A stretch of DNA of 37,504 nt from a virus: the IMG/VR virus record IMGVR_UViG_3300045999_005920, positions 1-37,504 of that record; one strand, 5' to 3'. The translations under genes and the position numbers were made by a program. Of the stretch, positions 1-37,504 are shown one piece after another. The notes under the pieces were generated by a model. It worked only from the letters and a program-made list of their open reading frames with translations, was not told the origin of the DNA and did not search any database. The stretch's first letter is position 1. Every line of letters begins with the position of its first letter.

Positions 1-1
1 G

Positions 2-952
2 ACTAGGGGTTGGATAGAAGAGGCTGGAGAGTTTCACAGAGATGCAAAGAATAACTTACAAGCAAGTATAGGAAGGTGGAAAAATGGTGTATATAATTTA
101 GTTGGTAAGTTGTTACAGACTTGCAACCCAGCTAGTAACTATTTAAAGTCAGATTATTACTACCCATTTAAGAGTGGTAAATTAGAGAGTTGGAAACGGT
201 TTATACAGGCTTTCCCACAAGATAACAAAATGCTACCTGCTGGGTACTTGGATAACCTAAAACGTATATTAACTAAAAACCAAAAAGAACGTTTATTATT
301 TGGGAATTGGGAATATGATGATGACCCGAGTGTATTATGTGACTATGATGCTATCTGCGATGTGTTTACCAATGAACATGTAAAGACTACAGGCAATAGA
401 TATATTAGTGCAGATATAGCCATGCAAGGGCGTGATAAATTCATAGTGGGTGTATGGGATGGGTTTGTGTGTGATGTGGCAGTAAGCGAGGATAAAAGCA
501 CCGCAAAAGGTATCACAGCTACTATAACTAGGCTAATGGATAGATATAGCATAGGTCATAGTAGATTAATAGCTGATGCTGATGGTATAGGTGCATTTGT
601 TGGCAGTTATATTGATGGGTGCAAGGAATTTCATGGGGGCGGTAGTGCCACAAACAAAGATGAATACGCAAATATTAAAAGTGAATGTGCATATAAGTTA
701 GCTGAAAAGATTAATAAACGTGAAATATATATTAAGTGTAGTGAGGAGCAAAGGTTATTAATTATAGAAGAATTGGGAGTGCTTAGGGCTGATGATGTAG
801 ATGCAGACGAACGCAAGAGGCGTATTATTAAGAAAGATTACATGAAAGAATTAATAGGGCGTTCGCCCGATTATCTTGATATGCTGATAATGCGTATGTG
901 GTTTGAGAGTAAAGACAGGGAATTTTTTGATATTTCTAGTTGTGATTATTAA
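2..952 (+). CDS. terL: Terminase large subunit, C-terminal part (partial, runs off the left edge)
   Basis: This is the DNA-packaging motor ATPase/nuclease that cuts and pumps genome into the procapsid through the portal. The frame is open from base 2 to a TAA at 950-952, so the N-terminal Walker A region lies outside the window. The first visible residues include W-I-E-E-A-G-E, a Walker B-like acidic stretch, followed by the coupling motif T-C-N-P-A-S near base 120. The second half is an RNase H-like nuclease. Candidate metal-binding aspartates are in S-A-D-I-A (codon 413-415), A-D-A-D-G (575-583) and Y-L-D-M-L (878-880). Position directly before the portal gene fits the usual terminase-portal-scaffold-capsid order. 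Internal TTG or ATG codons are not real starts. The family call is strong, although based on motifs read by eye. Confidence 0.9.
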   Translation, partial: TRGWIEEAGEFHRDAKNNLQASIGRWKNGVYNLVGKLLQTCNPASNYLKSDYYYPFKSGKLESWKRFIQAFPQDNKMLPAGYLDNLKRILTKNQKERLLFGNWEYDDDPSVLCDYDAICDVFTNEHVKTTGNRYISADIAMQGRDKFIVGVWDGFVCDVAVSEDKSTAKGITATITRLMDRYSIGHSRLIADADGIGAFVGSYIDGCKEFHGGGSATNKDEYANIKSECAYKLAEKINKREIYIKCSEEQRLLIIEELGVLRADDVDADERKRRIIKKDYMKELIGRSPDYLDMLIMRMWFESKDREFFDISSCDY

Positions 953-957
953 TTACT

Positions 958-965
958 TATATTTG
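958..965 (+). promoter_or_regulatory. Bacteroidota-type promoter, minus-7 box TATATTTG
   Basis: TATATTTG matches TAnnTTTG exactly. Only five bases separate it from the portal ATG at 971, so the transcript would start on or next to the start codon (leaderless). No TTG lies at the ideal 19-nt spacing upstream. Confidence 0.6.
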
Positions 966-970
966 CAAAC

Positions 971-2671
971 ATGATATTACCATTAACAGCAGCAAGGGGG
1001 GAGTTATCAATCACATCTATACTACGTGATAGACCGCATAAGAGGTATGTAGAGGAGTTCCAAAAGTACTGCGCTCATACTACTATGCACATGACAGGTC
1101 TAGGGCTAGATAAGGCAATAGAACGCTTTGATTACTATGAAAGTCCCCGATTGTTACTGCTAAGGCAAAAGTACAGCCCGTCTAATGTAGACTTTTATTC
1201 ACGTTTACATAGACCTACTGATAAAATATTCAATGCAAAAGGTGGTAGTATCAATTACCTTTTACCCGATAGTGAGAAAAAAGTATTCACCGCTAAGATG
1301 CAAGACGTTCACAATGGATATTCTATGCGTAGGTGGATAGAAACATTTTGGCTACCAGCGTACCAATATGACCCTATGGGCTTAATACTTATGGAGGTTG
1401 GCAACGATAGCACATACCCTACATACATTAGTTCACAGGATATATGGGATGTACCTAAGCCTAAAGGTAGATTTTTTGAGTACGTGGTCTTTAAATTACC
1501 TAACAGAACTACAACCGAAAACTTAACAGGATACAGCGAGACGAACACTAACCGTATGAATGCGATTACTGGTTACTATCGTGTTATAGATGATGCGTTT
1601 GATTATACTATTAAGTGGGAGAATGGAGTTGCAACGGTTATAGAAGATGAAACATACCCTAATTTCTACGGTAAAGTGCCAGCCGCTACAGCTAGTAATA
1701 TATGGGATAATGTAAAGCAGTTTTATGTGTCTCCTGATAACAATACACTAGACATAGCAGACCAGCACTTACGTAGCCGTTCAGTGTTAGTTATGTTTGA
1801 GTTACATCATGGCTTTCCATTAAATTGGCAGTATGCAGGTAGGTGTAATAAGTGTACAGGTACAGGTAAGCTAAGTGGTGATACGTGCGATAGTTGTAAC
1901 GGTACAGGTAAAGAGAGCAAAAAAGATGTATCAAAGCTAATACTACTACCATTTCCAAAGAGTAAAGATGACCCAATCATAGATAAGCCAGGGGGAACAG
2001 TTGAGGCAGCTATTGACAGTTGGCAAGAAATGAAGCGCACTATTGAGCAACAATACAAAGAAGCGCACTACGCTACATGGGGGACTAATCAGATTGAGGA
2101 TAGTAACCACCAAACCGCAACAGGTAGGTTCATAGATGTACAGCCAGTTAATGACATGCTAGGCAAGTATTCAGATGCAGCCGAGTGGGTTGAAACATGG
2201 ATTACTAACAAGATAGGTGAGTTCGATTATCCCAATACTTACAAAGGTTGTGAGATAAATTTAGGGCGTAGGTTCTTAGTTGAGCCACCTGATGTTATAG
2301 CCGAAAAGCTACAAAAGGCAATACAAGGTAAGATGTCATATTCATACATGAAAACCTTGTATTTTCAGTGGGTTGATAGTGAGTACAGTGGCGATGAAAT
2401 GACAAGGCTAAGGCTAACAATGGAGTTCAAACTAGACCCAGCACCATTTATGAGTGTATTAGATTCACAATCTGCATTTGTGGGGAGTGAATTAGATTAC
2501 TACAAAAAACTATATTTTGGGCAATGGTTGGAAACATTACCGTCTAATTGGTATTTTGTTAGTAACTTTGAAACCTTATCTAATCAGTTAACGGAGTGGG
2601 TTCAAACAAAAGTAGGTGAGATGCCAGAGCAAGAAGAACCCAACGAAATAGAAGAAATAGAAACCAATTAA
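971..2671 (+). CDS. Portal protein with a DnaJ-like zinc motif
   Basis: This is the likely dodecameric portal that forms the vertex ring for DNA entry and tail joining. Evidence is position (between terminase and scaffold), length of 566 residues and the overall style of phage portals; I recognise no single diagnostic motif. Unusually, residues 292-309 carry two CxxC pairs (Cys292, Cys295, Cys306, Cys309) in two C-x-x-C-x-G-x-G units, as in the zinc-binding repeats of DnaJ. The C-terminus is rich in Glu (E-E-P-N-E-I-E-E-I-E). Start: ATG 971, five bases after a TATATTTG box. It is followed 12 nt later by the next gene, so it heads an operon that ends at the terminator at 3932-3960. Alternative: another large head-vertex protein, which is less likely. 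Confidence 0.8.
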   Translation: MILPLTAARGELSITSILRDRPHKRYVEEFQKYCAHTTMHMTGLGLDKAIERFDYYESPRLLLLRQKYSPSNVDFYSRLHRPTDKIFNAKGGSINYLLPDSEKKVFTAKMQDVHNGYSMRRWIETFWLPAYQYDPMGLILMEVGNDSTYPTYISSQDIWDVPKPKGRFFEYVVFKLPNRTTTENLTGYSETNTNRMNAITGYYRVIDDAFDYTIKWENGVATVIEDETYPNFYGKVPAATASNIWDNVKQFYVSPDNNTLDIADQHLRSRSVLVMFELHHGFPLNWQYAGRCNKCTGTGKLSGDTCDSCNGTGKESKKDVSKLILLPFPKSKDDPIIDKPGGTVEAAIDSWQEMKRTIEQQYKEAHYATWGTNQIEDSNHQTATGRFIDVQPVNDMLGKYSDAAEWVETWITNKIGEFDYPNTYKGCEINLGRRFLVEPPDVIAEKLQKAIQGKMSYSYMKTLYFQWVDSEYSGDEMTRLRLTMEFKLDPAPFMSVLDSQSAFVGSELDYYKKLYFGQWLETLPSNWYFVSNFETLSNQLTEWVQTKVGEMPEQEEPNEIEEIETN

Positions 2672-2683
2672 AACAAATATAAC

Positions 2684-3073
2684 ATGCCAAGACCAAAGAA
2701 AGTAGGCAATACAACCTACGAACCAACAGCACCCGAAACGGGCGAACAAATTGCAAAGAGCAATCCACACAAAAAAGCGTATGACCGCTACGAAATTAAA
2801 GCTAAAGCTAACATGGGTAGCAAGCCCGATGGAACAACGTACCTTAGACATTGGGAGTTCCAAGTACAGCTAATCAGCAAGGACAAGGGCATACCTTCTA
2901 CAGGTATTATGTTAGAGCCTTACCGAGTTGAGTTTATGAATGAAAGGGCGCAAAATAGCAAAGTATGGATGCACGAAGTAGGTCAGCCAATACCCGAAAC
3001 TATCATACGCAAAGTAGTAGAAGATGAAGATGGCAACGCAATATTTGAAGACACATTTAAATACAAAAACTAA
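2684..3073 (+). CDS. Hypothetical head-module protein
   Basis: I do not recognise this 129-residue protein. The N-terminus is basic and disordered-looking (M-P-R-P-K-K), with a more structured centre containing an aromatic stretch (L-R-H-W-E-F-Q-V-Q-L) and an acidic segment E-D-E-D-G-N near the end. No membrane segment or signal peptide is present. It lies 12 nt after the portal gene and 11 nt before the scaffold gene, all on one predicted transcript. Small proteins in this slot are often head assembly factors or minor virion components, but nothing in the sequence settles this. Confidence 0.75.
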   Translation: MPRPKKVGNTTYEPTAPETGEQIAKSNPHKKAYDRYEIKAKANMGSKPDGTTYLRHWEFQVQLISKDKGIPSTGIMLEPYRVEFMNERAQNSKVWMHEVGQPIPETIIRKVVEDEDGNAIFEDTFKYKN

Positions 3074-3084
3074 ATTACATTCAC

Positions 3085-3906
3085 ATGCCAATTAGTAAAA
3101 AAAGTATTGAGCAAATGGCTAAGGCGTTAGGGGTTGATAAGACCGCACTAAATGACGCACTAACAGCCGAAACGGATATAGATATTGATATACCCGAAGT
3201 AAAGGTATTAACACCCGATGGGCTACGCAAGCTAGAGAGTGAGAAGTACGAAGAAGGTAAAGAGGTAGGGGTAGAAATGGCTGTAAAGAAATACAAGACC
3301 GAAAACAATATACAATTTACAGGTAAAGGTATTAGCGACTTAGCGGCACACCTTGAAAGCAAATCAGATGTAGACGGTAGAGTAAAAAAGCTACAGGAAA
3401 ATCTAACAGCAGCAGAACAAAAGGCGGTACAGTTTGAGCAGAAATTACAGACTGTAGAGATTGAGAATGAGATATACAACGCTATCCCAGCCGAGTATAA
3501 CGGATTAAGCAAACGTGCATTGAAAGCTATTGCAGAGGTAGACGGTAACATCACATTTAAAAAAGAAGATGGTAAATTGAATGTGTATCGTGATGGTCAA
3601 AGAGTACGTGATGAGCGCACTCAGGCAGACCTACCAGCAGTAGACGTACTAAAGAACTTTTTTGAGGTAGAGAGGGGCTTTAAAGTTGCAGGTAATGAGC
3701 CACCACCACAGCCACCAAGACAAGGGAGAGGCGGTGAGGGTACACCACCAAAGGCAGCAAGTGCAAGCCGCAAGCGTTCTGACATTGAGAAAGAATGGAC
3801 GGCAGCTAATCCCGAATTAAATGTAACTGGTATGGAATACCAAAGTCATTTTGCACAGCAAGTAAAGCAAGCAAAAGAGGCAGGGCAACCGATAGAAATA
3901 GATTAA
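3085..3906 (+). CDS. Capsid scaffolding protein
   Basis: This 273-residue protein sits between portal and major capsid genes, the usual slot for the scaffold that templates procapsid assembly and then leaves. The composition fits: highly charged, with a strong coiled coil around residues 90-135 (rich in E, Q, K, with L and V at heptad positions), a Pro/Gly-rich linker around 210-225 (E-P-P-P-Q-P-P-R-Q-G-R-G-G) and a short basic, helical C-terminus that could dock to capsid protein. The N-terminus begins P-I-S-K-K-S-I-E-Q and holds an acidic D-I-D-I-D-I-P-E patch. It resembles GP20-type phage minor structural/scaffold proteins. No protease domain is visible. It is followed within 30 bases by a strong terminator. 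Confidence 0.75.
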   Translation: MPISKKSIEQMAKALGVDKTALNDALTAETDIDIDIPEVKVLTPDGLRKLESEKYEEGKEVGVEMAVKKYKTENNIQFTGKGISDLAAHLESKSDVDGRVKKLQENLTAAEQKAVQFEQKLQTVEIENEIYNAIPAEYNGLSKRALKAIAEVDGNITFKKEDGKLNVYRDGQRVRDERTQADLPAVDVLKNFFEVERGFKVAGNEPPPQPPRQGRGGEGTPPKAASASRKRSDIEKEWTAANPELNVTGMEYQSHFAQQVKQAKEAGQPIEID

Positions 3907-3931
3907 TGATTTCATGTGTGTTTAATTTGGG

Positions 3932-3960
3932 GGTTGGTGTTTCTACACCGACCTTTTTTT
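3932..3960 (+). terminator. Rho-independent terminator after the scaffold gene
   Basis: A nine-base-pair stem (GGTTGGTGT with ACACCGACC, one G-U pair) around a TTCT tetraloop is followed by seven T. It ends the terminase/portal/scaffold transcript. The next promoter starts two bases after the T run. Confidence 0.85.
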
Positions 3961-3962
3961 AT

Positions 3963-3970
3963 TACCTTTG
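3963..3970 (+). promoter_or_regulatory. Bacteroidota-type promoter, minus-7 box TACCTTTG
   Basis: An exact TAnnTTTG sits immediately after the terminator T run and 16 nt before ATG 3987. The short leader is the A/C-rich CTTAAACACAAAACAC type seen at other genes here. No minus-33 TTG at ideal spacing. Confidence 0.6.
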
Positions 3971-3986
3971 CTTAAACACAAAACAC

Positions 3987-4331
3987 ATGACTATTCAAGA
4001 TTTACTCAATGCAGGGTTTAAGATGTTGATGCCACAAAATAACTTTATGTATGGTAAGGCTACACACTTAAATGAGATTAGAAGTACATTGCAGCCCGAT
4101 TTCTTATTCACTAATGGCAATAAACGTATTGTAATATCTACGCAAGGTGGACTAACAGAGTTCCCAACAGACAACAGTATATACACTGATGAGCAAGTAG
4201 ATGCTATAATCAAAGTATCTGAAAGTATGAAAATACATTTTATACAACTTAAAGACGGTGAAAACATAGTATATGAAAACTATTTTGGTGTGTTTCCTAC
4301 TGATGATATATTGAATGAGTTTATCGCTTAA
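3987..4331 (+). CDS. Hypothetical protein in its own transcription unit
   Basis: This 114-residue protein begins M-T-I-Q-D-L-L-N-A-G-F. I do not recognise a family. It has mixed alpha/beta composition without signal peptide or membrane segment, and ends with acidic and hydrophobic residues (D-I-L-N-E-F-I-A). The frame is open further upstream, but that stretch contains the terminator and promoter, so ATG 3987 is the start. It is insulated between the scaffold terminator and the terminator at 4417-4446, so its dose can be set separately from portal and capsid. A head decoration or assembly role is possible from position only. Confidence 0.7.
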   Translation: MTIQDLLNAGFKMLMPQNNFMYGKATHLNEIRSTLQPDFLFTNGNKRIVISTQGGLTEFPTDNSIYTDEQVDAIIKVSESMKIHFIQLKDGENIVYENYFGVFPTDDILNEFIA

Positions 4332-4367
4332 CTTTACACATTATTGTTCACTCTTAAACCTTGCAAA

Positions 4368-4409
4368 ATGGCATACGGTAAGAAGAAGAAAAAAGGTAAA
4401 ATGTGCTAA
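4368..4409 (+). CDS. Lysine-rich 13-residue micro-protein
   Basis: A tiny open frame encodes MAYGKKKKKGKMC. Its TAA is followed eight bases later by a strong terminator (4417-4446), so it occupies the end of a dedicated short transcript. Six of 13 residues are lysine and the last is cysteine. The sequence before the ATG, CCTTGCAAA, resembles the TTTGCAAA that precedes the leaderless portal start. Known parallels are very short, very basic phage peptides that neutralise packaged DNA (such as protein J of microviruses); that function is only an analogy here. Reality of translation is uncertain because the frame is so short, but its placement just before the capsid gene and its terminator support it. 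Confidence 0.45.
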   Translation: MAYGKKKKKGKMC

Positions 4410-4416
4410 ATGCACT

Positions 4417-4446
4417 AGCCCACTAATTAACTTAGTGGGCTTTTTT
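4417..4446 (+). terminator. Rho-independent terminator before the capsid gene
   Basis: A ten-base-pair perfect stem (AGCCCACTAA with TTAGTGGGCT) with a five-base loop leads into TTTTTT. It isolates the capsid gene from upstream transcription. The stem resembles that of the terminator at 24968-24998. Confidence 0.88.
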
Positions 4447-4510
4447 ATTCCATTATTAGGAATATTCCACAATTTGGAAAATAAATTTGTTTGTATCGGA
4501 AATGTTTACC

Positions 4511-4518
4511 TATTTTTG
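4511..4518 (+). promoter_or_regulatory. Promoter of the major capsid gene, minus-7 box TATTTTTG
   Basis: TATTTTTG matches TAnnTTTG. TTG triplets lie 17 and 21 bases upstream, bracketing the ideal 19. The predicted leader to the capsid ATG is about 100 nt, the longest protein-gene leader in the late region apart from the primase leader. Confidence 0.6.
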
Positions 4519-4522
4519 TTGT

Positions 4523-4613
4523 GCATTGTTCGAGATATGTAACAATGCAAGTCAACCCGCACAAGATACAGTGCAAAGTTCTTAGCCGAGATACAGGCTA
4601 TTATTTTTTATTA
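4523..4613 (+). promoter_or_regulatory. Structured leader of the capsid mRNA
   Basis: Near the predicted 5' end is a perfect eight-base-pair hairpin (GCATTGTT with AACAATGC, 4523-4530/4541-4548, ten-base loop). A second, weaker hairpin (TAGCC with GGCTA, 4583-4587/4596-4600) is followed by the T-rich stretch TTATTTTTTATT, about ten bases before the ATG. A 5'-terminal hairpin would favour mRNA stability, useful for the most abundant virion protein. The second could be a weak attenuator. Function is inferred. Confidence 0.4.
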
Positions 4614-4622
4614 CTAACTAAA

Positions 4623-5675
4623 ATGGCAAATTTTACTCCGTCAAACCTCCTGAAGGCACAGACGATGTTAACTGAGAGCTTTACCGAGCCTGAAATGAGG
4701 GAAAAAATATTACCTTCTATCCAAATCGGTCTGAAAAATAAAGATGTACTGGTAAAGGGTGCAGAGGAACTACGCAAAAGAGAAGACAGAGCCGTAAGCG
4801 GTTATGCTATGATGCGTCAGGTACGTTCTACAGGTTCACAGCGTACCGCTACGCACACAGGTAACAGAGGTGACTCAATGGAACTACCTTTTACGTGGAC
4901 AACGTTTAGCGATACGTTTAGTATTTCGCTAAAGCAAATGGATAACAACTTGTTTAGTTTTGAGCAAGCTATGATGCAGAACATTAAAAATTGTGTTCTT
5001 AACATTCATAACGATATTGAAACTCAAAATATTGCGTTTCTACTTGCTGCAAGAAACCAAGTCGTACAGACTACTAACCCAGTAGGCGGCTATGTAACTT
5101 GGAACGCAACAAACCACGTACATGAGATAGGTACACCATATAACAACCGTTTCACGCAACTTGCAAAGTCTGTAATGCGTTCTAACAAGTATAACGGCAA
5201 TATGTTCGATGCAATATTCGACAATCAGATGTACACAAATGCCGAGTTTTGGGCGTCTCAAGGTGGTTCTAATGCGCAAAATACAGCGTTTCAGTTCACT
5301 GGAATGAACATTAACCCATCTATCGAACTCGCTGATAGTGATTACCCAGACGGTATAGCACTTGTTATGCAGCCCGGTACGTATGCTATGATACCATGGA
5401 TACCTAAACAGAACAGAACAGGTTATGGTGACTACAATAGCTATTTGGGCGGTTACGGTTCAATCATTGACCCTATAACTAACCCTAACGGTATCTATAG
5501 TGGTGGTCTTGTATTCGCTGTACATGGTTACGCATTGCGTGCCGATACATCTAGCGATAACGGTGTTGAGCAAGATAACTTAATGCAGTTTGAAATATCT
5601 GTAGACGTTGCAAATGCACTAACTCCGCTATCAGTAGCTCAAGAGTCTGTAGTGTATGCTTTCGGACAGATGTAA
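4623..5675 (+). CDS. Major capsid protein
   Basis: This 350-residue protein would build the icosahedral shell. Evidence is position (after the scaffold, with its own strong-looking promoter and structured leader) and size, plus the composition of phage capsid proteins: an N-terminal helical region rich in K/E (about residues 1-60), then beta-rich segments with many N, T and G. No N-terminal propeptide with a protease gene is evident. Start: the frame is open upstream to 4491, but that part overlaps the promoter and leader; ATG 4623 gives M-A-N-F-T-P-S-N. I cannot prove the HK97 fold from sequence alone; a structure prediction would do so. Confidence 0.78.
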   Translation: MANFTPSNLLKAQTMLTESFTEPEMREKILPSIQIGLKNKDVLVKGAEELRKREDRAVSGYAMMRQVRSTGSQRTATHTGNRGDSMELPFTWTTFSDTFSISLKQMDNNLFSFEQAMMQNIKNCVLNIHNDIETQNIAFLLAARNQVVQTTNPVGGYVTWNATNHVHEIGTPYNNRFTQLAKSVMRSNKYNGNMFDAIFDNQMYTNAEFWASQGGSNAQNTAFQFTGMNINPSIELADSDYPDGIALVMQPGTYAMIPWIPKQNRTGYGDYNSYLGGYGSIIDPITNPNGIYSGGLVFAVHGYALRADTSSDNGVEQDNLMQFEISVDVANALTPLSVAQESVVYAFGQM

Positions 5676-5713
5676 TTGTAAACAATTTTTAATAACATTA
5701 TCAATCAAAAACA

Positions 5714-6196
5714 ATGAAACAATTTATAATAATTGCATTGCTTTTTCTTAGTTTGGGTGTAACAGCCCAAACTACGAGAAGTGCAGCGTTTAAGTCAGTG
5801 ACCCCAGCAGGTACGGTTAAAACGCTTGATACTACTACCAATACAGATACTTCGTATTTGTGGAATGGCAGAAATGACCATAATCAGTGGTCTAATGTAT
5901 CGCTACAGTTTGTAAATACTGTAGCAGCAGGTACAGTTACATGCACTATGATAGTGCAAGGTAGCAACGATGCTACAACGGCTGTAAGTGGTAATTGGTT
6001 CACGCTTAAAACAAGTACAGCACAACAGGTAACAACAAGTGATACAGGTACGGTTAACGCTACTCAGTATTTATTTAACTTGCCTAATTGTAACTACAAG
6101 TATTTGAGAGTGCGTAAAATTACAGGCGGTACTGGTACAAGTTCAATGACTGGTACATATTTCCTTGCAGCACCTTACAGAACAAACATAAACTAA
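5714..6196 (+). CDS. Small beta-rich protein with a Sec signal peptide, in the head module
   Basis: This 160-residue protein starts with a textbook signal peptide: M-K-Q-F, a hydrophobic core to about residue 17, and a cleavage site V-T-A before Q-T-T. A-Q junctions are typical of exported Bacteroidota proteins. The mature part is rich in T, S, N and G, with a W-N-G-R-N-D-H-N-Q-W segment, and looks like an all-beta decoration or Ig-like domain. It lies 38 nt after the capsid gene, where decoration or head-fibre proteins are common. A cleavable signal on a presumed virion protein is odd, since virions assemble in the cytoplasm. Either it is exported, or the segment anchors it in the membrane. 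Function unknown. Confidence 0.75.
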   Translation: MKQFIIIALLFLSLGVTAQTTRSAAFKSVTPAGTVKTLDTTTNTDTSYLWNGRNDHNQWSNVSLQFVNTVAAGTVTCTMIVQGSNDATTAVSGNWFTLKTSTAQQVTTSDTGTVNATQYLFNLPNCNYKYLRVRKITGGTGTSSMTGTYFLAAPYRTNIN

Positions 6197-6201
6197 AGTA
6201 C

Positions 6202-7347
6202 GTGCCAAACATTAGATATACTAACGGGATAGATTTAGAAGTACTGCTACCAGTGTTGACAGACCGTAAAGGGTGGAAACAACCAACGGTAGCAGACTTC
6301 ACACCCGTATTATCTACGGCAGTAACTACGTGCAAAAGTGGCATGTATTACAACTTTGACCATAGCAGTTGTAGCCCCGTAAACATTTGGAATTGCCAAG
6401 AGGATAACGAAATTACAGATGCTAACCTTAATCAGTTCCTACTTGACCTAAAGCAGCAGGTAGCAGTTGAAAGCCTTGTGAATGTCTTTCGTGAGAATAA
6501 CCCCGTTGAGCCGTCTAAAATACTGTTTGAGAAACAATTTAGAACTCAATACAGAGATATAGACAATTCGGGTAAGTTTTGCGGTTGGCAGTTGAAGTTA
6601 CCTGAAGGCAACTATGCACCAAGAATAGAGAGCATAATGCTAACAATGAATATCCCTTGTGATGTTACATTGTATGCCTTTAATGACTTGAAAGCAGACC
6701 CAATATGGAATACTACCATAACCGTAAATGAAGCCTACAATCAAGAATCAACCGTAATTGATGACTTGATACTTTCTAGGCTAAACAACCTTTACAAAGG
6801 TGGTGTTATATTCTTTGGGTATTTTCAAGACCAACTAGAGGCGCAAGGGGCAAAGGCGGTAGATGTGTATCTTAATTGGTGGGAGCAATTTAACTACGTT
6901 GGGTATCAAGGTTTTGAGGCGGTATCGGATTACGCTAACTTAACATTTGTACGTGACCAATACTTTAGCAACTACAAGACTTACGGATTAAACTTAGAAA
7001 TATCTACAAGCCGAGATTTCACCAATACAGTAATTCGCAATGCACACGCCTTCGACAAGCTACAAGGGCTATTAATGGCGGTTAAATGCCTTGAATTGCA
7101 GATGAATAGCATCAGGGCTAATGGTGAGCAAAGAACGGTTAGAGATAACTACGAAGTATTGTATAATGAGATTGAAGGGCTTAAAGGTGGTGAGGGTATT
7201 CCGTATAGGCAAGGGCTTAAAGATAGGGTTATAAGAGAGGTTAAGCGACTAGAGCAAACGTTCTATCCTAAAGATGAGATGTTTAGTTCTATACCACCTG
7301 TAAATGATTGGATAAGCTATAATACACGTTGGGGGCATCAGATATGA
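6202..7347 (+). CDS. Head-tail connector region protein
   Basis: I do not recognise a named family for this 381-residue protein. It begins at GTG 6202 (M-P-N-I-R-Y), five bases after the previous stop; the next in-frame ATG is about 47 codons further in, too late. It contains a dozen or so Trp and many Tyr, plus a Cys pair (C-K-S-G and S-S-C-S-P) near residues 44-57. Toward the C-terminus there is a helical, charged region (Q-R-T-V-R-D-N-Y-E-V-L-Y-N-E-I). It overlaps the next gene by four bases (ATGA), so the two are translationally coupled. A place between capsid and tail tube suggests adaptor, stopper or neck function; this is inference. Confidence 0.7.
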   Translation: MPNIRYTNGIDLEVLLPVLTDRKGWKQPTVADFTPVLSTAVTTCKSGMYYNFDHSSCSPVNIWNCQEDNEITDANLNQFLLDLKQQVAVESLVNVFRENNPVEPSKILFEKQFRTQYRDIDNSGKFCGWQLKLPEGNYAPRIESIMLTMNIPCDVTLYAFNDLKADPIWNTTITVNEAYNQESTVIDDLILSRLNNLYKGGVIFFGYFQDQLEAQGAKAVDVYLNWWEQFNYVGYQGFEAVSDYANLTFVRDQYFSNYKTYGLNLEISTSRDFTNTVIRNAHAFDKLQGLLMAVKCLELQMNSIRANGEQRTVRDNYEVLYNEIEGLKGGEGIPYRQGLKDRVIREVKRLEQTFYPKDEMFSSIPPVNDWISYNTRWGHQI

Positions 7348-8210
7348 TACACTTAGTACCACAGCCAAACGGCATAGATTACCCTATTAGCAACTTACAA
7401 ACGTTGCTGTATGAAACATTCTATGTTATGTGGGGCGAAAGTGGTATGACTGGTGAGAATTTTGATGTGTTTGGTAGGACTTACAGAAACAGTGTAGTAG
7501 ATGGATTTGTGCCACAGTGGTATAAGTCGGGAAAGGATTACAGTACAGATATGTTCTTTAATGACAAAAAAGCGGCTGTAATGTGGTTCGGTTTGAATGA
7601 CCCTACACAAGTTGAGTATGAGCGTTATGTTTATAATTTGAGTTTGTATGTTATGGTTAATCTTGAAAGAGTGCGACCTATCAACGGCAATCAGAGAATG
7701 GATGAACGTGTAATACAAGATGTTTGTAACTTCTTAGTTCCATCGTGGTATGGATTTGTGGTAAAAGCGGTAGTACGTGATATTGATAATGTACTAAGCA
7801 GATACAGTGGCAGTAAGCGCAAATCAGCAACTACAGATACTAACCATCAGCCAAAATGTTGTTTTAGAATTGACCTACAGAATGCCATTGACATTAAGAA
7901 CTACGATTGTGTTAGAGATATACCAAGACCTCAATATTTTTACGCTATGACAGCCCCTATAACGTGTGTGTTTAAGACAGTGCCAAATACAGCACTTACA
8001 CAAACCCTTTGGAACGGTATAAAAATACAGGTTGAATATCCTACAGGTAGTAGTGTAACAGTGCCACATTTGGTAGGGCGTGATGTGTTTCCCGACCAAC
8101 TGTATAACTGGACACCACAATCTTTGCCTTATGACGCAACAACAGGAACGTTCACGTTTAACTTTCAAGACGGGGATATATTACGAATACAGTACAATGA
8201 AAATCAATAA
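7344..8210 (+). CDS. Connector or tail-completion region protein
   Basis: This 288-residue protein starts at ATG 7344 inside the overlap ATGA with the preceding gene. I see no known motif. The sequence is aromatic-rich (Y, W, F) with beta-type segments, a basic loop S-G-S-K-R-K-S about residues 155-161, and paired cysteines (K-C-C-F-R). It has neither a signal peptide nor a membrane segment. Coupled expression with the 381-residue protein suggests they act together at the head-tail joint or neck. The end of the protein (N-F-Q-D-G-D-I-L-R-I-Q-Y) looks like a beta hairpin, as in tail-terminator or tube-like folds. Assignment is positional. Confidence 0.68.
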   Translation: MIHLVPQPNGIDYPISNLQTLLYETFYVMWGESGMTGENFDVFGRTYRNSVVDGFVPQWYKSGKDYSTDMFFNDKKAAVMWFGLNDPTQVEYERYVYNLSLYVMVNLERVRPINGNQRMDERVIQDVCNFLVPSWYGFVVKAVVRDIDNVLSRYSGSKRKSATTDTNHQPKCCFRIDLQNAIDIKNYDCVRDIPRPQYFYAMTAPITCVFKTVPNTALTQTLWNGIKIQVEYPTGSSVTVPHLVGRDVFPDQLYNWTPQSLPYDATTGTFTFNFQDGDILRIQYNENQ

Positions 8211-8237
8211 TTAACTAACAATTTAAATTTAATAACA

Positions 8238-9194
8238 ATGAGTGTAATCAATTTAGCAAACTGCAATAGTTCAACAAACATAGGACTATCAGAATGCGTA
8301 AGCAACAGAGGTATATTCCGTTGGGCTGTAGCAGTGCCAAAAGGAACAAGTATAACAGCCGCAACAGCATCAAGTAACAGCGCATTTAATACCGCTATTA
8401 CTGGACTGTTTACCGCCGATAGTAGAGCAACAAGGGCGTACTTATTGCCATCATTTACAGCCGTTACAGACAATACAGGCGATGCGGTAACAGAGGCACA
8501 AGGTAACTTTGATTTCGTTGTAGCGTCTAAGCCTTACAACTGGTCATACCGTATGAACACAGATGATTGCACATATAAAAATGTGTATAATCTGCTACGT
8601 TTGAAGCAGTCACAGTTTGACATTATATTTGTTGATGACAATGGTAATGTGTACGGTACTTTGGTAAATGGTAGTGACTTTGGCGGTATTCCAATGGCGC
8701 AGATATTCACACCTGACCCAACGCAAAAAACAGACAGTGCTAACCCTATGTACATGATTAACTTCTTGTTGCAAAACAACCAAGATGTAATCGTTAATAG
8801 TGCGGTGGTATCGTCTAATTTCAGACCTAACCCAGCAACTATGGGATTGTTAGATGTGGTACTTGCAGAGGGTACAGTAGGCACTACATCAGCTACAGTA
8901 TTGTATGTTAAAGGTACATTTGCATGTGGTGGTGGTAATATCGGTGATTCTTATGGTGCAACGCTTAACGCTGGGGCTGCATGGAGTGTAGTACCTGCCG
9001 CTGGGGGTTCTGCTATCGTTCCATCGGGGGTTACTTACAACTCTACTACAGGTGAATACGCTTTGACTATCGCAAGTACACCTGCTACAGATTTGGTAGT
9101 AGGATTGGCTGTACCGTCTGTATTGACTGTATCACCTTACTTTGTATTTGCAATCACAGAAACAGCTAACAAGGTAACAATTACAACTCCGTAA
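8238..9194 (+). CDS. Probable major tail (tube) protein with a C-terminal Ig-like part
   Basis: This 318-residue protein has the composition of a tail tube subunit: beta-rich, T/S/A/N-rich, starting M-S-V-I-N-L-A-N-C. About residues 1-215 would form the tube domain. From about residue 215 the sequence changes to repetitive T/A/G/V-rich segments (V-L-A-E-G-T-V-G-T-T, then L-N-A-G-A-A-W-S-V), which look like an added Ig-like surface domain, common at the C-terminus of tail tube proteins. The slot between connector proteins and chaperone/tape-measure genes supports the call. It has no own promoter and is probably read from 4511. Alternative: a neck or decoration protein. Confidence 0.6.
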   Translation: MSVINLANCNSSTNIGLSECVSNRGIFRWAVAVPKGTSITAATASSNSAFNTAITGLFTADSRATRAYLLPSFTAVTDNTGDAVTEAQGNFDFVVASKPYNWSYRMNTDDCTYKNVYNLLRLKQSQFDIIFVDDNGNVYGTLVNGSDFGGIPMAQIFTPDPTQKTDSANPMYMINFLLQNNQDVIVNSAVVSSNFRPNPATMGLLDVVLAEGTVGTTSATVLYVKGTFACGGGNIGDSYGATLNAGAAWSVVPAAGGSAIVPSGVTYNSTTGEYALTIASTPATDLVVGLAVPSVLTVSPYFVFAITETANKVTITTP

Positions 9195-9197
9195 TCT

Positions 9198-9425
9198 ATG
9201 AGTGATACCGTAAGCATTGAAGGTTTTGGTTGGACTAAATCAGTCCACCAAACCTTTACCGAAAAGCAATTTGTTGATATGTATAGCGGTGAGGGTTATA
9301 CCCACATTTACCCATACATGAGCAAAGAGCAAAAGAAAGCTGCACTTAAACTCGCATATAAGGCATGTGTGCCAACACCGATTAAAGCCCCTAAAAAGGA
9401 GATATTCGGTACAGACGAGGAGTAG
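9198..9425 (+). CDS. Small tail-module protein
   Basis: This 75-residue protein begins three bases after the tail tube gene ends. It contains W-T-K-S-V-H-Q-T-F-T-E-K-Q-F and a Lys-rich helical stretch (S-K-E-Q-K-K-A-A-L-K-L-A-Y-K), ending in acidic F-G-T-D-E-E. I recognise no family. Its transcript ends at the hairpin 9446-9480. Small basic/helical proteins in this slot may assist tail assembly; nothing more can be said from sequence. Confidence 0.7.
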   Translation: MSDTVSIEGFGWTKSVHQTFTEKQFVDMYSGEGYTHIYPYMSKEQKKAALKLAYKACVPTPIKAPKKEIFGTDEE

Positions 9426-9445
9426 CAGCAATTTATTTAGGAATG

Positions 9446-9480
9446 AATAACCCCAATGATGTAATATTGTTGGGGTTATT
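9446..9480 (+). terminator. Hairpin terminator overlapping the next promoter region
   Basis: A perfect 11-base-pair stem (AATAACCCCAA with TTGGGGTTATT) surrounds a 13-base loop. It has no pure T tract; the 3' arm and following bases are T-rich (TTATTTGTATATTTG). It probably ends the capsid-to-tail-tube transcript; efficiency uncertain. Confidence 0.6.
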
Positions 9481-9482
9481 TG

Positions 9483-9490
9483 TATATTTG
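9483..9490 (+). promoter_or_regulatory. Bacteroidota-type promoter, minus-7 box TATATTTG
   Basis: An exact TAnnTTTG lies four bases before GTG 9495. It restarts transcription right after the hairpin at 9446-9480 and predicts a leaderless message starting at a GTG. Confidence 0.6.
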
Positions 9491-9494
9491 TAAA

Positions 9495-9911
9495 GTGGCT
9501 ACATTCTCCGAGATGCTTAAAAGGTTTCAATCATTTGACCCAATAGCGGCAACGGGCGATGCTATGTTAGAGAATAAAGAGCAAATAATAGGCATTAACC
9601 AAGATGAATTGTATGAGCGAGGTGTAGGTAAGGATGGGCAGAAATTACCCCCTTATTCGCCACAATACGCCAAGAAAAAGCGCAATCCCGACATAGTAGA
9701 CATATACCAAACTGGTAGGCTTTATTCACGCATGAATTTACGTGTAGAAGGTAACGAATACGAAATAAATAGCAGCGTTCCTTATAGTGTGTATGTGCAA
9801 GAGAAACGACCTACTATTTATGGATTGAATGAAATAGGTAAAAAAGAAACATGGGTTATAATAAAACCTGAATTTGTATACTACCTTAAACAAGTAACAC
9901 AAACAACATGA
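9495..9911 (+). CDS. HK97 gp10-like tail/neck protein
   Basis: This 138-residue protein carries the segment G-V-G-K-D-G-Q-K-L-P-P-Y-S followed by basic residues A-K-K-K-R, a pattern common in phage gp10-like and virion morphogenesis (neck/tail-completion) proteins. Start choice: the frame is open to an ATG at 9480, but that codon lies within the hairpin and promoter. GTG 9495, read as M-A-T-F-S-E-M-L, is four bases after TATATTTG and is the better start. It overlaps the next gene by four bases (ATGA). The role is probably joining the tail to the neck. Confidence 0.65.
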   Translation: MATFSEMLKRFQSFDPIAATGDAMLENKEQIIGINQDELYERGVGKDGQKLPPYSPQYAKKKRNPDIVDIYQTGRLYSRMNLRVEGNEYEINSSVPYSVYVQEKRPTIYGLNEIGKKETWVIIKPEFVYYLKQVTQTT

Positions 9912-10123
9912 GTTGCCCTGAATGTATAAAAAATGATGCAGCCGAAAAAGCACAGAAACTTACTAATCTCTTACCTCGCTTTAGAAGTGAGGCAGCTAAT
10001 AAAGGGCTTACTGAATTTGCCGTTATTGAAACGGTTAACAAAAACCCGCAATACGGATGGAGAGAAATCGGACACGAAGACACAACCCGACTTAAAGTCG
10101 AAGGGTACTATATTGTCTATTAG
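9908..10123 (+). CDS. Small protein in the tail-assembly chaperone slot
   Basis: This 71-residue protein begins M-S-C-P-E-C, giving one CxxC pair, and continues with a helical, charged region (A-A-E-K-A-Q-K-L-T-N-L-L). It is coupled to the preceding gene by an ATGA overlap. The following frame (10113-10676) overlaps its end and is shifted by +1. In many siphophages two ORFs just before the tape measure gene are tail assembly chaperones, the longer one made by ribosomal frameshift. A CTT-AAA heptamer at 10091-10097 lies in the overlap of open frames, so a +1 shift is conceivable but unproven. I do not recognise the family directly. Confidence 0.65.
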   Translation: MSCPECIKNDAAEKAQKLTNLLPRFRSEAANKGLTEFAVIETVNKNPQYGWREIGHEDTTRLKVEGYYIVY

Positions 10124-10676
10124 AGAATTACCACTAAAAACATTTATAAATGGAGTATGTTACGGTTCGGAGTTGCCCAACTTTGATGATTTGGTATGTG
10201 AGTATTACAGCATTCGAAATGACCCACACAGTAAGCAGTACGTACTCATAGTATCTGCTATGAAAGCTATGCAATTTAGAGCGCAAATAATAGATAATAT
10301 TTGCCGTTGTATAGTAGTGTGCTACCATCAAGACTTAGCCCAAATTTTGAGAGATGAATACCCACAATTTGCATTTACGGAAGATAGTTATGTGCAAGAT
10401 TTAGAGTATGTGCCGAGAATTGAGAATAACAACAAAATACAATTTGACAAGCTAAAAGCGCAGCTAGATAAGTTAATGGAAGGTAGCGAAAAAGAAGCTA
10501 CACCCGAAAGTAAGTATAAGGGGTTTATTTCACGTATCTTTGACATCAATGAAAATGCAAAGTATCAATGTATTAGCTTAGATAGTAGTAGTACATACGA
10601 TTTTGCTATTGCATTGGAACGATTGGAAAAACATATTGAATATCTTGAAGCGCAAGCCCAAAAAAATAAACAGTAA
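10113..10676 (+). CDS. Tail-assembly-chaperone-position protein (TTG start or frameshift product)
   Basis: This gives 187 residues if started at TTG 10113 (L-S-I-R-E-L-P-L-K). GAAGGG lies seven bases upstream, a Shine-Dalgarno-like feature that is uncommon in this window. No ATG or GTG is close; the open frame reaches back to 9933, but that part overlaps the 71-residue gene in another frame and looks non-coding. The protein is mixed alpha/beta with a helical charged C-terminus ending A-Q-K-N-K-Q. It overlaps the tape measure gene by one base (TAATG). Position suggests a chaperone that coats the tape measure during tail assembly. It may instead be the C-terminal half of a frameshift fusion with the 71-residue protein. 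Confidence 0.6.
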   Translation: MSIRELPLKTFINGVCYGSELPNFDDLVCEYYSIRNDPHSKQYVLIVSAMKAMQFRAQIIDNICRCIVVCYHQDLAQILRDEYPQFAFTEDSYVQDLEYVPRIENNNKIQFDKLKAQLDKLMEGSEKEATPESKYKGFISRIFDINENAKYQCISLDSSSTYDFAIALERLEKHIEYLEAQAQKNKQ

Positions 10677-13600
10677 TGGCAGATTTAGTAAGTGAGATAA
10701 TAAGTCAAGGGGCGTTAGACCAATTAGAGTTGGCTAATGCGCAGTTGGAGTTAGCGGTTAAAAATGTTAACAATGTAGCAACAGCCGCAAAGGGTATTGT
10801 TATTGATTTTAAGGGGGCTGGGAATATTGGTGAATTAAATGCAGCAATGGCAAAGCAAGCCGAAAACATCAACACCATTACAGAGGCTACAAAAAAATAT
10901 GAGGCGGCAGTTGATAAGAAACAAAGGGCTATTGAAATAGCAGAACGTAATGAGTTATTAGGCATACAAAAGGTAATAGCGGAACGTGAAAAGGCGGCAG
11001 CGAAAGAAGATGCACTAATACTTAAACAGCTTGCAAATGAGGACAAAGCTAATGCAGCAAGGTTAAAACGTGCGCAAAAAGAAGAGGAGATACTAAACAG
11101 GCTAATTAAAAAAGAAGAAGATGCAGCCGCTAAAATCGAACTGATAAGGCAAAAACAAATGAAAGCCTTAGAAGTTGCAGAGGCTAAGGAAATGAAAATG
11201 ATTTCCGATGTTGCAAGGCAAAAGGAATTGGCGGCAGAACGTGAAGAAAAGGCACTTGCAAAACTTAACAACGCATACGAACAATTAAAAGTACAGTATA
11301 AAAAAGCGGCAGATGAGGCTAAAAGGTTAGGTGCTGAATTTGGTGTAAATGATAGTAGGGCTACAGCCGCAGCAGGTAGCGCAATGAAGCTATATAACAG
11401 CCTATTAGCGGTTGAAAAGTCAGTAGGTCAGGCACAAAGGCAAGTAGGGCAATATAATCAGGCTGCATTTGCAATGACACAAGTATTGCGTGAAGCCCCA
11501 GCATTTGCGAATAGCATGGCTACAGGCTTTATGGCAATATCGAACAACATACCAATATTGGTAGATGAGATTAAAGTATTAATAGAAAAAAATAAAGAAT
11601 TAAAAGCTAGTGGTGCGGAAACTATACCAGTTTGGAAAACGTTAATGAGTTCCATTACTTCGCCAGTGGGGTTGATTACCATTGCAACTACTGCATTAAC
11701 TTTCCTTGCTGCTAAGACTGATATATTTAAGTCATCAGTTGATGAAGCTGGTAAAGCTGTAGAAGATTTATCGCAAAAATTGCAAGATATTAGACAAGAT
11801 ATGATGGATGCTTTTAGTACTGAAAATACAGACATAAGCACGCTTGTATCTATACTAGAAGATACAAACAATTTACTAAATTTAAGGATAGCAGCACTAA
11901 AAGAATTGCAAAAGTTAAAGCCACAATACTTTAATGAACTAAGTGCAGAACAAGACTTAAAGGGAGTTGAAAAAGATAAGTTAGAAACATTAAAACAGCA
12001 AATATTAGTTGAAAAAGAACTAGAGGCTACAGGTAAAAGAATAAAAACATTAACAGAGGAAAGGGCAAGACTAGAAAAAGAAAAAGCGGTAGAATCGCAA
12101 AAGGGAGAAAATATATCATATATTCTAGGATTAGGGCAAAATAAAGCATCTGATATAGGGGATATTAATTTACAAATTGCGGCTGTAACTGAACAAATAG
12201 AATCGGCACAAAAAGCGGCAGCAGCATTTCGTAAAATAGCATTGACATTTCCAACAGCACCCGAAAAAGGCAAAGAACCTAAAGCCAAAAAAGAAAAAGC
12301 AGCAAAAGATACTACAGCAAAATCAGAAAGCGATTTAGCTAGGGCTAAGTATGAAAGAGAAAAGCAACAAATAGAACAAGATGCACAAACCCAAAAAGAC
12401 ATATCTGAAAATATAAAACTAGAACTCAATCATCGCTTAGATGGTTACATGGAGTATCAGTCTGCATTATTTCAGTTGTCAATATTGGAACGTGATTATA
12501 TTGTAAAGCAAGAACAAGCAAAAATAGCCGAATTACAGAGTAAACGTAAAGATGCTAGCAAGTCAGAACAAGAGAGCATAGATGACCAAATAGAGGCAGC
12601 TAAAACACGTATAAAAACAGCAGAAGAAAAGACCGCAGGTGAATTTATAGATATTGAAAAGAAACAAGCGGAAGGTAGGCTTGCAATTATAGAGAGTGCA
12701 AATGAAAAGTTTATAGATGCACAAAAGGAACTACTAACCAAACTTACTACAGGTGAATTGGCACTATATAGTCAAGAGATTGAAAACCTTAAAATAGCCT
12801 TAGATACTAAAGAAATAACAAGGCGTCAATATAACAAAAGATTAGCAGAAGTACAGAAAAAACAGCAAATTGCATTTCTACAAGCCGAAATAGAATTTGA
12901 TGAAAAAGTATTAGCTAATTTATCGCTAACGGCAGAAAAAAGGAAACAATTTGAGGAGAAGTTAGCGAAAGATAAAGAGGCAAAATTAAAAGCCGAAAAG
13001 GGTATATCCACGCCACGTAAAGGCGGTTCAAGAATAACAGATAGTGTTGCTAAATTATTCGTTCCAGAAGATATGGAGAACGAAGAGCAATACTTGCAAG
13101 AGTTCTATGATAGGACTGTAGAATTGGCAAATCAAGCAGCTAATGCTATTATTGAAGCTAAGAATAGACAGTTTGAGGCGGAAAATGCAAGGTTAGATGA
13201 ACAAGCCCGTAAGATAGAAGCTAACTATACCGAGCAATCACGCCTGATAAATGCAACGGTAAAAGATGAAACGGAAAGATACAATCAACAGCAGAAACTA
13301 TTAGCGCAAACAGAGGCGCAACAAGCCACTATTGAGGATAGAAAACGTGAGGTAGCTAAAAGACAAGCAGCAGCACAGAAGGCTGCATCAGTTGCAGCTA
13401 TTATACAAAATACCGCTGTAGCGATTGCGGCTGCACTGAAATACACAGTAGGGGCAGCCCCAATAATAGCATTAATAGCAGCTAGTGGTGCGGTACAATT
13501 AGCAGCCGCATTAAACACACCTATACCAGCGTATAAAGAAGGTACAACATATCACAAAGGCGGTAAGTTTATCGCTGGTGATGGTGGTGAAAAGGAGTTA

Positions 13601-13924
13601 ATTATTGCACCTAATAAAACACCTTATTGGTCAAATAGTATTTCAACCTTGTATGATGAGGCGGAAGGAACTAAGGTAATACCAAAATCAGCAATGCAAT
13701 ACGCAATGGCTAACACTACTAGCAACGTAGGTAATCTTTCAGCCGCATACGATGCCCGTAACAGTGCGATAATTGCAGAAACGATAGGTAGTATAGTAAG
13801 TAGGGAATTTGACAAAACAGGGCGCAAATTAGCAACCGTAATAGTCAACAGCCAACCGAAACAACAGCATACCGAAAGTGTAGCAGATGAATTGCGTAAA
13901 ATGAGAAACCTACAAGGACTATAA
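10676..13924 (+). CDS. Tail tape measure protein
   Basis: At 1082 residues this is the longest protein in the window, and it would set tail length. Residues about 20-230 and 355-900 are alternating A/K/E/Q-rich coiled coil. A hydrophobic segment lies near 325-347 (P-V-G-L-I-T-I-A-T-T-A-L-T-F-L-A) and a long one at about 902-946 (A-A-I-I-Q-N-T-A-V-A-I-A and onward). The C-terminal part has the familiar H-K-G-G-K-F-I-A-G-D-G-G-E-K-E-L pattern of tape measures. At roughly 1.5 angstrom per residue a tail near 160 nm is predicted, i.e. a long-tailed siphovirus. No peptidase or lytic transglycosylase domain was seen. The start ATG overlaps the previous stop. Confidence 0.92.
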   Translation: MADLVSEIISQGALDQLELANAQLELAVKNVNNVATAAKGIVIDFKGAGNIGELNAAMAKQAENINTITEATKKYEAAVDKKQRAIEIAERNELLGIQKVIAEREKAAAKEDALILKQLANEDKANAARLKRAQKEEEILNRLIKKEEDAAAKIELIRQKQMKALEVAEAKEMKMISDVARQKELAAEREEKALAKLNNAYEQLKVQYKKAADEAKRLGAEFGVNDSRATAAAGSAMKLYNSLLAVEKSVGQAQRQVGQYNQAAFAMTQVLREAPAFANSMATGFMAISNNIPILVDEIKVLIEKNKELKASGAETIPVWKTLMSSITSPVGLITIATTALTFLAAKTDIFKSSVDEAGKAVEDLSQKLQDIRQDMMDAFSTENTDISTLVSILEDTNNLLNLRIAALKELQKLKPQYFNELSAEQDLKGVEKDKLETLKQQILVEKELEATGKRIKTLTEERARLEKEKAVESQKGENISYILGLGQNKASDIGDINLQIAAVTEQIESAQKAAAAFRKIALTFPTAPEKGKEPKAKKEKAAKDTTAKSESDLARAKYEREKQQIEQDAQTQKDISENIKLELNHRLDGYMEYQSALFQLSILERDYIVKQEQAKIAELQSKRKDASKSEQESIDDQIEAAKTRIKTAEEKTAGEFIDIEKKQAEGRLAIIESANEKFIDAQKELLTKLTTGELALYSQEIENLKIALDTKEITRRQYNKRLAEVQKKQQIAFLQAEIEFDEKVLANLSLTAEKRKQFEEKLAKDKEAKLKAEKGISTPRKGGSRITDSVAKLFVPEDMENEEQYLQEFYDRTVELANQAANAIIEAKNRQFEAENARLDEQARKIEANYTEQSRLINATVKDETERYNQQQKLLAQTEAQQATIEDRKREVAKRQAAAQKAASVAAIIQNTAVAIAAALKYTVGAAPIIALIAASGAVQLAAALNTPIPAYKEGTTYHKGGKFIAGDGGEKELIIAPNKTPYWSNSISTLYDEAEGTKVIPKSAMQYAMANTTSNVGNLSAAYDARNSAIIAETIGSIVSREFDKTGRKLATVIVNSQPKQQHTESVADELRKMRNLQGL

Positions 13925-13927
13925 CAA

Positions 13928-16468
13928 ATGTATAACGATAGATTTAGAATATCATTAAGGGCGGCAAACGGCAACTATTATAGTGCAGTACAGGCAACTG
14001 ATAACACATGGACTGTAAGCGATGGTGTTAGCGCTGCATATATAAAATACTTACCGAAGGGTTGGGACGAAACGGATATAACGTGGGAACGTAACATGAC
14101 CTATTATGGTGTGTTTCGTTCACAAACGCAAAAGTTCCAATTTAGCGAAGATGCAAGGGCTATACTATTGTCTATACTTGCCGATAAAGGTGTTAACGGT
14201 TATTGCCGAATGACCATTGACATATACAATGAAAGTACATTACTATTTGAAACATTCTACACATCGCAAATTGATTTGTCGGGGGCTAAGGATAGCAAGC
14301 GCACGCAATTAATGGTAGTTGCTACTTTGGATAGTGAACTATATGAACTGCTAAAATCTAAAGCCCAAAGCGACTTTAATATACCTTTTTGGGTATATAG
14401 TGGTGGTTCATGGTTAGTTAACGCAAGTGCGGTATTCTTACAGCATACAGGGATTAAATTGAGGTGGCAGACACAATATGTAAGTGCTGCAACGCCTACT
14501 AGTCCGCTTAATCCCCCTGTTGCTTTTTTACTTTTTTTTGGTGTACAGGGTTGGAATAGAGGTTCTGTAAGCGATGGTAGGCACTGGATACCAACATTAA
14601 ATAAATTCAATGTTGCACAGGCTAATGGTACTACCACATTTATAGGGAATGACATATTAGAAGTTGTATTGCCAGCATACAATCAGCCAGCAAACTATAA
14701 CCGTAACTTTAATGGTTCAGCAGATATACAAGCATACACAAAAAACCAATGCTTAGTAAAAAACTTAATTGATAATACATTAGGAAACGTATCATTAGCA
14801 GTAAGGGTATTTGGTACTTTTGGCGGTACTTTTGCTTATTCAACAAGCCCACAAGACCAATACTTGCGTATTGTTTTATTTGAGATAGACCAAAATGATG
14901 AGCCTGTAACCATATCGGGCAATTACCAATACACTACTTTGTTTTCTTTATTATTACCTAATGGAGGCGGACCTTACAATCCACCTTCTATGGATTTTGA
15001 CACTACAACTATAATTAGTTTGCCATTCAGAAAAGCAGGTATTATAGGTATTATTTACGATGGAGTAACAAGCGGATTAGATACTACTCACTCATGTGTA
15101 GGGTGGTGGTTTGAGCAACTTGAAGCCGTAGTTTATAGTAACTACAATAGTGGCACATCTACGCCAGTTGACGCACCTATATTTCCCGAAAGTACTATAA
15201 TAGGATTTAGACCACATAGACTACTACAGGAAATAGTTGATTGCTTAGATAGTACTACTACTGATGCTTACGGATTTCCAGTTCAAACAGGTAGCGGATA
15301 TATTGGTGAAAGTGTGTATTTAGCCGACCAAACACTATCATTAGCAACAAATATAGACCTTATACCATATCGCACTATTGAAACAAGCGAGAATGCGGTA
15401 AGGGGTATAATTGGTTTCCCATACATGACCAAATCATTAGCAGCATTTTATCAGCAATGGAGCAAAATATGCGGGTTGGGGTTGGGGATAATAGGCGATG
15501 ACAAGATAAAAATTGAGCCTTTTGAATACTTTTTTGATGATAGCACATTGATACTTAATTTGGGTAGTAATGTTGCAGACTTTGAAATTATGCCATTTAC
15601 AGAGGGAATGGGTAATGTATTAAATGCAGGGTATGAGCCACTACAGACAAATAAAAACTTTGCAGTAGATAGTTTTTGTATGCCTATGAAATGGGAATTG
15701 CCATTGAACAAAACACCAAAATCACTAGACTACCAAGTAAATGAAGTTAATGCAGACATTTACTATATTGAGAAAGCTAGAGCGCAAAACAACAGTGAAA
15801 ATAGTAGCCCGTCTGCTAGTAATGGTAGTGTATTGATACAAATTACAGAAGATGTAGTAGCATTTCCCGACATTACTAACCCAGCAGGCGTAGTAGTGGG
15901 GGTGAGCGCATACGGATTAGACCAGTACCCAACAGCGCAAAGCACAAACCCAGCTACTTCACCATACATTAAAGGCATGTATTACCCCGATACTGCATAT
16001 AATTTAGGACTAGACCCAGCGAGTAATATTTACAGAAATAGTAAAATGATACGTTCATTGTGTGATGGTCAAGATGACTTTGGGAGTGTTATGTCGTTTA
16101 GAAAGATATACCAACAGCAATATAATGACCCAACTACACCAGCATTAGAACGTGCAGGTATGTCAAAGTATTTAAACTATGGTACGGTAATAAACGAAGT
16201 TGAGGATATACCGCTTACCACTACTAGCAAGTTATTCAGACCTTACATTTTCCAAGTTACAAGCGAATACCCAGTAAATATGTACAGCATAATAAATGCT
16301 AATCCATACGGATATGTTAGCTTTAAATGGCGTGGCGAGGACTTTACAGATACAGAATACAGGGGGTTTCTACTAGAGGTTAAACAATCGGCAGCAAATA
16401 ACAAAGCTACAGTTTTTAAACTTTTAGCACACCCAAGTACAACCGATGCAGCACTAAAGAAAAACTAA
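13928..16468 (+). CDS. Tail tip/hub protein (distal tail plus tail-associated type)
   Basis: This 846-residue protein lies three bases after the tape measure gene. The N-terminus (M-Y-N-D-R-F-R-I-S-L) with beta-rich segments F-R-I-S-L-R-A and F-E-T-F-Y-T-S-Q-I-D-L looks like a distal tail or hub ring domain. The middle is a large beta/loop region and the C-terminal third resembles phage tail-associated (Tal-like) proteins. No peptidoglycan hydrolase motif was found. It would cap the tail tube and carry the receptor-binding parts encoded next. Its TAA overlaps, tail to tail, the TAG of the opposite-strand lipoprotein gene (shared CTAA at 16465-16468). The function is positional inference with moderate support. 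Confidence 0.7.
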   Translation: MYNDRFRISLRAANGNYYSAVQATDNTWTVSDGVSAAYIKYLPKGWDETDITWERNMTYYGVFRSQTQKFQFSEDARAILLSILADKGVNGYCRMTIDIYNESTLLFETFYTSQIDLSGAKDSKRTQLMVVATLDSELYELLKSKAQSDFNIPFWVYSGGSWLVNASAVFLQHTGIKLRWQTQYVSAATPTSPLNPPVAFLLFFGVQGWNRGSVSDGRHWIPTLNKFNVAQANGTTTFIGNDILEVVLPAYNQPANYNRNFNGSADIQAYTKNQCLVKNLIDNTLGNVSLAVRVFGTFGGTFAYSTSPQDQYLRIVLFEIDQNDEPVTISGNYQYTTLFSLLLPNGGGPYNPPSMDFDTTTIISLPFRKAGIIGIIYDGVTSGLDTTHSCVGWWFEQLEAVVYSNYNSGTSTPVDAPIFPESTIIGFRPHRLLQEIVDCLDSTTTDAYGFPVQTGSGYIGESVYLADQTLSLATNIDLIPYRTIETSENAVRGIIGFPYMTKSLAAFYQQWSKICGLGLGIIGDDKIKIEPFEYFFDDSTLILNLGSNVADFEIMPFTEGMGNVLNAGYEPLQTNKNFAVDSFCMPMKWELPLNKTPKSLDYQVNEVNADIYYIEKARAQNNSENSSPSASNGSVLIQITEDVVAFPDITNPAGVVVGVSAYGLDQYPTAQSTNPATSPYIKGMYYPDTAYNLGLDPASNIYRNSKMIRSLCDGQDDFGSVMSFRKIYQQQYNDPTTPALERAGMSKYLNYGTVINEVEDIPLTTTSKLFRPYIFQVTSEYPVNMYSIINANPYGYVSFKWRGEDFTDTEYRGFLLEVKQSAANNKATVFKLLAHPSTTDAALKKN

Positions 16469-16707
16469 TGACATTCGGTAACTACAGATACAGTATTAAC
16501 TTTTGTACTGATTACTGTATTACTTTTTTCAAGTTCTTTAATTTCTGCTTTTGTTTTGTCGCAAACTTCAAAAGTACTTACTACAGGTGCAGTAGGTTGG
16601 TTTGTTTGTGGCGAAGTTATTGTTCTAGTACATTCCCAGCATTTAGGAACTTTACTACATGATGTCAACAATAAAGCCGAAGATAGTATTATGATTATGT
16701 GTTTCAT
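16465..16707 (-). CDS. Small lipoprotein on the opposite strand inside the tail cluster
   Basis: This 80-residue protein begins with a lipoprotein signal: M-K-H, a hydrophobic run of I/L, then lipobox L14-T-S-Cys17. The mature part has four cysteines (23, 26, 49, 79), allowing two disulfides, with a C-W-E-C motif and a Thr/Val-rich tail. Small Bacteroidota lipoproteins of this C-x-E-C kind are familiar as hypothetical cell-envelope proteins. After Cys17 come S-K-V-P-K, without the acidic residues of a Bacteroidota surface-export signal, so it probably faces the periplasm. Start: ATG 16707, four bases after a perfect promoter; the longer upstream frame is rejected. It is the only leftward gene in the late region. 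This is typical of a moron gene that alters the host envelope, for example by blocking superinfection. That role is inferred. Confidence 0.85.
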   Translation of the reverse strand: MKHIIIILSSALLLTSCSKVPKCWECTRTITSPQTNQPTAPVVSTFEVCDKTKAEIKELEKSNTVISTKVNTVSVVTECH

Positions 16708-16711
16708 TTGA

Positions 16712-16741
16712 CAAAAGTACACTAAATTTGCAATATGCCAA
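16712..16741 (-). promoter_or_regulatory. Perfect two-part promoter of the lipoprotein gene
   Basis: Read on the minus strand: TTG at 16741-16739, a 19-base spacer, then TACTTTTG at 16719-16712, both matching Bacteroidota consensus. Four bases (TCAA) separate it from ATG 16707, so the mRNA should be leaderless. It overlaps the divergent promoter at 16723-16730. Confidence 0.8.
16723..16730 (+). promoter_or_regulatory. Divergent promoter for the receptor-region genes, box TAAATTTG
   Basis: An exact TAnnTTTG lies four bases (CAAT) before ATG 16735. It sits in the spacer of the opposite-strand lipoprotein promoter, so polymerase binding in the two directions should be mutually exclusive. Confidence 0.6.
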
Positions 16742-18675
16742 GTTATGCAGTTATAGCCGATTTCCCGAAGGTTGCAGATTTCCGATTTACGGAAGTTAAT
16801 GACCCTACTAACGGCTTTTATACAAATCAAGGGGGCTTTATCCAATTTGACCAAAAGCCCATAAATGATAGTAGTATGTGGTTTATGACCCCAAAGGAAT
16901 ACTACTTTAAAAGGACTTATACAGATACTTGTACGGTGATAATTAATACTGAAGACTTATCGCCAGTTGTTGAACCTTCGTTATGGATAACAGATAGTAC
17001 AGGTAGATTTATACAGACTATTGGCGGTGGTGGTGGTTTATTATATTTTGGTAACGTGCCAGCAGGTACAATGACGTATGTTGACCCAGTAACATTAGCA
17101 AGTAACGATTATGCTATGCGTTCACACCGTTGGCAGTTTAAATTTAATCAGATAGATGACCCAATTACAAGCCTTACAATAGGTAACGGAATATACTACC
17201 TTAATGCAAGAGTTTACAGCCCCGATACAAGTATTTACAGAGATTACAAATCAGATGCTATATTTCTATATGAGCAATTTTTAGGCACTGTTTTAATTGA
17301 AGGGCGTGATTTAACTAATCGTAGTAGTCAGGGTGTAGTGGCAGGTGGTTGGAGTGATGGCAATGTACCCACATTTCAACATAGAGTAGAAGGTTGTATT
17401 TGGGATTATGACCCTAATGGAGTATATACGGGATATTTGCAGCAGCAATACCTATACCTACAACAAAACGCTATTAATTTTCGTACATGGATATTCTCAT
17501 TAGGTACTAACACTGAAGGTGTGCCAGCCCAAGTACATGAGAAAGTAAATGAGGCGTTAAGTACTGATTATTGGACTATTGACGGTAAGCCATTTCAGCT
17601 AAATAAATCTGATAGCGATGGAGTTAGTAAATTATGGGAAACAAACGACCCAAAGCTAAGTATTAATCGTTGGGCAAGTACACCAATAAGAGAACGTTAC
17701 AGTAATCAGCATGTATTTGTAACCGTTACACCTACTCCCGATTTAATACTATGGACTATACCCGACCCAGCTACACCGTATGCGGTTGCAGATTATATCA
17801 TTAATACAGGTAGCATGAGTGTGCCGATTGCTAGAATGGTATTCTATAATAGCACAGATGAAGACACATATATAGCAGCATTTGCGGCATTATATCCGTC
17901 ATTAGGTGGTAGTTTGTTAAGGTCAGCAGGTAAGATGTTTTACGTACCAGCACCGAGCGAAACACCTAGTATATTTGGGGTTGCACCTAGAGTTTTGACT
18001 ACTTATATGGAGTTGAAATATAGAAGAATTTCGGGTTCATGTGCAGGTGGGTTTAGGGTTGCAGGTAGCGGTAGTTTACAGGTAATAGATTGGGGAGATG
18101 GTAAGCCATACGACCAATACGAATACTTTACGGGGGTTAATAATACCCAAACACACGCTTATGATGCTGGCGGGGGCTTTACAACGGCAAACGTATTCCA
18201 CAACAACGATATAGGGCAGTTAACATTTGCAGAAGATGGTAGTTTTTATACTGCTACAGCGCAAATAGTTAGCATATTGGGTGAATTGCCCGATGGCATG
18301 AATACTATATTTATTGTAGATTGTGATGCTTTTGGTGCAGATAATAGCTATATCGGTCAGCTGGACTTAACTAATTGCCCACTAATATATTGGATAGCAA
18401 TACAAACAAATACAAGTCTATTAGGCGTAGATACTGCATTATTATTCCCAGCCCCACAGCCGTCATTATTAGTTATAAACATGAGTAATAACATATTCCC
18501 CGATGCGGCAGTAGATGCGGTAATCAATGACTATGCTAATACAAGTTGGAACGGTACGTTAGGCGGTGGCGGTATGTCGTTTTTAGGTGCTAGTATGGGT
18601 AATCCTACAGCAGCATCACTAACAAACAGAAATTTATTATTAGCAGCTACACCACCTTGGTCAATACTATTCTAA
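16735..18675 (+). CDS. Tail tip / receptor-region protein with PKD-like and leucine-rich-like parts
   Basis: This is a 646-residue protein of the distal tail. Residues about 1-200 are beta-rich with aromatic patches. Around residue 455 comes V-I-D-W-G-D-G-K-P-Y and later T-H-A-Y-D-A-G-G, the W-G-D-G and H-x-Y signature of PKD domains, which are used in carbohydrate and protein binding. After about residue 540 there is a leucine-rich-like repeat (I-G-Q-L-D-L-T-N-C-P-L and later L-L-V-I-N-M-S-N-N), resembling BspA-type surface proteins of Bacteroidota. Such modules suggest binding to a host surface protein or glycan. ATG 16735 follows a TAAATTTG box by four bases. Just downstream, after five bases, is the fibre gene. 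The exact role (baseplate upper protein or adhesin) is inferred. Confidence 0.62.
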   Translation: MPSYAVIADFPKVADFRFTEVNDPTNGFYTNQGGFIQFDQKPINDSSMWFMTPKEYYFKRTYTDTCTVIINTEDLSPVVEPSLWITDSTGRFIQTIGGGGGLLYFGNVPAGTMTYVDPVTLASNDYAMRSHRWQFKFNQIDDPITSLTIGNGIYYLNARVYSPDTSIYRDYKSDAIFLYEQFLGTVLIEGRDLTNRSSQGVVAGGWSDGNVPTFQHRVEGCIWDYDPNGVYTGYLQQQYLYLQQNAINFRTWIFSLGTNTEGVPAQVHEKVNEALSTDYWTIDGKPFQLNKSDSDGVSKLWETNDPKLSINRWASTPIRERYSNQHVFVTVTPTPDLILWTIPDPATPYAVADYIINTGSMSVPIARMVFYNSTDEDTYIAAFAALYPSLGGSLLRSAGKMFYVPAPSETPSIFGVAPRVLTTYMELKYRRISGSCAGGFRVAGSGSLQVIDWGDGKPYDQYEYFTGVNNTQTHAYDAGGGFTTANVFHNNDIGQLTFAEDGSFYTATAQIVSILGELPDGMNTIFIVDCDAFGADNSYIGQLDLTNCPLIYWIAIQTNTSLLGVDTALLFPAPQPSLLVINMSNNIFPDAAVDAVINDYANTSWNGTLGGGGMSFLGASMGNPTAASLTNRNLLLAATPPWSILF

Positions 18676-18680
18676 AAAAA

Positions 18681-21059
18681 ATGAAATACATATTAACAAT
18701 ACTAATCACATTATTTGCAGTACAAGCGATTGCACAACCTACCCCAACATACACAGGTAGCAATACCCAAATGAGTTATAATCGTGGGTCAGTGGGTGCA
18801 TTAAGATTGCAGTACATACCTAGGGGCTTTTATCCGTTCCCAACATTTGATACGTTAGGAACTATATGGGTTGATAGTGCGCAAACAAGAGGCTTATTCT
18901 ATCATAATGGGGCTGTAAGGCTTAGATTGGCAAGTGTACCGTATGTAGATAGCATAGCGGCTAGTATTGAGGCAGGTAGCGTAGATAGTAGCATATATAG
19001 CACTGTTACAAGACTATCCGATAGCTTACATTCATTAAGGGATTATGTTGACAGCAACAATACTATTATATACGGTAATATAGCAAGAATAGATAGTACG
19101 GATAGTGTTTTTTACTACCAAATTGCAGAACTGCAATCAGATGTGCCACTAATTGACAGTGCGTTAGGAGTTGCATTTGGTGCTATATCTACTCTATATG
19201 ATACGTTGCCGAATTATGTAGATACTGCACAACTAAACGATAGTTTACAGGCTATTAAAGCGGCTTACGTACCGTATACAGGGGCAACAACAGATGTAAA
19301 TTTAGGCACACATAATATACTACCCAACAGCGTAAGGCTATCTACAACACCCACAGGCACACTTACAAACGTAGGGCAACTATATTGGGATGCTACAAAT
19401 GTTACCGCTTCAATCCCACTAAATGCAAATGTTTCCATGCAGATAGGGCAAGAGATGTACATACGTGCTAGGAATAATACAGGAGTGCAAATAAACGATG
19501 GGCAAGTTGTTTATATAAACGATGCACAGGGCAACAACCCTACTATTGCGTTAGCTAATGCAGACAGTGTGACAACAAGTGAGGTGGTGGGTATAGCGAC
19601 TGAAAATATCGCTGATAATGGTACAGGGTTTGTTACCACATTCGGTATTGTAAACGGCATTAATACAAGTGGTTACAATGACGGTGATATACTTTATTTA
19701 TCTGCTACCAATGGCACAATAACTAATGTTATACCTTCACCACCACATAATGTAGTGCATATTGGCGTGGCATTAAATAGCACTGTTAATGGTAAGATAT
19801 TCGTACACCCAGCAGACCCGATAGGGCAAGATACCACATTCGCAGCACCGTATAACAGCAATAAGGTAGCACCTACACAAAGGGCAATCGGTACGTATGC
19901 ACGTAAGATTGTGAAAGATACGGCAAGTGCGTTGAGGACTGCAATAAATACTAAAGGTAGTGGCACAGTTACATCTATTCAATTGGTAGGCGGAACTAAT
20001 GTAACCATAACCCCTACAACAGCAATTACAACAAGTGGCACATATACTATCAGTGCTACAGGTGGCAGTAGTACAATAGTAAAAGCTAATGAATTTAACA
20101 TGCTTTATAAGGCAAATGGCGATACTACTATTCGTGGGACTACTAAGGTACGAGTTGATACAACAGATTTACGCATGGAGTTTGCATTTGACACAACAAC
20201 ATCTACCGTAACCACCGACCCACATGGCGGTGTAAAAATATGGGGTAGTAATCGTATGGGTATGGGTGCGGTAAGGATAAATGATACTGTATCAATACCA
20301 GCAGCACTGCAACGGGCTATAAATACACAGATTACAAGTACGCTTATGCCTAACACAACTCTTATAACAGGGGCAGCGGCTACAGGTAATTATAGCATAG
20401 GCGGTCCAGTAAGTATAATGCCTACAAGTTCACCGCTACTTACTAACGTTGTGAGTGCATACAACAGCACAATACAGCATTTAAACTATACCAAGTTGGT
20501 AATAACTACACAAACAGGAGCAAATATAGCAGCAGGAATAAGATGCAACTCTAATTTGCAACCATTAGGTATAATTACAGGTAACACAAAGTTTAGTGGC
20601 GGTGGCGGTAGGGGTACATTTACATTTTCGTTCCCTACTTACAATGCAGGGCAAAGAATATTTGTCGGCTACAGTTCTGTTATATCACAACCATTAGTTG
20701 ACCCTACAACCTTTTTAGGGGCTAATAATGGTTTAGGAGTTGGCAAAGATGCGGCAGATACAACACTGCAATTTTTCAATAGCAACAGCGTAACCGTACC
20801 AACAAAGGTTAATACAGGTGTCACACCTAATGCCGAAGATGTATATAGAGTAACAGTTTATGTTGCACCTAACAGCACATACTATATACAATTAGAAGTA
20901 ATTAGTAAGTCAGCACCAATAAGGGTAATTACTTATAATCCCACTACATTTGTACCACCAGTAGGTATTAAAATATACCCAATGCAGTGGATTAATAATG
21001 CAGCCACAGCCGCAGCTATTCAGTACGGTTTTATTTACGCTATGGAAGAAATATACTAA
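18681..21059 (+). CDS. Tail fibre-like protein with an N-terminal signal peptide
   Basis: This 792-residue protein starts M-K-Y-I-L-T-I-L followed by a hydrophobic core and a cleavage site A-I-A before Q-P-T. That is a standard Sec signal in Bacteroidota. Around residue 195 it has Y-V-P-Y-T-G-A-T-T-D-V-N-L-G, a motif recurrent in tail fibres of phages from this phylum. The rest is repetitive T/S/N/G-rich beta sequence with D-S-S-I-Y-S and D-S-T-D-S-V coiled or helical stretches near residues 95-170, as in trimeric fibres. ATG 18681 is chosen over an upstream in-frame start because it gives the signal peptide directly after the previous stop. A signal peptide on a fibre that must join virions in the cytoplasm is unexpected. 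The receptor-binding function is inferred from position and composition. Confidence 0.72.
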   Translation: MKYILTILITLFAVQAIAQPTPTYTGSNTQMSYNRGSVGALRLQYIPRGFYPFPTFDTLGTIWVDSAQTRGLFYHNGAVRLRLASVPYVDSIAASIEAGSVDSSIYSTVTRLSDSLHSLRDYVDSNNTIIYGNIARIDSTDSVFYYQIAELQSDVPLIDSALGVAFGAISTLYDTLPNYVDTAQLNDSLQAIKAAYVPYTGATTDVNLGTHNILPNSVRLSTTPTGTLTNVGQLYWDATNVTASIPLNANVSMQIGQEMYIRARNNTGVQINDGQVVYINDAQGNNPTIALANADSVTTSEVVGIATENIADNGTGFVTTFGIVNGINTSGYNDGDILYLSATNGTITNVIPSPPHNVVHIGVALNSTVNGKIFVHPADPIGQDTTFAAPYNSNKVAPTQRAIGTYARKIVKDTASALRTAINTKGSGTVTSIQLVGGTNVTITPTTAITTSGTYTISATGGSSTIVKANEFNMLYKANGDTTIRGTTKVRVDTTDLRMEFAFDTTTSTVTTDPHGGVKIWGSNRMGMGAVRINDTVSIPAALQRAINTQITSTLMPNTTLITGAAATGNYSIGGPVSIMPTSSPLLTNVVSAYNSTIQHLNYTKLVITTQTGANIAAGIRCNSNLQPLGIITGNTKFSGGGGRGTFTFSFPTYNAGQRIFVGYSSVISQPLVDPTTFLGANNGLGVGKDAADTTLQFFNSNSVTVPTKVNTGVTPNAEDVYRVTVYVAPNSTYYIQLEVISKSAPIRVITYNPTTFVPPVGIKIYPMQWINNAATAAAIQYGFIYAMEEIY

Positions 21060-21061
21060 CT

Positions 21062-21295
21062 ATGATACAGATACAGCCAAGAGAATATACCACAGGGATT
21101 GCAACACTATTGCACGTAACAGCCACTATTGCAGATGGTAGCGGTGCTATATGGTACAAGCTATTATCAGCAGATAATAAAATAGTGACTGAGGGTAATT
21201 TGCCAGTAGATAGTGAATTTGCACTTGCGTACAATGGTAGCGAAATAATGGCAGGGAATTACATTGCTAATTATTTGGGGGTAACAATATTATAA
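21062..21295 (+). CDS. Small protein after the tail fibre
   Basis: This 77-residue protein (M-I-Q-I-Q-P-R-E-Y-T-T-G) starts two bases after the fibre stop. It is beta-type with no membrane segment; the end (G-N-Y-I-A-N-Y-L-G-V-T-I-L) looks like closing strands. Proteins of this size and place may be fibre chaperones or tip subunits. I recognise no family. The minus-33 element of the next promoter lies inside its last codons. Confidence 0.7.
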   Translation: MIQIQPREYTTGIATLLHVTATIADGSGAIWYKLLSADNKIVTEGNLPVDSEFALAYNGSEIMAGNYIANYLGVTIL

Positions 21296-21304
21296 GTATA
21301 TTTG
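21275..21304 (+). promoter_or_regulatory. Two-part promoter of the holin-like genes
   Basis: TTG at 21275-21277, a 19-base spacer and TATATTTG at 21297-21304 match the Bacteroidota consensus fully. The leader to ATG 21327 is about 20 nt. Confidence 0.75.
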
Positions 21305-21326
21305 TCAAAACTAATTTAAGTAGCAA

Positions 21327-21581
21327 ATGTCACCCAAGGAAGAAACGGTACTTACCAAAAAGATAACAGGCATTACATGGGGTGTAATTATTACCATTAC
21401 CACTATTACAGGCGGTGTGCTAACGATGGGAGTTAAGGGTTATACCAATATACTATACGCTATTGAGCGCAACAACAGCGACTACAGACAGGTACAGGAA
21501 CAAATTAAGTACATGGGTAATGATGTGAATAGGCACGAACAACAGATACAATATTTAATGACAAATAAAACTAAACAATGA
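21327..21581 (+). CDS. Small membrane protein with coiled coil, holin-associated type
   Basis: This 84-residue protein has one hydrophobic segment at about residues 15-36 (G-V-I-I-T-I-T-T-I-T-G-G-V-L) and a charged, helical C-terminus (Q-V-Q-E-Q-I-K-Y-M-G-N-D-V-N-R-H). This resembles small XhlA-like or holin-accessory proteins. It overlaps the next gene by four bases (ATGA), which has two membrane segments. Together they are the probable membrane pore or its regulator (holin/antiholin pair). The call rests on size, topology and place in the lysis region. Confidence 0.6.
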   Translation: MSPKEETVLTKKITGITWGVIITITTITGGVLTMGVKGYTNILYAIERNNSDYRQVQEQIKYMGNDVNRHEQQIQYLMTNKTKQ

Positions 21582-21835
21582 AACTATTTAATTGGATAGG
21601 TAACGCATTGAGTGAGAACGGTAGCCCAAGTAGTAAGAGGTTATTCGGTTTTATGTTTGTGATTACAACTTGCATAGTTGTGATGTATCAAGTATTTCAC
21701 AGTATGAAATTAGATACCTACATTTACTATCCTATGCTTAGCATGATTGCACTATTAGCAGGTGTAGCAACCGTACCACAGTTAATTAAGTTGTGGAGAG
21801 GTGGTAATGATAAAGACGATACTAAGAGTGAGTAA
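21578..21835 (+). CDS. Holin candidate with two membrane segments
   Basis: This 85-residue protein has hydrophobic segments at about residues 24-42 (L-F-G-F-M-F-V-I-T-T-C-I-V-V) and 50-68 (Y-P-M-L-S-M-I-A-L-L-A-G-V), with a charged C-terminal tail K-L-W-R-G-G-N-D-K-D-D. Size, two helices and polar tail fit a holin, which permeabilises the inner membrane at lysis. The ATG lies in the ATGA overlap with the upstream gene, and a strong terminator follows 20 nt later. Confidence 0.65.
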   Translation: MKLFNWIGNALSENGSPSSKRLFGFMFVITTCIVVMYQVFHSMKLDTYIYYPMLSMIALLAGVATVPQLIKLWRGGNDKDDTKSE

Positions 21836-21855
21836 AGATGTGTGTTTAGTGTGTA

Positions 21856-21894
21856 GCCCCTGACCGTTGTGTGTTTCGGTTGGGGGCTTTTTTT
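21856..21894 (+). terminator. Rho-independent terminator after the holin-like pair
   Basis: An 11-base-pair stem (GCCCCTGACCG with CGGTTGGGGGC, two G-U pairs) and a ten-base loop are followed by seven T. Confidence 0.87.
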
Positions 21895-21909
21895 ATTAAA
21901 ATACTTTAC

Positions 21910-21917
21910 TATCTTTG
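21910..21917 (+). promoter_or_regulatory. Bacteroidota-type promoter, box TATCTTTG
   Basis: An exact TAnnTTTG lies 16 bases after the terminator T run, with an 18-nt A/C-rich leader to ATG 21936. The in-frame TTG at 21915 is part of the box and is not a start codon. Confidence 0.6.
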
Positions 21918-21935
21918 CAAAAACACACAAAACAC

Positions 21936-22223
21936 ATGGGATCAACTATCAAACAGCTACAGCAAAAATTAAACATGGCTAACAAGACAGTAGCCGAATT
22001 GATGGAGCAGAACGCCCTACTTACTGATGACTTGCAAAATGCCAATCACGACATTGACAAGTTAATTAAATCGGTGAACGATGTAACAGCAGAAAACTAC
22101 GCACTAAAATCCGAGATTGAGCGCACCAATAGGCATATTAATTTAGCTGAAAATGTCATAAACGCTAAAGAGCAACAGCCGTTAGTAGTCAACCATTATC
22201 ATAATTGTACGATTAATAAGTAA
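21936..22223 (+). CDS. Coiled-coil protein in its own transcription unit
   Basis: This 95-residue protein is almost entirely predicted coiled coil (L-Q-Q-K-L-N-M-A-N-K-T-V-A-E-L at residues 7-21, continuing to about 80), ending V-V-N-H-Y-H-N-C-T-I-N-K. It has no signal peptide or membrane segment. ATG 21936 follows TATCTTTG by 18 bases and a terminator follows the stop by 24 bases. It sits among lysis genes, so it could regulate lysis, but there is no direct evidence. Its second and third codons (GGA TCA) contain the only GATC found in the whole window. Confidence 0.72.
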   Translation: MGSTIKQLQQKLNMANKTVAELMEQNALLTDDLQNANHDIDKLIKSVNDVTAENYALKSEIERTNRHINLAENVINAKEQQPLVVNHYHNCTINK

Positions 22224-22247
22224 AAATGTTTTAGGGTTAAAAATGGG

Positions 22248-22275
22248 GCTGCATTATTCTTAGTGCGGCTTTTTT
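22248..22275 (+). terminator. Rho-independent terminator
   Basis: An eight-base-pair stem (GCTGCATT with AGTGCGGC, two G-U pairs), six-base loop and six T close the single-gene unit of the coiled-coil protein. Confidence 0.78.
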
Positions 22276-22278
22276 GTT

Positions 22279-22286
22279 TATATTTG
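22279..22286 (+). promoter_or_regulatory. Bacteroidota-type promoter, box TATATTTG
   Basis: An exact TAnnTTTG lies three bases after the T run of the terminator and four bases (CGTT) before ATG 22291, predicting a leaderless transcript. Confidence 0.62.
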
Positions 22287-22290
22287 CGTT

Positions 22291-22884
22291 ATGACATTCA
22301 CATCAAATAATCACCCCAACGATAAGTTTTTCGCAGCACTGTTATTAGGCTGCATACTTTGCATAGCTGCATTTTTTATTACGGTATCTAGTAGCTGCAA
22401 GAGTACAGAAAAAAAACAAGCTAAGTTATACGGCAAATTTGACAAGTTGAAGCGCAAAGCAGATGCAGACAGTGTACTAAAGGTTGTGCCGAGCAAATGG
22501 AGTTTGGCTAATTTCCCAGTCAAATTAAGCGGAACAAAAACCGTCTATTTGCCGAGTAAGAAAATAATTACCCATGATACGGTAACTAAAATAAGTCAAG
22601 TTAATGACACCGTTTACTTGACAAAAACCATTACTAAGCATGTACATTCAGTTGACACGCTACGCACCACCGATACAATACTTGATAATAGACCATTAAC
22701 GCAATTACAGACCGATTATAGGGCGTTAGATGCTAAGTTGATACAATCTATCACTAAGGCGGAGATTGCCACAGAAACAAAAAATAAACAGCGTAGTAAG
22801 TTATTATGGTCAATAGGATTGAACATACTTTTAATACTGCTGATAATTGCACATTATTTGCGTAGATTTGGGATATTGAATTAG
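22291..22884 (+). CDS. Spanin candidate with hydrophobic segments at both ends
   Basis: This 197-residue protein has an N-terminal hydrophobic segment (about residues 13-32) followed by S-S-S-Cys36-K-S, a weak lipobox. The central periplasm-type region has repeated D-T-V/D-T-L and K-T-I-T-K segments (residues 90-130) and a helical part (130-165). The C-terminal membrane segment is L-L-W-S-I-G-L-N-I-L-L-I-L-L-I-I (about 170-188) with a basic tail. An outer-membrane lipid anchor plus a C-terminal inner-membrane helix is the layout of unimolecular spanins, which fuse inner and outer membranes in the last lysis step. If Cys36 is not lipidated, it is a two-pass membrane protein. Location between holin-like and endolysin genes supports a lysis role. 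Its stop codon overlaps the tRNA-like gene. Confidence 0.55.
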   Translation: MTFTSNNHPNDKFFAALLLGCILCIAAFFITVSSSCKSTEKKQAKLYGKFDKLKRKADADSVLKVVPSKWSLANFPVKLSGTKTVYLPSKKIITHDTVTKISQVNDTVYLTKTITKHVHSVDTLRTTDTILDNRPLTQLQTDYRALDAKLIQSITKAEIATETKNKQRSKLLWSIGLNILLILLIIAHYLRRFGILN

Positions 22885-22947
22885 TCAAGTCGTTTTAATG
22901 GTAAGACGGCACATTTGCTGATACGAGTTCAAATCTTGTCTTGACTA
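22883..22947 (+). tRNA. tRNA-like gene with the anticodon region deleted
   Basis: The 65-base segment folds as a tRNA. A perfect 7-bp acceptor stem is formed by AGTCAAG (22883-22889) and CTTGACT (22940-22946), with T at position 8. The D arm is GTTT/AGAC (22892-22895/22904-22907) with GG in its loop. The T arm is ACGAG/CTTGT (22923-22927/22935-22939) with the canonical loop TTCAAAT. The anticodon arm is cut short: GCACATT (positions 27-33, ending in the conserved T33) is followed directly by TGC (41-43) and TGAT. Seven to eight bases, including the anticodon, are missing. GCA/TGC can still pair around a four-base CATT loop. The D loop also seems to hold one extra T. No CCA is encoded. It overlaps the stop of the spanin candidate and shares its transcript up to 23002. 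It may be a decayed tRNA or a tRNA mimic. Confidence 0.6.
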
Positions 22948-22972
22948 AGGTTTTTTCATAAGGATTAATTTT

Positions 22973-23002
22973 CCCTGACTATTTCTATAGTTGGGGTTTT
23001 TT
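22973..23002 (+). terminator. Rho-independent terminator after the tRNA-like RNA
   Basis: A ten-base-pair stem (CCCTGACTAT with ATAGTTGGGG, two G-U pairs) with TTCT tetraloop is followed by six T. It gives the spanin and tRNA-like transcript a defined 3' end. Confidence 0.86.
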
Positions 23003-23019
23003 ATTCCAAATTAATGTTG

Positions 23020-23027
23020 TAGATTTG
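23020..23027 (+). promoter_or_regulatory. Promoter of the structured RNA gene, box TAGATTTG
   Basis: An exact TAnnTTTG lies 17 bases after the previous T run, with predicted start near 23031-23033. That is one to three bases before the long 5' stem of the RNA. No protein gene begins for 290 bases downstream. No ideal minus-33 TTG. Confidence 0.55.
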
Positions 23028-23031
23028 CAAT

Positions 23032-23242
23032 TCAAAAGGTATTCAAGGGACTACACCGCACATCTGATGTACGAACGTAGGGTAAAATATTGAGTACCTT
23101 TTACCTTATTTCCTGTCGTAAGATAGCACCCCTATAACGTTACCCATATTGGTCTATGGTTGAGGGTTTACAAAATCAGAGTTTTCGACTTCCGCTGATT
23201 GTAACGTATAATATTAGCCTACCTTTATTGGTGGGCTTTTTT
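23032..23242 (+). ncRNA. Structured non-coding RNA gene of about 210 nt
   Basis: No open frame of note is present between 22885 and 23319, yet this part has its own promoter and terminator. Folding by eye shows a 13-bp stem, 23034-23046 with 23090-23102 (one G-U pair), enclosing CTAC/GTAG (23051-23054/23077-23080) and a hairpin CACAT-CTG-ATGTA region (23057-23073). Next comes a three-way junction: P1 23137-23143/23201-23207 (ACGTTAC with GTAACGT), P2 23144-23148/23155-23159 and P3 23174-23179/23195-23200, with P2 and P3 stacked on P1. A 14-nt single-stranded linker contains GAGGG, which could pair with ACCC at 23128-23131 as a pseudoknot. A second TACC repeat allows an alternative hairpin (23081-23087/23099-23105) exclusive with the long stem. 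I match it to no RNA family I know. Confidence 0.5.
23216..23242 (+). terminator. Rho-independent terminator of the structured RNA
   Basis: An eight-base-pair stem (AGCCTACC with GGTGGGCT, one G-U pair) with loop TTTATT runs into six T. Confidence 0.84.
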
Positions 23243-23285
23243 ATTTACCTTTACCGCACAATAAGTGTAAGCATATAATTTGACA

Positions 23286-23315
23286 TTGCAATAAATTAGT
23301 AATAATATACCTTTA
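23286..23315 (+). promoter_or_regulatory. Promoter of the endolysin gene
   Basis: TTG at 23286-23288, a 19-base spacer and TACCTTTA at 23308-23315 (one mismatch to TAnnTTTG). Four bases (CATT) precede ATG 23320, so the mRNA is predicted leaderless. Confidence 0.6.
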
Positions 23316-23319
23316 CATT

Positions 23320-23763
23320 ATGAAAGACGCAATAAGCATACAGCGAATTACTACACTACACCCATTAGTACGTGATACCTTTACTAAGTTCATAGATGCC
23401 GCAGAAAGCGAGTTAAATATAACGCTAAGGGTAACACATGCACTCAGGACAATAGCCGAGCAAAACGCACTATATGCGCAAGGTCGAACTACAGCAGGTA
23501 AGATAGTAACAAATGCTAAAGGCGGGCAATCGTTTCATAATTTCGGGCTTGCAATAGATGTAGTGGAGTTGGTAGGTAAAACAGTTAATTGGAATTTTGA
23601 TTACAGCAAATTAAAGCCCATAGCGGATAGGTTCGGTATTGAGTGGGGCGGTACATGGAAATTTGTAGATAAGCCCCATTTTCAAATTACATTTGGATAT
23701 GATAAGGCTACACAACTTGCGGTGTTACCAAAAGATAGTAAAGGCTACCCAATAATAAAATAA
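23320..23763 (+). CDS. Endolysin, M15 family peptidoglycan peptidase
   Basis: This 147-residue protein has the M15 (VanY/Ply500-like) zinc site: S-F-H73-N-F-G-L-A-I-D80 and, near the end, W-K-F-V-D-K-P-H120-F-Q. H73, D80 and H120 would bind zinc. Arg43 and the Q-N-A-L-Y-A-Q-G-R-T segment (48-57) are also typical. It cuts peptide stems of peptidoglycan (L-Ala-D-Glu or D-Ala type linkage, unresolved). No signal peptide or cell-wall-binding domain is present, so it needs the holin-like proteins to reach the wall. The length is that of a minimal catalytic domain. It is a single-gene unit from promoter 23286-23315, with no clear terminator before the next promoter. Confidence 0.93.
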   Translation: MKDAISIQRITTLHPLVRDTFTKFIDAAESELNITLRVTHALRTIAEQNALYAQGRTTAGKIVTNAKGGQSFHNFGLAIDVVELVGKTVNWNFDYSKLKPIADRFGIEWGGTWKFVDKPHFQITFGYDKATQLAVLPKDSKGYPIIK

Positions 23764-23788
23764 TAATTTCAACCTACTTAAATTTGTG

Positions 23789-23796
23789 TATTTTTG
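23789..23796 (+). promoter_or_regulatory. Bacteroidota-type promoter, box TATTTTTG
   Basis: A TAnnTTTG match lies 27 bases before ATG 23824. No TTG at ideal spacing. It drives the metallophosphoesterase gene. Confidence 0.55.
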
Positions 23797-23823
23797 CAAA
23801 CATTATTCACATAATCACGTATA

Positions 23824-24963
23824 ATGGCTAATCAATACACACCGAGTAAGTATGAGTATTTGAATGATGAGATAATTGCGGAACTAAATTCAGGCGGTTC
23901 AGCAGCAGGTACAGCTAGAAAAATAGTAGATAAACATAAGCTAGATGTAACCCCCGAAGCGTTTAGGCTACATATAAGGGCATTGCAAAAGAAACAACAG
24001 CACCCACTATTAAGTGATGAATGTGAACAACTAGGAATACCGTTAGACGATGTTAAACATTATTGGCATAAGGGCAAATCATTTAGCATATTTGTTAAAG
24101 GTCAGCAAGTTAGCTATGAAGATATACGCAATTCTATCATAGCAGATATAACCAATTATGCACCGATATACCCCACCATACAATACAATCAAGACAGCGA
24201 AGGTTATCTGTTAGTAATAGACCCAGCCGATATACATTTAAATAAACTTTGCAGTGCATTTGAGACAAATGACGCATGTAACCATGATATAATTTACAAT
24301 AGAGTAATAGAGGGCGTAAAGGGGATATTAGGCTATGTAAGGGGCTTTAAAATAGACCAGATACTATTTGTAGCAGGTAACGACATTCTCCATGTCGATA
24401 GCCCTAAAAACACAACTACAAGCGGTACGCCACAAGATGCTTCAATGATGTGGTATGATGCGTTTGTATTGGCACGTAAATTGCTAACCGAGTGCATAGA
24501 ATTACTGCTACCTATTGCACCTGTACATTTCCAGTATAACCCCTCAAACCATGATTTTACAAATGGTTTTTTCTTAGCTCAAACAATAAACGCATGGTTT
24601 GCGAAATGCGAAAACATTACATTCGATACCTCAATGCAGCACCGTAAGTACTACACATACGGTCAAAACATAATCGGTACTACACATGGCGATGGGGCAA
24701 AAGAAACTGATTTGGCATTACTTATGGCACATGAAGTAGGTGAGAATTGGCACAAATGCAAACATAGGTACTACTATACACACCACATACACCATAAGAA
24801 GTCAAAGGAATATATGAGTGTTTGTGTGGAGAGTTTACGTTCGCCAAGTGGTACTGACGGTTGGCATCATCGCAATGGCTATCAGCATAGCCCAAAGGCA
24901 ATAGAAGGGTACATACATAGTAAGAATAACGGACAAATAAGTAGGCTTACGTACATATTTTAA
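23824..24963 (+). CDS. Calcineurin-type metallophosphoesterase with an N-terminal winged-helix-like region
   Basis: This 379-residue protein carries the ordered metal-binding motifs of calcineurin-like phosphoesterases: D136-I-H138, G-N-D187, S-N-H243-D, T-H288-G-D and H320-H-I-H323. The canonical G-N-H-E is altered to S-N-H-D. Residues 1-60 (G-T-A-R-K-I-V-D-K-H-K-L...F-R-L-H-I-R-A-L) look like a helix-turn-helix or small DNA-binding domain, as in related phage proteins often annotated as DNA repair exonuclease-like (SbcD-type). Likely substrate is a nucleic acid or phosphodiester; the exact reaction is unknown. It is the last rightward late gene and is separated from the leftward operon by a bidirectional terminator. 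Confidence 0.82.
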   Translation: MANQYTPSKYEYLNDEIIAELNSGGSAAGTARKIVDKHKLDVTPEAFRLHIRALQKKQQHPLLSDECEQLGIPLDDVKHYWHKGKSFSIFVKGQQVSYEDIRNSIIADITNYAPIYPTIQYNQDSEGYLLVIDPADIHLNKLCSAFETNDACNHDIIYNRVIEGVKGILGYVRGFKIDQILFVAGNDILHVDSPKNTTTSGTPQDASMMWYDAFVLARKLLTECIELLLPIAPVHFQYNPSNHDFTNGFFLAQTINAWFAKCENITFDTSMQHRKYYTYGQNIIGTTHGDGAKETDLALLMAHEVGENWHKCKHRYYYTHHIHHKKSKEYMSVCVESLRSPSGTDGWHHRNGYQHSPKAIEGYIHSKNNGQISRLTYIF

Positions 24964-24967
24964 AAGA

Positions 24968-24998
24968 AATAGCCCACTATTTAAGGTAGTGGGCTATT
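24968..24998. terminator. Bidirectional terminator between convergent units
   Basis: A perfect 12-base-pair stem (AATAGCCCACTA with TAGTGGGCTATT) with a seven-base loop. T-rich sequence follows in both directions (TTAATTTATTTT rightward, TTTCTTTT leftward). It separates the phosphoesterase gene from the DUF3310 gene. Confidence 0.85.
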
Positions 24999-25001
24999 AA
25001 T

Positions 25002-25208
25002 TTATTTTGTGTTTATTTCCCTTTGCAAGTACCATAATGCTTTTTTCAAATCTTGTTCTTTATTCCCTTTCCTATCAGCACGTAAAAGATACTTTAAAGC
25101 GTTTCCCATGTTGAAATTTAGCTTAAAAGCATCAATAATATCTATTACCTCATACCCTTCTACATTATAGTGTTTCGGGTGGTTTACCATGTCGGGTTGT
25201 TCACTCAT
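25002..25208 (-). CDS. DUF3310 protein
   Basis: This 68-residue protein matches DUF3310 throughout: V-N-H-P-K-H-Y-N, E-V-I-D-I-I-D-A-F, G-N-A-L-K-Y-L-L-R-A and K-K-A-L-W-Y-L. The same domain occurs in T7 gene 1.7, a nucleotide kinase, and in many phage early proteins, usually as a short stand-alone protein of unknown role, perhaps in nucleotide metabolism. It is the last gene of the leftward operon and overlaps the previous gene by four bases. Confidence 0.9.
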   Translation of the reverse strand: MSEQPDMVNHPKHYNVEGYEVIDIIDAFKLNFNMGNALKYLLRADRKGNKEQDLKKALWYLQREINTK

Positions 25209-25498
25209 TTCATATTATTTAAGTAGTTATCAAAGTCTTCGTTAGCCATAATGTTTTTCAAAGTTGCACTAAACTCAATCTTATCTTTACTACCAAGTTT
25301 ATATGCAGTAAGCCAAGCATTTACATACGCTTGTTTAACCAACTCATACACCACACCAGCAAGCACCATTTTAGACTGTATTTCGGCTTCAATTTCGCTT
25401 TGTGGTATAATCTCTACAAATGGTTTGTTTTGGGCTTGTTTTAGCTTAGTAACAAGCAGTTCGGCTATTTTAGTTTGTTGGGTGGTGGTCATCTTCAT
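25205..25498 (-). CDS. Hypothetical early protein
   Basis: This 97-residue, helical protein (I-A-E-L-L-V-T-K-L-K-Q-A-Q-N-K-P-F) is not recognised. Two start codons lie close together (25498 and 25492); the first is used here, the second would remove M-K. It overlaps the upstream gene by 29 bases and the downstream gene by four, which supports tight translational coupling in the leftward operon. No membrane segment is visible. Confidence 0.75.
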   Translation of the reverse strand: MKMTTTQQTKIAELLVTKLKQAQNKPFVEIIPQSEIEAEIQSKMVLAGVVYELVKQAYVNAWLTAYKLGSKDKIEFSATLKNIMANEDFDNYLNNMK

Positions 25499-25865
25499 TA
25501 AGTTTAGTTAAAATAAAATCAATACCTGCCGATAATGCAAGGTCGTGTGTGTCTTTGTAAATTATCTCGTGTAGTTGAAGTGTTGGAATGGCTATAACCA
25601 CACATTCCCAATGAAATTTATCTGTGTAGACTGGTTCTGTGCCTACAAACCAACCCTTAACCTCACGTAGCCATGTAGCAACATCGGTTAATTTTGGGCG
25701 GGTATAGTGCCATGAATAGCCATTGTTATAATCAATTATATCTTCAAATTGTTCTGCTATCCACCCTTTATTTAAATGGTCAATCCAATAATGCGTATCA
25801 GGTACATCATACCCTAACTTTTTGAGTATAACCGATTGTTCGGGGGTGGTTCTTGTGTGTTGCAT
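25470..25865 (-). CDS. Hypothetical early protein
   Basis: This 131-residue protein has several Trp and His (T-H-Y-W-I-D-H-L-N-K-G-W, Y-S-W-H-Y-T-R-P-K-L) and ends D-D-H-H-P-T-N. Its pattern (a small protein that begins T-P-E-Q-S-V-I-L-K-K-L-G) recurs in Bacteroidota phages as a hypothetical protein, to my recollection, without known function. It starts with ATG 25865, which shares a base with the preceding stop. Confidence 0.75.
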   Translation of the reverse strand: MQHTRTTPEQSVILKKLGYDVPDTHYWIDHLNKGWIAEQFEDIIDYNNGYSWHYTRPKLTDVATWLREVKGWFVGTEPVYTDKFHWECVVIAIPTLQLHEIIYKDTHDLALSAGIDFILTKLNEDDHHPTN

Positions 25866-25975
25866 TATTTTAGTTTTGATTGTTTAAGTATTTTCATTGC
25901 ATCCCATAGCGTACTAGCAGTCATAGCTAATACAACTACATTAAGGAATATTAAGCCTATTATTATTTGCTGCAT
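25865..25975 (-). CDS. 36-residue single-span membrane peptide
   Basis: A short frame starting M-Q-Q-I-I-I-G-L-I-F-L-N-V-V-V-L-A-M encodes one transmembrane helix with a basic C-terminus (K-Q-S-K-L-K). ATG 25975 is one base after the preceding stop and its TAA shares a base with the next ATG, so it fits the operon tightly. A longer upstream start would overlap another gene in a different frame and is rejected. Function unknown; small early membrane peptides often modify host envelope processes. Confidence 0.6.
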   Translation of the reverse strand: MQQIIIGLIFLNVVVLAMTASTLWDAMKILKQSKLK

Positions 25976-25976
25976 G

Positions 25977-26165
25977 TTAGTCAAGTAATTTAAATAAATG
26001 CGGATAATCGGGGCAAAAAGTAACCCATCTTTGTGGATTAGTTTCATCTTCATGACCCCAACAATCACTACATAATGCGTGTTGCTTTGGGTACAAAATA
26101 TCCCCTTTAAATAAGTGCGTAAAATGTGGCATTGTGTTTACTACCTCGTATCTGTTATTGTTCAT
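25977..26165 (-). CDS. Small Cys/His-rich early protein
   Basis: This 62-residue protein contains C-S-D-C-W-G-H-E-D-E and later F-C-P-D-Y-P-H, a possible zinc-binding set (Cys, Cys, His, Cys, His). It overlaps the preceding gene by 11 bases. I recognise no family; a small nucleic-acid or protein-binding zinc fold is possible. Confidence 0.7.
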   Translation of the reverse strand: MNNNRYEVVNTMPHFTHLFKGDILYPKQHALCSDCWGHEDETNPQRWVTFCPDYPHLFKLLD

Positions 26166-26364
26166 TATAATTCGATTTAAGTGTTTCCAAATGTTGTATA
26201 GCCTTATCGCTTTCCTCTCTGATTACCCTAATCATATCGTCTGCTAATGGTGGTGGTATCTGCTTAGTTTTGCCCTTGCAAATGTCATATACATATTGAG
26301 GGTGTACTTTTAGTAGCATCTTATCCCATAGTTTGATTGCTTTAAATAGGTCGTTTATTCTCAT
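26155..26364 (-). CDS. Hypothetical early protein
   Basis: This 69-residue helical protein (M-R-I-N-D-L-F-K-A-I-K-L-W, then P-P-P-L-A-D-D-M-I-R-V-I-R-E-E) has no recognised motif. It overlaps its upstream neighbour by 23 bases and the downstream gene by 11, consistent with a compact operon. Confidence 0.7.
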   Translation of the reverse strand: MRINDLFKAIKLWDKMLLKVHPQYVYDICKGKTKQIPPPLADDMIRVIREESDKAIQHLETLKSNYNEQ

Positions 26365-26593
26365 TAGTTTGTGTATGTTTTGGTGAAGTAATTTTATTTG
26401 CTAAATTTTCCCATGCCTGTTCAGGGGTGTTAAACTTTATGGTCAAATCGTCACCGCCTTTTTTATTTTTGATATAATATTTAAAAGCGTGCGTTCCCGA
26501 TACGTTGTAATCCCATTCGCAATATGCCATAGGGTACAAGCTCAATACCTTTTCTTTCGCTGTCTGTACATCGTGTGTTATAATTTTCCACAA
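26342..26593 (-). CDS. First gene of the leftward operon, start uncertain
   Basis: The clearly coding part runs W-K-I-I-T-H-D-V-Q-T-A-K-E-K-V-L, then Y-P-M-A-Y-C-E-W-D-Y, to a polar C-terminus. TTG 26593 gives 83 residues, but that codon is the last part of the TAACTTTG promoter, so a transcript starting near 26587 would lack it. Options are an ATT at 26584, TTG 26593 on a longer transcript, or ATG 26530 giving 62 residues after a roughly 57-nt leader. The longer frame back to 26671 runs through the promoter and is rejected. I do not recognise the family. Confidence 0.5.
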   Translation of the reverse strand: MWKIITHDVQTAKEKVLSLYPMAYCEWDYNVSGTHAFKYYIKNKKGGDDLTIKFNTPEQAWENLANKITSPKHTQTNENKRPI

Positions 26594-26620
26594 AGTTACA
26601 CCCTTTCCCCGAATAAACAA
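26591..26620 (-). promoter_or_regulatory. Leftward early promoter
   Basis: On the minus strand, TTG (26620-26618), a 19-base spacer and TAACTTTG (26598-26591) match the Bacteroidota consensus completely. It drives the seven-gene leftward operon ending at 24968-24998. Confidence 0.8.
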
Positions 26621-26644
26621 ATAAAAATATTTTTTTACAAAAGT

Positions 26645-26674
26645 TTGTTGGTATCGAATTGTTTTGTACATTTG
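26645..26674 (+). promoter_or_regulatory. Rightward early promoter
   Basis: TTG at 26645-26647, a 19-base spacer and TACATTTG at 26667-26674. The leader is a 19-nt A/C-rich stretch to ATG 26694. Its minus-33 box is only 24 bases from that of the leftward promoter, with an A/T-only-like segment (A run then T run) between them. Confidence 0.8.
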
Positions 26675-26693
26675 CTAAACAAAACACAACAAC

Positions 26694-26882
26694 ATGCCAC
26701 AAACATTCGAGCAAATGCAGTTTTCAAACGAAGTTAATCAAGGTCAAGACTTCGACAGCACAGACACTAGCAAGGTAGACCAATACAAGCCACGTAATTA
26801 CGATTGTGGCAGCTATACACACCGATACAGTAGACGGTGGACAGACCTAGACGCAGACAGTAACGAGCAAGATTTTGAATAA
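26694..26882 (+). CDS. First rightward early protein, hypothetical
   Basis: This 62-residue hydrophilic protein (M-P-Q-T-F-E-Q-M-Q-F-S-N-E-V-N) is rich in D, S, Q, R and Y, with a basic Y-S-R-R-W-T segment and acidic end D-S-N-E-Q-D-F-E. It looks disordered. Being the first product of the early operon, it might act on host processes, but nothing in the sequence identifies a target. Confidence 0.65.
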   Translation: MPQTFEQMQFSNEVNQGQDFDSTDTSKVDQYKPRNYDCGSYTHRYSRRWTDLDADSNEQDFE

Positions 26883-26910
26883 TTAATTTTAACCAACTAA
26901 AACCAAACAA

Positions 26911-27114
26911 ATGAGCGCATTTAAAAAATTAGTAGAATTTAACAAAGAACTACCCCACCATCAAGGGGTAGAATTGTTAAACTTAATACATGCTTATGTA
27001 TTAGAAACAGAATCGGAAAAATTAGCATTAATGGAGCAATACGAAAGTATATTTAAAAATGCTACAAATAAAACTCCATTAACTAACCCTTTAAATTCAG
27101 TTGAAGGATGCTAG
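26911..27114 (+). CDS. Small helical early protein
   Basis: This 67-residue protein (M-S-A-F-K-K-L-V-E-F-N-K-E-L) is predicted all-helical with acidic and leucine-rich segments. There is no known motif. Its TAG overlaps the ATG of the next small membrane protein gene (27108). Confidence 0.65.
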   Translation: MSAFKKLVEFNKELPHHQGVELLNLIHAYVLETESEKLALMEQYESIFKNATNKTPLTNPLNSVEGC

Positions 27115-27263
27115 ACCCCAACAACCCAACAACGGCAGACAGCGCACTAATAATAGCTGCAATAGTAGTAGTAATGGTATTTGTTATGATAGTAAGAGAA
27201 AGCATAACCACTACCAAGCGCAAGAAACAACACAATATTTTTGACGAAACAGATATATACTAA
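27108..27263 (+). CDS. 51-residue single-span membrane protein
   Basis: This short frame starts at ATG 27108, overlapping the previous gene by seven bases. It encodes M-L-D-P-N-N-P-T-T-A-D-S-A, a transmembrane stretch (L-I-I-A-A-I-V-V-V-M-V-F-V-M-I-V) and a basic, then acidic, tail (T-K-R-K-K-Q ... D-E-T-D-I-Y). Tight packing between neighbours supports it. Function unknown. Confidence 0.6.
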   Translation: MLDPNNPTTADSALIIAAIVVVMVFVMIVRESITTTKRKKQHNIFDETDIY

Positions 27264-27264
27264 C

Positions 27265-27351
27265 ATGATACCGCAACAATACGAACTTACATTTTACATT
27301 GTACTGATAGCAATCGGAATTATTTACCTACTAAAAAAAGCAACAACATGA
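27265..27351 (+). CDS. 28-residue membrane peptide
   Basis: ATG 27265 begins one base after the previous stop. The peptide M-I-P-Q-Q-Y-E-L-T-F-Y then I-V-L-I-A-I-G-I-I-Y-L-L has one membrane span and a short K-K end. It overlaps the next ORF by ATGA. Its length makes it uncertain, but the coupled arrangement is convincing. Confidence 0.5.
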   Translation: MIPQQYELTFYIVLIAIGIIYLLKKATT

Positions 27352-27491
27352 CACGTAAACGCAAACACGAACTATTCGTAACGTTCCACTATCACACCGC
27401 AAGGCGCAACAAACGAAAATACACTAATCTTTTAGCCAACTTTTTAAACAATCTCAAATGCACATTTTCAAAGCAATCGAAAACAAATTAA
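27348..27491 (+). CDS. 47-residue very basic protein
   Basis: ATG 27348 lies in an ATGA overlap. The product is strongly basic (M-T-R-K-R-K-H-E-L-F, then R-R-N-K-R-K-Y). It overlaps the following gene by 34 bases, which is more than usual here and lowers confidence. If real it probably binds nucleic acid. Confidence 0.45.
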   Translation: MTRKRKHELFVTFHYHTARRNKRKYTNLLANFLNNLKCTFSKQSKTN

Positions 27492-27832
27492 CCATAGTTA
27501 CCACCAGCATAGAGCAGCGCAATTTCTTAACGCAAGTGCTTGACTACATGCAGCAAGAACCAGCATTACCGTTTAATAAAGATAGTGAATGTGTATGTGT
27601 ATGGTTACAGGATAGTACTTACATGTTCTCAATGCAAAGCAAGGAAACTAACCCTATTAGTATTAGTGATTGCGAACTAACATTCACAATCAAAGAACTT
27701 AGCGCAATATGGGGTAAACATAGCAGCACCGTACACCAATTACTCAAACGCCCTAACAACTGGAGCAGCCACAACATAGCAAGTAAAAATAAATGTGGCA
27801 AAGAGATACAAGTTACTTTGAAATTCAAATAG
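27458..27832 (+). CDS. Early protein with a helix-turn-helix-like segment
   Basis: In this 124-residue protein the segment F-T-I-K-E-L-S-A-I-W-G-K-H-S-S-T-V-H-Q-L (about residues 73-92) has the pattern of a helix-turn-helix, followed by K-R-P-N-N-W. The N-terminal half is mixed alpha/beta with Cys-Val-Cys-Val-Trp. It could be a small transcription regulator of the early region. The promoter of the next gene overlaps its last codons. Confidence 0.6.
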   Translation: MHIFKAIENKLTIVTTSIEQRNFLTQVLDYMQQEPALPFNKDSECVCVWLQDSTYMFSMQSKETNPISISDCELTFTIKELSAIWGKHSSTVHQLLKRPNNWSSHNIASKNKCGKEIQVTLKFK

Positions 27833-27847
27833 TATTTTGTACATTTG
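27818..27847 (+). promoter_or_regulatory. Promoter of the recombination/replication genes
   Basis: TTG at 27818-27820, a 19-base spacer and TACATTTG at 27840-27847, a full consensus match and the same eight-base box as the rightward early promoter. A 29-nt A/C-rich leader precedes ATG 27877. Confidence 0.78.
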
Positions 27848-27876
27848 CTTATTATCAAACTAAACACACAAACACA

Positions 27877-28713
27877 ATGAGTACACTACGTAAAGCCACA
27901 AGACAAAAGGCTAAAATCAGATTAGGACTATCAGCCGTAAGCGGTGGTGGTAAAACATTCAGTGCTATACTAATTGCTAAAGGTTTAGCAGGTGGAGACC
28001 TATCCAAAGTTGCTATCATAGATACAGAAAATGGCAGTGCCGACCTTTACGCACATTTGGGGGATTACAGCGTACTACCATTAACAGCACCTTATACACC
28101 TGAAAAGTATATAACAGCAATTAAGGAGTGTGAGAACGCTGGTATGGATGTTATCATAGTAGATAGCATTACCCATGAGTGGGATGGTAAGGGCGGTATA
28201 TTGGAAATATCAAATAGTATGACTGGTAACAGTTACACCAATTGGGCTAAAATTACCCCACGTCATCAGGCGTTCCTAGATGCTATCTTACAATCCCCTT
28301 GCCACATGATTACAACCGTTAGGCGTAAGACTGATTATGAACTAGTAGATGTGAACGGTAAAAAAGTACCGCAAAAAGTAGGATTAAAAGAGGTAACTAG
28401 GGAAGGCTTTGAATACGAATTGACTTGTAACTTAGAACTAGACACAAAACACAGCGCAACAGTTAGCAAAGACCGTACAGGTTTATTCGATGCAAATATT
28501 CCATTTATGCCAAGTGAGGAAACAGGCAGAATGATATTAGAATGGTGCAATAGTGGTGTAATACTACCCGAAGTAACACTAGAACAAAAGATACAACGAT
28601 GCAACACAATCGAAGGTTTATCCATGCTATTTGCAGCGAATACAGACCTTAGTGATGATATGAAACAACTATTTTCAGAACGCAAACAAACTATACTAAA
28701 TGCACACAAATAA
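27877..28713 (+). CDS. Sak4-like RecA-fold ATPase (AAA_24 type)
   Basis: This 278-residue protein has Walker A A20-V-S-G-G-G-K-T27 and Walker B D-V-I-I-V-D96-S-I-T-H-E101. K-V-A-I-I-D-T-E-N-G lies between them. This is the compact RecA core found in phage Sak4-type single-strand annealing or recombination proteins, also annotated as phage nucleotide-binding or AAA_24 proteins. Family members lack RecA's full DNA-binding domains and usually work with a phage SSB; an SSB-like gene is present at 32575. ATG 27877 follows the promoter by 29 bases; the longer frame upstream is rejected. It overlaps the next gene by 14 bases. Confidence 0.85.
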   Translation: MSTLRKATRQKAKIRLGLSAVSGGGKTFSAILIAKGLAGGDLSKVAIIDTENGSADLYAHLGDYSVLPLTAPYTPEKYITAIKECENAGMDVIIVDSITHEWDGKGGILEISNSMTGNSYTNWAKITPRHQAFLDAILQSPCHMITTVRRKTDYELVDVNGKKVPQKVGLKEVTREGFEYELTCNLELDTKHSATVSKDRTGLFDANIPFMPSEETGRMILEWCNSGVILPEVTLEQKIQRCNTIEGLSMLFAANTDLSDDMKQLFSERKQTILNAHK

Positions 28714-29191
28714 CGAGTTATCAGCAACATCAATTTTAAGCCTATTTGAGACAACCAAAGCAGAACGTACATCATTTGTACGTTCTGTAATTAACAGCCT
28801 TAAAGACGGCAACACAGACCCATTAAAGGTACACCTACAGGTAAAGAATACAGAGGCACTAATTAAAGAACTATCAGACGATAAAGAGTACAAAGAAATG
28901 CTACTTAATCAGGCTGCAAAACATGGTAAAAACTTTGACCTACATAACGCTAATTTTCGTATTCAAGAGGTAGGAACTAAGTATGATTTTGCACATTGTG
29001 GGGATAGCGTGATTGATGGGTTATATGCAGAAATGGCAGAACTAAAAGCCAAGATAAAGGAACGTGAGGAGTTTTTAAAGTCATTACCGCCTAACGGTTT
29101 GGATATTGTGGACAGTGCCACAGGTGAAGTATCTACAATACTAAAACCAATCAAAACATCTACTACATCAATAGCAGTTACACTTAAATAA
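28700..29191 (+). CDS. Hypothetical recombination-associated protein
   Basis: This 163-residue helical protein has a segment A-E-L-K-A-K-I-K-E-R-E-E-F-L-K (about residues 112-128) followed by V-D-S-A-T-G-E-V. Similar proteins lie next to Sak4- or RecT-type genes in phages and are sometimes called Gp157-like, but I cannot confirm the family. It is coupled to the ATPase gene by a 14-base overlap, which suggests a joint role in DNA metabolism. Confidence 0.65.
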   Translation: MHTNNELSATSILSLFETTKAERTSFVRSVINSLKDGNTDPLKVHLQVKNTEALIKELSDDKEYKEMLLNQAAKHGKNFDLHNANFRIQEVGTKYDFAHCGDSVIDGLYAEMAELKAKIKEREEFLKSLPPNGLDIVDSATGEVSTILKPIKTSTTSIAVTLK

Positions 29192-29198
29192 CCCTACC

Positions 29199-29549
29199 AT
29201 GATAATAACGGCTAAGTACATAGAAGAGCAGTTTTGGTTAGAACGAAAGTATAAAGGAGTGCTAACAGTTGAGCGAATAGAACAGGTAGTTTGCAGCCAT
29301 TTTAAGGTGTCTATTGAGCAGGTGAAGAGTAGTAGCAGACGGTACAATATAACCGAATGTAGGCACTTAATATGGTACTATCTACGCACTACTGGCATGA
29401 CATTGCAAGCTATTACAACCATGTACAATAAGAAAGACCACACAAGCGTAATACATGCACTAAATAAGGTTGAACGACTATTGCAAAATGATGACGAAAT
29501 GAAGTACAATGTATCAGCAATTAATACACAATTAAACTTACAAAAATGA
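29199..29549 (+). CDS. Stand-alone DnaA domain IV protein
   Basis: Residues about 24-95 of this 116-residue protein match the DNA-binding domain of the bacterial initiator DnaA: I-E-Q-V-V-C-S-H-F-K-V-S (28-39), S-S-S-R-R-Y-N-I-T-E-C-R (44-55), the Y-Y-L-R helix, then the signature K-D-H-T-S-V (79-84), equal to R-D-H-T-T-V, which contacts DnaA boxes. The AAA+ ATPase and domains I-II are absent. It would bind DnaA-box DNA without ATP control, either at the phage origin or to interfere with host initiation. It lies in the replication operon, four bases overlapping the next gene. The domain call is strong; the role is inferred. Confidence 0.88.
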   Translation: MIITAKYIEEQFWLERKYKGVLTVERIEQVVCSHFKVSIEQVKSSSRRYNITECRHLIWYYLRTTGMTLQAITTMYNKKDHTSVIHALNKVERLLQNDDEMKYNVSAINTQLNLQK

Positions 29550-29905
29550 CCACTAACAGCCAATCAGAATTAAAAGGACTTGCTAAAGATTTACGAAGGC
29601 TTTTGTATCTCAATCAAGCGCAAACATTCACAATTCAATCAATACTTGCCAATCCGATTTGCCAACCTATACTGAAAGACATAATCAAAAAGCAAGTAAA
29701 TGCAATGAATTATGTTAAGAATGAGATAAAACAAAGGGATAAAGCAGATACATGGCAGACTATACAGAACGAATTAGATAGCGATAGGATGCACGACATT
29801 GCCCTACACATTGACTTCATAGCAGATATTGCGAACCTTGCAGAAATAACCGAGATATTACAAGAACACTATAACGAACAAATTAAAACTAATCAAAATG
29901 CCTAA
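29546..29905 (+). CDS. Hypothetical replication-region protein
   Basis: This 119-residue, all-helical protein (S-E-L-K-G-L-A-K-D-L-R-R-L-L-Y-L) has no known motif. It overlaps the DnaA-like gene by four bases and the following gene by eight, so the three are probably translated together. It may be a partner of the DnaA-like protein, but there is no direct evidence. Confidence 0.65.
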   Translation: MTTNSQSELKGLAKDLRRLLYLNQAQTFTIQSILANPICQPILKDIIKKQVNAMNYVKNEIKQRDKADTWQTIQNELDSDRMHDIALHIDFIADIANLAEITEILQEHYNEQIKTNQNA

Positions 29906-30437
29906 AATAGGACATATAAAAGTAAAGGCGGCACGTAACGCATATCACGTGATGGAACACGTAGGGGAAGGTAGTTACAAAAAGATTGCCACACTGTATA
30001 AGTTTGCGGACACCCTACCATACAGAAATGCTAAGTGGATGACACATAATGGTCAATTAAAGTATCGTGATTTTCCCGACCCAAAAGAAAAAACAACACA
30101 ACCAATTAAAAGCCGTACTATTGCACCACCAAAACCAAAAAGAACAAAGGTAGTACAGACAATGGAGTGTACTTTAGCTGCTAAGGACAAAGCACTACAA
30201 CGGATTGAAACGAAAGAAGGGATAGTGATAGCAGAACAAAATAGACCGCAAAAAGTACGAGTGATAGTAGATAGTAAGACTAGCATAATGGTGTACCCTA
30301 ATGAAGCGGAAAATGCCATAGCAAGGTTTAATAAACGTTATCAGCAATCACAAGAACAAAGCCACAACCACCAACGCAAAACGATACCAAAATCAAAGGT
30401 TAAACAACAGCAGTCAGATTTAATATTTTATAACTAA
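29898..30437 (+). CDS. Basic hypothetical protein
   Basis: This 179-residue protein is highly basic with a Pro/Lys-rich linker (A-P-P-K-P-K-R-T-K-V) around residues 76-85 and a Gln/His/Lys-rich tail (Q-Q-S-Q-E-Q-S-H-N-H-Q-R-K). The N-terminus (M-P-K-I-G-H-I-K-V-K-A-A-R-N-A) may fold. It probably binds nucleic acid. No family is recognised. Confidence 0.6.
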   Translation: MPKIGHIKVKAARNAYHVMEHVGEGSYKKIATLYKFADTLPYRNAKWMTHNGQLKYRDFPDPKEKTTQPIKSRTIAPPKPKRTKVVQTMECTLAAKDKALQRIETKEGIVIAEQNRPQKVRVIVDSKTSIMVYPNEAENAIARFNKRYQQSQEQSHNHQRKTIPKSKVKQQQSDLIFYN

Positions 30438-30458
30438 CACACAAACACACAAACACAC

Positions 30459-31985
30459 ATGTTTAATGCAGACTTTTACCCAACGCCACCAGATGTAATA
30501 GAGCAAATGTGTATGGGTGTTACTATTGACGGCAGCATAATATTAGAACCGTCAGGCGGTGCAGGTCATATAGTTGACTACCTGAAATTAAGTGGAGCAA
30601 AACAGGTTATATCATGTGAAAAACATAAAGACTTGCGTAGTATCTTAATGCGTAAGTGCAAGGTGATATCAGATGATTTCCTGACCGTACAGTCAAGCGA
30701 CATAAGCCACATTAATTTAATAATTGGCAATCCACCATTTAGCAGAGGCGATGAGCATATATTACACGCTTACAAAATAGCCCCAGCAGGTTGCACAATA
30801 GTAATGCTATGTAATTACGAAACGTACAACAACAGCTACAGTGCCACACGTAAGGAACTACGCACCATAATAGATACCTACGGTAGTTGCACCAATATAG
30901 GCGAAGCGTTCACCACAGCAGAGCGCACAACATATACTAAAGTTGGATTGATACGCATACATAAGCAAGGTGAAAGCAAAGCAGAATTTGAAGGGTTTTT
31001 TATGGAAGACGAGCCAGCAGAGGTGCAAGGCAATGGCATAATGCCTTACAACTTTGTACGTGATTTGGTTAATCGTTATGTATCAGCAGTACAGTTATAT
31101 GATAAGCAACTACAGATAGGTGCAGAAATGAACGAGTTAACAAGTTCTTTTTTTACAAGTAAACTATCATTTACATGCCAAAAAGATAGTTTGCCAGTAA
31201 TGCGCAACGACTTTAAAAAGGACTTACAGAAGTCAGCATGGCAGTGGGTATTCACTAAAATGAATATGCAAAAGTATTCTACTACAGGGCTAAAAAGTGA
31301 TATTAATAAGTTTGTGGAGCAACAAAGCGAAGTACCTTTCTCTATGCGGAACATATACAAGATGATAGAAATAGTGATAGGTACTACAGGCAATAGAATG
31401 GATAGGGCTATTATTGAGGTGTTTGACAAACTTACCGAGCATTACAGCGAAAACAGGTACAATGTAGAAGGATGGAAAACTAACAGCCACTACCTAGTAA
31501 ATGAAAAATTCATCATGCCTTATGGAGTTAACAGGGGGTGGAGCGGTGAAATAGAATTTAGGTGGGGTAGTAAGGGTACGGAGTTAATGGACGACCTACA
31601 AAAGGCTTTATGCTTTATAACAGGTACAAACTATGATGACATGTATTCGCTACATAGTGCAGGCAGCCACCGCTATAAAATAGAGATTGATGGCAAGATA
31701 TTGATGGATAACAGACACAGCAATTTACCCTACTTAGAAAGTATAGATATTGCACAACCGTATGCAGATAGGTTGACAGCAGAGGGCAAAAAGAACGTAA
31801 AAGTAATACCACCGATGCAGTGGGGTGAGTGGACTAAATGGGGATTTTTTGAGATTAAATGTTACAAAAAAGGTACGGTACATTGCAAATTTATTGATAC
31901 TGATTTGTGGGCTACCTTTAACCAACATGTAGCAAGGATTAAAGGCTACCCATTACCCGAAGGAATAAAAAACAAAAAAAAGTAA
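30459..31985 (+). CDS. Adenine-type DNA methyltransferase with DUF4942
   Basis: In this 508-residue protein the N-terminal domain has D-F-Y-P-T-P, the SAM-binding motif I-L-E-P-S-G-G-A-G-H (28-37) and catalytic N-P-P-F (91-94), typical of class I N6-adenine DNA methyltransferases. From about residue 200 the sequence follows the DUF4942 pattern common in Bacteroidota phages: E-F-R-W-G-S-K-G, L-C-F-I-T-G-T-N-Y-D-D-M and, near the end, W-G-F-F-E-I-K-C-Y-K-K-G-T-V-H. It may protect phage DNA from host restriction. The target sequence is unknown. It is preceded by a repeated CACACAAA leader. Confidence 0.85.
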   Translation: MFNADFYPTPPDVIEQMCMGVTIDGSIILEPSGGAGHIVDYLKLSGAKQVISCEKHKDLRSILMRKCKVISDDFLTVQSSDISHINLIIGNPPFSRGDEHILHAYKIAPAGCTIVMLCNYETYNNSYSATRKELRTIIDTYGSCTNIGEAFTTAERTTYTKVGLIRIHKQGESKAEFEGFFMEDEPAEVQGNGIMPYNFVRDLVNRYVSAVQLYDKQLQIGAEMNELTSSFFTSKLSFTCQKDSLPVMRNDFKKDLQKSAWQWVFTKMNMQKYSTTGLKSDINKFVEQQSEVPFSMRNIYKMIEIVIGTTGNRMDRAIIEVFDKLTEHYSENRYNVEGWKTNSHYLVNEKFIMPYGVNRGWSGEIEFRWGSKGTELMDDLQKALCFITGTNYDDMYSLHSAGSHRYKIEIDGKILMDNRHSNLPYLESIDIAQPYADRLTAEGKKNVKVIPPMQWGEWTKWGFFEIKCYKKGTVHCKFIDTDLWATFNQHVARIKGYPLPEGIKNKKK

Positions 31986-31988
31986 GAC

Positions 31989-32132
31989 ATGAACTATCCC
32001 ACACGCTTAACATACTATCTCAATATGTACCTTCGCTTTCTATCTGAGGGCAACATTAAGAAAACAGATTTGTACCGTAAGCGTGTGGAGTTGCTATTGA
32101 ATAATCCACCTAAACAAATAAAACTATTTTAA
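31989..32132 (+). CDS. 47-residue early protein containing an inverted repeat
   Basis: A short frame, ATG 31989 to TAA 32132, encodes M-N-Y-P-T-R-L-T-Y-Y ... K-K-T-D-L-Y-R-K-R-V-E-L. It starts three bases after the methyltransferase stop and ends one base before the next ATG, so it fits the operon exactly. The gene contains an 11-bp inverted repeat (31999-32009/32078-32088) that would fold most of its mRNA. No known motif; helical and basic. Confidence 0.55.
   Translation: MNYPTRLTYYLNMYLRFLSEGNIKKTDLYRKRVELLLNNPPKQIKLF
31999..32088 (+). repeat. 11-bp inverted repeat in the 47-residue gene
   Basis: CCACACGCTTA (31999-32009) and TAAGCGTGTGG (32078-32088) are exact inverse copies 68 bases apart. 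Read as RNA they close a long hairpin inside the coding sequence. It may be a processing or regulatory element or a coding coincidence. Confidence 0.6.
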
Positions 32133-32133
32133 C

Positions 32134-32370
32134 ATGATAGACATTCGCAAAGCACTCAACCAAAGGTGCTACATAATATTTGACAGTAACGAGCAGTTAC
32201 GGAATTTTGTAAAAGAACATGATTTAATGGTTGTATTAGGCGTTTGGGGACACGATATTACATTATCTATAAAGCCAAATAATCGTTGCGAAACACACCC
32301 ATACATACCAAAAGACGGAATAACAACTTACCACCACACCGAACTAACAATAACAGACGATGGAGAATAA
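32134..32370 (+). CDS. Hypothetical early protein
   Basis: This 78-residue alpha/beta protein (M-I-D-I-R-K-A-L-N-Q-R-C-Y-I-I-F, then V-V-L-G-V-W-G-H-D) has no recognised motif. It starts one base after the preceding stop and overlaps the next gene by 11 bases. Confidence 0.68.
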   Translation: MIDIRKALNQRCYIIFDSNEQLRNFVKEHDLMVVLGVWGHDITLSIKPNNRCETHPYIPKDGITTYHHTELTITDDGE

Positions 32371-32548
32371 CAGATACCGACTAAAAGAAGATAAGATACT
32401 TGGCAAGATTAAGGTAGCAAGTAAGGGAGATATAGTAACGGTGGTATGTATGCATGAGGGTGCAGACGGTATGTTTTGCAAAGTAAGCCGAGAAAAAGAC
32501 GATAATTTATTCATAGTATCAACAAAACTTTTAACACCAATTATTTAA
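32360..32548 (+). CDS. Small beta-type early protein
   Basis: This 62-residue protein (M-E-N-N-R-Y-R-L-K-E-D-K-I-L-G) has beta-strand pattern K-G-D-I-V-T-V-V and ends S-T-K-L-L-T-P-I-I, like a small SH3-like barrel. Function unknown. Confidence 0.65.
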   Translation: MENNRYRLKEDKILGKIKVASKGDIVTVVCMHEGADGMFCKVSREKDDNLFIVSTKLLTPII

Positions 32549-32574
32549 CCGCCAATAGGCACAAAACAAACAAT

Positions 32575-32955
32575 ATGAGTAGCTTTAATGTAACAGGCAC
32601 ACTGATTGCCAAATCTGAAACACAACAGGTATCAGATAAGTTTAAAAAACGTGAATTTGTCTTAATGACAGTTGAAAACGTAAACGGTACGGAATACCCA
32701 AATCCGCTAAAGATGCAAGCCGTACAGGCGAAGTGTGATGTATTGGATAAGTACGCAATCGGCAGCCAAGTATCGGTACATTTTAATGTAAAGGGCAACA
32801 GCTATGTTGACAAAAAAGATGGTAGCACTAAGTACATTGTAAATTTGGATATGTGGAAAATTGAGCCAGTAGCAGCACAACAAGCACCACAGCAGACCGC
32901 ACCAGTAGAAAACCAACCAGCTATGCAACAGGCTATAGATTCACTCCCATTTTAA
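32575..32955 (+). CDS. ssb: SSB-like OB-fold protein (DUF3127)
   Basis: This 126-residue protein has the DUF3127 pattern: G-T-L-I-A-K-S-E-T-Q-Q-V-S, then K-F-K-K-R-E-F-V-L (22-30), G-S-Q-V-S-V-H-F-N-V-K-G (63-74) and a closing strand with N-L-D-M-W-K-I-E (90-97). That is the OB fold of a Bacteroidota phage SSB-like family. A Gln/Pro-rich linker leads to D-S-L-P-F, matching the C-terminal tip through which bacterial SSB recruits repair and replication proteins. It should coat single-stranded DNA for the Sak4-like protein, helicase and primase in the same operon. Confidence 0.8.
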   Translation: MSSFNVTGTLIAKSETQQVSDKFKKREFVLMTVENVNGTEYPNPLKMQAVQAKCDVLDKYAIGSQVSVHFNVKGNSYVDKKDGSTKYIVNLDMWKIEPVAAQQAPQQTAPVENQPAMQQAIDSLPF

Positions 32956-33002
32956 TCTTGCATAACACCCTATAAACCCTATCACTTTAAAAACACACAA
33001 CT

Positions 33003-34511
33003 ATGTTCACACTAAGAGATTATCAGTTAGAAAATGTACTTGAAGTAGCACATGCAGTACACAATTACAAGCGTATAATTAACTGTATCGCTACAGGTGG
33101 TGGTAAAACTAAGATAGCCATATCCATTACTAATAGGGCGTTAATCAAGGGTAAAACAGTGCTATTTATAACCGAAAGTGATAAGATATACAAGCAGTTA
33201 GATGCCGAGATTACAGATACAACAAATATCAACAGCACTGCAAAACTTAGCTACTTAGCACCCAATAGGTTATACCTTGCAATGGCACAAACATTAGCAC
33301 GTAGGGCAGAACTGATTAAGCAGTTCGCAGCTATGGGTAACAGCCTATTAATTATCAATGATGAAGCGCATGTAGGCACAGGTACAAAACTATTACTACA
33401 GCTACCACATGCACTGCTAATAGGGCTTACAGCTACCCCAGCAATGAAGTGGGCAAAACACCTACCAACGCTATACAACAGTATTGTAGTAGGTAAACAG
33501 CCTGAATGGTTAGTGGCTAAGAACTACCTAGTTAAATACCAACATGCACAGGTAACAGCAGCAAATTTAAACAGCCTACAAATTAAAGCAGGGGAGTTTA
33601 CAGAGGAGTCACAAGAAAGGATATTTGATACAGTTAATTCACATCAATTTGTACTACAACACCTAAGGCAATACAGGTACACTAAATGTATGATATTTTG
33701 CGCAAGTATCAAATCGGCAGAATCATTACATTCGTACCTTACCACTCAGGGGCATAAAGTTTGTACACAACATAGCAAGTACGAAATACGTAGTGAATCG
33801 GTACAGGCATACGAATTAGCACAATTTACAAACCTAAATAGTGGCGTAAATATCTGCATCAGTATTGCGTCAATGAATAAGGGTTTTGATTTTCCGCCAG
33901 TTGACCTAATACTACTATACCGAGCAACTACAAGCCTACCATTATACTTGCAGATGTGTGGCAGGGCAAGCAGAACAAGCCCCGATACAGGTAAGGCAAT
34001 GTGGACTGTTTTGGATTATGGGGGTAACGGTAAGCGGCATGGCAGATGGGATTATCCATGTATAAACGGTGAGCCAGTAGACTGGAATGTAGTATGGAAT
34101 ACCATACCTAAAAAACGTGAAGGGGTAGCACCTATTAAAGAATGTCCGAAATGTAAATACCTATTGCCAATATTAGCACAAGAGTGTAGTAATTGTGGGC
34201 ATGTGTTTGTAAAAACAAAAGAACCCAAACATATAGACGATGTGCATATTGTTATGTTGGAGCAGCAAAACGCACAATTAAGGGAAATGAAAGGTAAACG
34301 AATATCACAACTTACACCAATAGAACTTGCTAATTATGCCAAAATTAAAGGTAAGAAACCGTATGCAGCAAGAGTAGCAAAAGCCTTAACACTTACTACC
34401 CCTACATATATCTATGAGTACGCTAAAGCTATGGGATATAAAAATGGTTGGGCAGATTTTAATGCACCAAGCTACGGTGAAAGAATAGATTTTTTCGACA
34501 AAATAGTTTAA
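33003..34511 (+). CDS. SF2 DEAH-type helicase with a C-terminal zinc ribbon
   Basis: This 502-residue protein has Walker A A-T-G-G-G-K-T (30-36), D-E-A-H (120-123), T-A-T-P (143-146) and motif VI Q-M-C-G-R-A-S-R (about 317-324). This is a complete superfamily 2 helicase/translocase core of the type in phage replication operons. Cys381, Cys384, Cys395 and Cys398 form a zinc ribbon with N-C-G-H-V-F. It probably unwinds DNA or remodels complexes at the origin or forks. It is separated by 47 bases from the SSB-like gene. The promoter box of the primase gene overlaps its last codon. Confidence 0.9.
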   Translation: MFTLRDYQLENVLEVAHAVHNYKRIINCIATGGGKTKIAISITNRALIKGKTVLFITESDKIYKQLDAEITDTTNINSTAKLSYLAPNRLYLAMAQTLARRAELIKQFAAMGNSLLIINDEAHVGTGTKLLLQLPHALLIGLTATPAMKWAKHLPTLYNSIVVGKQPEWLVAKNYLVKYQHAQVTAANLNSLQIKAGEFTEESQERIFDTVNSHQFVLQHLRQYRYTKCMIFCASIKSAESLHSYLTTQGHKVCTQHSKYEIRSESVQAYELAQFTNLNSGVNICISIASMNKGFDFPPVDLILLYRATTSLPLYLQMCGRASRTSPDTGKAMWTVLDYGGNGKRHGRWDYPCINGEPVDWNVVWNTIPKKREGVAPIKECPKCKYLLPILAQECSNCGHVFVKTKEPKHIDDVHIVMLEQQNAQLREMKGKRISQLTPIELANYAKIKGKKPYAARVAKALTLTTPTYIYEYAKAMGYKNGWADFNAPSYGERIDFFDKIV

Positions 34512-34517
34512 CTTTGC
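34510..34517 (+). promoter_or_regulatory. Promoter-like box TAACTTTG before the primase leader
   Basis: An exact TAnnTTTG overlaps the helicase stop codon. No TTG at ideal spacing. It would give the primase a leader of about 140 nt. Confidence 0.5.
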
Positions 34518-34553
34518 AGACCCCAGCGGCAACTGGATAGACATTTTAGTACA

Positions 34554-34607
34554 ACCTTTTTATGGGAACGCATTGCCGTGCTGACCTATTTAAAGGTTAT
34601 TTTTTTT
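34554..34607 (+). promoter_or_regulatory. Possible attenuator in the primase leader
   Basis: AACCTTT (34554-34560) pairs with AAAGGTT (34592-34598), enclosing 31 bases that can form an inner GCAT/GTGC hairpin. Eight T follow at 34600-34607, one base after the stem. It resembles a rho-independent terminator placed between promoter and start codon. A further small hairpin lies downstream. No open frame is credible in this 151-base gap. Confidence 0.42.
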
Positions 34608-34662
34608 GCATACTCGCACCGCTAACGGTTATATTTCCTAACCATACTAATATTTTTACAAA

Positions 34663-37170
34663 ATGCAAGAACTATCTGCCGTATTCGGGCAAGTACAGGA
34701 ACTGTTATCTGCTGGTATATCCATTGTACCAGTACGAGACAAAGCAGAAACAAAACAAGATGGAACTATCATACCTGCCAAAGTTGCTTACTCAGGTTGG
34801 AAACAATATCAATCAACCATAATTAGCAAAGAAGCGTTATGGTATGAGATGGATAAACACAATACTACCGCTATAGCTATGGTGTGTGGTGCAGTATCGG
34901 GAAACCTAGAGATAATAGATATTGACTGCAAGCACTGGAACGGTATAGATGGGCGGCTTTTCAGCGATATACGCCAAATATACCCCGAACTATGGTACAG
35001 GCTGCGCATACACAAAACACCGTCAGGGGGCTATCATATACTATACAGGATTGCAGACGGTAAAGCGCAAGGGAATAAAAAACTAGCATGGAAAGCCGAT
35101 GTAAAGGAATGTGGCATAGAAACAAGGGGCGAAGGTGGTTATGCACTCGCACCGCCCTCAATGGGCTATTCCATACATCAAGGTGCTAACATACCCCTAA
35201 TCACTCAATCCGAGCGTGATAGCTTGATTAATCTTTGCATCAGCTATAATCAGCGTATCAAAGCAGAAGTAAGCTATAAGCCCACAAAAAAACAGACTGA
35301 TTACTATGATGAAAATCCATTTGACCACTTTAACGGTAGCATAGCAGCAGAGGACATATTAACAGCTAATGGTTATAAAATATTTAATGACCATGATATG
35401 TACAGAAGATGGACACGACCTAACAGAAATGAGGGTGGCGTATCTGTAACATTTCGTAAAGATTACCGATTATATTATTTTTTTACCACCAGTACAGAAT
35501 TTGAGGCGGGCAAATGGTTAACGCCAGCAGCAGTACTATGTACACTTAATTTCGGTGGGGATTACAAAAAACTATACCGTCATTTAGTAGATAGTGGATA
35601 TGGTAAAATTAAACATGAACACGAGCAAAGGATAATTAAGACCGCTACAGCCTATAATACCCCTACACCTGCTAACATATCAGATGAGGCAAAGCAGTTT
35701 GTACAGGACATACTAATAAAGGCTACAGAAACACACCCACATGGCATATTTTGGGCGATAAACGACAAGGGCGGCACATACATCAGCCGAGAAAAATTAT
35801 ACACCGTATCGCATGGTTTAGGCTACAGGTTACATAAAGAAGATGTAACCAAAATACAAGGATATAAAATATGCCGTACCGATGCACGTACATACTTTGA
35901 TGAACTAAAAGCATACATACACATAGAAGATGCCGAAGAATACGAAACTGTTTTTAATGCCTTAGATGAATTTATCCAAAAGTCGGGTAAGCACATAATT
36001 GCCAGCCTACCCATATTAGATACATCAGTCATACTGACCCCCACTAAATACCTATCATATAAATTCTATAATAATTGCTATGCTACCATAGATAAAGATG
36101 GTGTAGAAGTGCTACCCTACAGCAATCTACCTACCAATAAATTGATATGGGAAAACAAAATACAACTACGTGACCTAACACTAACAACTGATAACACCCA
36201 TAAAAATTCACTTTATTACAAGTATCTTGACCTATCAGTTAGTGTTACACCACACGTATTGCAATGTATTGGCTATCTATGCCACGAATTTAAAGATGAA
36301 TCAGACGCATATATAGTAGTATTAGTTGAGCAATGCCCCGACCCTAAATCGGGTGGTGGTAGTGGTAAAAATATATTTAGCAACATGCTAAAATACGCTA
36401 CAAGTGTTAAGAACCTACCCGGAAGTCAGGTAGTACTTGATAAGGATTTTCTACAATCATGGGACTACGAAAAAGTATTATCTATATCAGATGTGCCAAA
36501 AAAGTTTGATTTCTTATTTTTAAAGGAACTGTCATCGGGTAACGGTATCAATAAAAAGCTATTCAAAAATATTAGTACGGTGGATGTGGGAGATATGCCT
36601 AAGCTACTTGTCAGCACTAACTACAGTTATGAGGTGTCAGACGGTGGGTTAAGGCGTAGAATTATCCCGATAGAGTTTACAGACTTTTTTACAAAAGCAG
36701 GTGGCGTAAATACCCACTTTGGGAAGATGTTTCCTACCGACTGGACTACCGAAGATTGGCAAGCCTATGATAACATTATCCTTGCATCTATCCAACAGTG
36801 GCTCAAAGTCATGAGGCTTACAGCCCCCCAATTAACGGAAGGTGGATGGCAAAAACAATTCGAACAGGAGTACGGATTATTAACTTTACAGTTCATAGAA
36901 GAAAATATTACAGAATGGAAACTTATAAAAAAAGTGCAGGTTAAAGCGTTCAATAACACCTACGATACCTTTTATTCTGATAATGGGGGTAATAAATTGT
37001 ATAAGTTATCATCTATTCGGCTTAATTCAGCACTAGAAAGCTACTGCCAAAAGCACGAAATACACTTTGAAAAACAGGTGCTAATTAAAGAAAATGGTAT
37101 AGTTGATAGATATAAGTTATTTGATAGTCCCGAAAAAAATAGCAATTTAGCATCAGAAATGCCATTTTAG
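34663..37170 (+). CDS. Primase-polymerase with SF3/D5-like helicase domain
   Basis: This 835-residue protein joins two activities. The N-terminal primase-polymerase domain has catalytic D86-I-D88, S-G-G-Y-H (121-125) and E-T-R-G-E-G-G-Y (153-160), typical of bifunctional archaeo-eukaryotic-type primases on mobile elements. The C-terminal helicase has Walker A G-G-G-S-G-K-N (about 564-570), I-S-D-V-P-K-K-F-D-F as a Walker B region and the basic G-G-L-R-R-R-I-I-P (about 660-668) as arginine finger region, as in phage D5-like or DUF5906 proteins. It should open the origin and prime replication. The iteron cluster immediately downstream is the probable target. ATG 34663 is preceded by TATTTTTA and CAAA, a weak leaderless-type arrangement. 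Confidence 0.92.
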   Translation: MQELSAVFGQVQELLSAGISIVPVRDKAETKQDGTIIPAKVAYSGWKQYQSTIISKEALWYEMDKHNTTAIAMVCGAVSGNLEIIDIDCKHWNGIDGRLFSDIRQIYPELWYRLRIHKTPSGGYHILYRIADGKAQGNKKLAWKADVKECGIETRGEGGYALAPPSMGYSIHQGANIPLITQSERDSLINLCISYNQRIKAEVSYKPTKKQTDYYDENPFDHFNGSIAAEDILTANGYKIFNDHDMYRRWTRPNRNEGGVSVTFRKDYRLYYFFTTSTEFEAGKWLTPAAVLCTLNFGGDYKKLYRHLVDSGYGKIKHEHEQRIIKTATAYNTPTPANISDEAKQFVQDILIKATETHPHGIFWAINDKGGTYISREKLYTVSHGLGYRLHKEDVTKIQGYKICRTDARTYFDELKAYIHIEDAEEYETVFNALDEFIQKSGKHIIASLPILDTSVILTPTKYLSYKFYNNCYATIDKDGVEVLPYSNLPTNKLIWENKIQLRDLTLTTDNTHKNSLYYKYLDLSVSVTPHVLQCIGYLCHEFKDESDAYIVVLVEQCPDPKSGGGSGKNIFSNMLKYATSVKNLPGSQVVLDKDFLQSWDYEKVLSISDVPKKFDFLFLKELSSGNGINKKLFKNISTVDVGDMPKLLVSTNYSYEVSDGGLRRRIIPIEFTDFFTKAGGVNTHFGKMFPTDWTTEDWQAYDNIILASIQQWLKVMRLTAPQLTEGGWQKQFEQEYGLLTLQFIEENITEWKLIKKVQVKAFNNTYDTFYSDNGGNKLYKLSSIRLNSALESYCQKHEIHFEKQVLIKENGIVDRYKLFDSPEKNSNLASEMPF

Positions 37171-37504
37171 GCAAAAGGTAACAAACTTCCTTGTTACCTT
37201 TTCAAAGTTTGTTACCAAGTTTGTTACCGATAAGCCTTTGATTATCAATGACTTATACAAAAGGTAACAGAGTTACAGACTTTTTTACTTAATTACGTGT
37301 ATAGAGAAAAAAAAAGAAGAGAGTAGTAAAAGCAAAAAATAAAAGGTCAGCAACTTTTTTTATTATTATAGAATGCTATGAAAAATGGGTAAAAGTTTGT
37401 TACCCGACGTTTTGGGCGAAAAAAGCACTGATTATCAATGAGTTAGCGGTAACAAAGTTGCTAAAAAAAGGTAACAAAGTTGGTCAAGGTTTGTTACCCA
37501 ACAC
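37171..37504. other. Iteron cluster, candidate replication origin
   Basis: This non-coding 334-base stretch continues past the window edge. It holds nine copies of GGTAACAAA or its complement TTTGTTACC, two of them shortened: 37177-37185, 37191-37198 (eight bases), 37208-37216, 37220-37228, 37263-37269 (seven bases), 37396-37404, 37448-37456, 37470-37478 and 37490-37498. Two lie in a tandem 12-bp repeat AAGTTTGTTACC (37205-37228). A 13-bp direct repeat TGATTATCAATGA occurs at 37239-37251 and 37429-37441. TTATACAAA at 37253-37261 is one base away from the DnaA-box consensus TTATnCACA. An A-rich segment at 37300-37345 could melt easily. Iterons next to the primase/helicase gene are a common origin layout. 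Confidence 0.65.
37173..37202 (+). terminator. 12-bp inverted repeat after the primase gene (terminator and iteron pair)
   Basis: AAAAGGTAACAA and TTGTTACCTTTT form a perfect 12-bp stem with a six-base loop. It starts two bases after the primase stop and the 3' arm ends in TTTT, so it can end transcription. The arms are also two copies of the iteron. Confidence 0.65.

Follow-up and report, generated by a model that had tools for sequence, protein, structure and literature searches.

A conserved tRNA-like RNA without an anticodon arm at the end of a spanin-like phage gene

Transcripts of organelles are described by the tRNA punctuation model. A plant mitochondrial t-element is named in a study of bacterial RNase P, an enzyme that tolerates extensive truncation of its tRNA substrates (PMC4919922), and the base that precedes the RNase P cut is known to matter (PMC12710915). 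In human cells, mascRNA and menRNA are substrates of RNase P and RNase Z and are CCA-tailed; mascRNA, which has a compact non-anticodon loop, is not aminoacylated (PMC11693755). The tRNAs of phages can mutate their anticodon loops, a proposed evasion of anticodon nucleases (PMC10264068). In addition, integration frequently leaves pieces of tRNA genes behind (PMC9897764), and irregular allo-tRNA-like genes are known mainly from metagenomes and metatranscriptomes (PMC7609411).

Here we examine a tRNA-like element in a virus record of 37.5 kb (the window, by which we mean the whole stretch of DNA that was analysed), whose exonuclease gene points to a distant relationship with Flavobacterium phages (Lillamyvirus). 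The element is conserved, real and not a broken tRNA; it is tRNA-like and incapable of decoding. Its most likely role, we infer, is in RNA processing at the 3′ end of a lysis transcript, and from its sequence it appears to be part of a wider, apparently undescribed family of phage RNAs.

Structure and conservation of the element

The element occupies positions 22883–22947 of the plus strand, where a preliminary description had placed it, and both the sequence and an Rfam tRNA match bear out these coordinates. It is 65 nt long, including the discriminator A73, and is laid out as AGTCAAG TC GTTT TAATGGTA AGAC G GCACATTTGC TGAT ACGAG TTCAAAT CTTGT CTTGACT A. The 5′ strand of the acceptor stem (22883–22889, preceded by U(-1) at 22882) forms all seven pairs with the 3′ strand, which together with A73 fills 22940–22947; CCA is not encoded, the next base being A. 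U8 and C9 lead from the acceptor into the D arm (GTTT-TAATGGTA-AGAC, 22892–22907), with four of four pairs, and G26 follows its stem. The T arm (ACGAG-TTCAAAT-CTTGT, 22923–22939) forms five of five pairs. The acceptor stem and T arm are thus as intact as was first reported. What a canonical tRNA has and this element lacks is an anticodon arm with a 7-nt loop. In its place is a stub, GCA-CATT-TGC (22909–22918), and only 15 nt separate the D and T arms, compared with the usual 22–24; in a single-sequence fold these 15 nt hold a 3-bp stem with a 4-nt CAUU loop. The folding energy of the lone sequence is modest (z=-1.65).

The preliminary description had proposed running ARAGORN and covariance models. 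ARAGORN calls no tRNA at the element, and an Rfam scan in the fast gathering mode reports nothing there, whereas sensitive cmscan matches the Rfam tRNA model RF00005 at 36.3 bits (E=4.9e-6; gathering cutoff 29), from the first to the last model position while skipping most of the anticodon arm. A strict short-cloverleaf filter had no matches in 40 Mb of simulated DNA and, together with the Rfam score, this rules out a chance origin. Features of tmRNA are also absent: the acceptor has U3-A70 rather than G3-U70, the element is only 65 nt, and this region of the window has no Rfam tmRNA match.

Relatives were sought with the upstream gene as query, which gave 16 IMG/VR loci. All loci that cover the site carry the element, with the exception of L020, and it is always a single copy per record at this one locus. 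The sequences, drawn from 12 or more metagenomic phage contigs, fall into seven variants; these score 30.2–36.7 bits against the Rfam tRNA model, all above the cutoff, and ARAGORN calls none of them. The shortened arm is present in every variant, none has a 7-nt anticodon loop, and no full-length tRNA was found at this site among the relatives examined. A fresh deletion or an assembly error is ruled out, because the same form, with its arms kept, occurs in many independent contigs. Two relatives at a greater distance, L118 (81% exonuclease identity, on the contig of L020) and L119 (71%), lack the element, and on the L119 contig the upstream gene leads directly into the endolysin gene.

The 42 positions of the arms have a mean pairwise divergence of 3.2%, compared with 22.8% at the fourfold-degenerate sites in the neighbouring gene, so the early judgement that this is not random decay stands. 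For three non-overlapping pairs of variants, the probability of so few arm changes is 1.5e-3, 8e-8 and 6e-5, values that are approximate since sites were treated as independent. All pairs of the acceptor and D stems form in every variant; neither stem shows covariation, because neither varies. In the T stem, one A-U pair of the window is replaced by G-C in the other variants, a double change that shuffles match in 69 of 500 trials. The GG reported for the D loop is intact in the window, but two of the seven variants (L010 and L012) have a single G. Position 74 is A in the window and C in one variant only (L013). A run of at least six T lies within a few nucleotides of the element in all variants (22951–22956 in the window), upstream of and separate from the tail of the terminator described below.

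The middle of the element behaves quite differently, and variants differ there in both length and sequence (GCACATTTGCTGAT, GCATATTTGCTGAT, GCACATAGCTGAT and GCACTCATTAGGGTGCGAAT). The longest, GCACTCATTAGGGTGCGAAT in L012, forms a 6-bp stem closed by a 4-nt AUUA loop. The GCA/TGC pairing first noted does form a 3-bp stub in the window; it is not conserved, with an A-A mismatch in L010 and L011. The preliminary description had pictured a tRNA whose anticodon was removed by one clean deletion right after T33. Since the middle varies freely in relatives, a deletion at that point cannot be established, and a bottom half that differs in length and sequence among both the relatives and the wider family does not fit a single event. 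The accompanying claim, that the element is tRNA-like without the ability to decode, agrees with the missing 7-nt loop.

Gene setting and related RNAs

Upstream lies a gene for a spanin-like protein of 197 aa (22291–22884, plus strand), with an N-terminal hydrophobic segment bearing a lipobox-like SSSC and a C-terminal hydrophobic segment. The protein has no match in PHROGs or Pfam; its architecture and place before the endolysin gene make its assignment as a spanin a reasonable inference. The endolysin gene itself (23320–23763, plus strand) encodes an M15 peptidase (PHROGs endolysin, 5e-36; Pfam PF13539). The element had been described as sitting at the 3′ end of the spanin transcript, which holds for position, but it also overlaps the gene: the A and G of the UAG stop (22882–22884) are acceptor positions 1 and 2 in all seven variants. 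An intrinsic terminator (CCCTGACTAT-TTCT-ATAGTTGGGG then TTTTTT; 22973–23002, plus strand), identified by a terminator scan, begins 25 nt past the element; three of its 10 bp are changed on both sides among relatives.

Between this terminator and the endolysin gene, positions 23010–23243 probably hold a separate non-coding RNA, with a TAnnTTTG at 23020, a long helix (AAAAGGTATTCAA/TTGAGTACCTTTT), a conserved CCTGTCGTAAGATAG and its own terminator at 23216–23237. L014 has it and L020 has a diverged form, whereas L013 and L015, which share the tRNA-like sequence of L014, lack it, which suggests that the cassette is optional.

A scan of viral sequences with a pattern for the T arm and acceptor 3′ strand (ACRGGTTCRARTCCTGTCYTGACTA) gave at least 144 copies in at least 120 viral stretches, with up to five per stretch. 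The same pattern was absent from 396 Flavobacteriales genomes, and a narrower one for the 3′ half was absent from 84,980 genomes. Among the matches listed, AGTCAGG or AGTCAAG stands upstream as the partner strand in 126 of the 144 copies, and 109 receive no ARAGORN call. Outside the window clade (the element of the window and its seven-variant group), these amount to at least 124 distinct bodies of 54–191 nt, with the hallmarks of U(-1), an AGUCARG/CYUGACUA acceptor, a near-invariant T arm and a hypervariable middle, and with a D-arm side like that of tRNA-Leu (GTGGCGGAATTGGTAGACGC). Since copies were selected by an exact 3′ match, only their 5′ side and middle, together with U(-1) and C74, count as independent observations. 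Neither U(-1), found in 106 of the 124 bodies listed, nor C74, found in 120, was forced by the search; among host tRNA genes, 36 of 37 carry C74. A canonical anticodon arm occurs in two of the 124 bodies listed, compared with 2.9 expected from shuffled middles, and in 37 of 45 host tRNAs used as a comparison set. The AGTCARG acceptor is found in two of 359 tRNAs called by ARAGORN, both of which look like miscalled family members.

Among the matches listed, family copies are often found between genes of the same direction, either shortly after a stop or 13–30 nt before the next start, and simple ORF calling finds an overlapping ORF for 30 of the 101 copies that have sufficient flanking sequence. 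The UAG overlap recurs in unrelated copies, as the U(-1)-A1-G2 sequence would produce it given a fitting reading frame. No INPHARED phage was found with the RNA of the window or with the AGTCARG family, and no description of such phage RNAs was found in the open-licence literature. One 93.7-kb phage contig, L096, also encodes a tmRNA (553–939, minus strand; Rfam 68.8 bits; ARAGORN tag DNTISRQEEGARIINMAFANVEMAVAA) that directly adjoins several AGTCARG-family elements.

To relate the window clade to this family, a covariance model (R2) was built from 24 family elements, with the window clade excluded and the middles removed, and was run against 31 sources with many canonical tRNAs. All seven window-clade RNAs ranked at the top (42.9–50.3 bits; 42.9 for the window itself), the best other match scored 32.5 and the canonical tRNAs tested were all lower. 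In the reverse direction, a window-clade model (R1) recovered family elements in L138, L096 and L131 and an anticodon-less body in L176, and did not report the canonical tRNAs of these four loci. The window has the AGTCAAG/CTTGACT acceptor with A73, and its U(-1) with UAG overlap is common to all seven variants. The window clade differs from the family in its D arm (TCGTTT) and in the C74 that six of the seven variants lack, a base neither needed for the fold nor part of the family definition. As judged from these sequence comparisons, the window clade is a probable, divergent and minimal member of the AGTCARG family; its membership is probable rather than certain because the window lacks C74. 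Whether there is a widespread undescribed family in which a fixed tRNA top half (U(-1), AGUCARG acceptor and T arm) scaffolds a freely varying payload without an anticodon, as message punctuation or as trans-acting tRNA mimics, we regard as evenly balanced; the window would be its minimal, payload-free version.

Anticodon-less bodies of other kinds also occur. At least 42 distinct bodies, window-clade variants included, pass the strict filter in a viral scan for short D-to-T distances, in which counts are lower bounds and no enrichment in phages over bacteria is claimed. Some short bodies sit in tRNA arrays and may be decaying. Two others look purposeful, with GAAA tetraloop hairpins in place of the anticodon arm: CUGG-GAAA-CCAG in L266 (9677–9743; Rfam tRNA 49.0) and CUAG-GAAA-CUAG in L219 (10710–10778; Rfam tRNA 50.2). 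Unannotated bodies like that of L219 are present in the cultured Lactococcus phages (Nevevirus) P162 (L339), P092 (L340/L344) and P078 (L341), each closely preceded by TATAAT and with a T-run past the stem, and there are two copies in P092; P118 appears to hold partial matches only. Another recurring body lies just upstream of an ATG at about six loci (L176 394–460, L207 8928–8995 and related contigs), with an ATCCGGT acceptor, a Gly-like D arm and an AUUC-GUAC-GGAU hairpin. The short-body scan gave one match in 299 Flavobacteriaceae genomes. At ~1500 on the minus strand of L315, a Flavobacteriaceae genome, irregular tRNA-like units (AATACGTAGTTC...) are clustered, and in one of them the anticodon region is shortened. 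Five weak matches from a DNA comparison with 149 Flavobacteriaceae genomes were set aside as short start-codon-like or coding stretches, not the RNA.

Possible roles

Different models can be proposed for the element, and a role in RNA processing is the most likely. In its specific form, which we hold tentatively and at somewhat less than even strength, the element would be a phage tRNA mimic reduced to the top half, with the anticodon arm given up, that serves as a mascRNA-like 3′-end processing element of the lysis transcript. The retained acceptor and T arm would make up the mimic, with the D arm providing the elbow. Cleavage by bacterial RNase P would fall just behind U(-1), inside the upstream UAG stop, and the 3′ end at A73 would be produced by RNase Z or exonucleases, giving a stable tRNA-like RNA of ~65 nt that is possibly CCA-tailed; the terminator would end the primary transcript. 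The bottom half would be unconstrained because, as we propose, RNase P and RNase Z do not read it. Cleavage, product stability and a message-processing purpose are all putative steps.

Several observations are consistent with this. The arms are conserved against fourfold divergence of about 23%, with the one T-stem double change, and every variant exceeds the Rfam tRNA cutoff. The features of an RNase P substrate, namely U(-1), A73 and the 12-bp acceptor/T stack, are the most constant here and across the family; family bodies, like host tRNA genes, nearly all carry C74; and family copies often sit close to the ends or starts of genes, with the UAG overlap in unrelated copies. The acceptor/T stack with a D-T elbow is also the arrangement of mascRNA, although the single D-loop G of two variants may weaken that elbow. 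The main objection is that a cut within UAG leaves a non-stop message, which is odd for a pure 3′-end signal. Such a cut could limit reuse of the lysis message, or the released RNA could be the real product. In addition, the rarity of C74 in the window clade makes 3′ maturation less sure, the end of the transcript is already set by the terminator, and, among the matches listed, simple ORF calling finds an ORF overlapping about 30% of the family copies counted.

The main rival is a trans-acting decoy or small RNA, a mimic that would accumulate and occupy tRNA-binding enzymes (RNase P, modification or CCA enzymes, or defence nucleases) while lacking the loop that anticodon nucleases cut. The preliminary description had left the choice between a decoy and a 3′-end signal open; the evidence leans to a processing element, and we consider a decoy possible but rather unlikely. 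Conserved arms without a loop would suit it, as would the anticodon-loop mutations of phage tRNAs with their proposed nuclease evasion (PMC10264068), and the TATAAT-type sequences and T-runs that flank the Lactococcus-phage bodies point to a trans role there, which counts against processing. In the window, a TAnnTTTG motif, which we take to be of the Bacteroidetes -7 type, lies just upstream of the element at 22863, inside the spanin-like gene. However, a promoter within this gene is given little weight because matches are frequent (38 on the plus strand); the copy at 22863 also falls in conserved codons and no TTG was found at the tested spacing. No partner enzyme or defence system was identified for a decoy, and the family's hypervariable middle does not suggest a single binding partner.

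The fold might also act without cleavage, as a structural 3′-end element or translational punctuation that protects the message and supplies its UAG, in keeping with the stop overlap, which all variants share and which unrelated copies also show, and with the position before the terminator. We think this improbable: a simple hairpin would suffice, and it leaves the conserved detail of the T and D loops and the fixed acceptor sequence unexplained. The near-invariant ends and variable middles, and the multiple copies per phage (up to five per stretch, among the matches listed), could alternatively mark a recombination boundary or the end of a mobile cassette where phage modules are exchanged. 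This is quite improbable for the window clade, in which the element is fixed at one locus with one copy per record and no Pfam PF00589 integrase was found in the window or six relatives; the sole variation in its paired arms is compensating, which suggests selection on RNA structure.

Finally, decay of a tRNA gene, or an origin from an attachment site in a host tRNA, as might be expected from the fragments that integration often leaves (PMC9897764) and from the many short bodies in the tRNA arrays of other phages, is highly improbable, given arms far more conserved than fourfold sites, a full-length form never seen in relatives, a 3′ half found in 0 of 84,980 genomes with the family 3′ end in 0 of 396 Flavobacteriales genomes, and the missing PF00589 integrase. 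The last two results rule out a host attachment site within the genomes searched and for integrases of the PF00589 type.

Comparison with known tRNA-like systems

Annotation tools look for an anticodon or a full-length tRNA, so RNAs of this kind are overlooked. Processing would mean that phages use the tRNA-maturation enzymes of the host to cut their own messages, and bacterial viruses would then offer a counterpart of mascRNA and of tRNA punctuation in organelles. A role in trans would instead make these RNAs tRNA decoys that lack the target of anticodon nucleases. In both cases, the purpose of phage-encoded tRNA-like genes becomes testable on short synthetic RNAs.

The closest known systems are mascRNA and menRNA, found at the 3′ ends of MALAT1 and MEN-beta, which likewise are tRNA-like in the top half, carry a compact non-anticodon loop and lie at the end of a transcript. 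They belong to human nuclear non-coding transcripts, whereas the element of the window lies in a phage mRNA, its structure is overlapped by a stop codon and its processing is putative. Plant mitochondrial t-elements and organellar tRNA punctuation are likewise tRNA-like structures inside transcripts that serve as processing signals; they are organellar rather than phage-borne, and share no sequence with the element. The tRNA-like domain of tmRNA also has a tRNA acceptor and T arm without an anticodon, but the element lacks both G3-U70 and an mRNA-like domain and is a contiguous 65 nt. Canonical phage tRNAs have the body fold and the Rfam tRNA match in common with it, the nearest canonical sequence among those compared being a phage tRNA-Gln(TTG), and differ in the anticodon arm and loop that the element lacks; ARAGORN does not call the element. 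The allo-tRNA-like sequences (PMC7609411) have 8/4 or 9/3 acceptor domains, anticodons and a different acceptor sequence. As a single element, the RNA of the window thus falls among known tRNA-like structures; the family, if confirmed, would be the larger finding.
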